DNA of 64,000 nucleotides from Alphaproteobacteria bacterium (GTDB lineage: Bacteria; Pseudomonadota; Alphaproteobacteria; UBA8366; GCA-2717185): the NCBI GenBank assembly GCA_040905865.1, contig JBBDQU010000072.1:1-64000 (forward strand), in the 5' to 3' direction. Below the pieces are notes generated by a model. That model made no database searches and was not told the DNA's origin. It was given only the letters and a program-made list of their open reading frames with translations. A program made the position numbers and the translations under genes. Positions within the stretch are counted from its first letter, which is position 1, and each line of letters begins with the position of its first letter. This document shows positions 1 to 64,000 of the stretch, in pieces.

Positions 1-2
1 TC

Positions 3-95
3 GAAGCCGCCGATCTTGCCGAAGCCATCGAAAAAGTCTCGTGCGTTCCGTGCGCCGTCGCTCACGGCGTCGTCGAAGTGTGGCCGCTCGAATAA
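3..95 (+). CDS. C-terminal end of an unidentified protein (partial)
   Basis: An open frame enters from the left edge and stops at TAA 93-95. The 30 visible residues start EAADLAEAIEKVSC and end in VVEVWPLE. The alanine- and glutamate-rich helix followed by a short hydrophobic strand looks like a real protein end, and codon use matches the GC-rich neighbours. I cannot assign a family from this fragment. It ends 320 nt before the convergent gcrA gene. Confidence 0.5.
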   Translation, partial: EAADLAEAIEKVSCVPCAVAHGVVEVWPLE

Positions 96-105
96 AGCGA
101 GTGAC

Positions 106-136
106 GGTGGTTTTTTTGGTCGCACCGTAAACCACC
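106..136 (+). terminator. Stem-loop after the first gene, possible terminator
   Basis: GGTGGTTT (106-113) pairs with AAACCACC (129-136) eleven bases after the stop codon of the first gene. There is no T-run after the stem on the + strand, so a classical intrinsic terminator is not certain. Confidence 0.35.
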
Positions 137-345
137 CTGCGAGGTTGAATTCATAATTGTGGACCGATTGTTGCCGATAGTCGCTGAAACTAGGCAGATT
201 CCGAATCGCTGAAATTCCTAATTGAAATCAAGAGCGTAAATGTTTGACGGATCGGGGAGTCGGTTTTTCATCGCACAGCCAAGAATTTTACGCTTTCAGA
301 TCAACGCGTTACCATGGCTCGAAATGATCGAGAGAGCATAGCTTT

Positions 346-394
346 TGCCCGGGGCATCGTCCTTGACAGTGCGTCGTGGAAGATTCCCCGGGCA
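346..394 (-). terminator. 9-bp perfect inverted repeat downstream of gcrA
   Basis: TGCCCGGGG (346-354) is the exact reverse complement of CCCCGGGCA (386-394), with a 31-nt loop. On the minus strand it starts about 20 nt after the gcrA stop codon, so it probably ends or stabilises the gcrA transcript. No long T-run follows. A GANTC site (382-386) touches the right arm. Confidence 0.4.
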
Positions 395-414
395 TAATAA
401 CGGGAAACTGGCGG

Positions 415-768
415 TTAGCGTTTCGCGCCGGCCACTGCCCTGACATTGCTGTCACTGGTCTGCCGATAGGCCTGCATACAGTGCTCTTCGCAATACGGCC
501 GGTTCACGCTGGACTGCTTTCCGCAAAAATGGAAATCCGCCGCCCCCGGATCGCCGATTGGCCACTGGCAAACCCGGTCCGTAACCGGATTCAGGGTGCC
601 GATAAGCGGCTTGGAGGGAACCGTGCGCGTCGACAGCCCAAGCCTGTGGGCCTTGCCGATGACGGCGTTCCGGGTAATGTGCCCGAGGGACTCCGCGATC
701 TGCCGCGCGGACAATCCATCGCTCCACAATTCTTTCAGTAACTCAACTCGCTCCGCAGTCCATTCCAT
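415..768 (-). CDS. gcrA: Cell-cycle regulator GcrA
   Basis: GcrA is the alphaproteobacterial sigma70-associated regulator that activates promoters carrying CcrM-methylated GANTC sites. The 117-residue protein has the family's N-terminal helix-turn-helix (WTAERVELLKELW at about 3-15, TRNAVIGKAHRLGL at 32-45). Its C-terminal part carries the CQWPIGDPG motif (67-75) and a cysteine-rich end with FCG and PYCEEHC (81-97). The start at ATG 768 was chosen because the family begins MxWTxERVELLK; a longer frame to 855 adds 29 unrelated residues. It lies downstream of a DUF2794 gene. The residue before the VTRN-like motif is His (GHITRN). Confidence 0.95.
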   Translation of the reverse strand: MEWTAERVELLKELWSDGLSARQIAESLGHITRNAVIGKAHRLGLSTRTVPSKPLIGTLNPVTDRVCQWPIGDPGAADFHFCGKQSSVNRPYCEEHCMQAYRQTSDSNVRAVAGAKR

Positions 769-1180
769 GATGACCCCACAAGACGTTGCCCAAATTGCTC
801 TGCCAGGGGATGCCGCATTAAACGGCACACATATTGTGTAACAGAGATACACCACACACTATATTCGGTGCAGGCAGCGCTCTCAAGACAAAATGACAAA
901 TGATTCGATATTCGTCATTCTCGCCAGTTCATCACCAATACAAGTCCGGAACTGCAGGCATGGAGGTCTCGGAAACACACCCGTGCCAGCCCCGACCGAT
1001 TTGTCAGGATTGCATCGTTGATCGACAAAGACCTTATAGACGCTGTTTTGACGGACCGCCAGAATTCAATGCAGCGGCAGACCGATTTTTATGCGATGGG
1101 AAAGCGCTGGCGCAGCGGACAATCGTACAGCGCATACCACACACGTTACGCGATAATTGTCGCTTTCGGCCGAAGGCGCG
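769..1180. other. gcrA upstream region, no convincing gene
   Basis: These 412 nt separate the start of gcrA from the end of the DUF2794 gene, both on the minus strand. The stretch next to gcrA (about 770-910) is relatively AT-rich and includes a GATTC (GANTC) site at 902-906, so it probably holds the gcrA promoter. Plus-strand ORFs at 900-1244 and 1018-1254 run antisense into the DUF2794 gene, show no recognisable domain and no clear ribosome-binding site, and are not called. Confidence 0.5.
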
Positions 1181-1525
1181 TCAGCGTGTGGAAATCAGCC
1201 GCAGCGGATTATCAAACATTTTCAGCACGGTATCCAGGGAATGATGCTGTTTGAGCTTCTGCTTGCCCTGGAAGACTGTGAAACTGCAATCCTTGCCGCC
1301 GCTCGATTTCGATACGGAAAAAAGGGGGGCGTCATAGCTGTGCCGAAACACGGAAAAGATGGCTGTATTGCCCTGATGGTCGATCGCGTAGTCACGCCAT
1401 TCGCCCGTGGCGACGCGGCGACTGTACACCTCAAGCAATTGCCGGAGTTCCTGTCGGTTGAAGAATGTACGGTTTCTGCCAGATTTCCTGTTTTGCCCAA
1501 TAGAGAGATCCAACAGTGTCGCCAT
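1181..1525 (-). CDS. DUF2794 family protein
   Basis: This 114-residue protein matches DUF2794, a small family confined largely to alphaproteobacteria. Diagnostic stretches are FFNRQELRQLLEVYSRRVA (about 21-39), GEWRDYAIDH (41-50) and AIFSVFRHSYDAPLFSV (55-71), ending in a TVLKMFDNPLR helix. The function is unknown; no catalytic motif, membrane segment or signal peptide is visible. The ATG at 1525 gives the usual family length. It may share a transcription direction with gcrA but is separated from it by 412 nt. Confidence 0.85.
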   Translation of the reverse strand: MATLLDLSIGQNRKSGRNRTFFNRQELRQLLEVYSRRVATGEWRDYAIDHQGNTAIFSVFRHSYDAPLFSVSKSSGGKDCSFTVFQGKQKLKQHHSLDTVLKMFDNPLRLISTR

Positions 1526-1612
1526 CGGAGTTCCGCCTTTCTGTCAACGGGCCTAGCTGTCTTAAAATGCCATGATTCCGACCCGGGTGTCTTTCCTATC
1601 GCCATATTCCCT

Positions 1613-1981
1613 TTACTGGATTTGCCTCGCCCCCACGCCATAGGGGTCGGGTGTCGCGTAGCAGGTTGGCTCTCCGATTGTGCGGTAGCAGTAGATCGGC
1701 TTCTCAATGATATTCCGCTCAAAGGAATCCCGGCACAATGGCCCGCCATCCTCCAGTGACTTCAGAAGGTTGCATTGTTTTCCCGAGGCATATTCAGCCA
1801 CGTAATCGGTTGGCAGCTTGTCCGTATGCACAAAACTGGCCAGACCGGCGCCCAGCGCAAATACGGATTCGGTGCCCCCGCAGGACGCGGCCAGAATCGC
1901 CAGAGCGGCAATAGGCGCAAGGATCCCTATGCCGCGCCCGTTCCCAGCGGCAGCCTCCCCATCCGGACAGGTATTCTCCAA
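1613..1981 (-). CDS. Small putative lipoprotein of unknown function
   Basis: This protein of about 122 residues has a hydrophobic segment ending in a lipobox-like LAASC, followed by a Gly/Ala segment (VFALGAGLASF). A cysteine-containing tail has CNLLKSL, CRD and PIYCYRTIGEPTCY motifs, which recall small exported proteins seen beside gcrA-type genes in alphaproteobacteria. I chose the TTG start at 1981 because AGGAG lies six bases upstream; an upstream TTG at 2005 gives 130 residues. The N-terminal region before the hydrophobic core is unusually long and acidic for a signal peptide, so export is inferred, not certain. Confidence 0.6.
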   Translation of the reverse strand: MENTCPDGEAAAGNGRGIGILAPIAALAILAASCGGTESVFALGAGLASFVHTDKLPTDYVAEYASGKQCNLLKSLEDGGPLCRDSFERNIIEKPIYCYRTIGEPTCYATPDPYGVGARQIQ

Positions 1982-2175
1982 CCGTTTCTCCTGCCAGCAT
2001 GACAAATAATTTCACCAGTATTCAAAGTGTAATTTAGCGGTATCGGCATCGGGCATGCAAGCCTGCCCGTCTCCGGCGCCGTCAGCGTATACCCCCGATA
2101 TCCGCTTGCATCGTTGCCTCGGGTATCGGGTATAGCTATGTTGGCCAACTTCATTCAGGATGGCAGGAGACGCCC

Positions 2176-2817
2176 GTGGCGGATATCTTCGAAGAGGTCG
2201 ACGAAGATCTCAAGCATGAAAATTACAAGAGGCTGTGGGATCGCTATGGCCGGTACATCGTCGCCATCATCGTGATCGTCATCGGCGGGGCTGCCGCGAA
2301 TGTCGGCTGGAAGTCGTATACCGAGAGCCGCCAGCTCGAGTTGAGCGAACAGTTTGTGGCGGCGCTCATGGAGGCGGATTCCGGTAACCTGGAGGAGGCC
2401 GCCGGCGCGATGAGCCAACTGGCGTCGGAAACGGATTCGGGATATGCGATGCTGGCCCGGTTCCGGGAGGCCGCGCTCCGCCGGGAGGCCGGCGCCGCCG
2501 CCGCGTCGATTGACATATACGACGCTATTGCCGCCGACACTTCGATCGAACCGCTGTATCGCGACCTTGGGACCCTGTTGTCGGTCATGTCGCAGGTCGA
2601 CAGCGGCGATCCGGCGGCGCTGTCCAACCGGTTGCAGCCCCTTGCGGCAGCGGGCGCCTGGCGGCATACGGCGAACGAATATCTGGGCATTCTGGCCATC
2701 CGGCAGGGCAATAGCGACGCTGCTCGAAGCCATTTCCAGGCCGTCGCCGACGATGCGACGGCGCCGTCCGGGGCGCGGTCACGGTCGGCCGAACTGCTGC
2801 GCACGCTGGCGCCGTAA
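2176..2817 (+). CDS. YfgM-like membrane-anchored TPR protein
   Basis: This 213-residue protein has a short cytoplasmic N-terminus, one membrane helix (YIVAIIVIVIGGAAANVGW, about 27-45) and a periplasmic helical domain of the TPR_21/YfgM type. YfgM works with periplasmic chaperones and the Sec translocon in enterobacteria; the role here is inferred by family. It starts at GTG 2176 after an AGGAG-like site. It precedes bamB by 10 nt and der, the conserved yfgM-bamB-der order of proteobacteria. Confidence 0.85.
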   Translation: MADIFEEVDEDLKHENYKRLWDRYGRYIVAIIVIVIGGAAANVGWKSYTESRQLELSEQFVAALMEADSGNLEEAAGAMSQLASETDSGYAMLARFREAALRREAGAAAASIDIYDAIAADTSIEPLYRDLGTLLSVMSQVDSGDPAALSNRLQPLAAAGAWRHTANEYLGILAIRQGNSDAARSHFQAVADDATAPSGARSRSAELLRTLAP

Positions 2818-2827
2818 GCCGGTAGCC

Positions 2828-4147
2828 ATGAATTTATCAGTTTTGCGGAACGCTTTAGCTATTCTGGTTGTACTTGGGACAGCCGGTTGCGGATTGTTCG
2901 AGGAGGAAACCATACGCATTCCCGGGGAACGCATTTCGGTTCTCAGCCTCGATCGCGATCTGGAGCCGGACCAGCGTATCGCGGACCTGCAGGTCAGATT
3001 GCCGCGCCCGGTCGCAACGGAGTCCTGGCCCATGTCCGGCGGCAATGCGAACCATGCCCTGCACCATGTGGCCGTTCCCGTGTCGATCAGCCAGGCGTGG
3101 CGGACCAATATCGGCGAGGGTTCGGACTCGACGATGCGATTGCTCGCGACGCCCGTCGTGGCCGACGGCAGGGTTTTCACAATGGATGTGGAGTCGCAGA
3201 TTACCGCACTCAATGCGGCGAATGGCGAGATTTTCTGGCAGCAGGATCTGAAAGTGCCGGAAGATGACGAAGAGGCCTTTGGCGGCGGCATTGCCTATGG
3301 CAACGGCCGGTTATTCATTTCCACCGGATTCGCGGATGTCGTTTCCCTGAATGCGGACACGGGCAAGGAAATCTGGCGCGCACGGCTGTCCGGACCCATG
3401 CGCGCGGCGCCGACAGTGAGCGGCAACCGGGTATTTGTCATCACCATCGACAATCAGGCTTTTGCACTGAATGCCGATACGGGCGAGCGAAGCTGGACCC
3501 ATTCCGGCTTCGCCGAAGTTGCCGGTCTGCTGGGCGGCGCCAGCCCGGCTGTCGGCGACGGCGCGGTGCTCATACCCTATTCCTCGGGCGAGATTTTCGC
3601 TCTCAGGGAGGAAAACGGCCGTCTCCTGTGGTCCGACAATCTTTCGTCATCGCGTCGGCTCGACGCCATTTCGACGCTTGCCGATATCCGTGGCCTGCCG
3701 GTGATCGACCAGGGACTGGCGTTCGCCATCAGCCATTCCGGCCGCATGGTGTCCATCGACATCCGGTCGGGTACGCGTGCATGGGAGCAGAGCATCGGTG
3801 GCGTCAACATGCCCTGGGTCGCGGGTCAGTTCGTTTATGTTCTCACCAATGAAAACCAGGTGGTCTGCCTGACCCGGCGCGGCGGGCGGGTCCGCTGGGT
3901 CCGGAACCTGCCGCAATTCGAAAAAAGCGACAGTCGTGACGATCCGATCAAGTGGTCCGGCCCCGTTCTGGCCGGGGACAGGCTGATAATTACCGGCAGT
4001 CATGGCGAGGCGTGGTCGGTCTCCCCATATACGGGAGAAGTCCTGGGCCGACAGGAACTTCCGGGTCCAGTGTTCCTGCCGCCGGTGGCGGCGGGCGGAA
4101 CGGTGTATTTTTTGACCGAGGACGGCGACCTGGTCGCCATGCGATAA
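2828..4147 (+). CDS. bamB: Outer-membrane assembly lipoprotein BamB
   Basis: BamB is the beta-propeller lipoprotein of the BAM complex that folds outer-membrane beta-barrel proteins. The 439-residue product has a signal peptide ending in LGTAGC, with acylated Cys21, then repeated PQQ-like blades (for example ALNAANGEIFW, SLNADTGKEIWRARL, ALNADTGERSWTH, SIDIRSGTRAWEQ, SVSPYTGEVLG). The ATG at 2828 is chosen because it begins the signal peptide; the open frame extends further upstream without one. It sits between the YfgM-like gene and der. Confidence 0.93.
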   Translation: MNLSVLRNALAILVVLGTAGCGLFEEETIRIPGERISVLSLDRDLEPDQRIADLQVRLPRPVATESWPMSGGNANHALHHVAVPVSISQAWRTNIGEGSDSTMRLLATPVVADGRVFTMDVESQITALNAANGEIFWQQDLKVPEDDEEAFGGGIAYGNGRLFISTGFADVVSLNADTGKEIWRARLSGPMRAAPTVSGNRVFVITIDNQAFALNADTGERSWTHSGFAEVAGLLGGASPAVGDGAVLIPYSSGEIFALREENGRLLWSDNLSSSRRLDAISTLADIRGLPVIDQGLAFAISHSGRMVSIDIRSGTRAWEQSIGGVNMPWVAGQFVYVLTNENQVVCLTRRGGRVRWVRNLPQFEKSDSRDDPIKWSGPVLAGDRLIITGSHGEAWSVSPYTGEVLGRQELPGPVFLPPVAAGGTVYFLTEDGDLVAMR

Positions 4148-4165
4148 CGGACGGCACAAAAGCGA

Positions 4166-5503
4166 ATGACCTTTACAGTTGCGATCGTCGGCCGGCCCAA
4201 TGTCGGCAAATCCACGCTGTTCAACCGTCTGGTGGGCAAACGGCTGGCGCTGGTCGATGATACGCCGGGGGTGACCCGGGACCGGCGCGAGGGCAGCGCG
4301 CAGCTGGCGGACCTGAAGTTCAACGTCATCGATACCGCGGGGCTGGAGGAGGCGTTCGATGACAGTCTTGAGGCGCGGATGCGCCGCCAGACGGATCGGG
4401 CCGTCGCGGATGCCGATCTTGCGCTGCTGCTGATCGATTCCCGCGCGGGCGTCACGCCGATGGACGCCCATTTCGCGGCCTGGCTGCGGCGCGGGGACAC
4501 GCCGGTTCTGCTCGTCGCCAACAAATGCGAGGGACGGCTTGGCGAAGAGGGGCTTTATGACGCCTTTTCGCTGGGCATCGGCGAACCGATTGCCCTGTCG
4601 GCCGAACACGGCGAAGGGATGGCGGATCTCTATGCCGCACTCGTGCGGCATATGGAGGGCGCGGAAGGCAGCGAGGCAAAGCCCTATGAACAGGCCCTGC
4701 AACTCGCGATTATCGGCCGGCCGAATGTCGGAAAATCGACGCTTATCAACCGGTTGATCAATGAGGACCGGCTGCTGACCGGACCGGAAGCGGGCATTAC
4801 GCGGGATTCCATCACCGTCGACTGGAACTACAAGGGGCGTCCGCTGAAGCTCGTGGATACGGCGGGGCTGCGTCGGCGGGCGCGGATCACTGAAAAGCTT
4901 GAACGCCTGTCCCGCGCGGATACCGAACGGTCGATCCGCTTTGCGCAGGTTGTCGTGTTGCTGCTGGATGCGACCGATATGCTTGAAAAACAGGACCTGA
5001 CCATTGCGCGCAACACGATTGACGAAGGGCGTGCCCTGATTATCGCGGCCAATAAGTGGGACCTGATCGACGATCGCGATGCCGCGCTGGCAAAGCTGCG
5101 CGACAGGATGGAACGGTCGCTGCCGCAGGTGCGTGGTATACCGATCCTGACCCTCTCGGCGCTGAACGGACGTAATCTGGACCGGCTGCTGGACAGCGTC
5201 TTTTCGATCTATGACACCTGGGATACACGGATCAGTACATCGAAGCTGAATGAATGGCTTGGCTTCATGCTGGCGGATCATCCGCCACCGCTCGTTTCAG
5301 GGCGGCGCGTAAAGTTGCGGTATATGACCCAGATCAAGTCACGGCCACCGACATTCGCCTTCTGGACATCACGGCCCGAAGCGCTGCCGGAATCCTATAT
5401 GCGTTATCTCATGAACGGGTTGCGCGAGGATTTCGGCCTGCAGGGAGTCCCGCTTCGACTGCTGCTCCGGAAGGGCCATAATCCGTACGCACCGAAGGAA
5501 TGA
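4166..5503 (+). CDS. der: Ribosome-assembly GTPase Der (EngA)
   Basis: Der is an essential tandem GTPase acting in 50S ribosomal subunit maturation. Both G domains are complete in the 445 residues: GRPNVGKST at 9-17 with DTAG 57-60 and NKCE 119-122, and GRPNVGKST at 184-192 with DTAG 231-234 and NKWD 296-299. A C-terminal KH-like domain follows (about 355-445). It lies 18 nt after bamB, and its stop overlaps the next start by 4 nt (ATGA). Confidence 0.97.
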
Positions 5504-5883
5504 CCGTTCGCGCCATCGTGCTCCTGATCGGAATCGCGTTGTCCGCCTGCGCCGGCGGCGCGCCCGTGGATGCAGTGGCCCGGTGGGATGGTCGCTGGGT
5601 CGGTCACTTTGAGTCCTCGCTCGGCCTTCTCGGCTGCCCGGCGCGCACCGTGCTCGACATAACGGTCAATGAAGGCCGCATGGCCGGCGGCGGCAGCACG
5701 CGGGCGATGACGATCAGTCTGAGCGGCACTATCTCGCCAACCGGGGAAATCCGGGAGGGCGTGTTTAACCGGGACGGCAAGGCAGCCGCGGTGATGGCCG
5801 GCACATTCACGCCGAGGGAAGCGGCCGGCCGCTGGCAGGGCAGTACCTGTGAGGGAACATGGCGCTTGCAGCGGTTCCCCTGA
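5500..5883 (+). CDS. Small putative lipoprotein translated with der
   Basis: This 127-residue protein begins with a signal peptide ending in an ALSAC lipobox (Cys about 17). The mature part starts with [19 protein letters not shown] and ends with [13 protein letters not shown], giving two cysteines that could pair, separated by beta-strand-rich sequence with glycine turns. I do not recognise a named family. Its ATG overlaps the der stop codon (ATGA), so it is likely translated by coupling and completes the yfgM-bamB-der operon. An envelope role is inferred only from the lipobox and the bamB context. Confidence 0.75.
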
Positions 5884-5892
5884 CTCCTTGAC

Positions 5893-6603
5893 CTACTGTG
5901 CGGTGATCCGCTCGCCGTTGCGAATGCAGTCGGCGGACGCCAGTTCGACGAAGGCATCGGTAATCGAGTCGGGCGAGGCCAGGGTCTGCGGGTCTTCCCC
6001 CGGGAAGGCCTGGGCGCGCATCGATGTGCGGACCGCGCCGGGGCTGAGGATATTGGCGCACACGGATGTCGAGGCGACTTCGCCGGCATAGGTGCGGACC
6101 AGTGATTCCAGGGCGGCCTTGCTGGCGGAATAGGGCCCCCAATAGGGTTTGGCGGTGCGCGCGGCGCCGGAGGACACGAAAATCGCCCGTCCGGCATCGG
6201 AAAGCCGAAGCAGCGGGTCGAAACTGCGGATAAGCCGGTAATTCACGGTGACGTTCAGCGCGAGGGCCTCTTCCCACACATCCGGTTTGACATGGGCGAC
6301 GGGCGAAAGGATGCCCAGTGTTGCGGCATTGCCGACCAGGATATCCAGCCTGCCGAAACGCTGATGCACCGCCGCGCCCATCTGGTCGATCTGGTCCATC
6401 GACAGCAGGTCCGCGGGGACGAGGGTTGCCTTGCCGCCAGCGGCCCGGACGGCGTCATCGACTTCCTCCAGCCCGCCAACCGTTCGGGCCGTCAGAATCA
6501 GATGCGCTCCTTCGGCGGCGAAGCGTTTCGCCACCGCGGCGCCGATGCCCCGGCTCGCGCCGGTGATCAGGGCGATACGCCCTTCAAGACGTTTGCCGCT
6601 CAT
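5893..6603 (-). CDS. Short-chain dehydrogenase/reductase
   Basis: This is a classical SDR of 236 residues. It has the cofactor motif TGASRGIG (about 14-21), an NAAT variant of the NNAG motif, the catalytic Ser in VSSGAARTAKP and the YSASK active-site pair, followed by the LSPGAVRT loop. The substrate cannot be read from sequence. It is the last gene of the long minus-strand run, 19 nt after purF, an SDR position seen in related genomes. It converges with the lipoprotein gene, leaving only nine bases between the two stops. Confidence 0.9.
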   Translation of the reverse strand: MSGKRLEGRIALITGASRGIGAAVAKRFAAEGAHLILTARTVGGLEEVDDAVRAAGGKATLVPADLLSMDQIDQMGAAVHQRFGRLDILVGNAATLGILSPVAHVKPDVWEEALALNVTVNYRLIRSFDPLLRLSDAGRAIFVSSGAARTAKPYWGPYSASKAALESLVRTYAGEVASTSVCANILSPGAVRTSMRAQAFPGEDPQTLASPDSITDAFVELASADCIRNGERITAQ

Positions 6604-6622
6604 CGTGCAAAATTGCCTGACA

Positions 6623-8074
6623 TCAGTTGAATTCCGCGAGCAGGGACAGTTGCCGCTTGTCCGACTCGCCCATCTGGTCGGTCAGTTGGATGGGGTAGTC
6701 GCCGGTGAAGCAGGCGTCGCAAAAATGCGGCGCTTCGGCGTCGCGCTGTGGCTGGCCCATCGCCCGATACAGGCCCTCGATGGAAATGAAGGCCAGCGAA
6801 TCCGCGCCGATCAGGTCGCGCATGCCGTCTACGTCGTTGTTTGCCGCAAGCAAAACGTTGCGTTCCGGCGTGTCGACGCCGTAGTAGCAGGAATGCGTCG
6901 TCGGCGGACTTGCGATCCGGATATGAACCTCCTTCGCGCCGGCCTGGCGGACCATGTCCACGATCTTGCGGATGGTCGTTCCCCGGACGATCGAATCGTC
7001 GACCAGCACGACCCGTTTGCCGGTGATATAGGCGCGGTTCGCACTGTGTTTCAACTTGACGCCGAGATGCCGTATTTCATCGCTGGGTTCGATGAAGGTG
7101 CGGCCCACATAGTGATTTCGGATGATGCCGTATTCGAACGGCGTATTGGAGCCCTGGGCAAAACCGATTGCCGCGGGCACGCCGGAATCCGGGATCGGCA
7201 CGATGACATCGGCGTCGACCGGGGCTTCATGGGACAGTTCGATGCCGATACGCTTGCGCGCCTCGTAGACCGAAATCCCTTCCACGATGCTGTCCGGGCG
7301 AGAAAAATAGATATACTCGAAGACACAGAACCGCTGCTGTTGCGGCACGAAGGGAAAATGGCTGCTGATGCCTTCCTTGTTGATGACGACCAGTTCCCCG
7401 GGTTCAACGTCGCGCACATAGGCGGCGCCGATGATGTCGAAGGCGCAGCTCTCCGACGCCAGCATGTAGTTGTCGCCGATCTTGCCGAGGACCAGAGGCC
7501 GTACGCCGTGCGGGTCGCGCACCCCGATCAGGCTTTCCTGCGACAGGACGACGAGCGAATAAGCGCCTTCGATCTGCTGTAACGTACTGGTCAGCCGTTC
7601 CACCACGCTGCCGCGGCGGGTGGCCATGAGGTGGACGATGATTTCCGTATCGGTGGTTGACTGGAAGATACAACCCTGCTGCACCAGCTGTTTGCGCACG
7701 GTGTGGGCGTTGGTGAGGTTGCCGTTGTGTGCGATCGCCAGTCCGCCGATTTCGAGATCGGCGAAGAGGGGTTGGACGTTGCGCAACATGGGCGCGCCGC
7801 TGGTGGAATAGCGCGTATGGCCGATGGCGGCGAAGCCGCTCAGCCGTTCAATGACGCTTTTGCGTCCGAATATATCGCCGACGAGCCCGATACCGCGATG
7901 GGCCGGAAACTGCGCCCCGTCGAAGGCAACGATACCGGCGGCCTCCTGTCCCCGATGCTGCAAGGCGTGCAGTCCGAGGGCTGTGTGTGCGGCGGCTTCG
8001 TCATTGCCGTAAATGCCGAAGATGGCACACTCCTCATGTAACTTGTCGTCCTGGAACGGGTTCGTGGTCAGCAT
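6623..8074 (-). CDS. purF: Amidophosphoribosyltransferase
   Basis: PurF makes 5-phosphoribosylamine from PRPP and glutamine, the first step of purine synthesis. In the 483 residues the Ntn nucleophile is Cys16 (HEECAIFG), preceded by a short propeptide that must be removed. The PRPP-binding motif is VVLVDDSIVRGTT. Cysteines in QQRFCVF, THSCYYG and FCDAC match the ligands of the iron-sulfur-containing Bacillus-type PurF, so this is probably the Fe-S form. It follows cvpA closely, the classical cvpA-purF arrangement. Confidence 0.97.
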   Translation of the reverse strand: MLTTNPFQDDKLHEECAIFGIYGNDEAAAHTALGLHALQHRGQEAAGIVAFDGAQFPAHRGIGLVGDIFGRKSVIERLSGFAAIGHTRYSTSGAPMLRNVQPLFADLEIGGLAIAHNGNLTNAHTVRKQLVQQGCIFQSTTDTEIIVHLMATRRGSVVERLTSTLQQIEGAYSLVVLSQESLIGVRDPHGVRPLVLGKIGDNYMLASESCAFDIIGAAYVRDVEPGELVVINKEGISSHFPFVPQQQRFCVFEYIYFSRPDSIVEGISVYEARKRIGIELSHEAPVDADVIVPIPDSGVPAAIGFAQGSNTPFEYGIIRNHYVGRTFIEPSDEIRHLGVKLKHSANRAYITGKRVVLVDDSIVRGTTIRKIVDMVRQAGAKEVHIRIASPPTTHSCYYGVDTPERNVLLAANNDVDGMRDLIGADSLAFISIEGLYRAMGQPQRDAEAPHFCDACFTGDYPIQLTDQMGESDKRQLSLLAEFN

Positions 8075-8089
8075 TTCAGCTATCGCTTT

Positions 8090-8758
8090 CTACTGTTTTC
8101 CGTCGATCAGACGCTGCATGTCGCGGCGTTCGCTATCCTTGTAGGCGGGCGCTTTTTCGGCGTCGGGCAGGGGGGCGCCAAGCCTTTCCAGGTCTTCGAG
8201 CACCTTCCTGGACTCGATGGCCTGTTGCGTCGATTCCCGAACGCCGTCGACGGCGGATCGGGTTTCGTGACGCATTTCCTTTGGAATAAGTCGGTTCAGC
8301 ATTTCGGCGCCCTGTTTAACCATCGGTATTGTGCGGGCGTCCTGAAAATATGGGTCCAATTCATGCTCCGCCCACACCCAGGACACGGCGATATAGGCGA
8401 CACAGACCAGTAGCGCGCCACGGACAATACCGAACAGGAAGCCCAGACCGTGATCGATCGCCCCCAGGACGCTGTCCTTGACGCGTCCCGATACCGTATG
8501 ATTGATCAGCGTCAGGATGACAAGCGTTATCAGGAACAGGCCGACGCCCGTGACGATATCGGCAACAACCGGCATGGAGATGACCTGCCGGACATAGGGC
8601 TGGACGTGAGCGAACCCGTATAGTGTAACAAGCACCGCGCCGATCCAGGTCGCGAGCGACAGTACTTCCCGGACCAGGCCGCGGAAATAGCCGATAAGTC
8701 CCGAAATGATCAGGATTGTCGCGACGATTACATCGACGAATTCAAAAGGCAGCGTCAT
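8090..8758 (-). CDS. cvpA: CvpA family membrane protein
   Basis: CvpA-family proteins are small inner-membrane proteins linked by gene order to purF and, in some bacteria, to colicin V production or envelope stress. The 222-residue protein has about four hydrophobic helices in its first 140 residues (starting VDVIVATILIISGLIGYFRG) and a charged C-terminal tail. The family's conserved glycine-rich first helix followed by FRG is present. It lies 9 nt after radA and 15 nt before purF. Confidence 0.9.
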   Translation of the reverse strand: MTLPFEFVDVIVATILIISGLIGYFRGLVREVLSLATWIGAVLVTLYGFAHVQPYVRQVISMPVVADIVTGVGLFLITLVILTLINHTVSGRVKDSVLGAIDHGLGFLFGIVRGALLVCVAYIAVSWVWAEHELDPYFQDARTIPMVKQGAEMLNRLIPKEMRHETRSAVDGVRESTQQAIESRKVLEDLERLGAPLPDAEKAPAYKDSERRDMQRLIDGKQ

Positions 8759-8767
8759 TTTGTTTCG

Positions 8768-10183
8768 CTATATCATGGCAGCGCGGGGGCTGGCCGTTGT
8801 TTGATCGGGAAACAGCGCTAGTAGATCGCCGACGCCCGACAGTTCCCGTAATTTAATGTCATTCGGCGACACCTTGCCGCGCCAGTGCGGGCAAAGGACC
8901 TGCGTGAAGCCGAGCTTGCTCGCTTCCTTGAGGCGTGCAGCCATCTGGCTGACCGCCCGGATTTCGCCCGACAGCCCGACCTCTCCGAAGATGGCCATGG
9001 ACCCGGGCAACGGCAAGCCGTAAAGCGCCGATGTCAGGGAAGCGGCCACGGCAAGGTCCGCCGCCGGTTCGCTGATCCGGAAGCCGCCGGCGACGTTCAG
9101 GTATACATCCTTGCCGGAAAACTGTAGCCCGGCGCGGGATTCCAGAACGGCAAGGATTGTCGCCAGCCGCCCGCTGTCCCAGCCGACGACATTACGCCGC
9201 GGCGTGCCGAGCGGAGAAGGGGCGACGAGCGCCTGGATTTCAACCAGAATCGGTCGGGTACCCTCGATCCCGGCAAAAACGGCGGCGCCGGAAACATCGC
9301 CATCTCGATCGGCCAGGAACAGCGCGGACGGGTTGGCCACTTCCGCCAGCCCCGCATCGGTCATTTCGAAAACGCCGATTTCATCGGTCGGGCCGAAGCG
9401 GTTCTTGACCGCGCGCAGGATGCGGAACTGATGGCCGCGTTCGCCCTCGAAATACATCACCGTATCCACCATGTGCTCCAGCACGCGGGGACCGGCAATT
9501 ACACCTTCCTTTGTGACATGGCCTACCAGCAGCACCGTAATGCCGCGCCGCTTCGCCAGGCGGATCAGTTCCTGCGCCGAAGCACGGACCTGACTGACCG
9601 TTCCGGGTGCGGATTCGAGGGCTTCGAGATACATTGTCTGGATCGAATCGATGACAACGATATCGGGCGAATCGTCCCTGTCCAGCGTCGCCAGTATGTC
9701 GCGGATATTGGTCGCCGCCGCCAGCGTGACCGGCGCCTTCGTGACCGCCAGCCGTTCGGCGCGCATGCGGACCTGGTCGATGGATTCCTCGCCGGAAATA
9801 TAGGCGCAGCGTACGGCCCCGTTTCCGGTCGCAAGACCGGCCACCGCCTGAAGCAGCAGGGTAGATTTGCCGATGCCCGGATCGCCGCCGATCAGCAGCG
9901 CCGATCCGGGGACAAGGCCACCACCGGCCACCCGGTCGAATTCGCTGATGCCGGACCGTTTGCGCGGCGCCGGTTCGTTCTTGCCGTCCAGGCTGACGAA
10001 TTCGATGCTGCGGGCATTGGTGTTCCGGGCGTTGCGGTTTCCCTTGCCGCCGGTGGGAACGGACTCGGGTGCCATTTCCTCGGCTATCGTGTTCCATCCA
10101 CCGCAGGCGTCGCAGCGCCCGGCCCAGCGCGGATGCACAGCGCCGCAGGACTGGCAGACATGTCGTGTGGCCGCGCGCGCCAT
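8768..10183 (-). CDS. radA: DNA repair protein RadA
   Basis: RadA is a RecA-like branch-migration ATPase in recombinational repair. The 471 residues show the N-terminal C4 zinc finger (Cys10, 13, 24, 27), Walker A GDPGIGKST (about 100-108), the RadA signature KNRFG (260-264) and a C-terminal Lon-protease-like domain without protease residues. It lies 32 nt after mlaF in the dnaB-to-purF cluster. Confidence 0.97.
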   Translation of the reverse strand: MARAATRHVCQSCGAVHPRWAGRCDACGGWNTIAEEMAPESVPTGGKGNRNARNTNARSIEFVSLDGKNEPAPRKRSGISEFDRVAGGGLVPGSALLIGGDPGIGKSTLLLQAVAGLATGNGAVRCAYISGEESIDQVRMRAERLAVTKAPVTLAAATNIRDILATLDRDDSPDIVVIDSIQTMYLEALESAPGTVSQVRASAQELIRLAKRRGITVLLVGHVTKEGVIAGPRVLEHMVDTVMYFEGERGHQFRILRAVKNRFGPTDEIGVFEMTDAGLAEVANPSALFLADRDGDVSGAAVFAGIEGTRPILVEIQALVAPSPLGTPRRNVVGWDSGRLATILAVLESRAGLQFSGKDVYLNVAGGFRISEPAADLAVAASLTSALYGLPLPGSMAIFGEVGLSGEIRAVSQMAARLKEASKLGFTQVLCPHWRGKVSPNDIKLRELSGVGDLLALFPDQTTASPRAAMI

Positions 10184-10215
10184 TCAGTCAGGTCCCGGCT
10201 GGCGGATCGCTTGCT

Positions 10216-10989
10216 TCATAGGCGCCGCAATTCCATCTGAATGGGTCCTTCGGCCCGTCCGTGGATGAACTGCTCCACATGTGCCTCACCTGAATTATCG
10301 ATATCAGCGGTGCGCCCGTCCCAGATGATCCTGCCCTTATACAGCATTGCGATGCGGTCCGAAATCTTGCGGGCGCTGGCCATGTCATGGGTGATGGTCA
10401 TGGCGGTCGCGCCAAGTTCGCGAACGCATTTGACGATCAGGTCGTTGATGACGTCGCCCATGATGGGATCGAGCCCGGTGGTGGGTTCGTCAAAGAAGAT
10501 AATATCCGGCTCGGTGGCGATGGCGCGCGCCAGGCCGACCCGCTTCTGCATGCCGCCGGAAAGTTCCGAGGGAGACAGTTCGCCAACTTCGGGGCCGAGT
10601 CCGACCGCGGCCAGCTTGTCCAGTGCGATCTCCTTGGCTTCGCGTCGGTTCTTGCCGCGGCCCTGTATCAGTCCGAACGCGACATTCTCCCACACTGGCA
10701 GGCTGTCGAACAGGGCGCCGCCCTGGAACAGCATGCCGAATTTCCGGTTGACCCGTTCCCGATCCGCGCGGCGCATGCCGACAACGGCTTCACCGTCGAT
10801 TTCGATAGTGCCCGCGTCGGGCGTCAGCAGCCCCAGAATGCATTTCAGCATGACGGATTTCCCGCTGCCCGATCCGCCGATGATGACCAGCGATTCTCCG
10901 GCGCCGACTTCCAGGTCGATCCCGTCGAGCACGACCTTTTCGCCGAAGCGCTTGTGGATATTGGAAAGTTTGATCTTTGGCGTGCTCAT
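10216..10989 (-). CDS. mlaF: Phospholipid-trafficking ABC ATPase (MlaF-like)
   Basis: This 257-residue ABC ATPase has Walker A GGSGSGKS, the ABC signature LSGGMQKRVGLARA and Walker B IIFFDEPTTGLDP, in the MlaF subfamily. With the MlaE-type permease it would move phospholipids or related lipids between inner and outer membranes. The true start is ATG 10989, which overlaps the mlaE stop by 4 nt; the same frame stays open upstream through mlaE, but that part is a shadow. No MlaD, MlaC or MlaB gene is nearby. Confidence 0.92.
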   Translation of the reverse strand: MSTPKIKLSNIHKRFGEKVVLDGIDLEVGAGESLVIIGGSGSGKSVMLKCILGLLTPDAGTIEIDGEAVVGMRRADRERVNRKFGMLFQGGALFDSLPVWENVAFGLIQGRGKNRREAKEIALDKLAAVGLGPEVGELSPSELSGGMQKRVGLARAIATEPDIIFFDEPTTGLDPIMGDVINDLIVKCVRELGATAMTITHDMASARKISDRIAMLYKGRIIWDGRTADIDNSGEAHVEQFIHGRAEGPIQMELRRL

Positions 10990-11759
10990 ATCACCAGGAA
11001 CAGTTCGGTAATCACATAATTGAAAAACAGGATCAGGATGGAGGCGGAAACGACGGCATTGGTGGTTGCCGCGCCGACTCCCTGGGCGCCGCCGCGGCTC
11101 TTGTAGCCGTGGAAACAGCCCATCAGCGTCACGATGAAGCCGAAAGCGGCGGCCTTGACCAGCCCCGAAAAAACGTCCTTGAACTCCAGCACTTTCCAGG
11201 TTTCGCTCAGATAGATACCGGGATTGAATCCCAGCTTGTAGACCGATACCACATAGCCACCGAAGATACCGATGATATCGCCGACGAAGACCAGCACGGG
11301 CAACATGGTCAGTCCGGCGACAATGCGCGGCGCGATCAGGTATTTGAACGGATTGGTCGACAGGGTATCCAGGGCGTCGATCTGCTCTGTTACCCGCATG
11401 GTGCCGATTTCGGCGGCCATGGCGGCACCGATCCTGCCGGCGACCATCAATCCGGACAGCACCGGGCCCAGTTCCCGCGTAATCCCGAGCGCCACGACCT
11501 TGGCAATGGCATCTTCCGCCGAGAAACGGGAAAATCCCGCATAGGTCTGCAGGCCAAGCGCCATGCCGGCAAACAGCGTCGTCATGCCGACAACAGGCAG
11601 GGAGTAATACCCGATATCGATCATCTGGCGGCCATGCAGGCGGAAATAGAAGGGCGGCCGGATACAGTGCGATAGTGCCGTCAGGGTAAAGAGCACGAGA
11701 ATGCCGGTCGATTCGAAGAAGCCGAGGAATGCCTTGCCGATGGGACGAAACGGGTTCAT
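10986..11759 (-). CDS. mlaE: MlaE family ABC permease
   Basis: MlaE-type permeases (257 residues here) form the membrane core of lipid-transporting Mla complexes. An amphipathic N-terminus is followed by about five membrane helices. The conserved GITRELGPVLSGLMVAGRIGAAMAAEIGTM region is positioned near residues 92-121 and the RGGAQGVGAATTNAVV motif near the end. Its start overlaps the alr stop by 4 nt and its stop overlaps mlaF by 4 nt, so all three are probably co-translated. Confidence 0.93.
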   Translation of the reverse strand: MNPFRPIGKAFLGFFESTGILVLFTLTALSHCIRPPFYFRLHGRQMIDIGYYSLPVVGMTTLFAGMALGLQTYAGFSRFSAEDAIAKVVALGITRELGPVLSGLMVAGRIGAAMAAEIGTMRVTEQIDALDTLSTNPFKYLIAPRIVAGLTMLPVLVFVGDIIGIFGGYVVSVYKLGFNPGIYLSETWKVLEFKDVFSGLVKAAAFGFIVTLMGCFHGYKSRGGAQGVGAATTNAVVSASILILFFNYVITELFLVI

Positions 11760-12871
11760 GCGTCGCCCTCAATATAGGCGCGATGATAGCGATGGCCGAG
11801 CCGGGTCAGGATTTCATAACCGATCGTACCTGCTTCGGCGGCGAGCGCGTCGATATCGTGCCGGGGACAGATCAGGTCCACGAAGTCGCCGGGAGTGACA
11901 TTGGGCACATTGCTGACATCCAGGGTGATCAGATCCATTGATACCCGCCCGATAACGGGTACTGTCGTGTCGCCTAGCAAAGCGCTGCCTTCATTGCCGA
12001 GGCTGCGCGGATATCCATCGGCATAACCGGCCGCCACGGTTGCGACCATCGTCGGTTTCGTGAACCGGCGGGTCGCACCATAGCCAACGGTCTGGGGGGT
12101 GTCAACGATCCGCACGGACAGAATTTTTCCTTTTAAACTAACGACTTGCCGCAACGGGTTAGGTTTTCCCGCATTCGGGGAAACGCCATACAGGCCGGCG
12201 CCCGGCCGCACCATATCGAAGTGCCAGGCCGGCCCCAGAAAGGTGCCGCTGCTTGCGGCGAGGGATCGCCTGCTGCCCGGCAGCGGCGCCGTCAGTTCGG
12301 TGAACAGCGCCAGTTGCTCCTGGTTCAGGGGGTGCCAGGGCGTATCGGGGCAGGCGAGGTGGCTCATGACCAGCGCGAGATCGATACCGTTCAGCCTGTC
12401 CGGTTCCGCAGCCAGCCGTCTTGCTTCCGCCGGCATCAGGCCGAGCCGCGCCATGCCGGTATCGAGATGCAGTGCCGCCGGTGGCGCGGTCGCATCGATG
12501 CAGAACCGCGCCCAGGCTGCCACCTGGCCCAGATCGTTCAGCACGGGGTTGATCCGGTACTCCGCGAAAACCGGCGCCTCGCCCGGCGTGAGACCGTTGA
12601 AGCAGTAAATTGTCTCGTCGCGCAGAACGCCGCGCAGGGTAATGGCTTCGTCCAGATGCGCGACGAAAAAGGTGCGGCAACCGACGGCGCACAGCGCGCG
12701 GGCAACCCGAAGGGCGCCCAGGCCATAGCCGTCCGCCTTGACGACGGCGGCGCATTCGGCGCCTGCCGCCAGGGCGGCAATATGGCGATAGTTCGACTGT
12801 ACCGCGCCAAGATCGATGGTCAGTATCGAAGCGCTGCGGGAAATGCTCTGCAATTCAGGAGGGGTAGGCAT
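11756..12871 (-). CDS. alr: Alanine racemase
   Basis: Alr is a PLP enzyme interconverting L- and D-alanine for peptidoglycan. The 371-residue protein has the PLP lysine in AAVVKADGYGLG (Lys45), the HLDTGMARLG strand and the catalytic Tyr region TVGYGATRRF, with MDLITLDVSN at the C-terminal domain. I chose ATG 12871, which overlaps the dnaB end by 17 nt; a longer frame to 12904 overlaps it further. The dnaB-alr pairing is common in alphaproteobacteria. Confidence 0.95.
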   Translation of the reverse strand: MPTPPELQSISRSASILTIDLGAVQSNYRHIAALAAGAECAAVVKADGYGLGALRVARALCAVGCRTFFVAHLDEAITLRGVLRDETIYCFNGLTPGEAPVFAEYRINPVLNDLGQVAAWARFCIDATAPPAALHLDTGMARLGLMPAEARRLAAEPDRLNGIDLALVMSHLACPDTPWHPLNQEQLALFTELTAPLPGSRRSLAASSGTFLGPAWHFDMVRPGAGLYGVSPNAGKPNPLRQVVSLKGKILSVRIVDTPQTVGYGATRRFTKPTMVATVAAGYADGYPRSLGNEGSALLGDTTVPVIGRVSMDLITLDVSNVPNVTPGDFVDLICPRHDIDALAAEAGTIGYEILTRLGHRYHRAYIEGDA

Positions 12872-14390
12872 CCGGATCGCTGTGCTGGCGGTCGAGATCC
12901 GCAAACCGGGTCAGGCTGCCGTCGAAATACAGGTCGATGGCGCCGACCGGGCCGTGCCGTTGTTTGGCGATGATGACGCTGGCCGTGTTCCGCACCTCGG
13001 CGATCCGTTCCTGCCAGGCCTGCGCCCGGTTTTCGAACCGGTCGCGCGCTTCGTCGGCGTTCTGCATCGGTTCGGCCTTTTCCAGGTAATATTCCTCCCG
13101 GAAAATGAACATGACGACATCCGCATCCTGTTCGATCGAGCCCGATTCACGCAGGTCGGACAGTTGTGGACGTTTGTCCTCCCGGGATTCCACCTGTCGG
13201 CTGAGCTGCGACAGAGCCAGCACGGGAACTTCCAGTTCCTTGGCGAGTGTCTTTAGCCCGCGGCTGATTTCACCGATTTCATTGACGCGGTTCTGTTCGC
13301 GGCCGCTGGACGAACCCTGCAGCAATTGCAGGTAGTCGACGACAACCAGCGCCAGCCCGCCATGCTGGCGCTTGATGCGTCGCGCACGGGTCCGGACGGC
13401 GGAAATCGACAATGCCGGCGAGTCGTCGATGATCAGCGGGACCCGGTGCAGTTCCTGCGTGGCGGCAACCAGCCGGGTGAATTCATCGGATTTGACGTCG
13501 CCACGGCGGATGCGGTCCGACGGCAGTTCGGCCTGCTCGGACAGGATACGGGTTGCAAGTTGTTCGGATGACATTTCCAGCGAAAAGAAAAGGACGCAAC
13601 CGCTCTGGCCCTTTCGCTCGCTTTCCGGCCTGGACGAGGCGGCCAGCACCGCCTTCGCGGCGTTGAACGCGATATTTGTCGCCAGCGCCGTCTTGCCCAT
13701 GGATGGGCGGCCGGCAAGGATGAGCAGGTCGGAGGAATGCAGCCCGCCCAGTTTGCGGTCGAGCAGGTCAAGCCCCGTCGTTATGCCGACGATATGGCTA
13801 TCGCGACGGAACGCCTCTTCGGCCAGTTGCAGTGCGACCGTTGCCGCTTCCTTCAGCGTGACGGAGCCCCGCTCGGTTTCGCCGCTTGTCGCGAGGTCGT
13901 ACAGGCTCTGTTCGGTTTTTTCGATCTGCTGGCTGGCGGAAATTTCGATGTCGTTGGCGTAGGCGTCGTTCACGACATCCTCGCCAAGCCCGATCAGGGC
14001 GCGCTTGATATACAGGTCCTGCACCGTACGGCCGTAATCCGACGCGTTGACGACCGAAACGACGGATGCCGCAAGTTCGAACAGGTAAGCGGTGCCGCCG
14101 ATCTCCGCCAGGGCTTCGTCATTCTCGAAGAAGTGCTTGAGGGTAAGGGGGCTGGCGACCTGGCCCCGCTCAATCAGCTTTGCCGCCGCTTCGAATATCC
14201 GGCCGTGCACGGGCTCAAAGAAATGGTCCGCCTTGAGGAATTCGGATACCCGCTCGAAGGCGCGGTTGTTTGTCAGTATGGCGCCCAGCAGGGCGGCCTC
14301 GACTTCGACATTCTGTGGCGGGGAGCGGTAGACCGGGCCCGCGTGCGCATCACGATGCAGGCTGGCGATATTATTTTCGGCATGTTCCAT
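12855..14390 (-). CDS. dnaB: Replicative DNA helicase DnaB
   Basis: DnaB is the hexameric 5'-3' helicase at the replication fork. The 511 residues comprise the N-terminal primase-interacting domain (NVEVEAALLGAILT at 28-41) and the RecA-like motor with Walker A GRPSMGKT (227-234), SLEMS, VVVDYLQL and SQLSRQVESR. No intein is visible. It follows rplI after an intrinsic terminator and a 220-nt gap, so it probably has its own promoter in 14391-14555. Confidence 0.97.
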   Translation of the reverse strand: MEHAENNIASLHRDAHAGPVYRSPPQNVEVEAALLGAILTNNRAFERVSEFLKADHFFEPVHGRIFEAAAKLIERGQVASPLTLKHFFENDEALAEIGGTAYLFELAASVVSVVNASDYGRTVQDLYIKRALIGLGEDVVNDAYANDIEISASQQIEKTEQSLYDLATSGETERGSVTLKEAATVALQLAEEAFRRDSHIVGITTGLDLLDRKLGGLHSSDLLILAGRPSMGKTALATNIAFNAAKAVLAASSRPESERKGQSGCVLFFSLEMSSEQLATRILSEQAELPSDRIRRGDVKSDEFTRLVAATQELHRVPLIIDDSPALSISAVRTRARRIKRQHGGLALVVVDYLQLLQGSSSGREQNRVNEIGEISRGLKTLAKELEVPVLALSQLSRQVESREDKRPQLSDLRESGSIEQDADVVMFIFREEYYLEKAEPMQNADEARDRFENRAQAWQERIAEVRNTASVIIAKQRHGPVGAIDLYFDGSLTRFADLDRQHSDPDAYPS

Positions 14391-14555
14391 GGAGAGCGTT
14401 GTACACGGCTCTGTGGCAAAACTGGGGCGCTAAATATGCCGCGTCCGAATTTAGCGGAATGAATAACTGGAATAGCGGGGATAGTTTCTTGATGCGGCGG
14501 CGACTGCGACGATTTCCAGGACGCGCCAGTACCATTTACCGCATTGATCCGGAAA

Positions 14556-14586
14556 CGAAAAACGGGCGGCGCCTGGCGCCGCCCGC
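14556..14586 (-). terminator. Intrinsic terminator after rplI
   Basis: On the minus strand an 11-bp GC stem (CGGGCGGCGCC paired with GGCGCCGCCCG, 14563-14585) is followed directly by five T residues (14562-14558). It lies about 28 nt past the rplI stop and should separate the rpsF-rpsR-rplI transcript from dnaB. Confidence 0.85.
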
Positions 14587-14613
14587 AAGGAAATATTTCC
14601 TCCGACCGCGGCG

Positions 14614-15249
14614 CTAGGGTGCGGTGTTTTCGTCCTCGGCGTCGGTTTTCGTTTCGTCCTGCGCGGTGGGCGCTTCGTCGCCGAACGCGGCGCCGACGTC
14701 CGATTCGCTGAAACCGAAGCCGCCGTCGTCGTCCTGGTCGTCATCGTCGCCGCTTTCCGACGGGATGATCGCATGACCGATTCGCTGCTGCGCTTCCGCT
14801 TCGTCCGGCGACTGGGCGACATTGACAATGACGTCGACGAAGACTTCGGGATGCAGGCGGATGCGGTGGGAATGCAGGCCGAGCATCTTGATCGGACGCT
14901 CGATAAGGACCTGATCGCGTGTGACCGTGAAACCGGCTTCCGAGATGGCGTCGGAAATATCGCGGCTGTTCACCGAACCGTAGAGCTGGCCGCTGTCGCC
15001 GGAGTTGCGGATGATTGCCACTGTCAGGCCCTGCATGGTTTCGGCGATTTTTTCCGCCTCGGCGCGGCGCTGCAGGTTGACCGCCTCGAGCTGCGCTTTT
15101 TCCTTCGAAAAATATTCCATATTGGTTTTGGTCGCGCGCAGCGCCTTCTTCTGCGGCAACAGGTAATTCCGTGCGAATCCAGGCTTGACGTTGACCACTT
15201 CGCCCATCTGGCCAAGCTTCTCGATCCGTTCCAACAAGATGACTTCCAT
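14614..15249 (-). CDS. rplI: 50S ribosomal protein L9
   Basis: L9 binds 23S rRNA near the L1 stalk. The N-terminal domain ([30 protein letters not shown]) and the long connecting helix are canonical. The 211-residue length exceeds the usual 150 because of an acidic tail rich in Asp, Gly and Ala (about 168-211), a feature of many alphaproteobacterial L9 proteins. The start at ATG 15249 has GGAGG eight bases upstream. The DUF2232 gene often found between rpsR and rplI in this class is absent. Confidence 0.96.
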
Positions 15250-15370
15250 TTTAACCTCCAGCACATACGGTTCAGACGACTCACATCGCCTGTACGTCGC
15301 TTAATGCTCTATCAGCCCCGATGCGGCGAAGCGGCGTCCTGTAACCGGGTACCGCGTTTCACCAATGACC

Positions 15371-15640
15371 CTACTGAATGACGTAGGGCAGCAGACCCAG
15401 AAATCGGGCGCGTTTGATCGCACGATCCAGTACGCGCTGCTTCTTGCCGGATACGGCGGTAATCCGACTGGGAACAATCTTGCCGCGCTCGGAAATGAAA
15501 CGCTGCAGCAGCCGGACATCCTTGTAATCGATTGTCGGCGCGTTCGGCCCGCTGAACGGGCAGGACTTCCGCCGCCGGAAAAACGGCCGGCGCCCGCCGC
15601 CACCACCGCCACTGCCTTCTGAGGATCGTTCATCACTCAT
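15371..15640 (-). CDS. rpsR: 30S ribosomal protein S18
   Basis: S18 pairs with S6 on the 30S platform. The 89-residue protein has a glycine-rich N-terminal extension (SGGGGGGRR), then the S18 core with [22 protein letters not shown] and the end motif [14 protein letters not shown]. Its start overlaps the rpsF stop (ATGA), as expected for coordinated S6/S18 synthesis. Confidence 0.97.
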
Positions 15641-16086
15641 TCCGAATCTCCTTTACCTTCTCGTGCTGTCCCGGAACCATCGCTGGACGATGAATTGCTG
15701 TCCGATGAAGAATCGTCCCGGTCGCTCCTGGGGCGATCGCGTCCGTACCGGCCGCCGCGTTCGTTGCGGTTCGCCATGACAACGGATGGTTCTTCAGGCA
15801 GGTCATCGGTGCGCAGTGTCAGGAGACGCAGGACATCCTCGTTGAGGCCCATCAGGCGTTCCATTTCGCGCATGGTTGCGGACGGGGCTTCGTAGTTGAA
15901 CAGGACGTAATGGCCCTTTTTGTTCTTTTTCATTCTGTAGGCCATGCTCTTGAGGCCCCAGTACTCCCGGCGGGAAATACGGCCGCCATCGCCGGTAATG
16001 ATCTCGGCCATCGCATCGCTGATGGCATCGACCTGCGCGGAGGAAATATCCTGGCGGGAAATAAAGACGGTTTCGTAGTACGGCAT
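15637..16086 (-). CDS. rpsF: 30S ribosomal protein S6
   Basis: S6 is the S18 partner on the 30S platform. The core ([22 protein letters not shown]-like [21 protein letters not shown]) is followed by a low-complexity basic and serine-rich tail (about 110-149) common in alphaproteobacteria. ATG 16086 is preceded by AAGGAG at an ideal distance; the frame to 16173 lacks such support. It heads the rpsF-rpsR-rplI operon. Confidence 0.96.
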
Positions 16087-16457
16087 TGCGTACTCCTTCT
16101 GGCTAATACGGCCCGGCGTCCCTTTTTGGGGGAACGGTCCGAACCTGAGCCGGCAGCCCAATACTGCCGGCAAGGAGTGGTTCCTTTCGGAAGGCGCGCA
16201 CTATACACATTCCAGTGCGGCGGAAAAGGAAATTCGCAAAGTATTCAAATATTTCGCCTCGGAACGCCGATTCGTCCGACCGCCACGCGGATGGTATACC
16301 GTCAGTCGCCAGCCTACGGTCCCGGATTCGATCATCTATATCGGGCAACGGCGGATGGTGTTTGTATCGACCGGGATCGGGTCCACTCATGGAATGGTAT
16401 CGCGGCGGTAAATATAGTATCCCATACCCAATCTTACCCCCGGGGAGAAACACTACC
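16087..16457. other. Divergent control region of rpsF and yicC
   Basis: These 371 nt separate rpsF (-) and yicC (+) and contain no gene I can support. The rpsF side carries a -10-like element and a structured leader (listed separately). The yicC side has a TATAGT hexamer near 16417-16422 that could be its -10 box and a GATTC (GANTC) site near 16328. The ORF that runs open from 16215 into yicC has no family support before residue SMTGFAR. Confidence 0.5.
16150..16205 (-). promoter_or_regulatory. rpsF promoter element and candidate S6:S18 leader hairpin
   Basis: On the minus strand TATAGT (16205-16200) is a good -10 hexamer, although the -35 region is poor. The predicted leader of about 105 nt contains a GAAA-loop hairpin (TTCC-GAAA-GGAA, near 16180) and a 7-bp hairpin CCGGCAG/CTGCCGG (16170-16150). 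Many bacteria autoregulate rpsF through an S6:S18-binding leader RNA; whether this one belongs to that class is inference from position only. Confidence 0.4.
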
Positions 16458-17330
16458 GTGCTCGCATCAATGACAGGGTTTGCCCGTGAACGCGGCGAAC
16501 TGGCCGATACCGCCTGGGAATGGGAAATTAAAAGCGTGAATTCGCGTGGGCTGGATATCCGGATTCGGCTGCCGGCGGGCAATGACGATGTCGAACTGGC
16601 GGCACGGGAAGCGATCGGAAAAATGTTCAAGCGGGGCTCGATAAATGCCTCGTTGAACCTGCAGCGCAACAGCGGGGAATCATCGCTGCAGGTCAATCGC
16701 GTGTTCCTGCAGCAGTTGATCGACGTCGCGCGGGAAATGGGCCAGGAGAACATGCAGGTCGAGGCGCTGTTCAATGTTCGCGGCGTCGTCGAACCGCAGG
16801 AGGCCGAAAAGGATGAAGCGGCGGAAGAAGCCCGTCGCAAGGCCTATCTGGAGTCCCTTACCCGGGCGCTGGAGGCGCTGCGAACCGCGAGGCAAAGCGA
16901 GGGACGCAAACTTCTGGTGATGCTGGAGGCGCGGGTGTCGGAGATGGAGTCGCTGGTCGTCGCGGCCGAAGCTGCCGCCCGGGCGCGGCAGGAAAGCGCG
17001 CGGGACCGTCTGGCGGATCAGGTTGCCGCGCTGCTCGAGGCAACGAATGTCGTTACCGGGGAAAGGCTGGCGCAGGAACTGGCGCTGCTGGCGGTAAAAA
17101 ACGATATCCTGGAGGAAATCGACCGCCTCAAGGCGCATATCGCCCAGGCCCGGGAATTGCTGGGGGAGGGAACCGCCATCGGTCGGCGGCTCGATTTCCT
17201 GTGCCAGGAATTCAATCGGGAAGCAAATACGCTGTGTTCAAAATCGAACGATATCGCAATGACAAGGATCGGCCTGGACCTCAAGGCCACCATCGATCAG
17301 TTGCGGGAACAGGTGCAGAATGTGGAGTGA
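16458..17330 (+). CDS. yicC: YicC/YloC family endoribonuclease
   Basis: YicC-family proteins are conserved RNases acting on small or structured RNAs. The 290-residue product starts with the family hallmark SMTGFAR and ends with the DUF1732 region (FLCQEFNREANTLCSKSND, LKATIDQLREQVQNVE). The start is GTG 16458, ten bases after GGGGAG; the ATG at 16470 lies inside the SMTGFAR motif. It is followed six bases later by gmk, a widespread pairing. Confidence 0.93.
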   Translation: MLASMTGFARERGELADTAWEWEIKSVNSRGLDIRIRLPAGNDDVELAAREAIGKMFKRGSINASLNLQRNSGESSLQVNRVFLQQLIDVAREMGQENMQVEALFNVRGVVEPQEAEKDEAAEEARRKAYLESLTRALEALRTARQSEGRKLLVMLEARVSEMESLVVAAEAAARARQESARDRLADQVAALLEATNVVTGERLAQELALLAVKNDILEEIDRLKAHIAQARELLGEGTAIGRRLDFLCQEFNREANTLCSKSNDIAMTRIGLDLKATIDQLREQVQNVE

Positions 17331-17336
17331 ATACCG

Positions 17337-17981
17337 TTGAACGATGATCCGTTTGCCGTGCGCCGCCGCGGGCTGATGTTTGTGCTGTCATCGCCATCCG
17401 GGGCGGGAAAGACGACGATATCCCGCGAGATTCTCGCACGGGACAGCGAGATTACGATGTCGGTTTCGGCGACGACGCGCCCCAAACGGCCCGGGGAACG
17501 GGTCGGGATCGATTATGAATTCATCGATGTGACGACCTTCAACCTGATGGTGAACCGCCGCGAATTTCTGGAATACGCCAAGGTCTTCGACAATTATTAC
17601 GGCACGCCGCGAGCGCCGGTGGAGGAACTGCTGGCGCAGGGGCGGGACGTGCTGTTCGACATCGACTGGCAGGGAACCCAGCAACTGATGGAACAGGCGC
17701 GGGACGATCTGGTCAGCGTCTTCATCCTGCCGCCTTCCATGCGGGAACTGGAGCATCGACTGAATACCCGAGCCCAGGACAGCGCGCAGGTGGTTGCCTC
17801 GCGCATGGCGAAGGCGGCGGACGAAATGACCCATTACGCCGAATACGACTACATCATCATCAATCGCGATGTGGAAGAAAGCGTGGATTCTGCGCTCGCC
17901 CTGCTGAAGGCGGAACGTCTGAGACGCGACAGGCAGATCGGGCTGGGCGAATTCGTCAAGGGGCTGCGTCAGGGTCGCTAG
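17337..17981 (+). CDS. gmk: Guanylate kinase
   Basis: Gmk phosphorylates GMP to GDP. The 214-residue protein has the P-loop SPSGAGKT (19-26), the GMP-binding TTRPKRPGE and EFLEYAKVFDNYYGTP motifs and DIDWQGTQQL. The start appears to be TTG 17337; an in-frame ATG at residue 14 would remove residues just before the P-loop strand. It runs into the convergent rsmA gene, overlapping its end by 4 nt. Confidence 0.96.
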   Translation: MNDDPFAVRRRGLMFVLSSPSGAGKTTISREILARDSEITMSVSATTRPKRPGERVGIDYEFIDVTTFNLMVNRREFLEYAKVFDNYYGTPRAPVEELLAQGRDVLFDIDWQGTQQLMEQARDDLVSVFILPPSMRELEHRLNTRAQDSAQVVASRMAKAADEMTHYAEYDYIIINRDVEESVDSALALLKAERLRRDRQIGLGEFVKGLRQGR

Positions 17982-18847
17982 ATCAGATCATGGTTTGCGC
18001 GGCTTGCCTGGTAAGCCCTGGCCAGCGCGGCAAATCCGGCGATATCGATGGTTTCGGCGCGCGCGGTGGCGGTAATGCCGGCACTGTCGAGTAGCCCGGC
18101 CGGATCCCGAACCAGCCCCTTCAGCGCGGCCCGCAGCATTTTCCGGCGCTGCCCGAAAGCTGCCGCCGTCACTTTTTGCAGCGCTTCGCGGTCCACCGGA
18201 TGCGGTAAGTTCGTATAGGGAGTCAGCGAGACAACCGCGGAATCGACCCTGGGCGGCGGGGTAAACGCGCGCGCTGGCACATTGAATATCCGCTCTGTCT
18301 GGCAACGCCAGTTCGCCAGGACCGAAAGACGCCCATAGGCCGGGTCGCCGGCCCGGGCGACAATCCTGTCCGCGACTTCCCGCTGGAACATCAGCGTCAT
18401 GCCCGTGATTGAATCGGTCCCGATCAGCCAGCCGACCAGCAGATGCGTGCCCACATTATAAGGCAGGTTGGATACCAGCCGTCGCGGGGCATCGCCAAGA
18501 CAGTCAAAATCCAGCGTCCGGGCATCCGCTTCGATGATTTCCAGCCGACCGCGTGCTGCGTCCCGCAGGGGCTGCAATGCCTCAATGCAGCGGGCGTCGC
18601 GCTCGATCGCGATAACCCGGCGCGCGCCGGCGATCAGCAGGGCGCGGGTAAGTCCGCCCGGTCCGGGGCCGACTTCGATGACTGTCCCTGAAGTGATGTC
18701 GCCCGCGGCGCGGGCGATCCGGCCCGTCAGGTTCAGGTCGAGCAGAAAATGTTGCCCCAGCGCCTTTTTAGCAGCGAGACCATATGTCGTGATTGTCTCG
18801 CGCAGGGGTGGCAGGGCGGCGATGGCGCCAGGGAAAGTTTCAGGCAT
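17978..18847 (-). CDS. rsmA: 16S rRNA dimethyladenosine transferase RsmA (KsgA)
   Basis: RsmA dimethylates two adjacent adenosines in 16S rRNA helix 45. The 289-residue protein has KKALGQHFLLD, the SAM-binding VIEVGPGPGGLTRALL and the catalytic NLPYNV motif. ATG 18847 overlaps the pdxA stop by 8 nt; an upstream start at 18877 would overlap more. It is the last gene of the lpt-surA-pdxA-rsmA operon. Confidence 0.96.
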   Translation of the reverse strand: MPETFPGAIAALPPLRETITTYGLAAKKALGQHFLLDLNLTGRIARAAGDITSGTVIEVGPGPGGLTRALLIAGARRVIAIERDARCIEALQPLRDAARGRLEIIEADARTLDFDCLGDAPRRLVSNLPYNVGTHLLVGWLIGTDSITGMTLMFQREVADRIVARAGDPAYGRLSVLANWRCQTERIFNVPARAFTPPPRVDSAVVSLTPYTNLPHPVDREALQKVTAAAFGQRRKMLRAALKGLVRDPAGLLDSAGITATARAETIDIAGFAALARAYQASRANHDLI

Positions 18848-19868
18848 GGCCTGCGTCGGCGGTGGTAATGCCGGCAAGTCGGCGGTCCGCCATCATGGCC
18901 GCCATCCTGAGTGCGGCAATGAGGCTGCGTTCGTCGGCGACGCCGGTGCCGGCGATCTCGAATGCGGTGCCATGGTCCGGCGATGTCCGGATGAACGGCA
19001 GGCCGATGGTCACGTTGACGGCGGAAAAGAAATCGATCGTCTTGATCGGGATCAGGGCCTGATCGTGATACATGCAGATCGCGGCGTCGTATTCGCTTCG
19101 CGCACGCTCATGAAACAGGGTATCCGAAGGGGCGGGCCCGCGAACCGACAGGCCAGCGCGCTTCAGTTTTTCGATTGCCGGCGCGATGATGTCCGTATCC
19201 TCCCGGCCCATGGTGCCGCCTTCGCCGGCGTGGGGATTCAGGCCGGCGATAACGATATGCGGCTGCGCGATGCCGAAATCACGCGTCAGGGCGGCGGCGG
19301 TGATGTTTGCGGTTTCAATGATGGCGTCCTCGGTCAGCGCCTGGATAGAGTCGCGGAGGGAAATATGGACACTCAGCGGTACGACCCGAAGCGATGCGCA
19401 GGCGAGCATCATGACCGCACGCGATCCGTCGCCGGCCAGTTCGGCCAGGTAATCAGTGTGACCGTTGTGATGGAAGCCCGCCTGGGTCAGGGTCAGTTTG
19501 TGAATCGGGTTTGTCACGACGGCGGCGGCGCGGCCCGTGACCACCAGGTCCACGGCCTCGTCGATCGCCGCGATCACGGCGCCCGCATGCGCCGGGTCAG
19601 CGGTGCCGGGTATCGGAAAATTACTGAGCGGACGCGACAGAACGGGCAGCGCGTCCGCGAATATTGCCGCGGCTTCCTCCGGCGCACCGATCGGCGTGAT
19701 TGGAACAAGCCAGCCCAGCCGTTCGGCAAGGGTCGCGAGGCGGTCGGCATCGTCGATCATGAAGAACGGCGGTACAGCCTCGGATTCTCGTGCGAGCCAG
19801 GCCTTCAGCGCCACCTCGCCGCCAATGCCGGCGGGTTCGCCCATGGTGAGCACAAGCGGGCCGGCCAC
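18840..19868 (-). CDS. pdxA: 4-hydroxythreonine-4-phosphate dehydrogenase
   Basis: PdxA oxidises 4-phosphohydroxy-L-threonine in the DXP-dependent vitamin B6 pathway. Key features in the 342 residues are TMGEPAGIGGEV at the start, the metal-binding His in HNGHTDYLAELAG, GLNPHAGEGGTMG and the CMYHDQALIPIKTI motif. The surA-pdxA-rsmA order is conserved across proteobacteria; six bases separate it from surA. Confidence 0.96.
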   Translation of the reverse strand: MAGPLVLTMGEPAGIGGEVALKAWLARESEAVPPFFMIDDADRLATLAERLGWLVPITPIGAPEEAAAIFADALPVLSRPLSNFPIPGTADPAHAGAVIAAIDEAVDLVVTGRAAAVVTNPIHKLTLTQAGFHHNGHTDYLAELAGDGSRAVMMLACASLRVVPLSVHISLRDSIQALTEDAIIETANITAAALTRDFGIAQPHIVIAGLNPHAGEGGTMGREDTDIIAPAIEKLKRAGLSVRGPAPSDTLFHERARSEYDAAICMYHDQALIPIKTIDFFSAVNVTIGLPFIRTSPDHGTAFEIAGTGVADERSLIAALRMAAMMADRRLAGITTADAGHA

Positions 19869-19874
19869 GGGTCT

Positions 19875-21203
19875 TTATTCCCGCAGGTCGACATAGGCAT
19901 TGCGGCGCAGATCCCGCAGATATTGCCTGGAAAGCAGTTCAAAGCGTTTGTTGGTCAGTTGGTCCTGAACTTCCTTCCGGTCGGGCAGGTTCGTCATGGG
20001 GGCCTCACGCCCGCATACAACGAACAGGATCACGGGGCCGGCGTCCGATACGACCGGCTGGCTTGCCTCTCCGACGTTTAGCGTGCCGACCGCGGCCTGA
20101 ATATTCTGCGGCAAATCGCCAAGCCTGATATTGCCGAGCGATCCGCTTTCGCTGGTACCGACGGATTCGATCAGGGCAGGCAGGTCGTCGCATCCGGTTA
20201 TGGCGGTTCGGATCTGATCGGCTGCCGCCTGTTGCGCCTCCGTTTCCGCCGCCGTTGCGCCTTTGGCCAGGGGGAAGACGATCTGCCGCAGGTCGATAAC
20301 GGTATCGCCGACATCACTCCCTGCCACCGTCTGTCGGTCGCGCAGGTACAGCAGATGATAGCCGGCGACCGTCCGAATCGGGTCGCTGACATCTCCCGGG
20401 TTCATCGATGCAATCGCGGCGTCCAGTTCGTCGCTCAGCAGTCCTGCCTGAATCCAGCCGAGATCGCCTCCGACCGAAGCTGTCGTGCTCTGCGAAAAGG
20501 ACCGGGCAAGCGCGGCGAAATTGGAGCCGGCGTTCAACTGATCCTTCAGCCGGAGCGCTGTCCGGCGGACTTCGTCTTCCTGGTTCGGGTCGTCGATGCC
20601 CAGCAGGATTTCCGAGACCCGCAACCGGGGCTGACTGAGTTGGGACTCGATCCGGGCCAGTTCTTCATCAATAGCGTCGTCGCTGACCCTGGCCTCGCTG
20701 CGTAATTTACGGCTGACGGTACGGCCCCAGGCGATTTCCGCTTCCAGTTTCTTGCGCAGTGTGGCGATGGAAATCTGTCTGCTCTGCAACAGCTTTTCCA
20801 GGTCGCCGGGTTGCATCTGGTTTCGCTCTTCAAGGGTGCGGATCGCGTTGTCTATGTCGCGGTCGCTGACCGTAATATTTTGTTTTTTAGCTTCCTGTAG
20901 CTGCATTTCCTCGTCGACGAGGGTGCGCAGGATCTGCTGCGACAGGCGTCGCTGGTTATCGGCGGTATTGGGCATTCCGGTCGAAAACATGACGAATTTC
21001 ATGCGTTCGATGACGTCCAGGACGGAAACGACCCTGTCGTTGACGACCGCCGCGATCCGCAACACGCCCTGCGCCTGAAGCGGCGCGGCGCCGCAGGCGA
21101 ACAATACGATGATCACGGCGATAATCTGTTTAACGATGCGACGGCCCGCGGCGCTTGGGCGACCGGACAATCCCTTCCCGTTGATTTTCAATATTGTGTC
21201 CAT
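19875..21203 (-). CDS. surA: Periplasmic chaperone/peptidyl-prolyl isomerase SurA
   Basis: SurA escorts outer-membrane proteins to BAM. The 442-residue precursor has a signal peptide (hydrophobic IIAVIIVLFACGAAPLQAQ, about 27-45), the SurA N-terminal helical domain (IAAVVNDRVVSVLDVIERM), a parvulin domain with GGDLGWIQAG and a second, weaker parvulin-like region. I chose ATG 21203 because it starts the signal peptide and lies one base after the lptD stop; the open frame to 21341 reads through lptD. Confidence 0.93.
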   Translation of the reverse strand: MDTILKINGKGLSGRPSAAGRRIVKQIIAVIIVLFACGAAPLQAQGVLRIAAVVNDRVVSVLDVIERMKFVMFSTGMPNTADNQRRLSQQILRTLVDEEMQLQEAKKQNITVSDRDIDNAIRTLEERNQMQPGDLEKLLQSRQISIATLRKKLEAEIAWGRTVSRKLRSEARVSDDAIDEELARIESQLSQPRLRVSEILLGIDDPNQEDEVRRTALRLKDQLNAGSNFAALARSFSQSTTASVGGDLGWIQAGLLSDELDAAIASMNPGDVSDPIRTVAGYHLLYLRDRQTVAGSDVGDTVIDLRQIVFPLAKGATAAETEAQQAAADQIRTAITGCDDLPALIESVGTSESGSLGNIRLGDLPQNIQAAVGTLNVGEASQPVVSDAGPVILFVVCGREAPMTNLPDRKEVQDQLTNKRFELLSRQYLRDLRRNAYVDLRE

Positions 21204-21204
21204 G

Positions 21205-23367
21205 CTAGTACACCTGTGATGCAACCGCGCCCAGATGCTTGAAGGATACCCGGAAGATGATGGAATCTGCCGGATCGAAATCCGCGTCCCTTGTAAATCG
21301 GCGTTCCGCATCCGCGGTAAATATGACGCATTCATCTTCATAGGTTATACGCATTCCGCTGAAAAGTGTTCCCCCATTGCTGTCGAGGTCCCGATGGGTC
21401 TGGGCGGATACGGTCCAGAAATCGTTAATCTTCGATTGCGCTGAAATGCGGATTTCTTCCCGTTCCTCCAGCGCCGCCTCGTTCGGATCTGCGGCGATGA
21501 ACAGATAGTTACTGCTGATCCGAAATGCATCCGTGCCGGCGGTAAACCCCAATTCATTACGTACGAAATCCAATGCGTCGTCGTCGGCGCGGAAGCGATA
21601 AAGAAGATCGAGGTAGCGGTTCGGGCGGACGTCGACGCGCCCAACGATATTGGAAACATGGCGTTCGATGCCGAACTGATTGGCGAGATCCTCATCGGCA
21701 TGAATCCGGTAGCTCTGGCCGATGAACGCTGTCGTCTGGCCGTCCCCGGCGCCGAACACCCCCATATTCAGGCCGTATACAACCTTTTGACCGCTTTCGA
21801 CCCGGTCGATACCGGGGAAACGGTCGGCGCTGAGAATGTTGGTGTCGTCGATTTCCACAACCGTGCTGTCCTCGCTGGGGATGGCGCCCGGATTGCTGCC
21901 ATTGGGGGCGAGAACGACTGCTGCGATCGGCTCTATGAGTTGTCTGCTGGAACCGGAATTCCGAACGAACGGGTATCGCCAATGGGCCGAGACCTGCGGA
22001 AATATGCGTCCAGTAAACCCGTCATCTTCCGAAATTGCGGCGCTGTTGTGCTCAACATGGTAGAGGTCGTTGCGCAGGCTAGCGCTGAAGGTCGTGATAT
22101 GGCCCGCATCGGCGATGAAAGGCAGTTCATAGCCCATTTCCAGCGACATCATCTGCACATCCGACCTGTCCCCGCGGTACAGCGATCTGAAGCTGGCGTC
22201 GATCACGTACTTCCCTCCCCAACGGGACGGCTGGCCGACATGATTGAAGTCGAGCAGGGGAGCGATCTTTGGCGTGTTCGGCCGCAATCCGCTGCGCAGA
22301 TCCTGAAACAGGAATATATTGCCGGCCGCATAATTGCGTCCGCGGAATCCCTCGATGAACGCGTTTGTTTCCAGTGAATTGCCGGGGCTGCCGAAAAATT
22401 TGAATGTGCGCAGATAGCTGCGGTCGGTGGCACGTTCTACGTCAAAACCGGTGCGCCAGGTGTCGTCAATATCGAACCTGCCATGGCCAAAAACGTGACC
22501 GCGGATTTCGTCTTTCCGGATTTCCTCGACAACATTCGAGCCGATCCGCCGATCCGCCTCCGCGAGGCTGCCTGAAAATTCGATGATGCCCGAATCAAAT
22601 CGCTGCCGGTATTCTCCGGCGAATACGACGCCTTCGCCTTTGGTAATTATCGGTGCGAAGGTGATATCCTTGCTGTTGTCGATGGCCCAGAAATACGGAA
22701 CCTGCGTGAAGGCGCCCAACTGGCCGCTGGACCCGAATGACGGCGTCAAAAAGCCGCTCTTCCGGTCGACTGTCGGGTCCGGGTGCATAAAATATGGCGT
22801 GTAGGCAACCGGGTAGCCATATATTTCCATCCACGCATGCTTGTACCGAATTTCCTGCGCGGCCTTGTCATGTACAATCGTGTTGGCCTTGATCTGCCAC
22901 AATGGTGCCTTTTCGGGATTTTCCCTGCAGACCTCGCAGGGCGAATATAAAGCCTTGCTCAAAACTGTCCGGTTTCCGTTCGTCCGTTGGCCGGAATTGG
23001 CGGCAAACCGGCTGTTATCCGCCAGCAGAATCTTGATTCTATGGATGACGCCATCCCGCATGGACTCGGTCAGTTCGACGTAGTCGGCGAATACGGTATC
23101 CCCTCCCGGCTCCAGCAGAATGACATTACCCGAAGCGGTGACTGTATTGCTTTTCTGGTTGTAGCTGACCGTATCGGCAAACAGCAGCCGCTCGCCCTGG
23201 GTGATTTCGACATTTCCCCTGGCGACGACGTTGCCCAGTTCCTGATCCTGCGTCAATTCATCCGCCTGAATCAGCACCGGTATGTTCAGGTCCTGACCCG
23301 TCGCCGAAAACGATATGGCAAGCAGAAGACCGATAACGGCGAATATGCGACAATGGAACACCATCAT
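21205..23367 (-). CDS. lptD: LPS-assembly outer-membrane protein LptD
   Basis: LptD is the outer-membrane translocon that inserts lipopolysaccharide. The 720 residues comprise a signal peptide, an OstA/LptA-like jellyroll (VLIQADELTQDQELGNVVARG) and a long beta-barrel domain. Cysteines in SPCEVC after the jellyroll and in DECVIF near the C-terminus are placed for the interdomain disulfide known from the family. It overlaps lptG by 4 nt and precedes surA, its folding chaperone. Confidence 0.95.
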   Translation of the reverse strand: MMVFHCRIFAVIGLLLAISFSATGQDLNIPVLIQADELTQDQELGNVVARGNVEITQGERLLFADTVSYNQKSNTVTASGNVILLEPGGDTVFADYVELTESMRDGVIHRIKILLADNSRFAANSGQRTNGNRTVLSKALYSPCEVCRENPEKAPLWQIKANTIVHDKAAQEIRYKHAWMEIYGYPVAYTPYFMHPDPTVDRKSGFLTPSFGSSGQLGAFTQVPYFWAIDNSKDITFAPIITKGEGVVFAGEYRQRFDSGIIEFSGSLAEADRRIGSNVVEEIRKDEIRGHVFGHGRFDIDDTWRTGFDVERATDRSYLRTFKFFGSPGNSLETNAFIEGFRGRNYAAGNIFLFQDLRSGLRPNTPKIAPLLDFNHVGQPSRWGGKYVIDASFRSLYRGDRSDVQMMSLEMGYELPFIADAGHITTFSASLRNDLYHVEHNSAAISEDDGFTGRIFPQVSAHWRYPFVRNSGSSRQLIEPIAAVVLAPNGSNPGAIPSEDSTVVEIDDTNILSADRFPGIDRVESGQKVVYGLNMGVFGAGDGQTTAFIGQSYRIHADEDLANQFGIERHVSNIVGRVDVRPNRYLDLLYRFRADDDALDFVRNELGFTAGTDAFRISSNYLFIAADPNEAALEEREEIRISAQSKINDFWTVSAQTHRDLDSNGGTLFSGMRITYEDECVIFTADAERRFTRDADFDPADSIIFRVSFKHLGAVASQVY

Positions 23368-24464
23368 CCGTCCTCGAAATGAAACAGCATGGCGATGCCG
23401 AGAAGCCCGCTAACGCCGGCGGGCGCCCATGCCGCGAGTGTGCTGGGAATGCTCGCTGACTGACCGAGTGCGTATACAAGGTCGGACGCAAAATACAGCA
23501 AAAAACCGCTGAAGGCGGCGCCGGCAATCGAAGCCGAAGCGCCGACGCGTCCCGTGGTCCGCAGCGAAAATATCGCGGCTATCAGGATCATGGCCGCGAG
23601 GAGGACAGGGCTGGCCAGCAGCGACTGCCAGTACAACTTGTGCCGGAGGCCGGAAAACCCGGCGCTTTCCAGATTTGCGACGAACGAGGGCAGTTCCCAG
23701 AACGACAGTGTTTCGGGCGATGCGAAACTGTCCAGGATCTTGTTCAGTGTGAGATCCGTGTTCAGCCGGTAACGGTCGACGTGATAGGTGGTTGTGTTAG
23801 GCTGCGAAATCCAGGCATTCGAGATATCCCAGTAACCATCCTTGAGTTGCGCGCTTTCCGCGTCGATCCGTCCGGTGAACCGATCCTCGCCTTCATACAG
23901 GAAGATCGTGACCTGTTGGAGCGACATATCCGACTGGGCCACCCGGGTGGCGTGGATGACGGATTGCCCGCCGACGTCGGATTGCCGCAGCCACAATCCG
24001 CCGCTCGAGACCGACAACAGGCTGGTGGACTGATTGAGATATTGGGATTCGAGCTTTTCAAATTTGGAAAGCATCACTGCTGCGACGGGATTGAAGACGG
24101 TGACCTGAAAGACGCCGACCAGTAGTGCGATGCAGATCGTCGGTGCCAGAATCTGCCAGACGGAGATCCCCGCCGCACGCGAAACGACGAGTTCGTTGGC
24201 CCTGGACAGTCGCCAGAACGCGAGCGTCGCGCCGAACAGAATGCAGAAAGGCAACATCTGCTGTATTAGATGCGGCAGTTTGAACAGGCTCATCTGGATC
24301 ACGATTGAAAGGGCGACATCTTCCTTGTCGGCTGACCTGCGCAGCATTTCGACGATGTCGAACATCAGGACGACCGCTGTAATACCCGCGAAGACGCTGG
24401 CCAGCCAGAAGCCGAAATGACGCGCCAGATAAGCCGACAGTGTTGCTGACAATACCATGGCCAT
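23364..24464 (-). CDS. lptG: LPS export permease LptG
   Basis: LptG pairs with LptF in the inner-membrane LptB2FG extractor. The 366-residue protein has three N-terminal membrane helices, a periplasmic beta-jellyroll and three C-terminal helices. The family motif FWRLSRANELVVSRAAGIS (about 107-125) precedes the third helix. The second-gene position after lptF and the sequence type identify it as LptG rather than LptF. No lptB gene lies in the window. Confidence 0.92.
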   Translation of the reverse strand: MAMVLSATLSAYLARHFGFWLASVFAGITAVVLMFDIVEMLRRSADKEDVALSIVIQMSLFKLPHLIQQMLPFCILFGATLAFWRLSRANELVVSRAAGISVWQILAPTICIALLVGVFQVTVFNPVAAVMLSKFEKLESQYLNQSTSLLSVSSGGLWLRQSDVGGQSVIHATRVAQSDMSLQQVTIFLYEGEDRFTGRIDAESAQLKDGYWDISNAWISQPNTTTYHVDRYRLNTDLTLNKILDSFASPETLSFWELPSFVANLESAGFSGLRHKLYWQSLLASPVLLAAMILIAAIFSLRTTGRVGASASIAGAAFSGFLLYFASDLVYALGQSASIPSTLAAWAPAGVSGLLGIAMLFHFEDG

Positions 24465-24467
24465 TGC

Positions 24468-25586
24468 CTATTGCGCCGGAAGGGAGGCTGGAATGTCGCG
24501 CCTGCGCGACTGTCCGAACAGAAGGTAGATGGCTATCAGCAAGGGTACGATAGTCACCAGATACATGCCCGGAATGGCGGCCGCGTAGCGTGTAGCCAGA
24601 TTATTCATGCTGACCTGTCCGATCGCGACAACGGTGACCAGTGCGATAGCAATCAGGATCGTTTTCGTCTGCCCGCGCCGGCTGAAGGGCATGATCAGCA
24701 GCATTGCGATGCCGATTGCACTGTAGGTAACAGGCAGCATGATCATCGTCAGTCTATTATGGCCTTCCGCGATCAGCTTGTCCCGGTTGTGCTGTTCATC
24801 CGGCGAATTTCCGGGAAACAGCAGGGTCGGCAGGAACCGTTCGCGCGGATCGCGGTAGCGGGTTTCCCTTGCTTCCGGGCTGTTGCCGATTTCGACGACA
24901 TACCGGTCGAAATACAGCAGAGACATTTCGCCCTTCGACCGGTCGAATTGTTGCCGGTTGCCATTGATCAGAATGACGCGCGGGCCTTCCTCGGACTGCA
25001 CGATGGCGCCGCGTTCGGCCATCATCGTGACCTGGTCGCGGCTGCTGTCGCGGCTGTCATGCACCAGGATACCGCGCAATTCGCCGTCCGACGTGCGGTC
25101 GCGAATAAAGACGGTGACTCCTTCTCCGAGCGAATTAAATACGCCTTCCTGTAGCAGGATGCTGCTGTAGTCGTTCCGGATCTCAAACTGCAATTCCTTG
25201 AACTCGCGATACGACACCGGAAGCAGATAGAGATTGATAACCGCCATGACGACAGCGGCCAGTGCGCCGGCGAACAATCCCGGCCGGGCAATCGTCAGCT
25301 GGCTGACGCCCGCCGAACGCATGACGACGATCTCGCTGTCGGTCGTCAGTCTGTTGTAGGTGAACAGGGTGGCGCAAAAAATGGCAATTGGCAGGACAAT
25401 GGTGAGAAACCGCGGAAGCAGCAGCGAGGCCAAATACGCAAACATCGAAAGCGGCAGACCGCGATTGATGATCAGGTCGACAAGACGCAGCGACTGGGTA
25501 AGCCAGATCGCAAAACACAGAATTACCGAAACGAATACCGTCGCGATGAGGATCTGTTTGAGGATGTAACGCGTCAGAAAATTCAT
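24468..25586 (-). CDS. lptF: LPS export permease LptF
   Basis: LptF forms the LptB2FG transporter with LptG. The 372 residues have the typical start (RYILKQILIATVFVSVILCFAIWL), the TYNRLTTDSEIVVMRSAGVS motif, a periplasmic domain and C-terminal helices containing the FSRRGQTKT loop. It heads the six-gene lptF-lptG-lptD-surA-pdxA-rsmA run. Its promoter must lie in 25587-25776, where I see AT-rich sequence (TAGAAT near 25640) but no confident pair of boxes. Confidence 0.93.
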   Translation of the reverse strand: MNFLTRYILKQILIATVFVSVILCFAIWLTQSLRLVDLIINRGLPLSMFAYLASLLLPRFLTIVLPIAIFCATLFTYNRLTTDSEIVVMRSAGVSQLTIARPGLFAGALAAVVMAVINLYLLPVSYREFKELQFEIRNDYSSILLQEGVFNSLGEGVTVFIRDRTSDGELRGILVHDSRDSSRDQVTMMAERGAIVQSEEGPRVILINGNRQQFDRSKGEMSLLYFDRYVVEIGNSPEARETRYRDPRERFLPTLLFPGNSPDEQHNRDKLIAEGHNRLTMIMLPVTYSAIGIAMLLIMPFSRRGQTKTILIAIALVTVVAIGQVSMNNLATRYAAAIPGMYLVTIVPLLIAIYLLFGQSRRRDIPASLPAQ

Positions 25587-25776
25587 TGCCCATTCATTCT
25601 ATGCCGGATGAGTATTAGCCCGGAACGATCTGATATTCTATCCTTTTTTAGAATCCGTAAAGACCGGAATCAAATCTTTGGTTTACGCTGCCGGGTCCCG
25701 TGTCGAGCCGTGGCGGGGTGGCGAATCGCCTTGATTATCGTGCTCGCAGACCGGTAGCCCGCCCCTGCGGCGGCTC

Positions 25777-26532
25777 CTATTCGTTTTCCAGCCGGGCCTT
25801 CAGATGCGCGATCAGGGGCATCAGGCCGGCGAAAAGGCCGATCAGGAATCCGTAATAACCCTCCCGGTAACCCTTGCGCTGCACGTAACACTTGAAAAAG
25901 CGCGTAAAAACGCGGCGAAAATTGCTGCGGAACGTGCCGATATCGCCTGCCGCACGAAGGTCGCGGGCCTTCATGGTCGTGTAGCGGTCGAAGCGCTGGA
26001 TCATGTCGGAGATATCGCGGTCGTGATAATGAATGATCGGGGTTTTCAGCCGGCGTTTCTCGCCGGTCATGATGACTTCGGGATGGATTGCCTGTCCCCC
26101 GAACCGCTTCGCGCCAGCCGTATACAGGCGCGCAGCGGCGCTGACGCCGAACGATCCGCCCCAGCCATATCGCACCAGCCGGTCACCGATGTAATTGTCG
26201 AATGGTATCAGAAAATAGCCCGGTGCGGCGCCTTCGATGGCGGTTCTGATTTCGGTTGCCAGTTCCGGCGTCGCCCTTTCATCGGCATCGATATGCAGTA
26301 TCCAGTCGCCGGTACAGGCGTCGATTCCCGCGTGCTGGCGTTCAGCCTCGATATCCCATCTGCCTTCGACGATCCGGTCGGCGATCTTCTCGGCGATGGC
26401 CTTCGAGCCATCGGTGCATTTGTCCAGCACGACGACCAGTTCATCCGCGAAGCGGAGTGCCTGGAGGCAGTCGGCCAGCTGTCCTTCCTCATTATGCGCG
26501 ACGACCAGCGCGGAAAGTCGGGGAGAATTCAT
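25777..26532 (-). CDS. Family 2 glycosyltransferase, WaaE/KdtX-like
   Basis: This 251-residue GT-A enzyme has SALVVAHNEEGQLADCL at the nucleotide-sugar site, a DxD-type motif in HIDADERATPEL (about 88-100) and a C-terminal arginine-rich helix (FFKCYVQRKGYREGYYGFLIG) that recalls lipopolysaccharide core beta-glucosyltransferases of the WaaE/KdtX group. A role in LPS core synthesis is inferred from this resemblance and from the lpt genes directly downstream. It is separated from lptF by 190 nt. A stem-forming palindrome (GGCGAATCGCC, about 25722-25732) lies after its stop. Confidence 0.8.
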   Translation of the reverse strand: MNSPRLSALVVAHNEEGQLADCLQALRFADELVVVLDKCTDGSKAIAEKIADRIVEGRWDIEAERQHAGIDACTGDWILHIDADERATPELATEIRTAIEGAAPGYFLIPFDNYIGDRLVRYGWGGSFGVSAAARLYTAGAKRFGGQAIHPEVIMTGEKRRLKTPIIHYHDRDISDMIQRFDRYTTMKARDLRAAGDIGTFRSNFRRVFTRFFKCYVQRKGYREGYYGFLIGLFAGLMPLIAHLKARLENE

Positions 26533-26728
26533 GCGACGCGTTTATGCCCGGTGAACCGCAAATGCAAGGCCATTTCGAATGCTTTACCCGGTCGGCGCCT
26601 TGCGTTTCATTTCCTTTCCGCCGGAACCCGGTTAGACTGCGGCGGAAGGGTGGCGGCGCCGGTGTCCGGCGGCAATCGAATATGCCGTGCCGAATATTTG
26701 GCCGCCTCGTGTCAGTCTGGAGCAAATC

Positions 26729-28204
26729 ATGAAAATCTCTTTCGCCTCGCTTGGTTTCCCGTCATCCGGCGCCGTCGTAGTGGGCGTAAAGGAGGGCGCC
26801 GTCCTGACACCCTCCGCCGAAGACATCGACAAGAAGACTGCCGGCGCCGTGGCGCGCGCGATCTCGGCGAGCCGTTTCACCGGCGCCAAGGGGCAGTCAC
26901 TTGAAATTCTGGCGCCCGCCGGCATCAAAAACAGCAGGGTGCTGCTGGTCGGATATGGGAGCGGCCTGGACGAGCTTGCGCAACAGGCGCTGGGTGGTCG
27001 TATCTGCGCGCATATGAACAATGTGGGTGAAAAAGACGCGCATATCCTGCTGGATAACGACCTTGAAGAAGCAGCGGGTGTTGCGGCCCAGATCGCGCTG
27101 GGGGTGCGGCTGAAAGGCTACCGCTATGACCGCTACCGGACAAAGGAACCCAAGGACAAGAAGCCGACGCTGAAATCGCTGACCCTGCGGCTCAAGGGTG
27201 CTGGCGCGGCGCGCGGTATGTTCCAGGCGCTGGACGCTGTTGCCGATGGTGTGTGGTTCACCCGCGATCTGGTTTCGGCGCCTCCGAACGAGCTCTACCC
27301 GGAAAGTTTCGCAAACCGCGCCAAGGAACTGACCAGGCTGGGGGTCAAGGTCGAGGTGCTGAATGAAAAGCAGATGGCGAAGCTTGGCATGGGCTCGCTA
27401 CTGGGCGTCGGCCAGGGCTCCGAGCGCGAAAGCAAGCTGGTGATCATGCAGTGGAACGGGGCGGCGGCGTCAAAGCGGCCGATTGCCTTTGTCGGCAAGG
27501 GGGTCACGTTCGATACCGGCGGCATATCGCTGAAGCCGGGCGCCGGCATGGAAGACATGAAATGGGACATGGGCGGCGCCGGCACGGTTGCGGGCCTGAT
27601 GAAGGCGCTTGCTGGCCGCAAGGCAAAGGCCAATGTCATTGGCATCCTAGGACTTGTCGAAAACATGCCGGACGGTAATGCGCAACGGCCCGGCGATGTG
27701 GTGACGTCGATGTCCGGCCAGACAATAGAAGTGATCAATACCGACGCCGAAGGGCGACTGGTTCTCGCCGATGCGCTCTGGTACACGCAGGATCGTTTCA
27801 AGCCGCAGTTCATTGTGGACCTCGCGACCCTGACGGGCGCGATCATCATGGGTCTCGGCCATGAATATGCGGGTCTGTTCTCCAATGACGATACGTTGAG
27901 CGAAAACCTCACAGCGGCTGGCAACGCGACCAACGAGAAAGTCTGGCGGTTGCCGATGCACGAAGCCTATGACAAGCAGATCAACAGCGATATCGCCGAC
28001 ATGAAGAATGTCGGCGGCCGGCCAGCCGGGTCGATTACCGCAGCGCAGTTCCTGTTGCGCTTCGTCAACAAGACGCCCTGGGCGCATCTCGATATCGCCG
28101 GGATGGCCTGGTCGACGAAGGACACCGATACGGTTCCGAAAGGGGGAACCGGCTATGGCGTGTTGCTACTCGACCGGCTTGTCCGGGATTATTACGAAGA
28201 CTGA
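26729..28204 (+). CDS. pepA: Leucyl aminopeptidase PepA
   Basis: PepA is an M17 bimetallic cytosolic aminopeptidase. The 491-residue protein has the conserved catalytic region FVGKGVTFDTGGISLKP and the family signature NTDAEGRLVLADAL. The start is ATG 26729 (MKISFASLG), matching the family N-terminus; an upstream in-frame start at 26687 adds 14 unrelated residues. It is divergent from the glycosyltransferase (196-nt gap) and precedes holC, a frequent pairing. Confidence 0.96.
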   Translation: MKISFASLGFPSSGAVVVGVKEGAVLTPSAEDIDKKTAGAVARAISASRFTGAKGQSLEILAPAGIKNSRVLLVGYGSGLDELAQQALGGRICAHMNNVGEKDAHILLDNDLEEAAGVAAQIALGVRLKGYRYDRYRTKEPKDKKPTLKSLTLRLKGAGAARGMFQALDAVADGVWFTRDLVSAPPNELYPESFANRAKELTRLGVKVEVLNEKQMAKLGMGSLLGVGQGSERESKLVIMQWNGAAASKRPIAFVGKGVTFDTGGISLKPGAGMEDMKWDMGGAGTVAGLMKALAGRKAKANVIGILGLVENMPDGNAQRPGDVVTSMSGQTIEVINTDAEGRLVLADALWYTQDRFKPQFIVDLATLTGAIIMGLGHEYAGLFSNDDTLSENLTAAGNATNEKVWRLPMHEAYDKQINSDIADMKNVGGRPAGSITAAQFLLRFVNKTPWAHLDIAGMAWSTKDTDTVPKGGTGYGVLLLDRLVRDYYED

Positions 28205-28240
28205 TGAGCGCCGGACGTTCCGGCCGGTACGGCGAACGAC

Positions 28241-28723
28241 GTGACGGAAATTCGGTTTTATCACCTGCTGCAAACCGCGCTGGACCGGGCGCTGCCGCAG
28301 TTGCTGGAACGGACGCGGTCGCGGGGCTGGCGGGCCGTCGTGATGGCGCGTTCTTCCGAACGGGTCGAGGCTCTGAACGGGCAACTGTGGACATACAGCA
28401 ACGACAGTTTCCTGCCGCATGGCAGCGCGGTGGACGGCAATGCGGCGGAGCAGCCTGTCTGGCTGACCGAAACGGACGAAAATCCGAATGGCGCCACAGT
28501 CCTGTTCCTGACAGATGGCGCGGTGTCGTCCCGAATAGCCGAATTCGACCTGGCCTGCGAGTTGTTTGACGGTCATGACGACGAAGCAGTCGCCGCGGCG
28601 CGCGACAGGTGGCGCGAATACCTTGCCGCCGGGCATCACCTGACCTATTGGCAGCAATCCGAGCACGGCGCCTGGGAGAAAAAGGCCGAAGCCAATACCG
28701 GCGGAACCATGGACGACGCCTGA
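28241..28723 (+). CDS. holC: DNA polymerase III subunit chi
   Basis: HolC (chi) links the clamp loader to SSB. The 160-residue protein matches the family: TEIRFYHLLQTALDRALPQLLERT at the N-terminus, WTYSNDSFLPHG, and NGATVLFLTDG in the core, with a C-terminal helix around HHLTYWQQSEHGAWEKKA. The start is GTG 28241, 37 nt after pepA. The pepA-holC order supports the assignment. Confidence 0.93.
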   Translation: MTEIRFYHLLQTALDRALPQLLERTRSRGWRAVVMARSSERVEALNGQLWTYSNDSFLPHGSAVDGNAAEQPVWLTETDENPNGATVLFLTDGAVSSRIAEFDLACELFDGHDDEAVAAARDRWREYLAAGHHLTYWQQSEHGAWEKKAEANTGGTMDDA

Positions 28724-28755
28724 ACCACATCCGTCTCCGGCAGTTGGAGGCGCCC

Positions 28756-28784
28756 TTGCTCCCCCGAGATTAGCCGTCTATAAC
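28756..28784 (+). promoter_or_regulatory. Candidate sigma70-type promoter of ndk
   Basis: TTGCTC (28756-28761) and TATAAC (28779-28784) are separated by exactly 17 bases, in the gap between holC and ndk. Initiation near 28791 would give a leader of about 50 nt ending in the GAAGGA ribosome-binding site before ATG 28840. Confidence 0.55.
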
Positions 28785-28839
28785 GCCGCCCAAATTCGCC
28801 CGAATACCCATATCAGAACCAATCGAAGGAACCAGATCC

Positions 28840-29262
28840 ATGGCCGTTGAACGTACTTTGTCGATCATCAAGCCGGACGCTACGCGCCGTAACCTGACCG
28901 GCGCCATCAACGCCCGGTTTGAAGAAGGCGGGCTTCGCATCGTGGCGCAGAAGCGCGCGCAGTTGACCCGTGCGCAGGCGGAGTCGTTTTACGGCGTGCA
29001 TCGCGAGCGCCCGTTCTTCGGTGACCTGTGCGCCTTCATGATTTCCGGTCCCGTCGTGCTGCAGGTCCTCGAGGGCGAAAACGCCATTGCCCGAAACCGC
29101 GAGATCATGGGCGCGACCAATCCCGCAAACGCCGATGCGGGCACGATCCGCAAGGATTTCGCAGAATCCGTGGAAGCAAATTCCGTACACGGTTCCGATG
29201 CGCCCGAAACGGCCGCGCAGGAAATAGCGTTCTTCTTCAGCCAGACCGAAATCGTCGGCTGA
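28840..29262 (+). CDS. ndk: Nucleoside diphosphate kinase
   Basis: Ndk equilibrates nucleoside di- and triphosphates through a phosphohistidine. The 140 residues have the family start ([18 protein letters not shown]), the [14 protein letters not shown] segment and the active-site signature [10 protein letters not shown], with the catalytic His near 117. It appears to be a single-gene unit, with its own candidate promoter and a stem-loop after the stop. Confidence 0.97.
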
Positions 29263-29275
29263 AATCGGGGAAACG

Positions 29276-29299
29276 CGGCGGCGAATGAATTCGCCGCCG
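29276..29299 (+). terminator. Stem-loop terminator after ndk
   Basis: CGGCGGCGAA (29276-29285) pairs perfectly with TTCGCCGCCG (29290-29299) across a TGAA loop, 14 nt after the ndk stop. The following T-run is weak (TGTTTTCC about 8 nt later). It also sits downstream of the convergent oxidase-subunit gene. Confidence 0.65.
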
Positions 29300-29344
29300 T
29301 AACCTGTTTTCCACTGGACCGATCAGTTACAAGTGTCGTCAGAT

Positions 29345-29476
29345 CTATGTCATCGCCGCTGCCAGGATCAGCAGGAATACGGCCGTGGCTGCGGCGCCCC
29401 AACCCAGCAGTTTCACCAGCATGCTCCAGGTCTGGAGATTTTCCCTCGGCGCATCCTTGAACTCCAACTTATGCAT
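29345..29476 (-). CDS. aa3-type cytochrome c oxidase subunit IV (43 residues)
   Basis: This micro-gene encodes 43 residues: a charged amphipathic N-terminus (MHKLEFKDAPRENLQTW) followed by one membrane helix (VKLLGWGAAATAAVF-type, about 21-42). This is the pattern of the small bacterial aa3 oxidase subunit IV, which contacts the core subunits of the terminal oxidase. The start ATG 29476 has GGGAGAG eight bases upstream and the stop TAG is at 29345. No other oxidase subunit is nearby; the isolated position downstream of purMN is common in this lineage to my knowledge but not provable here. Confidence 0.8.
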   Translation of the reverse strand: MHKLEFKDAPRENLQTWSMLVKLLGWGAAATAVFLLILAAAMT

Positions 29477-29546
29477 GATCGGTTCTCTCCCAATTAACTG
29501 ATGCGGCAACTGAATCCGGTCTTTTCGTATCCCGTGAAGGGCGAAT

Positions 29547-30197
29547 TTACACGACGGCTGACGGGCATATCAACGCCTTTTCGGGGCCCGGAGGCAGGTC
29601 CACCATCGCCCGGTTTCCGGCGACGCGCACCCGTTTCTCGGCAATCAGCTTCACGGCCAGCGGGTAGATGACATGCTCCTGCGCCAGGATCCGGGCGGTC
29701 AGCCTGTCCGCGTCGTCTTCGTCGAAAACCGGCACCGCCGCCTGGACGATGACGGGCCCCGTATCCATGTCCGGCCGGACGAAATGGACCGTACAGCCGG
29801 AAATCCGGACGCCGTCGTCCAGGGCGCGCTGCTGCGTATCGAGTCCCTTGTAGGCAGGCAGCAGCGACGGGTGGATATTGATCAACCGGTCGCGCCAGCT
29901 GTCCACGAATGCGGCGGTGAGGAGCCGCATGAATCCCGCCAGGCAGACCAGTTCGGCCTCGAATTTGCGAATCCGCGTATCCAGCGCTGCATCGAAAGCG
30001 CTGCGGTCGGCGTAGTCGCTGTGGCTGATCACCGCGGTTTCGATTCCGGCTGCGGCGGCACGTTGCAGGCCGAGGGCATCGGCGCGGTTCGAAATGACGC
30101 CGACGATCCGCGCCGGAAAACCGTCCTGCCGGCAGGCGTCGATGAGGGACTGCAGGTTGCTGCCCCGGCCTGAAATGAGAACCGCGACGCGGAGCAT
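29547..30197 (-). CDS. purN: Phosphoribosylglycinamide formyltransferase 1
   Basis: PurN transfers a formyl group from 10-formyl-THF to GAR, the third step of purine synthesis. In 216 residues it shows VLISGRGSNLQSLID, the catalytic HPSLLPAYKG segment and HFVRPDMDTGPVIVQA containing the catalytic Asp. Its ATG overlaps the purM stop by one base (TAATG), so translation is probably coupled. Confidence 0.96.
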   Translation of the reverse strand: MLRVAVLISGRGSNLQSLIDACRQDGFPARIVGVISNRADALGLQRAAAAGIETAVISHSDYADRSAFDAALDTRIRKFEAELVCLAGFMRLLTAAFVDSWRDRLINIHPSLLPAYKGLDTQQRALDDGVRISGCTVHFVRPDMDTGPVIVQAAVPVFDEDDADRLTARILAQEHVIYPLAVKLIAEKRVRVAGNRAMVDLPPGPEKALICPSAVV

Positions 30198-31267
30198 TAA
30201 GGGGTGATGTCCGGGGCGAAAGTCACGGCGGTGCCACCGTTGCGCGGTACGATTCGGCCGATCTCGAAGACGTCTTCACCGGCGTGTTCCATTACGGAAC
30301 GGATGGCCACGGTCGACCGGGCGTCGACGATAACGACCATGCCGATACCGCAATTGAATGTCCGGCGCATTTCCCCGTCAGAAATGTCGCCCTGCCGGGC
30401 GAGCCAGTCGAAAATCGGCGGCGTCGGCCATGACGCGGGGTTCAAAGCCGCGGCCAGGCCATCCGGCAGCACGCGGGGCAGGTTTTCGGTCAGGCCGCCG
30501 CCGGTAATATGGGCGAAGGCCCGGATACCGCCGATTTTCAGCGCGGCGAGGCAGCTTTTCACATATATCCTTGTCGGCGTCAGTAGGGCGTCGCCGAGGC
30601 CGGTTCCCGGCGCGAAGGGAGCTTCGTCGGCAAAATCCAGCCCAGACTGCGCGACAATGCGCCGGACGAGCGAATAGCCGTTCGAATGTACGCCGCTCGA
30701 CGCCAGCCCGAGAATGACGTCGCCCGCGGTGACCGATTTGCCGGTCAGAATCGACTCGCGCTCCGCCGCGCCGACGGAAAACCCGGCGAGATCGTAATCG
30801 CCATCGGCGTACATGCCCGGCATTTCCGCAGTTTCGCCGCCGATCAGGGCGCAGCCGGCCTGTCGGCAGCCAACCGCAATTCCGCTGACCACGGTTGCGG
30901 CAATGCCCGTGTCCAGCTTGCCGCTGGCGAAATAATCGAGGAAGAACAGTGGCTCGGCGCCCTGGACGACAAGGTCGTTTACGCACATTGCGACAAGGTC
31001 GATACCGACGGTATCGTGCCGGTTCGCGGCGATGGCGATGGCGAGCTTTGTCCCCACGCCGTCGGTTGCCGCGACGAGGACGGGATCCCGGAAACCGGCC
31101 GCTTTCAGGTCGAACAGCCCGCCGAAACCGCCCAGGGCGGCATCGGCGCCGGCGCGCGCCGTACTGCGGGCGAGGGGCTTGATGGCCTCGACCAGGGCGT
31201 CCCCGGCATCGATATCGACACCGGCGTCGCGGTAGGTCAGGCCTTTGGTCGGAAAATCGCTGACTAT
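30197..31267 (-). CDS. purM: Phosphoribosylformylglycinamidine cyclo-ligase with non-canonical start
   Basis: PurM makes aminoimidazole ribotide in purine synthesis. Conserved motifs run from [16 protein letters not shown] and GGFGGLFDL through [20 protein letters not shown] and [15 protein letters not shown] to FNCGIGMV. The conserved N-terminus is encoded upstream of the first in-frame GTG (31057), which falls inside DGVGTK, so a start there would destroy the enzyme. Between the in-frame stop (TAG about 31288) and that GTG there is no ATG, GTG or TTG. The best candidate is ATA at 31267, five bases after GAGG, giving about 356 residues; CTG at 31240 is an alternative. A sequence error cannot be excluded. 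It overlaps purN by one base. Confidence 0.85.
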
Positions 31268-31330
31268 GGCATCCTCACAGGCAAACGGCTATACATTGGG
31301 CTGAAAATACTTGATCCGGGATGCTTTGCA

Positions 31331-32449
31331 ATGCTCCACCGGCTCTTCCGGCCAATCTCTTTCGCAATTGTACTGTTCGGCTGTGCTATTGCGCTAACCG
31401 TTTCCGTCGGCGCACGCGCCGCCGATGCCTTCACCGTGACCGGCGTACCGGTCGATGCGCAGGCCGAAGACGAATTGAAGGCGAAGGCGATCGGTATTGC
31501 GCGCGGACAGCAGGCAGCGCTTCGCCAGTTGCTGATGCGCATGACGCTTCGCGCCGATCATGACCGGTTGCCGGCGGTGGACGCCCAGGCGGTCACGCAG
31601 ATGGTGCGGGACTATTCCATCGAAAGCGAAAAATTTGGCGGCGGCCGCTATATCGCTACCTTGACCACCCGCTTCAAGCCCGATGCGGTGCGCGCCCTGT
31701 TGCGCCAGGCGAATATTCCTTACGCGGAAACGGCGAGCCAGCCCGTACTCGTCCTGCCGGTATTCCAATCCGCCGGGGTCTCCAGCCTGTGGGACGATCC
31801 CAATCCGTGGTTCGCCGCCTGGACGCGCCAGCGCCTAGGCAACGTATTGCTGCCGCTGGTCGTGCCGGTTGGCGACCTGCAGGATATTGCGGTCATCGGC
31901 GCAGAACAGGCCCTTCAGGGACAGGCGGACAGGCTGGTGGAAATCGGGGCCAGGTACGATACCCGTAATGTGATGGTTGTCGCCGCGAATCTTCAGATCA
32001 GCCCGGGTGACGGCGCAATGCGCCTTGAGACCGTGTCGACCCTGTTTTATGAAGGCGTGCAGCAGCAGACGGGGGTTCGGCGGTTTGACGCCGTCGCGGA
32101 GGAACCGCGCGATACGTTTCTGGATCGCGCCGCGCGGGCCCTGGCGGATGAGGCGAATGAATCGTGGAAGCGCGACAACCTGCTGGAGCACGGCGTTGAA
32201 AACAGCATGGCGCTATATATCCCGCTGGACAGCCTCGAGACCTGGCTCGATATTCGGGGTCGGCTGCGCGGCATAGCCGGGATGAAACAGGTCCGGGTCG
32301 TGCGTCTGTCAGTCGCTTTTGCTGAGGTGACATTATCCTATGTGGGGAACCCGGCACAGCTTCGCCTGGCGTTGGCGCAGCAGGATCTCGACCTTCGCTA
32401 CAATGCCCAGGATGCCCGCTGGACCCTGCACGCAGACAGGGGCAACTAG
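31331..32449 (+). CDS. DUF2066 family exported protein
   Basis: This 372-residue protein has an N-terminal signal peptide (SFAIVLFGCAIALTVSVGARAAD, about 9-32) and matches DUF2066, a family of unknown function, through FTVTGVPVDAQAEDELKAKA, ALRQLLMRM and the VLPVFQSAGVSSLWDDPNPW segment. It is the first gene of a plus-strand run, 4 nt before the phosphatidyltransferase, and is divergent from purM with only 63 nt between them. An envelope role is inferred from the signal peptide only. Confidence 0.85.
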   Translation: MLHRLFRPISFAIVLFGCAIALTVSVGARAADAFTVTGVPVDAQAEDELKAKAIGIARGQQAALRQLLMRMTLRADHDRLPAVDAQAVTQMVRDYSIESEKFGGGRYIATLTTRFKPDAVRALLRQANIPYAETASQPVLVLPVFQSAGVSSLWDDPNPWFAAWTRQRLGNVLLPLVVPVGDLQDIAVIGAEQALQGQADRLVEIGARYDTRNVMVVAANLQISPGDGAMRLETVSTLFYEGVQQQTGVRRFDAVAEEPRDTFLDRAARALADEANESWKRDNLLEHGVENSMALYIPLDSLETWLDIRGRLRGIAGMKQVRVVRLSVAFAEVTLSYVGNPAQLRLALAQQDLDLRYNAQDARWTLHADRGN

Positions 32450-32452
32450 GCA

Positions 32453-33076
32453 GTGGGTTCCGGCGGTTTCGTCGGCAGTATTCCGAATCTAATCACCCTG
32501 CTGCGCTTGTTCGCGGTGCCGATTCTGGTCTGGCTGATCCTGTACGGATTTCTGGAGGCGGCCTTCTGGGTCTTCGTCGCAGCCGGCGTTTCGGACGGGC
32601 TGGACGGGTTCATCGCCAAACGGTATGGGTTGGTAACCCGGTTGGGCACCTACCTGGACCCGATTGCCGACAAGGCGCTGCTGGTCAGCGCGTATATCAC
32701 GCTTGGCCAGGCCGGATATATCGATACTCTGCTGGTTATACTGGTCGTATTTCGCGATGTGCTGATCGTCGGCGGCACGGTAATGTTTCACGCGCTCGGT
32801 AACCCGATTGAAATGAGACCTTTTTTTATAAGCAAACTCAATACATTAATGCAGATCATGCTGGTCTGCGCCGTGCTGGCGAATCAAGGTATAGGTCTCC
32901 CGGATTTCGGCATGCTGCCAACGTTGAGCGTGCTTGTCGGCGTGACAACGGTGCTTTCCGGGCTGGCCTACCTGGGGCGCTGGGTCTTCGGCGTTCGCGT
33001 CGTGCCGCCGGAATGGTCGGCGACCGAAAAAGCGGATAGGTTGCTGCGTCGCAAATCTTCCGGGAAAGAACGATGA
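32453..33076 (+). CDS. CDP-alcohol phosphatidyltransferase (PgsA/cardiolipin synthase type)
   Basis: This membrane enzyme of 207 residues carries the CDP-alcohol phosphotransferase signature in SDGLDGFIAKRYGLVTRLG then TYLDPIADK (about 48-74), with the usual two Asp pairs; Lys replaces the common Arg after Ala. It transfers a phosphatidyl group from CDP-diacylglycerol to an alcohol, making phosphatidylglycerophosphate or cardiolipin. It starts at GTG 32453. Its position before an AI-2E permease and hdaA is a recurring alphaproteobacterial arrangement. The exact acceptor cannot be read. Confidence 0.88.
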   Translation: MGSGGFVGSIPNLITLLRLFAVPILVWLILYGFLEAAFWVFVAAGVSDGLDGFIAKRYGLVTRLGTYLDPIADKALLVSAYITLGQAGYIDTLLVILVVFRDVLIVGGTVMFHALGNPIEMRPFFISKLNTLMQIMLVCAVLANQGIGLPDFGMLPTLSVLVGVTTVLSGLAYLGRWVFGVRVVPPEWSATEKADRLLRRKSSGKER

Positions 33077-34161
33077 CGACCGCACAACGCGCCATGGCCT
33101 GGACCGCCGGCCTGCTCGTGTTTATCGCGTTGATATTTCTGCTGCGCGATATTCTGCTGCCGTTCGTCGTCGGTATGGCGATCGCCTATATTCTCGATCC
33201 CGTCTGCGACAGGCTTGAGGCAAGGGGCTTTTCGCGAATGCTCGCCACGACCCTGGTCACGGCGCTCTTCTTTGTAATCATGCTGTTGATCATCCTGCTG
33301 CTGACGCCGCTAATTACGGCCCAGATCATCGAATTCGTCGAGAAGGTGCCCGGCTATGTCGCGACCCTGCGGGACAAGGCCGGCCAGTTGACGGGATTCG
33401 TTGAAAGCCGCATGTCGGAAGAAGACATTGGCAAATTACAGGAAATGCTGGGATCCGCGACTGACCCGATGCTGAAATACATGGCCGGGTTTGCCAGGGG
33501 GATCGTCAGCGGAATCGGTATGTTCCTTACGCTGCTGTCGCTTGTTGTCATCACGCCCGTCGTGACCTTCTACCTGTTGCGGGACTGGGATGTGATGATT
33601 GCGCGGGTGGACAGCTGGCTGCCGCGCGAAAAGGCCGAGATTATTCGCGAACAGGTCCGCCTTATTGACGATACCCTGGCCGGTTTCGCGCGCGGGCAGG
33701 CGCTTGTGTGCCTGCTGCTGGGCATTTTTTACGCCGTGGGGCTGACGGTCGTCGGGCTCGATTTCGGAATTGTCGTCGGCTTCACGACGGGCCTGATTTC
33801 ATTCGTTCCGTATTTTGGCATGCTGTTCGGATTCGTGGTGGGCATGGGCATTGCGATTGCGCAATTCGGTGAAGTCGTTCCGGTCCTGCTCGTGGCGGCG
33901 GTCTTTGTGGTCGGACAGGTCCTGGAGGGTAATTTCGTCACGCCGAAGCTGGTTGGCGACCGGGTCGGGCTGCATGCGGTCTGGATCATCTTCGCGTTGA
34001 TGGCGGGCGGGGTGTTGTTCGGATTTCTCGGCGTTCTGATCGCCGTCCCGGTCATGGTAGTCATCGGGGTTCTCACCCGCTTCCTGCTTGGCCAGTATCT
34101 GGACAGCCCGCTATACGATTCTGAAGGGAAGCCACGGGAAGAGGAAGAAGGCGGCACGTGA
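33073..34161 (+). CDS. AI-2E family permease (PerM/YdgG type)
   Basis: This 362-residue membrane protein has about eight predicted helices with the family pattern: LLPFVVGMAIAYILDPVCDRLE near the N-terminus, a middle amphipathic region, GFARGQALVCLLLGIFYAVGL and a C-terminal VGDRVGLHAVWIIFALMAGG block. Members are described as exporters of AI-2 or as ion antiporters; the substrate here is unknown. Its start overlaps the preceding gene by 4 nt and its stop overlaps hdaA (GTGA). Confidence 0.9.
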   Translation: MTTAQRAMAWTAGLLVFIALIFLLRDILLPFVVGMAIAYILDPVCDRLEARGFSRMLATTLVTALFFVIMLLIILLLTPLITAQIIEFVEKVPGYVATLRDKAGQLTGFVESRMSEEDIGKLQEMLGSATDPMLKYMAGFARGIVSGIGMFLTLLSLVVITPVVTFYLLRDWDVMIARVDSWLPREKAEIIREQVRLIDDTLAGFARGQALVCLLLGIFYAVGLTVVGLDFGIVVGFTTGLISFVPYFGMLFGFVVGMGIAIAQFGEVVPVLLVAAVFVVGQVLEGNFVTPKLVGDRVGLHAVWIIFALMAGGVLFGFLGVLIAVPVMVVIGVLTRFLLGQYLDSPLYDSEGKPREEEEGGT

Positions 34162-34841
34162 TCGAACAACTGGTTTTCGACCTTCCGCACAGGCAGGCGC
34201 TCGGCGCGGGCGATTTCTTTCTGGCGCCGTGCAACCGCGACGCGGTCGGCTGGCTGGATCGCTGGCCGGACTGGCCGGCGCCGGCCCTGATCATTCACGG
34301 ACCGGCCGGCAGCGGTAAGACCCATATGGCGGAAGTCTGGCGGGCGCGGTCCGGCGCGCGGGTTGTCCGGAATACCGATATCGCGGCGCAGCCCCTGGCG
34401 GCTTTCGACGATGGCGGAAAATGCTGGATCGTTGACGGTGTTGCCCCAGGATTCGAGGAAACGCCATTCCTTCATTTTTACAATGCGGTTGCGGAGCGCG
34501 GCGGCCACCTGCTGATTACGTCGCGAAGCGCGCCGTCGCGATGGTCGCTGGCGTTGCCCGACCTGAGGTCCCGGCTGACCGCGGCGCCGGCCGTCGCCGT
34601 GGGGCGCCCGGATGACACGTTGCTGGCGGCCGTACTGGTCAAGCTGTTTGACGACCGCCAGCTTCCGGTCGGGCCGGATGTGCTAACTTATCTGCTTGCA
34701 AGGATGGAGCGCAGTTTCTCGGCGATGCATGCGCTGGTGGCGGCACTGGACCGGCAGGCGCTCGCGGAACAGAAGAAGGTCACGGTTCCGATGGCGCGCA
34801 ATATATTAACGAAGTTCAGCAAACAGAAAGACGGAGATTAA
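34158..34841 (+). CDS. hdaA: DnaA regulatory inactivator HdaA (Hda homolog)
   Basis: HdaA promotes hydrolysis of DnaA-bound ATP with the DNA clamp, preventing re-initiation. The 227-residue protein starts with EQLVFDLP, which resembles the clamp-binding motif of Hda, followed by an AAA+ domain with Walker A GPAGSGKTH (about 48-56), a shortened Walker B (CWIVDGV) and sensor TSRSAPSRW. It lacks the DnaA DNA-binding domain. It starts with GTG overlapping the permease stop. Confidence 0.9.
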   Translation: MIEQLVFDLPHRQALGAGDFFLAPCNRDAVGWLDRWPDWPAPALIIHGPAGSGKTHMAEVWRARSGARVVRNTDIAAQPLAAFDDGGKCWIVDGVAPGFEETPFLHFYNAVAERGGHLLITSRSAPSRWSLALPDLRSRLTAAPAVAVGRPDDTLLAAVLVKLFDDRQLPVGPDVLTYLLARMERSFSAMHALVAALDRQALAEQKKVTVPMARNILTKFSKQKDGD

Positions 34842-34842
34842 C

Positions 34843-35622
34843 ATGGACCTGGGGATTGCGGGCCGTAGGGCGATCATCTGCGCGGCGTCCAGGGGGCTGG
34901 GCAAGGCCTGCGCCATGTCGCTCGGGCGCGAAGGCGTGGATCTGGTGATCAACTCGCGGACGGCCGAGACGCTGGAAGCAACGGCAGAGGAAATTCGCAA
35001 GGATTCCGGCGCCAAGGTGACGGTAGTGGCCAGCGACATCACCACGAAGGAGGGCCAGGCCGCGGTGCTGAAGGCGCTGCCGAACCCGGATATTCTGGTC
35101 AACAATGCAGGTGGTCCGCCGCCGGGCAATTTCCGCGATTGGGAACGCGAGGACTGGATCAAGGCGCTGGATGCCAACATGCTGACGCCGATCTTCCTGA
35201 TCAAGGCGACCATAGACGGCATGATCGAGCGCAAGTTCGGCCGCATCGTCAATATCACCTCGCAGGCGGTGCTGTCGCCGATCGAAGTGCTGGGCCTTTC
35301 CAACGGCGCGCGAGCCGGGTTGACCGGCTTTCTGGGCGGACTGTCGCGCAATGTCGCGAAACACAATGTCGTCATCAACAACTTGCTGCCGGGGCCGTTC
35401 GATACCGACCGCTTCCGCACCAATGTGGGGCTGGCGGCGAAGAGGGCGGGCATTACCTACGAGGCCGCACTGAAGATTCGCGAAGACGCGACACCGGCCG
35501 GCCGGGTCGGTTACCCCTATGAATTCGGCGAGGCCTGCGCTTTCCTGTGCGGGGTCCATGCCGGCTTTATCGTCGGGCAGAACGTGCTGATGGACGGCGG
35601 CGGTTTCAACGCGTCGTTCTGA
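34843..35622 (+). CDS. Divergent SDR-fold protein with degenerate active site
   Basis: This 259-residue protein has the SDR fold but departs from the catalytic consensus. The cofactor loop reads CAASRGLGKA instead of TGxxxGIG, and the YxxxK pair is replaced by SNGAR (LGLSNGARAGL, about 147-157), so both catalytic Tyr and Lys are missing. NNAGG, the Ser of ITSQAV and the LLPGPFDTDR loop are kept. This matches a known SDR-like subgroup related to 3-oxoacyl-ACP reductase that lacks a perfect tetrad. Its function is unknown. It starts 1 nt after hdaA. Confidence 0.88.
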   Translation: MDLGIAGRRAIICAASRGLGKACAMSLGREGVDLVINSRTAETLEATAEEIRKDSGAKVTVVASDITTKEGQAAVLKALPNPDILVNNAGGPPPGNFRDWEREDWIKALDANMLTPIFLIKATIDGMIERKFGRIVNITSQAVLSPIEVLGLSNGARAGLTGFLGGLSRNVAKHNVVINNLLPGPFDTDRFRTNVGLAAKRAGITYEAALKIREDATPAGRVGYPYEFGEACAFLCGVHAGFIVGQNVLMDGGGFNASF

Positions 35623-35625
35623 TCC

Positions 35626-35663
35626 GGCAGGCGATATGTGTCGCGCGACACCTTGCGCCTGCC
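35626..35663 (+). terminator. Two-tier hairpin after the SDR-like gene
   Basis: An outer 8-bp stem (GGCAGGCG 35626-35633 with CGCCTGCC 35656-35663) encloses a 4+4 internal loop and an inner 6-bp stem (GTGTCG 35638-35643 with CGACAC 35646-35651). It starts 3 nt after the stop codon. There is no T-run, so it may be a Rho-dependent 3' end stabiliser rather than an intrinsic terminator. Confidence 0.5.
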
Positions 35664-35864
35664 GCCGGGCGCTGCCTTTCCGGGGAGTGTTGCCTGATCG
35701 TCTCGTATCGGAAGGTTCGCCGTGTGTGGGGCTCGAAATATTACGGAAACACTGCTAATTTGGAATTCGCCCCTGCGCCGTTCGATGTTTTCATTGTTTC
35801 AAAGTGTTACTGATTAAATTGCGTTTGGCGCCATTATGTCGGCGACGTTGCCGGCGGGAGATTC

Positions 35865-38024
35865 GTGTTGAACGATAAAGTTATGCCGTTGGCGAACGCG
35901 GCCAAACCGGTTCCCGGCCTGGACTCGGTGGACCGTTTCCTGAATCGCGAACTGTCATGGCTGCAGTTTAACTGGCGCGTGATTGACGAGGCCCGTAACA
36001 GCCGTCATCCTCTGCTGGAGCGACTTCGGTTTCTCTCCATTTCCGCCGCTAACCTGAACGAATTTTTCATGGTCCGCGTTGCCGGCCTGAAGGGGCAGGT
36101 GGCGGCGTCGGTGATGATGCCCAGCCAGGACGGGCTGACGCCGGCACAGCAGTTGACGGCGATTACCGAGGAAGTGAGCCGGCTGATTGCCGCGCAGCAG
36201 GATTGCTGGCGGGGAATCCGCCAGAAAATGCGCGCCGCGGGAATCGATGTGATTACACGCGGTGAACTGAAACCGTCCGAGTACAAATGGCTTGAGGAAT
36301 GGTTCATGGAGCGCGTCTATCCGGCGCTGACGCCGTTTGCCGTGGATTCGACCCATCCGTTTCCCTTTATCCCCAATGGCGGGCTTTGCCTGGCGCTGGA
36401 ACTGCGGCGGTTGCGCGACGGAAAGGTGCGGCGCGGACTGGTGCCGTTGCCGCCGAAGATTGTCCGTTTCGTTCGCCTGCCGGGGGAAGAGGTCCGCTTC
36501 ATTCCCATGGAAAAGGTGCTGCCGCTTTTCTTCGATCACCTGTTTCCCGGATTTGCCAGTACCGGGCAGGGAGTGTTCCGCGTGTTGCGGGACAGCGAAG
36601 TGGAGATCGACGAAGAAGCGGAAGACCTTGTCCTGACCTTCGAAACGGCGCTCAAACAACGGCGGCGCGGCAATGTGATCCGGTTGACCGTCGACGCGAC
36701 AATGCCGGCGAAACTGCGCCGTTTCATCGTCGAACAGTTCGAGACAAGCGAAACGGACGTCTATCCGGTCGACGAACTGCTGGCGCTGGCGGATCTGGGG
36801 CAACTCATCACCGCCGACCGGCCGGACCTGCAGTTCGAGCGCTATGAACCGCGGTTCCCGGAACGAATACGGGAATTCGATGGCGATTGCCTCGCCGCGA
36901 TCCGCGCGAAGGATATTCTCGTCCACCACCCCTATGAAAGTTTCGATGTGGTCGTCCAGTTCCTACGGACGGCGGCGCGCGATCCGGACGTGGTGGCGAT
37001 CAAACAGACCCTATATCGGACATCGGACGATTCCCCCATTGTGCAGGCGTTGATCGAGGCGGCGGAATCCGGCAAATCGGTCACCGCGCTGGTCGAACTC
37101 AAGGCGCGATTCGACGAAGAAGCCAATATCCGCTGGGCGCGGGATCTGGAACGCGCCGGCGCCCAGGTCGTATACGGCTTCGTCGATCTGAAAACTCACG
37201 CGAAGGTGTCGATGGTGGTACGCCGACAGGCCGGAAAGCTCGTCACCTATGTCCATCTGGGAACCGGGAACTATCACCCGGTCACAGCGCGGATATATAC
37301 CGATCTCAGTTTCTTTACCTGCGATGCGGCGTTGGGGCGGGATGCGTCCCGTCTGTTCAACTACGTCACCGGCTATGCCGAGCCCGGCATCCTGGAAAAG
37401 GTCGCGATCGCGCCGTTAACGCTGCGTTCGACCCTTGAGAACCTGATCGCGCGGGAGATCGGCCATGCGAAGGCGGGCCGGCCGGCCATTATCTGGGGGA
37501 AACTGAATTCTCTGGTCGATCCGGGGATCATCGACGCGCTTTACAGGGCCAGCATGGCGGGTGTCCGGATCGATCTGATCGTACGCGGCATCTGCTGCCT
37601 GCGGCCCGGGATTGAGGGGCTGTCGGAAAATATACGGGTAAAGAGCGTTGTTGGCCGATTTCTGGAGCACAGCCGGATTGTCTGTTTCGGCAATGGCGAG
37701 AGCCTGCCATCGGCCAATGCTGCGGTCTTCCTGTCGTCGGCGGACTGGATGCCCCGCAACCTCGACCGGCGAGTCGAATCCTTTTGGCCGGTGGAAAATC
37801 CGACGGTGAAGGAACAGGTCCTCGAACAGATCATGGTAGCGACGCTGAAGGATGAGCGGCAAAGCTGGATCATGGCGCCGGACGGTTCATATCGGCGCGT
37901 CAAGGCGGCGCCGGACTCGTTTTCGGCGCATGAATATTTCATGACCAATCCCAGCCTTTCGGGACGGGGAAATACATTGACCGATGCCCCGCCTGCGATT
38001 CCAAACATGTCCGGCGAAGGTTGA
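35865..38024 (+). CDS. ppk1: Polyphosphate kinase 1
   Basis: PPK1 reversibly polymerises the gamma-phosphate of ATP into polyphosphate. The 719-residue protein has the N domain ([16 protein letters not shown]), the head domain and the PLD-like catalytic domains with [13 protein letters not shown], which contains the phosphoacceptor His, and [18 protein letters not shown]. The start is GTG 35865 after GGGAG. It has a 200-nt upstream region with AT-rich sequence (35740-35825), a likely promoter, and is followed by ppx. Confidence 0.97.
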
Positions 38025-38028
38025 ACAG

Positions 38029-39564
38029 GTGTCTGGTATCCTTTCCCGCGGCAGGATGGCCGGTCGTTCGGCGCGGAGCAAACCTGTTGCGGTCATAGAT
38101 GTCGGGTCCAATTCCGTCCGGCTGGTCGTATTCGACGAAACCAAGCGGGTGCCGGTCCCCGTCTTCAATGAAAAAGTATCTTGCGGTCTTGGCCGCGGGC
38201 TGGATTCGACGGGGCGACTGCATCCTGACGGGATAGCGATGGCGCTGCAGAGCCTGCGGCGTTTCGTGGCGCTGACCGCAGCGATGGGCGTTGTGAATGT
38301 GGTCGCAGTCGCGACGGCGGCTGTCCGCGAGGCGTCGGACGGTCCCGCGTTTATCGACAGGGTGGCGGCGGAATGCGGCCTGCAGGTGAAGACGATCCCG
38401 GGTGAGGAGGAAGCCCGGCTTTCCGCGCTTGGCGTCCATTCGGCATTTCCGGATGCCGACGGATTCATGGCCGATCTCGGCGGCGCCAGTGTCGAACTCG
38501 TCCGGATGGATAAGGGCGAATTGCGGGAGCAGGTGACGCTCCCGATAGGGCCGATACGGCTGGCCGAAGGCAATATCGATCCCGGGGAACTGATCAATCG
38601 CAATTTCGACACGCTGGACTGGATCGGAAAGGCGAAGGGCGGCACCTTCTATGCGGTCGGCGGGGCGTGGCGCGCCCTGGCGCGGGTGCATATGAATTAC
38701 ACGAAATATCCGCTCCTGGTGGCGCATCACTACCGGATCAGCCGCCGCGGCGCCCTGGATTTTGCGGAGCTGATCTCGCATCTCAGTCAGGATTCGCTGC
38801 GTCAGGTTCCGGGCCTGTCCAGGCGCCGGGCCGAAAGCCTGCCTTTTGCCGCCCAGATGCTTGAAAACCTGGTGCAGCGATCCGGTGTTTCGCAGGTCGT
38901 GTTTTCCGCGTTCGGCCTGCGCGAGGGCTGTATCTACGACCGCCTGTCGAAGCGCCTCAGAAAGGAAGACCCACTGATCGCCATGGCGCGAGACCTTGCG
39001 TGGCGGACCGGCCGGGTGACGGCCGATGGCGAAGCGCTGTACCGCTGGATGTCGCCCGTGTTCCCGGGTGAAAGCGAACGCGAGGCCAGATTGCGCCGCA
39101 CGGCATGCCTGCTGGCGGACCTGGAATGGTCGGAACATCCGGATTACCGGGTGGAGCACGCGCTGCTGCGAATCCTGCGTTATCCCCTGGTCGGTGTGGA
39201 TCATGCCGGTCGCGCTTATCTGGGTTTTTCAGTGGCGTCGCGACATGCGCGGGTACGCGACGTTTTGTTCGACCGTTTCCTGCGCTCCCTGATGGACGAT
39301 GTCGAAGCCAACCGCGCCCGTTCGACGGGGCTGGCCATGCGGCTCGGCTATACCGTCTCGGGCGGGGTCATTTCGCTGCTGGAACAGACATCGGTCCGGC
39401 GCGAGCGCGGTGACCTGACCCTGGAACTGCCGGATCACGCGGCTGTCCTGGTCGGCGATGTGGTGCAGCGGCGCTTTGAGTCGCTGGCGTCGTCCCTGAA
39501 CTGCACGCCGAAAATCGTATACAGCCAAACTGCCAAACCGTCGCCGGCACAGAACGGGAAGTAA
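38029..39564 (+). CDS. ppx: Exopolyphosphatase (Ppx/GppA family)
   Basis: Ppx removes terminal phosphates from polyphosphate, or pppGpp in GppA-type members. The ASKHA ATPase motifs are present: VAVIDVGSNSVRLVVFDE (phosphate 1) and FMADLGGASVELVRM (phosphate 2), followed by an HD-like C-terminal region. I chose GTG 38029 (511 residues) because GAAGG lies eight bases upstream and it clears the ppk1 stop by 4 nt; ATG 37984 would overlap ppk1 by 41 nt. Co-transcription with ppk1 gives paired synthesis and degradation of polyphosphate. Confidence 0.93.
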   Translation: MSGILSRGRMAGRSARSKPVAVIDVGSNSVRLVVFDETKRVPVPVFNEKVSCGLGRGLDSTGRLHPDGIAMALQSLRRFVALTAAMGVVNVVAVATAAVREASDGPAFIDRVAAECGLQVKTIPGEEEARLSALGVHSAFPDADGFMADLGGASVELVRMDKGELREQVTLPIGPIRLAEGNIDPGELINRNFDTLDWIGKAKGGTFYAVGGAWRALARVHMNYTKYPLLVAHHYRISRRGALDFAELISHLSQDSLRQVPGLSRRRAESLPFAAQMLENLVQRSGVSQVVFSAFGLREGCIYDRLSKRLRKEDPLIAMARDLAWRTGRVTADGEALYRWMSPVFPGESEREARLRRTACLLADLEWSEHPDYRVEHALLRILRYPLVGVDHAGRAYLGFSVASRHARVRDVLFDRFLRSLMDDVEANRARSTGLAMRLGYTVSGGVISLLEQTSVRRERGDLTLELPDHAAVLVGDVVQRRFESLASSLNCTPKIVYSQTAKPSPAQNGK

Positions 39565-39580
39565 TGGCAGCCGGCCTGCT

Positions 39581-40023
39581 CTATTGCGGCAGGACTGAGC
39601 GGACTGTTTCGATAATGTTGTACGACTGTCCATCCTGCATGCGGGTCAGCGCGAACCGGGCGCCGTACCGACCGACGGGAAGCGAATTTTTCGTTTCGTG
39701 TGGCAGGATGAAAAATTCGACGCCGCACGGGCGTGACACCTGGCCGGAACGATTCGCCAGTTGCCGTACGCTGCTGTCGTGCAGGGAAAAGGTATAGCTG
39801 CCGCCCGCATATCCGTTCCGTCGTGGCGGTTGCTGGCCAGCGGGCCGCACCGGTAGTCGCGGTATCCATGGCCCGAGTCATGATCGACATATTTCTGAAG
39901 CGAACAGCTCCGGCCGATATCGCAGTCCACCGGAAAAGACAGGACCGGCGGGGCGGGTTCGGCGATAGCGTTTGCCGCGACAGTCAGTAACGCGAGGATG
40001 CCCAGTATCCGGACGGGCGCCAT
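39581..40023 (-). pseudogene. Broken M23-peptidase-like remnant with frame switch
   Basis: A frame from 40023 encodes a signal peptide and then SFPVDCDIG, KYVDHD, RDYRCGPL and HDGTD (to about 39811), which strongly resemble the N-terminal part of secreted M23 metallopeptidases, the last being the first zinc-ligand motif. Beyond this the same frame becomes arginine/serine-rich noise. In another frame, from about 39805 to the stop at 39581, coding-like sequence with GC-rich third positions resumes (YTFSLHDSSVRQL, VEFFILPHET, LPVGRYGARFALTRMQDG). The rest of the M23 domain is missing and the second part is not M23-like, so a deletion with frameshift is likely. Confidence 0.6.
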
Positions 40024-40031
40024 GGTTGCTT

Positions 40032-41204
40032 CTAGGCGCTCTTCAGATTGATGACGCGGGTCTTGTGCCCCTTGACCGCCAGGGCGACTTCGCCCCGTTT
40101 CAGCGCCAGCGCGTCCTCGCCGAAGATTTCCCGCCGCCAGCCCTGCAGGGCCGGTACGCTGGCATTGTCGTCCCCGGCGATCAGTTCGAGGTCGTCGGAA
40201 CTGGCGATCAGGCGCGGCGCGACGTCATGGGTTTCCGTCACATGCTTCAGCAGGACCTTCAGCAGGTCGGTGACGGCGCCGAGGCCCGACTGGCGGGATT
40301 GCTGTTTCGGCAATTGCGGCAGTTCCGAATCCGGCAGATTTCGCGCCCGGTTGACCGCCTCGATGATTTCCGCGCCGGCGGCGCTGTTCGCATAGCCCTT
40401 CGGCAGGGCCCGCAACCGCTCCAGCGCCTCCGTGCGCGCCGGCGCCTGCGCCGCGATCTCGAGAAGCGCGTCGTCCCGCAGAATCCGGTTGCGCGGTACA
40501 TCCCTGGTCTGTGCGGCGGTTTCGCGCCAGGCCGCGAGTTCCCGCAGGATCGCATGGAAGCGCGGGCTGTTGTTGCGGGACTTCAGGCGGCGCCATGCCA
40601 GTTCGGGCTCCAGCCGATAGGTATCCCGGTCCATCAGAATATTCATTTCCTGATCGAGCCAGTGCGTGCGGCCGCTTTCCTCCAGTTGCGTCGCCAGCTT
40701 TTCGTAGGCCGGTCGCAGATGGATGACATCTGCCAGCGCATAGGACAGTTGCTTCTGGGTCAGGGGGCGGTGCGCCCAGTCCGTAAACCGGGACGATTTG
40801 TCGGTCGCCGCGCCGACCAGCCTGGCGACAAGATTTTCGTAACTTACCTGGTCGCCGAAACCGCAGACCATGGCCGCGACCTGGGTATCGAAAAGCGGTT
40901 CGGGAATGGAGCCGGTGGCGTGGAAGAATATCTCCACATCCTGGCGGCCCGCATGGAACACCTTCAGCACGTCCCGGTTCGCCATCAGGTCATAGAGCGG
41001 TTGCAGGTCTATATCCGGCGCGAGAGTATCGATGGCCACCGCCTCGTCCGGGCCCGCGATCTGGACGAGGCACAGGCGTGGCCAATAGGTGCGGTCCCGC
41101 AAAAATTCGGTATCGACGGCGATATAATCGGCGCCGCTCACGCTCTTGCAGAAAGCCGAAAGGCGTCTGCTGTCTGTAATCGGTGTAATTTCCATGACTG
41201 ACAT
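40032..41204 (-). CDS. rnd: Ribonuclease D
   Basis: RNase D is a 3'-5' exoribonuclease in tRNA 3'-end maturation. The 390-residue protein has the DEDD residues in AVDTEFLRD (Asp31, Glu33), [12 protein letters not shown] and the YALADVIHL segment, followed by an HRDC domain ([18 protein letters not shown]). ATG 41204 fits the family N-terminus; a second in-frame ATG lies three codons later. The open frame upstream reads into the divergent aspS region and is not used. Confidence 0.95.
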
Positions 41205-41333
41205 GAATACACCGAGTCGCCCGGGGGAAAAAGGTCCGGCGCGATTTTGCACGTAATTACGTCGGATGCCTTGACAATACGGCGTAATCAGTGCCCTTTG
41301 CGCGCCGAAATTCCCAACCGGCGGCGTAAAAAA

Positions 41334-43112
41334 ATGCATCTCTATCGTACGCATCTTTGCGGCGCGTTGCGCCTCGAACATGAAGGCCTGACTGTCCGGC
41401 TGTCCGGCTGGATCGATCGCAAGCGCGACCACGGCAATCTGCTGTTTATTGACCTGCGTGACAATTACGGCACGGCACAGCTTGTCGTCGATACGGGCAA
41501 TCCGATCTTCGTCGAACTCGAGCGCCTGCCGCTGGAATCGGTGATCACGGTAACCGGCACGATATTGCGGCGCAGCCCGGAAACGGTGAATGCGAACCTG
41601 CCGACCGGCGAGGTCGAACTCGGCGTGGCGAAATTTTCCGTGCAGTCGCTGGCGGATCCCCTGCCGATGCCGGTCAACCAGGACGCGGGTTATCCGGAGG
41701 AAATCCGCCTCAAATACCGCTTCCTCGACCTGCGCCGCGAACAGATGCACCGCAATATCCTGTTGCGGTCGCGGATCATATCATCCATTCGCCGGCGCAT
41801 GGTGGAAGGCGGCTTCACGGAATTCCAGACTCCGATCCTGACTGCGGCGTCGCCGGAAGGCGCGCGCGACTTTCTGGTGCCAAGCCGCCTGCATCCGGGC
41901 AAGTTCTACGCGCTGCCGCAGGCGCCGCAGCAGTTCAAGCAACTGCTTATGATCGCCGGATTCGACCGCTATTTTCAGATCGCGCCGTGTTTCCGCGACG
42001 AGGACGCCCGGGCGGACCGGTCGCCGGGCGAGTTCTATCAGCTTGATGTCGAGATGTCCTTCGTGACCCAGGACGACGTGTTCAATGCGCTCGAACCCGT
42101 GTTGGGCGGAGTGTTTGAGGAATTTGCCGATGGCCGCGCGGTGACCCCGGCGCCGTTCCCGCGGATTCCGTTTGACCAGGCGATGCTGGAATATGGCTGC
42201 GATAAGCCGGACCTGCGGAACCCGCTAAAAATCGTCGATGTCAGCGAGGCGTTCCGGGGGTCGAGTTTCCGGGTTTTCGCGCAGGCTGTTGAAAAGGGAT
42301 CGGCGGTGCGCGCCATACCGGCGCCGGGGGCTGCAACGAAGCCGCGTAGCTGGTTCGACAACATGAACAACTGGGCGCGCAAGGAAGGAGCGCCTGGGCT
42401 TGGCTATATCATCTTCGAGGAAGGCGGGGGCCGCGGTCCGATCGCCAATAATCTTGACGCCGAACGCATCGCCCTGATCCGCGATGCGACCGGGCTTGCC
42501 GACGGGGACGCGGTATTCTTCGCCGCCGGCGCGCCGGGCGAGGCGGCGGAACTGGCCGGCAAGGCGCGCACCCGGATCGGCGAAGACCTTGAACTGGTGG
42601 AGCAGAACGCCTTCCGGTTCTGCTGGGTGGTTGACTATCCGATGTACGAGAAGAACAAGGAAACCGGCAAGATCGAATTCAGCCACAATCCCTTCTCGAT
42701 GCCGCAGGGCGAGATGGCAGCGCTGGAAAACGCCGACCCCCTGTCGATCAAGGCCTATCAGTACGATATCGTCTGCAACGGCATCGAACTGTCGTCCGGC
42801 GCGATCCGGAACCACAGGCCGGATATCATGTACAAGGCCTTCGCCATCGCCGGGTACGACCAGAACGCAGTCGAAACCGAATTTGGCGGCATGCTGAACG
42901 CGCTGAAATACGGCGCGCCGCCGCATGGCGGTTCTGCGCCGGGGATCGACCGGATTGTCATGCTGCTGGCCAATGAACCCAATATCCGCGAAGTCGTTGC
43001 TTTTCCCATGAACCAGCAGGCGGAAGACCTGATGATGGGGGCACCGGCGGTGGCCGATCCCGCACAGTTGCGGGAGCTTCACCTGCGAATTGTGGAGCCG
43101 CCAAAGAAGTAG
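41334..43112 (+). CDS. aspS: Aspartyl-tRNA synthetase, probably non-discriminating
   Basis: AspS charges tRNA with aspartate. The 592 residues show the OB-fold anticodon-binding domain, class II motifs ([32 protein letters not shown]), the bacterial GAD insertion and motif 3 [14 protein letters not shown]. In the OB fold the RKRDHGN loop has His (His33) where E. coli has Leu; that His is known from the non-discriminating Pseudomonas enzyme, which also charges tRNA-Asn for GatCAB. ATG 41334 matches the family start, though the ribosome-binding site is weak. It is divergent from rnd. Confidence 0.96.
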
Positions 43113-43132
43113 CCCGCGACAACGGATAATCT

Positions 43133-43152
43133 CCGGACTTGCAATAGTCCGG
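43133..43152. terminator. Stem-loop between aspS and the diguanylate cyclase gene
   Basis: CCGGACT (43133-43139) pairs with AGTCCGG (43146-43152) between the ends of two convergent genes. It can serve either strand, but neither side has a strong T-run. Confidence 0.45.
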
Positions 43153-43164
43153 TTCCGTATCCGG

Positions 43165-43872
43165 TCAGGCGGGCAGAATGTTCGGTGTTTTCCCGGATTT
43201 TTGCATGTACATGTTTACGTCCGCCCGGGTGAAAACATCTTCGGGATTTGTCTCTGCGCCGAAGCACTGGCTGCCGACGCTCGCCCGGACATGAATATTC
43301 TTGCCGCGCCATGGTGCGACCAGACCGTTCAGATACAGTTCAATCAGGTTTGCGCGTTCCGCGGCATGCTCCGGCGTCGTCTGGTTCAGCAGGACGGCGA
43401 ATTCGTCGCCGCCGATCCGGGCGACGTCGTCCAGCTTGCGGACGCACTGCTTCAGGACGCGCGCGACAGAGGCGAGCACATAATCGCCGGCCGCATGGCC
43501 ATAGGTATCGTTGACGGTCTTGAACCCGTCCAGGTCAATGACCAGCAGTGCGCCGGTTTCACCATAGCGCTGTCCCCGTTCCACCGCGCGGTTCATCGCC
43601 TCTGAAAAACCGCGGCGGTTCAGCAGCCCGGTGGCCTCGTCCGTGACGGACAGGGTGCGGAGCTGCTCAATCTCGCGCCGCTGTTCGCTGATCCGGGCCT
43701 GTGCCTCCGCTGCCGCAGTCAGGGCGCGTTCGAGCAGATGGCGCAAGGCCTGGTCGGCCCGCTGTTCCGGGTCCACGGTATCCAGCAGCCGCGCCGCAAC
43801 CCGTGCGACGTGATTACCGACAGGATCGGCCGAGTGGCCGTTCCGGCGCCTGTAATCCTGCGGCATATCCAT
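43165..43872 (-). CDS. GGDEF-domain diguanylate cyclase
   Basis: This 235-residue protein has a helical N-terminal region with a coiled-coil stretch (QALRHLLERALTAAAEAQARISEQRREIEQL, spanning about 41-71) and a C-terminal GGDEF domain. The intact GGDEF motif (154-158) and the RKLD inhibitory site (RxxD, 145-148) five residues before it predict an active, product-inhibited c-di-GMP synthase. No sensor or membrane domain is visible. ATG 43872 follows GGGAGAG; a frame to 43935 is open but unsupported. Confidence 0.9.
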   Translation of the reverse strand: MDMPQDYRRRNGHSADPVGNHVARVAARLLDTVDPEQRADQALRHLLERALTAAAEAQARISEQRREIEQLRTLSVTDEATGLLNRRGFSEAMNRAVERGQRYGETGALLVIDLDGFKTVNDTYGHAAGDYVLASVARVLKQCVRKLDDVARIGGDEFAVLLNQTTPEHAAERANLIELYLNGLVAPWRGKNIHVRASVGSQCFGAETNPEDVFTRADVNMYMQKSGKTPNILPA

Positions 43873-44070
43873 TTTTTGCTCTCCCGTGACGTTCTTATGG
43901 GCTTTCTGTCCGGGGAGTCGCAAACGCCATGCCAAGGAGCAAGGGTATGAATTTCTGCGATGATTATAGTTAACGGGAAGTCAGGGGGCGGCGCGGGGGA
44001 ATCTTCTGCCACGATGGCCTGGAATATTCTGCCCCGATCCGGCCAGCCTCTGTCCGTCCCGGCTTCGGGA

Positions 44071-45036
44071 TCAGTTCAGGGCGTCCGGCGCCGTTTTCCC
44101 GGCGAATACCGCGTCAAGGTTGTCGAGCGCCCGGAAGCCCATGGCGTCGCGGGTGTCTTCGGTGGCGCTGCCGATATGCGGCAGCAGGAAGGCGTTCGGC
44201 AGGTTCAGGTACCCGGGGTCGAATCGCGGCTCTCGATGGTAGACATCAAGCCCGATACCGGCGACCTTGCCGTTTTTCGCGGCGGCAATGAGCGCTGCGT
44301 CATCCACGATATTGCCGCGCGCCGTGTTGACGACAATGGCGCCGTCCGGCAGCAGCGCAATGCGCTCCGCGTTCAGGAAACGGATGGTTTCGGGAGAGGA
44401 CGGACAATTGATCGACAGGAATTGCGCCTGGGCAAGCATGTTCTCGGGCCGGGCGTGGTACACGGCGCCTTCCTCCAGTTCCGGGGACAGGCGCGACCGG
44501 TTACTGTAGTGGATTTCCATGTCGAAGGCGCGTGCGCGTTTCGCCACCGCGCGGCCGATCCGTCCCATGCCCAGGATGCCGAGCCGTTTCCCCGTCATAT
44601 GGACGCCCAGCATGGTGGTCGCTTCCCAGCGCCCCCATTTTCCGTCGCGCAGCATGGCGGTCGATTCGTGCTGACGGCGGGCGGCGCCCAGCAGGCAGAG
44701 CAGCGCAATATCCGCAGTGGCATCGGTCAGAACGTCCGGCGTATTGGTGATCGTGATGCCGCGCGCAGTGGCGGCGTCGACATCGATGTGCTCATAACCC
44801 ACGGAATAGGTGGCGATGGCCTTTACGCTGTCCGGCAGGCGTTCGATGACCGCGGCGGAAAACCGTTCCGTGGAGCAGGTCAGTATGGCGTGGACGCCGT
44901 CACTGCTGGCAATCAGGGCGTCGGTATCATATTGTCTGTCGTCGCTGTTGAGTTTCGCGTCGTAGTCGCGTGCGGCACGGGCCTCTACCGCAGTCGGCAA
45001 TTTACGGGTAACGAATAGAACGGGACGGTCTGCCAT
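44071..45036 (-). CDS. D-2-hydroxyacid dehydrogenase (glyoxylate/hydroxypyruvate reductase type)
   Basis: This 321-residue NAD(P)-dependent oxidoreductase has the Rossmann motif GMGRIG (about 156-161) and the catalytic triad Arg240 (NTARGNIVDD), Glu269 (DVYHREP) and His287 (LPHIGSATEDTR). The pattern is closest to glyoxylate/hydroxypyruvate reductases, but the substrate is inferred. The start ATG 45036 has AGGA eight bases upstream and shares its CATG tetramer with the divergent eipB start. Confidence 0.92.
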   Translation of the reverse strand: MADRPVLFVTRKLPTAVEARAARDYDAKLNSDDRQYDTDALIASSDGVHAILTCSTERFSAAVIERLPDSVKAIATYSVGYEHIDVDAATARGITITNTPDVLTDATADIALLCLLGAARRQHESTAMLRDGKWGRWEATTMLGVHMTGKRLGILGMGRIGRAVAKRARAFDMEIHYSNRSRLSPELEEGAVYHARPENMLAQAQFLSINCPSSPETIRFLNAERIALLPDGAIVVNTARGNIVDDAALIAAAKNGKVAGIGLDVYHREPRFDPGYLNLPNAFLLPHIGSATEDTRDAMGFRALDNLDAVFAGKTAPDALN

Positions 45037-45940
45037 GTATATTTTCCTGAGTTCGTCGTGGCGGCAGAATGCGCGAGCCGTGCCCCAAAAGCAACATACG
45101 TACCCGCGTCGCGCGTCCGACCGTGCCGGCATTGTCCGCGCTGTACAATTTTTACGTTGCATTTTCCTTGGCGGTGGTCTGATCGCCGTCGCATGCCCTG
45201 CTGCGGCGTTCGAGATCATGCCGCACCGTGTCGCTTACTCTTTCGAGGTGATCGGACGCGATTCGCAGTCAGGCATGATTGATATTGCCGGCGGCATGTC
45301 GTTCGAGTGGGCGGATGCCTGCGATGGCTGGGCGCTTGATCAGCGATACCTGCTGCGCATCACCAATGACGACGGCGAGGATCTGGTAAACCAGGTCAGT
45401 AGCGTGAACTGGGAATCAAAGGACGGCAGGCGGCTTCGATTCAATACCAGGAGCGAGATAAATGGGGAAGTTGTCGAGGAATACAGCGGTGACGCAACAC
45501 TCGACGAGGCCGGCGGGAAGGGCGTCGCGCACTTCACCATTCCGCGTGACGAGACTGTTTCCCTGCAGGCGGGAACACGGTTCCCGACGAACCTGACCCA
45601 GGTACTGATGGCGGCTGCGGCGCGGGGTGAGCGCAATTTCAGCGGTCTGGTATTCGAAGGCGGGGACCTGGAGGGTTCCGTGTCGGTAACCGCAACGATT
45701 CTGCCCCAGCGTCCGGCGCGGCATAAGGGCGTGCTGAAACCGCCGCTAGGCCCCCATCCCGTCTGGCCTGTCTATACAGCCTATTTCAAACCGGGAAAGC
45801 ACGACGGAACACCGGAGACAGAATTTTTCATGGATATTCAGGATAACGGCGTCGTGCCGGATTTTACGCTGAATTACGGGGGGCTGAAGCTGCGAGCGCA
45901 TATGGAACGAATCCAGATGTTACCGCCCATAAAATGTTGA
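45035..45940 (+). CDS. eipB: EipB-like cell-envelope integrity protein (DUF1849)
   Basis: EipB is a periplasmic beta-spiral protein needed for envelope integrity in Brucella. The mature start FEIMPHRVAYSFEV, the CDGWALDQRYLLRI segment and the final Cys residue match the family; Cys96 and the C-terminal Cys301 are placed to form the internal disulfide described for EipB. An uncleaved N-terminus of about 40 residues precedes the hydrophobic signal core (FLRCIFLGGGLIAVACPAAA), so the start is doubtful: ATG 45035 has GGGACGG upstream but overlaps the divergent gene; GTG 45080 is an alternative. Confidence 0.85.
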   Translation: MYIFLSSSWRQNARAVPQKQHTYPRRASDRAGIVRAVQFLRCIFLGGGLIAVACPAAAFEIMPHRVAYSFEVIGRDSQSGMIDIAGGMSFEWADACDGWALDQRYLLRITNDDGEDLVNQVSSVNWESKDGRRLRFNTRSEINGEVVEEYSGDATLDEAGGKGVAHFTIPRDETVSLQAGTRFPTNLTQVLMAAAARGERNFSGLVFEGGDLEGSVSVTATILPQRPARHKGVLKPPLGPHPVWPVYTAYFKPGKHDGTPETEFFMDIQDNGVVPDFTLNYGGLKLRAHMERIQMLPPIKC

Positions 45941-45973
45941 CGGACCGTTAATTTTCCTCGATGTGTCGCCGAT

Positions 45974-47239
45974 TCAGGGTAATTGCCGCCCCTTGCCGAT
46001 AGCGCTTTCGCCCAGCCTGGCGCGCACATCGTCCATGGCGCGCTCGACGCGCGCGAGTTTGCCCGTCGCGCCGCTCAGCAGGTCGGGCAGGTCGCCTTCT
46101 TCCGCATCCAGAATATCCGCGATCCCGACCCCGATCAGGCGATAGGCCGGACCGTTCGTTTCCTTTTCCAGCATCGCAGTGGCGGTGCGGTAGATGATTT
46201 CGGCCAGTTGCGTCGGGGTCGTCAGCGTGCGGCTTCGGGTCACCTGCCGAAAATCGGCCCGTTTCAATTTCAGCGTGATGCTGCGGCCGGCGAGATTGCG
46301 GGTCTTCAGGCGGCGGGAAACCGTTTCGCACAGCGGCCAGAGGCGCTTGCACAGCGTATCCAGGTTATAGATGTCCTCCGCGAACGTCGTTTCGGCGGAG
46401 ATGCTTTTGGGTGTGGAGGAGGGCGACACCTTTCGGTCGTCATGGCCCCGCGAGAAATGAAACAGGCGATGGCCGATCGATCCGTAGCGCGCGACGAGAT
46501 CCGTTTCGGTCATGCGCTGCAGATGCCCTACCGTCGTAACGCCGTCGCGGCGAAGCTTGTCCCGCAGCGCCTTGCCGACACCCCAGATCGTCCCGACCGG
46601 CCGCGGCGCCAGAAAGGCCGGCGCCTCCTCCGCGCCGACCGCGGCAAATCCGCGTGGCTTGTCCAGGTCGGAGGCGACCTTGGCGAGAAACTTGTTGTAG
46701 CTGAGTCCGATGCTCGCGCTGACGCCGATTTCCGTTTCGATGCGCTTCACGATCAGCGCCAGCGTCCGGGCGGGCGACCCCTTGTGCAGCGCCCGGGTGC
46801 CGTTGAGGTCGAGATAGGCCTCGTCGATGGAAAGCGGCTCCACCAGCGGTGTAAAATCCTGCATGATCGCGCGGATCTGCTGGCCGACAGCGCCGTATTT
46901 ACCCATGTCCGGCCGGATGACGACTGCGTCCGGACAGGCTTTCATCGCCTGGAACATGGGCATGGCGGAGCGAACGCCATAGAGGCGGGCGACATAGCAG
47001 GCGGCGGATACGACGCCCCGGTGTCCACCGCCGACGATGACCGGCCTGTCGCGTATGGCGGGATTGTCGCGCTTCTCGACCGAGGCATAGAACGCATCGC
47101 AATCGATATGGGCGATCGCCAGAGTACCGAGTTCCCTGTGCTGGCGCAGGCGCGGCGATCCGCAGGCGGGGCAGCGCCCGGATTCTACCATCGAGTCGAA
47201 CTCCGTCAGGCAGTCGCGGCACAGCGCCTGGATCGTCAT
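45974..47239 (-). CDS. dinB: DNA polymerase IV with N-terminal zinc ribbon
   Basis: DinB is a Y-family translesion polymerase. The 421-residue protein has the catalytic motifs IDCDAFYASVE and LSIDEAYLDL, a helix-hairpin-helix and the little-finger domain. Unlike E. coli DinB it carries an N-terminal extension with two CxxC pairs (LCRDC and RCPACG, about residues 6-25) that should bind zinc, a form common in alphaproteobacteria. The start ATG 47239 overlaps the ROK kinase stop (ATGA), which explains the length chosen over the longer frame to 47353. I see no LexA box in the upstream region. Confidence 0.94.
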   Translation of the reverse strand: MTIQALCRDCLTEFDSMVESGRCPACGSPRLRQHRELGTLAIAHIDCDAFYASVEKRDNPAIRDRPVIVGGGHRGVVSAACYVARLYGVRSAMPMFQAMKACPDAVVIRPDMGKYGAVGQQIRAIMQDFTPLVEPLSIDEAYLDLNGTRALHKGSPARTLALIVKRIETEIGVSASIGLSYNKFLAKVASDLDKPRGFAAVGAEEAPAFLAPRPVGTIWGVGKALRDKLRRDGVTTVGHLQRMTETDLVARYGSIGHRLFHFSRGHDDRKVSPSSTPKSISAETTFAEDIYNLDTLCKRLWPLCETVSRRLKTRNLAGRSITLKLKRADFRQVTRSRTLTTPTQLAEIIYRTATAMLEKETNGPAYRLIGVGIADILDAEEGDLPDLLSGATGKLARVERAMDDVRARLGESAIGKGRQLP

Positions 47240-48144
47240 GGCGCCGCGTCTTCCGGCCATAGCCAGGCCGCCCCCCGGACGCCGCTGGAATCGCCATAGG
47301 CGGGCGGAACCAGAACCGTATCGACCCGGTCCGAAAAGACCCATTCGCGCCACATGCCGGGTACATTGGCGTACAGGCGCGCCACGTTGGACATGCCGCC
47401 GCCCAGGACGATGACGTCGGGGTCGAGCAGGTTGATGACATGGGCAAGAGCGCGAGCAAGCCGGCTTTCATATCGCGCCATGCTTGCATTGCAGGCCGGG
47501 TCGCCGTTTTCGGCGGCGGCAACGATCGCCGCCGCGTCCAGCCGTGTGCCCGTATCCGCGGCGTGGCGCGCGGCGAAACCGGTACCGGACAGATAGGTTT
47601 CGATGCAGCCCCGCATTCCGCATTTGCAGTGCGGGCCCGGGTATTCCGAGGTCAGCATCCAGGGTAGCGGATTGTGGCCCCATTCGCCGGCAACGGCATT
47701 CCGGCCACGCAGCACCGCGCCGTCGATCACCACGCCGCCGCCGCATCCCGTGCCGAGAATAACGCCGAACACGATGGCGGCGCCCCGGGCCGCACCATCG
47801 GAGGCTTCCGACAGCGCAAAGCAGTTGGCGTCGTTCATCATCCGAATCGGCCGGTCCAGAAGCGTCTCCAGGTCGCGGTCGAAGGGGTGACCGTCGATCG
47901 GGGCGTTCGGCGCGTTCTTGATCACGCCCGTGGCCGGAGACAGGGCTCCCGGAACGCCGAATCCGAGCGAGCAGCGCTGTCCGAGCGCCGCTTCCATGCC
48001 GTCAATCAGTGTGACGATGGCGTTTAACATGGCGTCGTAACCATCTGAAGGCGTGGCGATTCGCCGCCTCATGGCGAAACTTCCATCGGCATGGAGCGCC
48101 GCTGCCTCGATCTTGGTGCCCCCGACATCCACACCGATGCGCAT
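47236..48144 (-). CDS. ROK family sugar kinase
   Basis: This 302-residue ROK protein has the ATP-binding DVGGTKIEAA (about 6-15), the catalytic region GFGVPGALSPATG and MMNDANCFAL, and the ROK zinc motif HCKCGMRGCIETYLSGTG. No DNA-binding domain is attached, so it is a kinase rather than a repressor; fructose, glucose or N-acetylhexosamine are plausible substrates. It overlaps dinB by 4 nt, a pairing without an obvious functional link. ATG 48144 fits the family start MRIGVDVGGTK. Confidence 0.92.
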   Translation of the reverse strand: MRIGVDVGGTKIEAAALHADGSFAMRRRIATPSDGYDAMLNAIVTLIDGMEAALGQRCSLGFGVPGALSPATGVIKNAPNAPIDGHPFDRDLETLLDRPIRMMNDANCFALSEASDGAARGAAIVFGVILGTGCGGGVVIDGAVLRGRNAVAGEWGHNPLPWMLTSEYPGPHCKCGMRGCIETYLSGTGFAARHAADTGTRLDAAAIVAAAENGDPACNASMARYESRLARALAHVINLLDPDVIVLGGGMSNVARLYANVPGMWREWVFSDRVDTVLVPPAYGDSSGVRGAAWLWPEDAAP

Positions 48145-48354
48145 TGCCGCCGCTCCTGAGGTGACGCAAATAATATTGGCGAAGTTCCTGCCGGTCCTGG
48201 CCGGCAAGCCGAAAATTTCGGTAAGTTCGTGGCTTTTCCCAAGAGAGTCACGTAATTTGACCGTCAGTGACAATGCATTTTCGGTCGTTCAGGTATTGTT
48301 AATCGTAATTTTGTTAATATAACCCCGCTGGCTCTAGGGAAGCATACGTTTATC

Positions 48355-48720
48355 ATGCCCAAGACGATCCTGATTGTTGAAGATAATGAACTGAACATGA
48401 AGCTGTTTCATGATCTCCTGGAATCGCAGGGATACGATATTCTGCAGACGCGGAACGGCGTCGAGGCGCTCAAGATTGCCCGCGACCGAAAGCCCGACCT
48501 GATCCTCATGGACATCCAGCTTCCCGAGGTTTCCGGCCTCGAAGTCACAAAATGGATCAAGGAAGACGACGATATCAGACATATTCCCGTCATCGCGGTC
48601 ACGGCCTTTGCGATGAAGGGAGACGAGGAGAAGTTCCGCAACGGAGGATGCGAAGCCTATATTGCCAAGCCGATTTCGGTGAACGGGTTTCTTGAGACCG
48701 TTGCCCGGTTTTTGAGTTGA
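48355..48720 (+). CDS. divK: Cell-cycle response regulator DivK
   Basis: DivK is the single-domain response regulator that modulates the DivJ/PleC/CckA network and so CtrA activity. The 121 residues are a bare receiver domain with the acidic pocket (VEDN, 8-11), phosphoacceptor Asp53 (LMDIQLPE), the switch Thr in [11 protein letters not shown] and Lys in YIAKPIS. It sits 7 nt before pleD, the Caulobacter arrangement. A GANTC site (GAGTC, 48245-48249) lies in its upstream region. Confidence 0.96.
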
Positions 48721-48727
48721 CCGCCCG

Positions 48728-50161
48728 ATGTCAGCGCGAATCCTTGTCGTCGACGACCTGCTTCCCAACGTAAAGCTTCTGGAAGCGAAGCTGACAAGCG
48801 AATATTTCGATGTCATTACGGCGTATGACGGCCCGACCGCGCTGGAACTGATTGAGCGACAGCCGCCGGATATCGTCCTGCTGGACGTGATGATGCCGGG
48901 CATGGACGGCTTCGAAGTCTGCAGGCGAATCAAGGAACGCCCGGAATGGATGCATATACCCGTCGTGATGATCACGGCGCTATCCGATGCGGCGGACCGG
49001 GTGCGCGGGATTGAGTCCGGCGCCGACGATTTCCTGACCAAACCGGTCGATGACACGGCATTGTTCGCTCGCGTCCGATCGCTGGTGCGCCTGAAAATGG
49101 TCATGGACGAGTGGCGGCTGCGCGAGCAGACGACCGGACAGCTTGGCGCGCTGGAAAATCATACGCCGGTGATTCAGATAAGCGCGACACTCGCGAATAT
49201 CCTCCTGCTGGACGACAACGCGGTCGATGCGGCGAAGATGGCCAGGACGCTGGCGCTCGACAATGACGTCGTCGTTACGGAAAAAACCGTCGAAGCGACG
49301 CATCTTCGCTCGCTGGAACAGACATTCGACCTTGTTATCGTCAATCTCAACCTTCGGGGCCAGGATGCGCTGCGCCTGTGTTCGCAACTTCGGTCGACGG
49401 ATCAGACCCGGCAGATACCCATCCTGCTGGTCATCGAGGAGGATCAGATCGATCGCCTGGCCAAGGGGTTCGACCTCGGCGTAAACGACTATCTGGTCAA
49501 ACCGATCGACCAGAACGAATTGCTGGCCCGCGCCCGGACGCAGATTCGCCGCTGGCGCTATCATGTCCGCTTGCGCAAGACCTATGAGCGTAGCATCGAA
49601 ATGGCGCTCACCGACAGCCTGACGGGTCTTTATAACCGTCGCTATCTGACCGCCCATCTGAGCGGGCAGATCGAGCGGGTCGAGCGCGGCGGCAAGTCCC
49701 TTTCGCTGATCATGTTCGATATCGATTTTTTCAAACGGGTGAACGATTTGCACGGCCATGCCGTCGGCGATGCGGTGCTGCAGGAACTGGCCCACCGGGT
49801 AAGCGGCAATCTGCGCAGCTTTGATACGGTGGCGCGCATGGGCGGCGAGGAATTCGTCATCGTCATGCCCGATACCAATGTCACGATTGCCTGCGCCGTT
49901 GCGGAACGCCTCCGCTTGGATATCGAGGCGAGGGGATTTGCTGCGCCCGGGTTGTCGGCGAAGCTGCCGATCACGATCAGTATCGGGGTGGCGACAGCGT
50001 TTGAATCGGGAAACACATCTGAAGCAATCCTGAAGCGCGCCGACGATGCATTGTATCGCGCCAAGGAATCCGGCCGTAATATGGCGGTACTTTGTACGGG
50101 CGAGGGCTATGAAATTATTACACCGAATATCGAAAAAACCATGACGGGCGGCGCCGGTTAG
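48728..50161 (+). CDS. pleD: Response-regulator diguanylate cyclase PleD
   Basis: PleD makes c-di-GMP at the stalked pole in Caulobacter. The 477-residue protein is REC-REC-GGDEF: REC1 keeps phosphoacceptor Asp53 (LLDVMMPG); REC2 has Asn206 (VIVNLNLRG) where Asp is expected, as befits its adaptor role in dimerisation; the catalytic motif is GGEEF (372-376) with an RSFD inhibitory site (363-366). It follows divK by 7 nt and ends before a bidirectional terminator shared with rpmG. Confidence 0.96.
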   Translation: MSARILVVDDLLPNVKLLEAKLTSEYFDVITAYDGPTALELIERQPPDIVLLDVMMPGMDGFEVCRRIKERPEWMHIPVVMITALSDAADRVRGIESGADDFLTKPVDDTALFARVRSLVRLKMVMDEWRLREQTTGQLGALENHTPVIQISATLANILLLDDNAVDAAKMARTLALDNDVVVTEKTVEATHLRSLEQTFDLVIVNLNLRGQDALRLCSQLRSTDQTRQIPILLVIEEDQIDRLAKGFDLGVNDYLVKPIDQNELLARARTQIRRWRYHVRLRKTYERSIEMALTDSLTGLYNRRYLTAHLSGQIERVERGGKSLSLIMFDIDFFKRVNDLHGHAVGDAVLQELAHRVSGNLRSFDTVARMGGEEFVIVMPDTNVTIACAVAERLRLDIEARGFAAPGLSAKLPITISIGVATAFESGNTSEAILKRADDALYRAKESGRNMAVLCTGEGYEIITPNIEKTMTGGAG

Positions 50162-50207
50162 ATCAGATTGAAAAGACATGAAGGGAATAATGCCGGTGCA
50201 AGACGCC

Positions 50208-50239
50208 AAAAGCCGCACTCGTTCGAGCGCGGCTTTTTT
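50208..50239. terminator. Bidirectional intrinsic terminator between pleD and rpmG
   Basis: AAAAGCCGC (50208-50216) pairs with GCGGCTTTT (50229-50237), with an inner CTCG/CGAG stem, and is followed by a six-T run on the + strand (50234-50239). On the minus strand the four A residues at 50208-50211 give a short U-run for rpmG. Confidence 0.85.
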
Positions 50240-50282
50240 ATGTCGTCGGGCCGGATAGTCTTCCGGCCGCTCGCATGGCCTG

Positions 50283-50450
50283 CTATTTGATGCGGCCTTC
50301 CTTGAAGGTCACATGCTTGCGCACGACCGGATCGTATTTCCGCATTTCAAGCTTCTCAGTCTGCGTGCGCGGGTTCTTCTTGGTCACGTAATAGAAACCT
50401 GTGTCCGCGGTGCTGATCATCTTGATCTGAATTGTATTTGCCTTGGCCAT
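50283..50450 (-). CDS. rpmG: 50S ribosomal protein L33
   Basis: L33 is a small protein near the E site of the large subunit. The 55-residue product has the canonical [21 protein letters not shown] start, read here in two parts as IQIKMISTA and [18 protein letters not shown], and ends [16 protein letters not shown]. It lacks the four zinc cysteines, so it is the Zn-independent type. The order divK-pleD-rpmG is conserved in alphaproteobacteria. Confidence 0.95.
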
Positions 50451-50486
50451 ATCCACGATTCCGTCGCTGAAGTGTCAGTTGGCGGC

Positions 50487-50514
50487 ACATTACTGCGCCG
50501 CAGGGTCAAGTCAA
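50487..50514 (-). promoter_or_regulatory. Candidate rpmG promoter
   Basis: On the minus strand TTGACT (50514-50509) and TAATGT (50492-50487) are separated by 16 bases, about 37 nt before the rpmG ATG, in the short gap after the Nudix gene. Confidence 0.5.
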
Positions 50515-50516
50515 GC

Positions 50517-51221
50517 CTATTCCGTTGAGATCAGCCGTGTACTGCGGCGGTTGAACATGCGCTTCACGGGCCGGTCGGGGTCCGGCGAAGGCCTTTCCCG
50601 CCAGTGTTCAATGGCTTCCGACAGGGCCAGATGGGTGACCGTCATCAGATTGAAATCCGACAGGGCCGCCGTCGCGGAACGCCAGCCGATATCCTCCAGT
50701 TCCGTCGTATGCTGCAGTGTCCCGTGCGTCGCCGCGCCGTCGGCGAGGAAGAAACGGGTGTTGAACCGGATCGGGCTGCGCGCCGGCGTAATCGCGCGCA
50801 GGATGTAATGCAGCTGTCCGGCCGCGGGTTTGAGATTTGCGGCGGCATAGGCGGCATGCAGCGGCGAACGGCCACCGTCGCCGATGTCGCCCGGTTCGCC
50901 GATCAGCAATCCGGTTTCCTCCCAGGTTTCCCGTATGGCCGCCCATGCCAGGGCCTGTGCGCGCCGTGGCGGACAATGCCGCCGCATCTGGGCCAGGACG
51001 TCATGCCGCAACGGAAAGGGTTCCGCCTCGGCGGCGTCGGTGCGGTCGACCCGTCCGCCTGGAAAAACATATACCCCCGGCATGAAACGGGCGTTCAGCC
51101 GCCGCCGTCCGAGAAGGACTTCCGGATTGGTGCGCGTGCCGCGCAGAAGCACGACGCTCGCGGCATCATGGGGATGGGCGGGCCGCTTTTTTTGGGCGGC
51201 GAGGGTCGTCCGGTCTGTCAT
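50517..51221 (-). CDS. Nudix hydrolase family protein
   Basis: This 234-residue protein has the Nudix catalytic core AIRETWEETGLLIG (REx2EExG, about 95-108). The preceding GG motif (VFPGGRVD, near 51-58) is separated from it by about 35 residues instead of the compact Nudix box, as in the NUDT19-like subgroup of CoA or nucleotide diphosphatases. The substrate is not readable. It is on the minus strand, 4 nt after the S41 protease gene, and a promoter for rpmG lies just past its stop. Confidence 0.85.
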   Translation of the reverse strand: MTDRTTLAAQKKRPAHPHDAASVVLLRGTRTNPEVLLGRRRLNARFMPGVYVFPGGRVDRTDAAEAEPFPLRHDVLAQMRRHCPPRRAQALAWAAIRETWEETGLLIGEPGDIGDGGRSPLHAAYAAANLKPAAGQLHYILRAITPARSPIRFNTRFFLADGAATHGTLQHTTELEDIGWRSATAALSDFNLMTVTHLALSEAIEHWRERPSPDPDRPVKRMFNRRSTRLISTE

Positions 51222-51225
51222 GCAG

Positions 51226-52827
51226 TCAACTCCTGGCGGGCAAGGCGGTTATCTGAAGGGCCCGCTGGTACAGGCCGGGGGTTTCAAGGATCTTCCTGGC
51301 GACTTCTATATCGATATCAATGCCGTCACGCGGCTGCCAGGGGCAAAGGGCTTCAATGGCTTTCAGGTTCTCCGGATCGCCGCCGTCCGCGTTGCGGCGC
51401 ATCCGGATATGGCGCAGCGCCTCGCCATCGTCCAGCGCGCGTCGCAGGACACTGGCAGCACTGTCGGCATGGCTGGTGCACAATGTCGGCATCACGCCGA
51501 GCCTGTTCAGGACATATCCGGAAGGAGTCAGCAATCGGGCCCACGTCAGTATGAGGTCGCCGTCATTGGGAAGCCGGAGCACTGTCTGGACAGTGCCCTT
51601 GCCGTAGCTGCGGCTGCCGATCAGGACCGCGCGGCCCAAATCCTGCAAGGCGGCGGCGAATATTTCGGAAGCGGAGGCGGACGCGCCGTCTATCAGAATG
51701 ACCAGGGGCGTACCTTGACCGACCATCGCGGGCGTCGCGTCGAAAATCTGGTGGCTGTCCGGATGTCGGCCCCTGGTGGTGCTGATCCGGCCCTGGACCA
51801 GGAAAAGATCCGCTGCGTCCACGGCCTGGTCCAGCAGCCCGCCCGGATTGCCGCGCAGGTCGATGACAATACCCGCTATCGCGGCGCCGATCTCCCTCTG
51901 CGCCTGAAGAACCGCTTCGCCCAACTCCCGCGTCGTGTCCTGGTTGAATCCGGTCATGCGCAGGAAGGCAATTCGCCCCTGGCGTTCGTAGAATACCGTC
52001 AGGGGGATGACACGCTGGCGCGACAGGGGTACGTCGAACGGGCTGGCAAGCCCGGCCCGGCGCAGGGTCAGGACAATCGCCGTATCGACCGGTCCGCGGA
52101 GCAGCCGTACGATATTCCCCAGCGGCATGCCACGCAAGGAAATGCCATCGGCTTGCAGGATAATGTCGCCTTCGACGATCCCGCTGCGGGCGGCAGGCAT
52201 ATCTTTGGTAACGTGCTGGATACGTGCGCCTTCGGCATCGGTGGCGATGGAGATTCCGATGCCGCCGAATCCCTCGCGTTCTTCCCGCTGTCGCCGGGCG
52301 ATCTCCGTTCCGGCATAGCGCGAATACCGGTCGAGGCCGGAAAGCTGGCCATCAATCAGTATCTTGTACAGGTCTTCCCGGCTTGCCGCCTGCAACCGTT
52401 GCGACGCGCCCTTGCCGTCCTCGATCAGCCGTTCGATTGTCGCGCCCCAGGCGGTGTAATCATTGACCGCGCCTTCCGGCGCCGTGGCAACGGTCGTGCC
52501 ATTGATCAGCAACCGGACGCCGCCATCCTGCCGCTCGATACTGGCGGCCGGCTCCAGCAGCCGGATCTTATGCAGCCCGGCGATCGCCAGTTCGCTGATC
52601 GCCTGTTCCTCGATATAGGTCTCCCAGACATCCTCCAGAACGGCGGATAACATATTTGCAATTTCACCGGGTGGTTTCAGGTCCGCCTGTCTGCTTCCTT
52701 CGGGCGTCATGCCACATGCTGTCACCAGAAGCAGTAACACCGTGCCGCCGGTCCGGACAGAAAGTGCCGCGCGTTTTCCGTATGCGGCGAAACGCATCGG
52801 AACGGTATGCCGGATAAGTCGGTTCAT
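51226..52827 (-). CDS. S41 family carboxyl-terminal processing protease, lipoprotein
   Basis: This 533-residue protease has a signal peptide with lipobox LVTAC (Cys38), a PDZ domain (GIGISIATDAEGARI to GDIILQADG, about 189-228) and the S41 catalytic core with the Ser in DGASASASEI (380-389) and Lys410 in SYGKGTVQ. It should be a membrane-tethered periplasmic peptidase that trims C-termini. Unlike the usual CtpA it has an N-terminal segment of about 120 residues before the protease region. It lies between rnr and a Nudix gene, all on the minus strand. Confidence 0.9.
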   Translation of the reverse strand: MNRLIRHTVPMRFAAYGKRAALSVRTGGTVLLLLVTACGMTPEGSRQADLKPPGEIANMLSAVLEDVWETYIEEQAISELAIAGLHKIRLLEPAASIERQDGGVRLLINGTTVATAPEGAVNDYTAWGATIERLIEDGKGASQRLQAASREDLYKILIDGQLSGLDRYSRYAGTEIARRQREEREGFGGIGISIATDAEGARIQHVTKDMPAARSGIVEGDIILQADGISLRGMPLGNIVRLLRGPVDTAIVLTLRRAGLASPFDVPLSRQRVIPLTVFYERQGRIAFLRMTGFNQDTTRELGEAVLQAQREIGAAIAGIVIDLRGNPGGLLDQAVDAADLFLVQGRISTTRGRHPDSHQIFDATPAMVGQGTPLVILIDGASASASEIFAAALQDLGRAVLIGSRSYGKGTVQTVLRLPNDGDLILTWARLLTPSGYVLNRLGVMPTLCTSHADSAASVLRRALDDGEALRHIRMRRNADGGDPENLKAIEALCPWQPRDGIDIDIEVARKILETPGLYQRALQITALPARS

Positions 52828-52895
52828 GGTGCTTTAAACGGTGGCGGATGGCTAAATTTAGTCACAGGAACGCAATATTGCCATAGGATTAGGGA

Positions 52896-55121
52896 TTAAC
52901 GGCGTTTGCGACCGGGCTTTTTTTTGGGTCCGGGCTTGCCGCTGCGGAAGCCGGGCCGTTTTTTGCCGGACCGGTTGCCGGTCGCTCCTTTGCCGTCCGT
53001 TTCCAGTTCGAAGACCAGCCCGCCGGTATCCGTGTTCGCCTCGCGCAGGGCGACGGTGACGGCATCGCCCAGCGAGAAGGTGCGGCCGGAATCCCGCCCG
53101 ACCAGTCGGTTCAACTTGTCGTCATGGTCATAATAGTCCCAGGGCAGGGTACTGATCGGCACCAGCCCGTCGGCGCCTATATCGTCTAGCGTGACGAACA
53201 AGCCGAAGCGGGTGACGCCGCTGATGCGGCCGGGAAAGGTTGCGCCGACGCGGTCCGCCAGAAAGGCGGTGACATAGCGTTCGCGGGCTTCGCGTTCGGC
53301 GGCTTCGGCTCGCCGTTCGGCGATGGACAGTCTTTCGCCCATCTCCTCGAAGCGCTCGCCGTCGCCTTCCGGCAGCCCATCCTCGCCCAGCCGGTGCGCG
53401 GCAATCAGCGCGCGATGCACCAGCAGATCGGGATAGCGGCGGATGGGCGAGGTGAAATGACAGTAGCGTTGCAGCGCCAGCCCGAAATGTCCCGGATTAT
53501 CGGGGCTGTATACGGCCTTGGACTGGCTGCGCAGGATCAGGTCATTGACCAGCCTCGAATTACCGTCGCTGGCGGCGCGCTGCAGGATACCGGAAAAGTG
53601 ACTTGGCCGGACCGCGCCCTTGACGAGTTTATAATCCAGCGCCGCCAGCGCCTGGCGCAGCGCCTCGAGTTTTTCCAGCGACGGGGTTTCATGCGCCCGG
53701 TACATCACCGGCGCGCCCCTCGATTCCAGACTTTCCGCCGCGGCGACATTGGCGGCGATCATGAATTCCTCGATCAGCCTGTGGCTGTCGTATCGGGCGC
53801 TGGGTGAAATATGCGCGACATGCCCGTCATCGCCTATGGTAATGGCCAGTTCGGGCAGGTCCAGGTCCAGCGTGCCGCGCTTCTCGCGGGCCTGGGTAAG
53901 CGCCTTATAGGCCCCGTAGAGTGGCTCGATGACCGTTTCCATCAGGGGGGCCGTCATTTCGTCCGGATAGCCGTCCCTTGCCTTCTGGACCTGATCATAG
54001 GTCAGGCGCGCCGCCGAGCGCATCATCCCGCGCATGAAGACATGCTTGCGAAGGTTGCCCTCCTTGTCCACTGTCATGCGAACGGCAAGGCAGGGACGGT
54101 CTTCATCCGGCAGCAGGGAGCACCAGCCGTTGGAGATTTCCTCCGGCAGCATTGGCACGACCCGGTCCGGGAAATAGACCGAGGTCCCGCGCTCATAGGC
54201 ATCCCGGTCCAGCGCCTCGCCCGGTTTCACATAGGCGGCGACATCGGCGATGGCGACGATGATCTGCCAGCCGCCCTTGCCGTCCTCATCGGGCGCCGCC
54301 CAGACCGCATCGTCGTAGTCGCGCGCATCCGCGCCGTCGATAGTCACCAGCGGGATATCACGCAAATCAGTGCGGCCCTTAAGCCCGATGGGGCCGGCGG
54401 CGGCGGCCTGCGCCAGCGACTCGGGGCTGAACTCAGTCGGTATTTCACGGCTGCTGATGGCGATCAGGCTGTAGGTGCGCGGATCGCCGATCGGGCCGAT
54501 ACGCTCCACGACCCGGGCACGGGTGGCGCCGCGACCTCTGGTCAGCAGTTCTATGACGACGACCTCGCCGTTTTCCGCGCCGTTGCGGTCTTCCGGGGCG
54601 ACCGTGTATGCGCTGGCGCGGCCGCGCGTCGTCGGCCGGATCACGCCGTCATGGTCACGCTGCTCGTAAATGCCCAGTATGATTTTTGGCCCGGCGCCCA
54701 GAACACGGATCGCCTCGGCGGTATAGGTATTTTTGCCCGTACGCTCGACGTTGGCCAGGACGCGGTCGCCCTTGCCGGGCGCGGGCGTGCGGCGGCGGCC
54801 CGGGCGAAGATAGATTGTCGGCGGCGGCGTATCCTCGTCCCAGCGCGCCGGGCGGCACAGCACCTCGCCATCGGAATCGATCCCGACGACGTCGATGATC
54901 AGGACGGGGGGAAGGGCGCCGGCCGGCCGGACCCGGCGCTTGCGCCCGCGGTCCAGCAGGCCTTCATCCTGCAATTCCTTGAGGACCGATTTCAGCGCAA
55001 TGCGGTCGCTGCCGCGCATGCCGAAGGCGCGCGCAATTTCGCGCTTGCCGACGGGCGTAGGGCTTTCGCTGATAAAATCGAGTATCTGCCGCTTTGTCGG
55101 TACCGGCGTTTTTGCAGTCAC
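52896..55121 (-). CDS. rnr: Ribonuclease R
   Basis: RNase R is a processive 3'-5' exonuclease that degrades structured RNA and defective rRNA. The 741-residue protein has an N-terminal winged helix (RQILDFISESPTPVGKREIA), cold-shock domains, the RNB catalytic domain with DARDYDDAVWA, a C-terminal S1 domain (RISGVTRFGLFVTLDDIGADG) and a basic tail rich in Lys, Gly and Arg. It starts with GTG 55121, overlapping the topA stop by one base, the alphaproteobacterial topA-rnr order. Confidence 0.96.
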   Translation of the reverse strand: MTAKTPVPTKRQILDFISESPTPVGKREIARAFGMRGSDRIALKSVLKELQDEGLLDRGRKRRVRPAGALPPVLIIDVVGIDSDGEVLCRPARWDEDTPPPTIYLRPGRRRTPAPGKGDRVLANVERTGKNTYTAEAIRVLGAGPKIILGIYEQRDHDGVIRPTTRGRASAYTVAPEDRNGAENGEVVVIELLTRGRGATRARVVERIGPIGDPRTYSLIAISSREIPTEFSPESLAQAAAAGPIGLKGRTDLRDIPLVTIDGADARDYDDAVWAAPDEDGKGGWQIIVAIADVAAYVKPGEALDRDAYERGTSVYFPDRVVPMLPEEISNGWCSLLPDEDRPCLAVRMTVDKEGNLRKHVFMRGMMRSAARLTYDQVQKARDGYPDEMTAPLMETVIEPLYGAYKALTQAREKRGTLDLDLPELAITIGDDGHVAHISPSARYDSHRLIEEFMIAANVAAAESLESRGAPVMYRAHETPSLEKLEALRQALAALDYKLVKGAVRPSHFSGILQRAASDGNSRLVNDLILRSQSKAVYSPDNPGHFGLALQRYCHFTSPIRRYPDLLVHRALIAAHRLGEDGLPEGDGERFEEMGERLSIAERRAEAAEREARERYVTAFLADRVGATFPGRISGVTRFGLFVTLDDIGADGLVPISTLPWDYYDHDDKLNRLVGRDSGRTFSLGDAVTVALREANTDTGGLVFELETDGKGATGNRSGKKRPGFRSGKPGPKKKPGRKRR

Positions 55122-57796
55122 TATTCGGCCGTCGCTTCCTCAGCCGTCTTGGTCTTTTTCGTTGCGGGTTTCTTTGCGGCCGTCCTGGTTGATTTGGCCT
55201 TTGGCTTCGCCTTCTTGGCCGCAGGGTTTTTCGCCCCCTTGGCTTTGGCCGGTTTCTTTGCGGGCGTCTTCTTGGCCTTGGCCGGGGCTTTCGCCGCGCG
55301 CGCCTCGATCAGCGCAATAGCCTGCTCCAGCGTCACCGAATCCATTTCCGCATCGCCGGGGATGGTCGCGTTGATCTTGCCGCACTTCACATAGGGCCCG
55401 AAGCGTCCTTTGCGCACTGTCACGGGTTTGCCGTCATATTCGCCCAGTTCGCGTCCGCCGCTGCGCGATTTTGCTTCCGCCATGACGACGACCGCCCGGT
55501 TGAGGCCGATCGTCAGAACGTCGTCATCGCCCTTTAGGGAAGCGTATTTCGAGCCCTGTTTCAGGTACGGGCCGAACCGTCCCAAGCCTGCGGTAATCAT
55601 TTCGCCGGTTTCCGGATCCGGCCCCACGTCGCGGGGTAGCGAAAGCAGCTTGAGCGCGACGTCGAGGGTGACGGAATCGGGCGGCATATCCTTGGTCAGC
55701 GATGCGCGCTTCGGTTTCGGAGGTGCTTTCTTTCCCTTCTCCTTTTCGGCCTGCTCGCCGATCTGGACATAGATGCCGTAGGGACCTTTCCGCATCGATA
55801 CATCGAGGCCGGTTTCCGGATCCTGGCCCAGGACAACGGGGCCCTTGGCCAGTTCGTCGTCGCCTTCGCCGTTTTCGCCGAACCGGCGTGTATACTTGCA
55901 TTCGGGATAATTCGAGCAGCCGATGAAGGCGCCGAACTTGCCCAGTTTCAGGTTGAGACGCCCGGCATTGCAGGCCGGGCACATCCTTGCCTTTGTGTCG
56001 TCGCCTCTCTCATCCGCCGGAAAGAAATGCGCGCCCAGATCCTCGTCCAGCGCGTCGAGCACCTGGGTTATCGAGAGGTCCCTGGTATCTTCCGTCGCCT
56101 TGGAAAACGATTCCCAGAAATCCCGCAGCACTTTTTTCCAGTCGATCCGGCCGCCGGACACATCATCGAGTTGTTCTTCCAAGTCGGCGGTAAAGTCGTA
56201 TTCGACATAGCGCTGGAAGAAATTGGACAGGAATGCTGTCACCAGGCGGCCCCGGTCTTCCGGTTCGAAGCGGCGCTTGTCGAGCCGGACATAGTTGCGG
56301 TCCTGCAGCACCTTCAGAATGGATGCGTAGGTAGACGGCCGGCCGATGCCAAGCTCCTCCATCTTTTTCACCAGGCTGGCCTCGGTGAAGCGGGGCGGCG
56401 GCTGGGTGAAATGCTGTTCCGGCGTGACCGTACCGAGCGCCGTTGCCTCGCCTTCCTTCAGCGGCGGCAGGCGGCGATCGTTCTCGTCGCCGGTATCCGC
56501 GTCGTCCTGGCTTTCGCGGTACAGGGTGTAAAACCCATCGAATTTCACCACGCTGCCATTGGCCCGCAGGGTGACGGCCTTGTCCGCCGAGGTGATATCG
56601 ACCGTCATCTGGTCGAGAACCGCGCTTTCCATGCTGCTGGCCACGGTGCGCTTCCAGATCAACTCGTAGAGCTTCAACTGCTGTTCGTCGAGTAGCCGGG
56701 CCATCTGAGCCGGGCGGCGGAACATGTCGGTCGGTCGGATTGCCTCATGCGCTTCCTGGGCGTTCTTCGCCTTGGTCGTGTAGACCCGCGGTTTCGCCGG
56801 GACATAGGCGTCGCCATAATCCTGCGCGATCAGCTTGCGTGACGCGCCGATGGCCTCGCCGCTCAGCGTTACGCTGTCGGTCCGCATATAGGTGATCAGG
56901 CCGGTCGTTTCGCCGTTGATTTCGATACCTTCATACAGGCGCTGCGCAAGTTGCATCGTCCGGCTGGTGCCGAACCCCAGCTTGCGGCTGGCTTCCTGCT
57001 GCAGTGTCGAGGTGGTGAACGGCGGCGAAGGATTGCGCCGGACGGTCTTGTTCTCGATGCTGGCGATACTGTATTGCCGGGCCTCAACGGCTGCCACGGC
57101 ACGTTTCGCCGCCTCTTCATTGCCGATATCGAGCTTGCCGAGACGCTGGCCGTCAAGGTGGGTAAGACGGGCCGTGAAGTCGCTGCCCGCTGCCGATTTC
57201 AGCACTGCACCGACGGTCCAGAATTCGTCTGCGCGGAACGCCTCGATCTCGCTTTCACGTTCGCAGATCAACCGCAGCGCGACAGACTGGACCCGCCCCG
57301 CGGAACGGGAGCCCGGCAGCTTACGCCACAGCACCGGTGACAGGGTGAAGCCGACCAGATAGTCCAGCGCGCGCCGCGCCAGATAGGCGTCGATCAGTTC
57401 ATGGTTCAGCTCCCGCGGATTGGCCATCGCGGCAAGCACGGCCTCCTTGGTGATCTCGTGGAAAACGACGCGTTTTACATCGACTCCATCCAGTGCCTTG
57501 CGATCCGCCAGCAGTTCCTTGACATGCCAGGAGATGGCCTCGCCCTCGCGGTCCGGATCGGTCGCGAGATACAGACGGTCGGCGCCCTTCAGCGCCCTGG
57601 CGATATCGTCGAGATGTTTTGCCGATTTGGAGTCGATCTGCCATGCCATGGCGAAATCCTCATCCGGCAAAACCGAACCATCCTTAGGCGGCAGGTCCCG
57701 AACATGGCCATAGCTGGCCAGCACCCGGAAATCCGACCCAAGATACCTGTTGATGGTTTTCGCCTTGGACGGCGACTCAACGACAACGACATTCAT
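55121..57796 (-). CDS. topA: DNA topoisomerase I
   Basis: TopA relaxes negative supercoils. The 891-residue protein has the Toprim domain (VVVVESPSKAKTI, DPDREGEAISWH), the active-site Tyr in GLITYMRTDSVTLS, a C4 zinc ribbon (CPACN and CSNYPEC, about 596-622) and Topo-C repeats marked by GPYGIYVQ, GRFGPYLK and GRFGPYVK. The last 60 residues are a Lys/Ala-rich tail (KKPAKAKG type), likely DNA-binding. It overlaps rnr by one base. Confidence 0.97.
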   Translation of the reverse strand: MNVVVVESPSKAKTINRYLGSDFRVLASYGHVRDLPPKDGSVLPDEDFAMAWQIDSKSAKHLDDIARALKGADRLYLATDPDREGEAISWHVKELLADRKALDGVDVKRVVFHEITKEAVLAAMANPRELNHELIDAYLARRALDYLVGFTLSPVLWRKLPGSRSAGRVQSVALRLICERESEIEAFRADEFWTVGAVLKSAAGSDFTARLTHLDGQRLGKLDIGNEEAAKRAVAAVEARQYSIASIENKTVRRNPSPPFTTSTLQQEASRKLGFGTSRTMQLAQRLYEGIEINGETTGLITYMRTDSVTLSGEAIGASRKLIAQDYGDAYVPAKPRVYTTKAKNAQEAHEAIRPTDMFRRPAQMARLLDEQQLKLYELIWKRTVASSMESAVLDQMTVDITSADKAVTLRANGSVVKFDGFYTLYRESQDDADTGDENDRRLPPLKEGEATALGTVTPEQHFTQPPPRFTEASLVKKMEELGIGRPSTYASILKVLQDRNYVRLDKRRFEPEDRGRLVTAFLSNFFQRYVEYDFTADLEEQLDDVSGGRIDWKKVLRDFWESFSKATEDTRDLSITQVLDALDEDLGAHFFPADERGDDTKARMCPACNAGRLNLKLGKFGAFIGCSNYPECKYTRRFGENGEGDDELAKGPVVLGQDPETGLDVSMRKGPYGIYVQIGEQAEKEKGKKAPPKPKRASLTKDMPPDSVTLDVALKLLSLPRDVGPDPETGEMITAGLGRFGPYLKQGSKYASLKGDDDVLTIGLNRAVVVMAEAKSRSGGRELGEYDGKPVTVRKGRFGPYVKCGKINATIPGDAEMDSVTLEQAIALIEARAAKAPAKAKKTPAKKPAKAKGAKNPAAKKAKPKAKSTRTAAKKPATKKTKTAEEATAE

Positions 57797-58069
57797 ACTT
57801 ACAACCGAACTGTAATTCTTGTGGAAGGTTCAGGTTAACCAAAACTGTATGCGGCCTCAGACACCGCAATAGATGTGCCGTCGGTCACACTTCGCATCAT
57901 GACCTGTTCGGGTCAATACACCCCAGGAATTCGTGTGGTTATAGGCGAAAGCTGTGAAAATCAAGGTAATCCACCATTGTCGGAAAACTTCGAACGCGTG
58001 ATGGCGAAATGCATCGGGTCCAATCGCTTGCCCGTGAGCCACCACAAATTAGGCCGAGGTTTTGGGGTT

Positions 58070-59194
58070 TCAAGGTTCGATGAGCGCGACACGGTTGCCG
58101 GGCAGGCGTTCCAGACGGCCGGCGATCTCCAGTTCCAGCAGGATTGTCCAAACGGTAGCGGGTCGCTGGCGGCTGTCCCGCACGACCGCATCGACGGCGA
58201 CCGGAGCATGACCGAGGCAGTCGATAATTGCCTGTCGCTCGTCCGGGTTATCGTCGCGGCATCCGTCCGCCCGGACCGCGCGCTGGTATTCGGAGGCCGG
58301 CGGTTCGCGGAGTGTCGAGCCGGCCGACCGTTGCAGGGTCTCCAGGATATCCTCGGCGCTTTCCAGCAGAATCGCGCCATTGCGGATCAGGTCGTTGGTA
58401 CCCTTCGCGCGAGGATCCAGCGGAAAGCCGGGAACCGCGAATACGTCGCGCCCCTGTTCGCCCGCCAGCCGTGCGGTGATCAGCGAGCCGGACCGCAGTG
58501 CGGCCTCGACAACGACAACGCCCGTGGAGAGCCCGGAAATGATCCGGTTACGGCTCGGAAAATGGCGCGCCATGGGTTCGGTGCCCGGCGGCATTTCCGA
58601 CACGATCGCGCCGTTATCCCGTATGGCTTCATACAGGGAGCGGTTCTCCGCCGGGTAAACGATATCCGCGCCGCCGGCGAGGATCGCAATGGTGTCGCCG
58701 GCCAGGGCGCCGTCATGCGCCGCCGCATCGATCCCGCGCGCCAGGCCCGAGGCAATGACGATGCCGGCTTCCGCGAGTTTCCGGGCCAGTCCCTGGGCAA
58801 ACCGGCGGCCATTGGTGGAGGCGTTGCGGGCGCCGACAATCCCGATCGTGGTTTTTGCCAGAATTTCGCTTCGTCCCAGCAGGGTGAGCGTCGGCGGGGC
58901 GTCCGGAATATTCGCCAGGGGAAGGGGGTATTCCGGCGTGCCGAGAAAAATGTGCCGACCGCCCAGTGCCGCGATAGCCTCCATTTCACGTTCGGCGTCC
59001 GATGCGGGTGCAATTCTCAGGGACCGTTTGCGGCCGCCGCGGCGGGCCAGGTCCGGCAGTGCGTCCAGGGCCCGCGTCGCCGTTTCAAAGCGGGCAATCA
59101 GTTGCCGATAGGTGACCGGACCGATATTTTCCGACCGGATCAGCCGCAACCGATCGATCCGGTCCTGTTGCGCGAGGGCGACGGTATTGTTCAT
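58070..59194 (-). CDS. dprA: DNA-processing protein DprA
   Basis: DprA loads RecA on incoming single-stranded DNA during natural transformation. The 374 residues comprise an N-terminal SAM-like domain, the Rossmann core (GIVGARNASTNGRRFA, SGLARGIDAAAH, FPSRNRIISGLS) and a C-terminal winged-helix region (EIAGRLERLPGNRVAL). It is upstream of topA in the same direction. The 273 nt between them (57797-58069) hold no gene I can support, only a weak TGACC/GGTCA palindrome near 57900. Confidence 0.95.
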   Translation of the reverse strand: MNNTVALAQQDRIDRLRLIRSENIGPVTYRQLIARFETATRALDALPDLARRGGRKRSLRIAPASDAEREMEAIAALGGRHIFLGTPEYPLPLANIPDAPPTLTLLGRSEILAKTTIGIVGARNASTNGRRFAQGLARKLAEAGIVIASGLARGIDAAAHDGALAGDTIAILAGGADIVYPAENRSLYEAIRDNGAIVSEMPPGTEPMARHFPSRNRIISGLSTGVVVVEAALRSGSLITARLAGEQGRDVFAVPGFPLDPRAKGTNDLIRNGAILLESAEDILETLQRSAGSTLREPPASEYQRAVRADGCRDDNPDERQAIIDCLGHAPVAVDAVVRDSRQRPATVWTILLELEIAGRLERLPGNRVALIEP

Positions 59195-59384
59195 GTCTCA
59201 AGGTGTCGCAGAACATGCGCGCTCGTCAACCAGGAAGAATAAAAATAATAAATACGCGTAATGGTACGTAATTCATATGCGGAAAGATGAATAAAACATA
59301 AAAAAAGTGTAAAAATATTGTTTTAACATTATATGTATGTAATAAATGCCGCCACGTAATTGCCGTAGCTTGAGGTGGCTTAAA
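59195..59384 (+). promoter_or_regulatory. AT-rich control region of the cys operon
   Basis: The region between divergent dprA and cysH is strikingly AT-rich from about 59231 to 59345 compared with the GC-rich genes around it. ACGTAATT occurs twice (59266-59273 and 59354-59361), with a related ACGCGTAAT at 59254-59262. These repeats could be operator half-sites for a sulfur-responsive regulator, and the TATATG/TAACATTATA stretch could supply a -10 element; both are inference. Confidence 0.4.
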
Positions 59385-60113
59385 ATGATCGAAAAAATAA
59401 ATAGTTATAAAGACTTCCTAAATGGGAATGGAAGCGGGGATCCGCTACGGGCTGCCATCGAAGTCGAGTTCACCGGCCGAATCGTCCTCGTGTCATCGTT
59501 CGGCGCGGAAGCCGCTATCCTCCTGCACCGGGTCGCGCGCATCAATCCGGACCTGCCGGTTATTTTCCTCGATACCGGCAGGGTTTTTGGCGAAACCCTG
59601 CGTTACCGGGACGAGTTGACGGCGCTGCTCGGGCTGACGGATGTCCGCACAGTCCGGCCATTACCGGAAACGGAAAAGCGGGAAGACAGGGATGGTACGC
59701 TGTGGATGTCCCGCCCGGATGCCTGCTGCTATTTCCGGAAGGTCGAGCCGTTGCAGCGGGCGCTGAAGGGCGCCGATGCCTGGATTTCCGGTCGGAAGCG
59801 TCACCACGGCGGCGCGCGCTCAATGCTGCCGCTGCGCGAGATGGCGGATGGCCGGACCAAGATAAACGCCATGGCTGACTGGAATCCGGCAATGATAGAG
59901 GCCTACCGTGCGAAGCATGGCCTGCCGCCGCATCCGCTGGTCGCAGACGGGTTTGCGTCCATAGGGTGCCTGCCCTGCACGACGCGTGTGGCGCCACAGG
60001 GCGCCCCCCGATCCGGTCGCTGGGCAGGCAGCGCGAGAACGGAATGCGGCATTCACCTGCCCCTGCGAGAATCGCATATATCTGTTGTGACAGTCCCTGA
60101 GCCGTATGGATGA
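59385..60113 (+). CDS. cysH: Assimilatory APS reductase (CysH type)
   Basis: This thioredoxin-dependent reductase converts adenylyl sulfate to sulfite. The 242-residue protein has the PAPS-reductase fold (VSSFGAEAAILLHRV), and the CC...CxxC set Cys114-115 and Cys195/198 that binds a [4Fe-4S] cluster, which marks the APS-reducing form. The catalytic Cys221 is in TECGIHL. The HxxR-type nucleotide loop reads GRKRHHGGAR. I chose ATG 59385 (MIEKINSY); ATG 59346 is in frame and would add 13 residues. It is first of the cys operon. Confidence 0.93.
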   Translation: MIEKINSYKDFLNGNGSGDPLRAAIEVEFTGRIVLVSSFGAEAAILLHRVARINPDLPVIFLDTGRVFGETLRYRDELTALLGLTDVRTVRPLPETEKREDRDGTLWMSRPDACCYFRKVEPLQRALKGADAWISGRKRHHGGARSMLPLREMADGRTKINAMADWNPAMIEAYRAKHGLPPHPLVADGFASIGCLPCTTRVAPQGAPRSGRWAGSARTECGIHLPLRESHISVVTVPEPYG

Positions 60114-60220
60114 TGACGAATAGAAAATCTGCTATCGTTTTATCGTATCCTGTCCGCGCGAGAGGCGTGATCGGCGACGGCTGATTCACGTAAAACCACA
60201 ATCGAGGAATTGACCAGCGT

Positions 60221-61120
60221 ATGTCCCTGTCCCATCTGAAAAATCTGGAGGCGGAAAGCATCCACATCATGCGAGAGGTTGCTGCCGAATGCGAAAACCC
60301 GGTCATGCTGTATTCGGTCGGCAAGGATAGCGCCGTCATGCTGCGGCTGGCGATGAAGGCATTCTATCCGTCTAAGCCGCCATTTCCGCTGATGCATGTG
60401 GATACCACCTGGAAGTTCCGGGAGATGATCGAGTTCCGCGACCGAATGGTCGCGGAATTTGGCCTGGAGCTGATCGTCCATATCAACCAGGACGGGATAC
60501 GACAGGGTGTCGGTCCGTTCACTCACGGTTCCGCAGTCCATACCGATGTGATGAAAACGCAGGGCCTGAAGCAGGCGCTGGAAAAATTCGGGTTCGACGC
60601 GGCTTTCGGCGGTGCGCGGCGTGACGAGGAAAAGAGCCGGTCCAAGGAACGGATATTTTCATTCCGCAGCAAAAACCACCGCTGGGATCCGAAAAGCCAG
60701 CGGCCGGAGATGTGGTCATTGTACAATTGCCGGATACATAAAGGCGAGAGCATCCGCGTGTTTCCGCTGTCCAACTGGACGGAACTCGATATCTGGCAAT
60801 ATATCCACGAGGAGAACATCCCGATCGTGCCGTTGTATTTTGCGAAGGAGCGCCCGGTCGTGGAACGCGACGGCGCGCTGATCATGGTCGATGACGACCG
60901 CATGCCGCTGGCGCCCGGCGAGATGCCGCAGATGAAGAAGGTGCGGTTCCGTACGCTGGGCTGCTATCCGCTGACGGGCGCCATCGAATCGGACGCGGAA
61001 ACGCTGCCCGATATCATCAATGAAATGCTGGTGTCGCGCACCTCAGAACGCCAGGGACGGGTCATAGACAGGGATGGCGCGGCCTCCATGGAAAAGAAAA
61101 AACAGGAAGGGTATTTCTGA
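60221..61120 (+). CDS. cysD: Sulfate adenylyltransferase subunit 2
   Basis: CysD is the catalytic subunit of ATP sulfurylase. The 299-residue protein has [18 protein letters not shown], the PP-loop motif [11 protein letters not shown] and the [16 protein letters not shown] and [12 protein letters not shown] regions. It follows cysH by 107 nt and its stop overlaps the cysNC start (TGATG). Confidence 0.96.
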
Positions 61121-63021
61121 TGGTGACGCAACCCCTTGCGGCACAGGCCGCTGCAGACCTTTTGGCGCCGGCGGAAATGACCCTGCTGCGCTTCATCACC
61201 TGCGGCAGCGTCGATGACGGCAAGAGCACGCTGATCGGGCGGCTGCTGTACGATTCGAAGCTGATCCTCGAAGACCAGATGGAAAGCCTGGTCGACGACA
61301 GCAGGAAAGTCGGCACCCAGGGGGACGACATCGATTTCGCGCTGCTGGTGGACGGGCTGGCGGCGGAGCGCGAACAGGGCATCACGATCGACGTCGCCTA
61401 TCGCTATTTCAATACCGAAAAGCGCAAATTCATCGTCGCCGACACACCGGGACATGAACAGTATACGCGCAACATGGCTACGGGCGCCTCAACGGCGGAA
61501 CTGGCGGTCATCCTGATCGATGCGCGCAAGGGAATTCTGACGCAGACCCGGCGGCACAGCTATATCGTGTCCCTGCTGAAGGTGCCGAACATCATCCTCG
61601 CCGTAAACAAGATGGACCTGGTGGAGTACAGCCAGTCGGTATTCGACAGGATTGCTGCGGATTACAAGGCGTTCGCCCATAGCATCGGGCTGGACAATAT
61701 CGCCTGCATTCCGATCTCCGCCCTGAAGGGCGACAATGTCATGGAGCCCAGCGCGGCCATGCCGTGGTATCGCGGCCCCAGCCTGCTGACGTGTCTTGAA
61801 TCAGTGGAAGTCGCGGGCGAGGATCTGGAAAAGCCGTTTTCGTTTCCCGTGCAGTGGGTCAACCGCCCGAATCTCGATTTCCGCGGCTTTTCCGGCACCA
61901 TCGCTGGCGGGGTGATCGCGGTGGGGGACGAGATCGTCGCCCTGCCGTCCGCGCGGACCAGCCGGGTTGCGCGGATCGTGACCTATGACGGCGATCTGGA
62001 TCGCGCCGAGGCGGGGCAGGCGGTGACGCTCGTTCTGGAAGATGAAATCGATATCTCGCGGGGCGACGTGCTCGCCGCGCCGCAGCGCCGGCCGGAGGTG
62101 ACCGACCAGTTCATGGCCCATGTTCTGTGGATGGCGGACGAACCGATGCTGCCGAGCCGCCCCTATCTGCTGAAGACCGCCAACCGGACGGTTTCCGCAT
62201 CGGTCACCGCGCTGAAGCACAAGGTCAATGTGAATACGCTGGCGGAGGAAGCCGGCCGCACGCTGGACATCAACGAAGTGGGGGTCTGCAACCTGTCGCT
62301 CGACGCGCCGATTGCATTCGACAGCTTCGCCGCAAATCAGTTGCTGGGGTCGTTCGTGCTGATCGACCGGATGACCAACGGCACGGTGGCCATGGGGATG
62401 ATCGACCACGGGCTGCGCCGGGCGGAGAATATCCACTGGCAGGCCCAGATTATCGACAAGAATGCGCGATCCCGCCTCAAGCACCAGAAGCCCGCCGTGT
62501 TGTGGTTCACGGGTCTGTCCGGTTCCGGCAAATCGACCATCGCAAACCTGGTCGAGCAGCGTCTCTACCTGCGGAACAACCATACGGTCATTCTGGACGG
62601 TGACAATGTCCGCCACGGGCTGAACCGGGACCTGGGTTTCACCGATACGGACCGGGTGGAGAACATCCGCCGGATCGGAGAAACCTCCAAGCTGATGGCC
62701 GAAGCGGGGCTGATATCCATCGTTTCGTTCATCTCGCCCTTCCGGGCGGAGCGGCAGATGGTCCGCGCCTTGCTGGAACCGGGTGAATTCGTCGAGGTGT
62801 TCGTCGACGCCTCGCTGGAACTTTGCGCCAGCCGCGACCCGAAGGGGCTGTACAAGAAGGCGATGGCGGGGGAGATCAAGAATTTCACCGGTTTCGATTC
62901 GCCTTACGAAGCGCCGGAAGACCCCGAAATCACTATCGACAGCGCGAATGTCTCTGCAGAGCAGGCGGCCGACCGGATCATGGAATACCTGGGCGCGAAC
63001 GGTTATCTTTCAGAGGTATAG
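61120..63021 (+). CDS. cysNC: Fused sulfate adenylyltransferase subunit 1 / APS kinase
   Basis: This bifunctional 633-residue protein joins the CysN GTPase, which drives ATP sulfurylase, to APS kinase. CysN has GSVDDGKST (about 29-36), [12 protein letters not shown] and NKMD; after an EF-Tu-like domain 2/3 region the CysC domain starts near 455 with P-loop GLSGSGKST (465-473), [15 protein letters not shown] and the ISPFRAERQ loop. Both nucleotide sites look intact. It overlaps cysD by one base. Confidence 0.96.
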
Positions 63022-63046
63022 CAACAGGCAACCGGGAGAGACGGCC

Positions 63047-63937
63047 ATGGAAAAGATCAACATCCAGTTCACCCTGTTTTCAGCATTCTATTCGCCGCTG
63101 ATTTCGACCATGTCAGGCGGGTTCCTCAAGGCCGAGGGGCTGGACCCGGAATGGTCGGTCGCGGCCCCGGGTGAATCCGCGCTGACCGCGCTGGAGAACG
63201 GCACCGCGCATGTGGCGCAGTCGGCGCTCAGCCAGGGATTCACCTCGCTGAACAGGGGCGAGACACCGGCCACGGTGCATTTCGCCCAGGTCAATGAAAT
63301 GGACGGATTCTTCCTGACCGGCCGTGAGGCCGAGCCGGATTTCACCTGGGACAGGCTGGAAGGAGCGGAGGTCGTGCTGTTCGGCGGTGGCCAGCCGCTC
63401 GCCATGTTCAAGTACGCCTGCCACAAGGCGGGTATCGACTACGGCAAGATCAGGGCAATCAATCCCGGCGGCGCCGCCGCCATCGACAAGGCGTTCCGAG
63501 AGGGGCAGGGACAGTATGTCCAGCAGCAGGGCCCGTTTCCGCAACAGCTTGAGGCCGACGGCGTCGGTCATATCGTGGCCCAGGTCGGCACGCAGATCGG
63601 ACCCTGCGGTTTTTCGAGCCTTGCGGCGACCCCAGATTGGCTAAAGAGCGATATGGCGAAGGCCTTTATGCGGGCCTACACGAAGACCCGGAAATACATG
63701 ATTGAGGAACCTGCGGCGGCGATCGCGAAGGCGGAAATGCCGTATTTCCCCGATATCGACGAAAACGTCCTCGCCGATTGCATCGCCACCTACCAGAAGC
63801 TCGGTTGCTGGACGCCGCATACGGAGATCACGCAGCAGGCCTATGAAGCCGCGATGGATATCTTTGAATATAACGGCCTGCTGAACGCGCGCTACGCCTA
63901 TGACCAGGTCTGCGCGAAGCCGCCGGCGATTGATTAA
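63047..63937 (+). CDS. NMT1/THI5-like substrate-binding protein without signal peptide
   Basis: This 296-residue protein has the fold of SsuA/TauA/THI5-like binding proteins: INIQFTLFSAFYSPLIS at the start, LTALENGTAHVAQSALSQG and a C-terminal hinge helix. No signal peptide or lipobox is present and the start ATG 63047 follows GGGAGAG directly, so it appears cytoplasmic or is released by another route. It lies 25 nt after cysNC; no ABC permease or ATPase is visible before the window ends. A sulfur-compound or pyrimidine ligand is speculation. Confidence 0.85.
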   Translation: MEKINIQFTLFSAFYSPLISTMSGGFLKAEGLDPEWSVAAPGESALTALENGTAHVAQSALSQGFTSLNRGETPATVHFAQVNEMDGFFLTGREAEPDFTWDRLEGAEVVLFGGGQPLAMFKYACHKAGIDYGKIRAINPGGAAAIDKAFREGQGQYVQQQGPFPQQLEADGVGHIVAQVGTQIGPCGFSSLAATPDWLKSDMAKAFMRAYTKTRKYMIEEPAAAIAKAEMPYFPDIDENVLADCIATYQKLGCWTPHTEITQQAYEAAMDIFEYNGLLNARYAYDQVCAKPPAID

Positions 63938-64000
63938 GGCTTGACGCCGACAGCGATTGAAAGCGGTTGGTAATCGAATACAGTTTTCGTCGGCAATTTT

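Follow-up and report, generated by a model that had tools for sequence, protein, structure and literature searches.

A stretch between rnd and ppx is very probably the pseudogene of a secreted M23 metallopeptidase broken by one internal deletion

We examined positions 39581-40023 of the window, the whole 64,000-nucleotide stretch of alphaproteobacterial DNA that was analysed, and found that they very probably (about 0.9) hold the pseudogene of a secreted M23 (LytM-type) metallopeptidase broken by one internal deletion. Both coding parts of the stretch show homology to a single intact protein, the location of the gene is conserved, and one frame-breaking gap separates it from the intact copy. 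When whole, the gene normally follows rnd directly and converges on ppx. A single loss of internal sequence, measured as 562 bases against the gene of G001, a genome of the same genus, would have taken away almost the entire M23 domain together with the zinc site's HxH half, and the same event would have put the C-terminal part out of frame. The features are as follows.

38062-39564, plus strand: ppx, exopolyphosphatase, convergent with the remnant; a conserved neighbour (Pfam Ppx-GppA and Ppx_C; relatives).
39581-39808, minus strand: C-terminal part of the same probable peptidase, out of frame with its start (alignment to G001; tail search in relatives).
39808-39811, minus strand: probable point of deletion, where the G001 gene has 562 further bases (DNA alignment; length and codon positions recounted).
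39811-40023, minus strand: N-terminal 71 codons of the probable M23 peptidase remnant (alignment to G001; N-part search in relatives).
40032-41195, minus strand: rnd, 3'-5' exonuclease with HRDC domain, just upstream of the remnant; a conserved neighbour (Pfam DNA_pol_A_exo1 and HRDC; relatives).

The first minus-strand open reading frame runs from 40023 to 39646 and encodes 125 residues, with a start that resembles a signal peptide (judged by eye) and HDGTD at residues 67-71. A second minus-strand frame, 39850-39581, carries LPVGRYGARFALTRMQDG followed by a stop, giving an 89-residue tail ORF. The two overlap at 39850-39646. Alignment to the G001 gene placed the frame switch at 39811-39808, so that the last 54 residues of the 125-residue ORF come from reading the tail DNA out of frame. 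The tail coding sequence itself occupies 39808-39584 (stop codon 39583-39581) and lies out of frame with 40023-39811, as the initial annotation had noted when it described a coding signal moving to another frame.

The zinc site of M23 peptidases consists of HxxxD and HxH. The 125-residue ORF has HDGTD and lacks HxH, and it carries no Pfam M23 domain; searches of Pfam and NCBIfam with it returned no match. Its product, at most a 125-residue stub, would be inactive as a peptidase. With the 89-residue ORF the same searches brought up just RE_endonuc in Pfam, which at E 0.059 and 13.6 bits stays under the cut-off of 23.4 and was put down to chance.

G001 has one intact M23 gene between rnd and ppx, open across all 339 codons. 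The N part of the remnant aligned to residues 9-76 of its product with 81% identity (score 302; best of 500 shuffles 51), which bears out the earlier reading of these 71 codons as the N-terminus of an M23 peptidase up to HDGTD. The tail, which had been described as unrelated, turned out to be the C-terminal part of the same protein: it aligned to residues 266-337 of 339 with 61% identity (score 218; best of 500 shuffles 43). A search of genome contigs returned one locus, the G001 record. This locus (contig C213) is identical across 3,123 compared bases to JAQCHR010000245.1, from the MAG 'Proteobacteria bacterium isolate casp40-mb.248'.

Aligned as DNA, the window and G001 show a single frame-breaking gap, of 562 bases, between 39809 and 39808, with the exact junction point uncertain by a few bases. 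The sole other gap, 15 bases near the start, is in frame. Since 562 leaves a remainder of 1 on division by three, the large gap alone explains the change of frame. Lost relative to G001 are the final base of codon 77 and codons 78-264, so of the Pfam M23 match (G001 residues 72-189) just the opening residues survive. The window retains HDGTD (residue 72 in G001) and no longer has YAHL (140) or HLHF (175). As the deletion is gauged against a relative, its true size may differ from 562 bases by an in-frame amount. Exact matches shared by the two breakpoint regions in the G001 copy reach no more than 5 bases, and for this reason we claim no repeat mechanism.

Searches with each part alone were run against 39 genomes (that of the window and 38 relatives). 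The tail alone found open frames of 336-375 codons in G001, G003, G005, G007, G009 and G010, with E 2.3e-5 or better, and more weakly two further frames, one of 344 codons in G016 (E 0.002) and one of 349 in G033 (E 0.017). At E up to 1 the tail matched in 25 of the 39 genomes, the window's own included, and most of the weak matches look like chance. The N part alone recovered the same frames, with matches at E up to 1 in 35 of 39 genomes, chance ones among them. No tail-only match was obtained in G004 or G006, and the one in G008 (E 0.038) was on another contig, contained internal stops and was considered unrelated. With the whole G001 protein as query, the C-terminal part was found to be present in both G006 and G008. 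The intact proteins of G001, G003 and G005 matched the Pfam M23 domain with E values of 1.9e-21, 1.7e-22 and 1.5e-20, respectively.

The ppx-rnd interval was then compared among ten family relatives (G001-G010). Both genes are intact beside the window remnant. An open M23 frame adjoins ppx in eight of the ten, and in seven (G001, G003, G005, G007, G008, G009 and G010) it adjoins both ppx and rnd, with the qualification that only the last 32 residues of rnd precede the contig end in G001 and that both neighbours are partial in G008. The eighth is G006, where the M23 frame adjoins ppx and there is no rnd on that contig. The matched M23 stretches of the seven relatives other than G001 contain no stop, and all seven have HVH. 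G002 (64% complete) yielded neither ppx, rnd nor a credible M23 match and is uninformative on the fate of the gene.

G004 (95% complete) has ppx and rnd and no M23 gene between them; on its contig C25 the matched ends of the two genes are 71 bases apart (2858-2928). No M23 match was detected on this contig at E up to 1e-3, and the best N-part match in the whole genome had an E value of 0.48. The gene persists in G006 and G008, which belong to the same genus, so its absence from G004 most likely reflects loss, probably a separate and complete one. More distantly, in the order-level relative G016 (contig C6, 1886-4047), rnd and the M23 gene are adjacent, with no ppx match in the 7,001 bases examined, which suggests that the older link of the M23 gene is with rnd.

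The initial annotation had proposed a deletion that fused two genes, or a programmed frame change in an unusual protein. Its inference of a deletion behind the join holds; the second gene does not, as relatives encode both parts in one frame. The different frames of the two parts do suggest separate origins at first sight, but in G001 and other relatives a single protein matches both parts in the same order, and the single open M23 frame beside ppx in eight of ten relatives likewise speaks against fusion, which we regard as refuted. Relatives carrying both parts in one intact ORF, the observation that the initial annotation itself had named as contradicting it, are what we found in G001 and others. 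A shortened, still functional protein whose N- and C-terminal parts are joined by a programmed frame change would account for the overlap of the frames (39850-39646) and for the coding-like character of both parts. A coding-like pattern is, however, expected after a recent deletion, and in all eight relatives examined the middle is present within a single open frame; the intact genes use no frame change, and in G001 some 187 additional residues, which include most of the catalytic domain, separate the two parts. This explanation is unsupported. Equally far-fetched is a remnant still expressed as a secreted protein without peptidase domain, for instance a binding protein, its parts joined by a frame slip. 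The stretch can be explained with no fusion of two genes and no programmed frame change.

A more serious alternative, though still an unlikely one, is an assembly artefact, in which the gene is whole in the organism and the assembly dropped its middle. Substitution rates are relevant here. By the NG86 method, dN/dS between the window and G001 was 0.30 (N part) and 0.50 (tail), and between the window and G003 0.22 and 0.51; the intact pair G001-G003 gave 0.28 and 0.54 over the same segments. There was thus no clear sign of relaxed constraint or decay in the window parts relative to G001 and G003, as might be anticipated from an artefact, although segments of about 70 codons make this a weak test. 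G005 alone gives a comparison that runs toward relaxed constraint (tail dN/dS 0.53 for the window and 0.26 for G001), with dS above 1.2 and saturated in both cases and N-part dS for G001-G005 not defined. For ppx, dN/dS between the window and G001 was 0.11. Against an artefact, completeness of the window's genome assembly is given as 100% and contamination as 1.62%, and the N part and the tail occur in that assembly once each. A clean internal loss without end repeats (matches of 5 bases or fewer in G001) would also be an unusual assembly error. The whole G001 protein found no second copy of the gene in the window's genome, only the two window parts and weaker matches to the M23 domains of four other proteins; the Pfam M23 model identified five domains there, all elsewhere than the remnant. 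We infer that the deletion is real in the organism and fairly recent; a recent deletion fits the data best.

The apparent chimera is thereby corrected to one gene with an internal deletion, an ordinary pseudogene that in itself matters little. If the lesion is real, the gene has by this count been broken or lost at least two times in the family (window and G004), which suggests that the family can do without this rnd-linked M23 peptidase and lost it on more than one occasion.

Compared with its G001 orthologue, the remnant has the same position between rnd and ppx; it differs in being frameshifted and in lacking codons 78-264, whereas the orthologue has a single open frame and a complete M23 domain. 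That domain in the intact relative resembles those of the DipM/LytM/M23 endopeptidases (NCBIfam NF050804, E 1.2e-13; PDB 7qrl, E 1.3e-11). The likeness to DipM is limited to the domain, which scores 50.7 bits where the DipM cut-off is 900, and the window remnant differs from all these endopeptidases in being without the domain.
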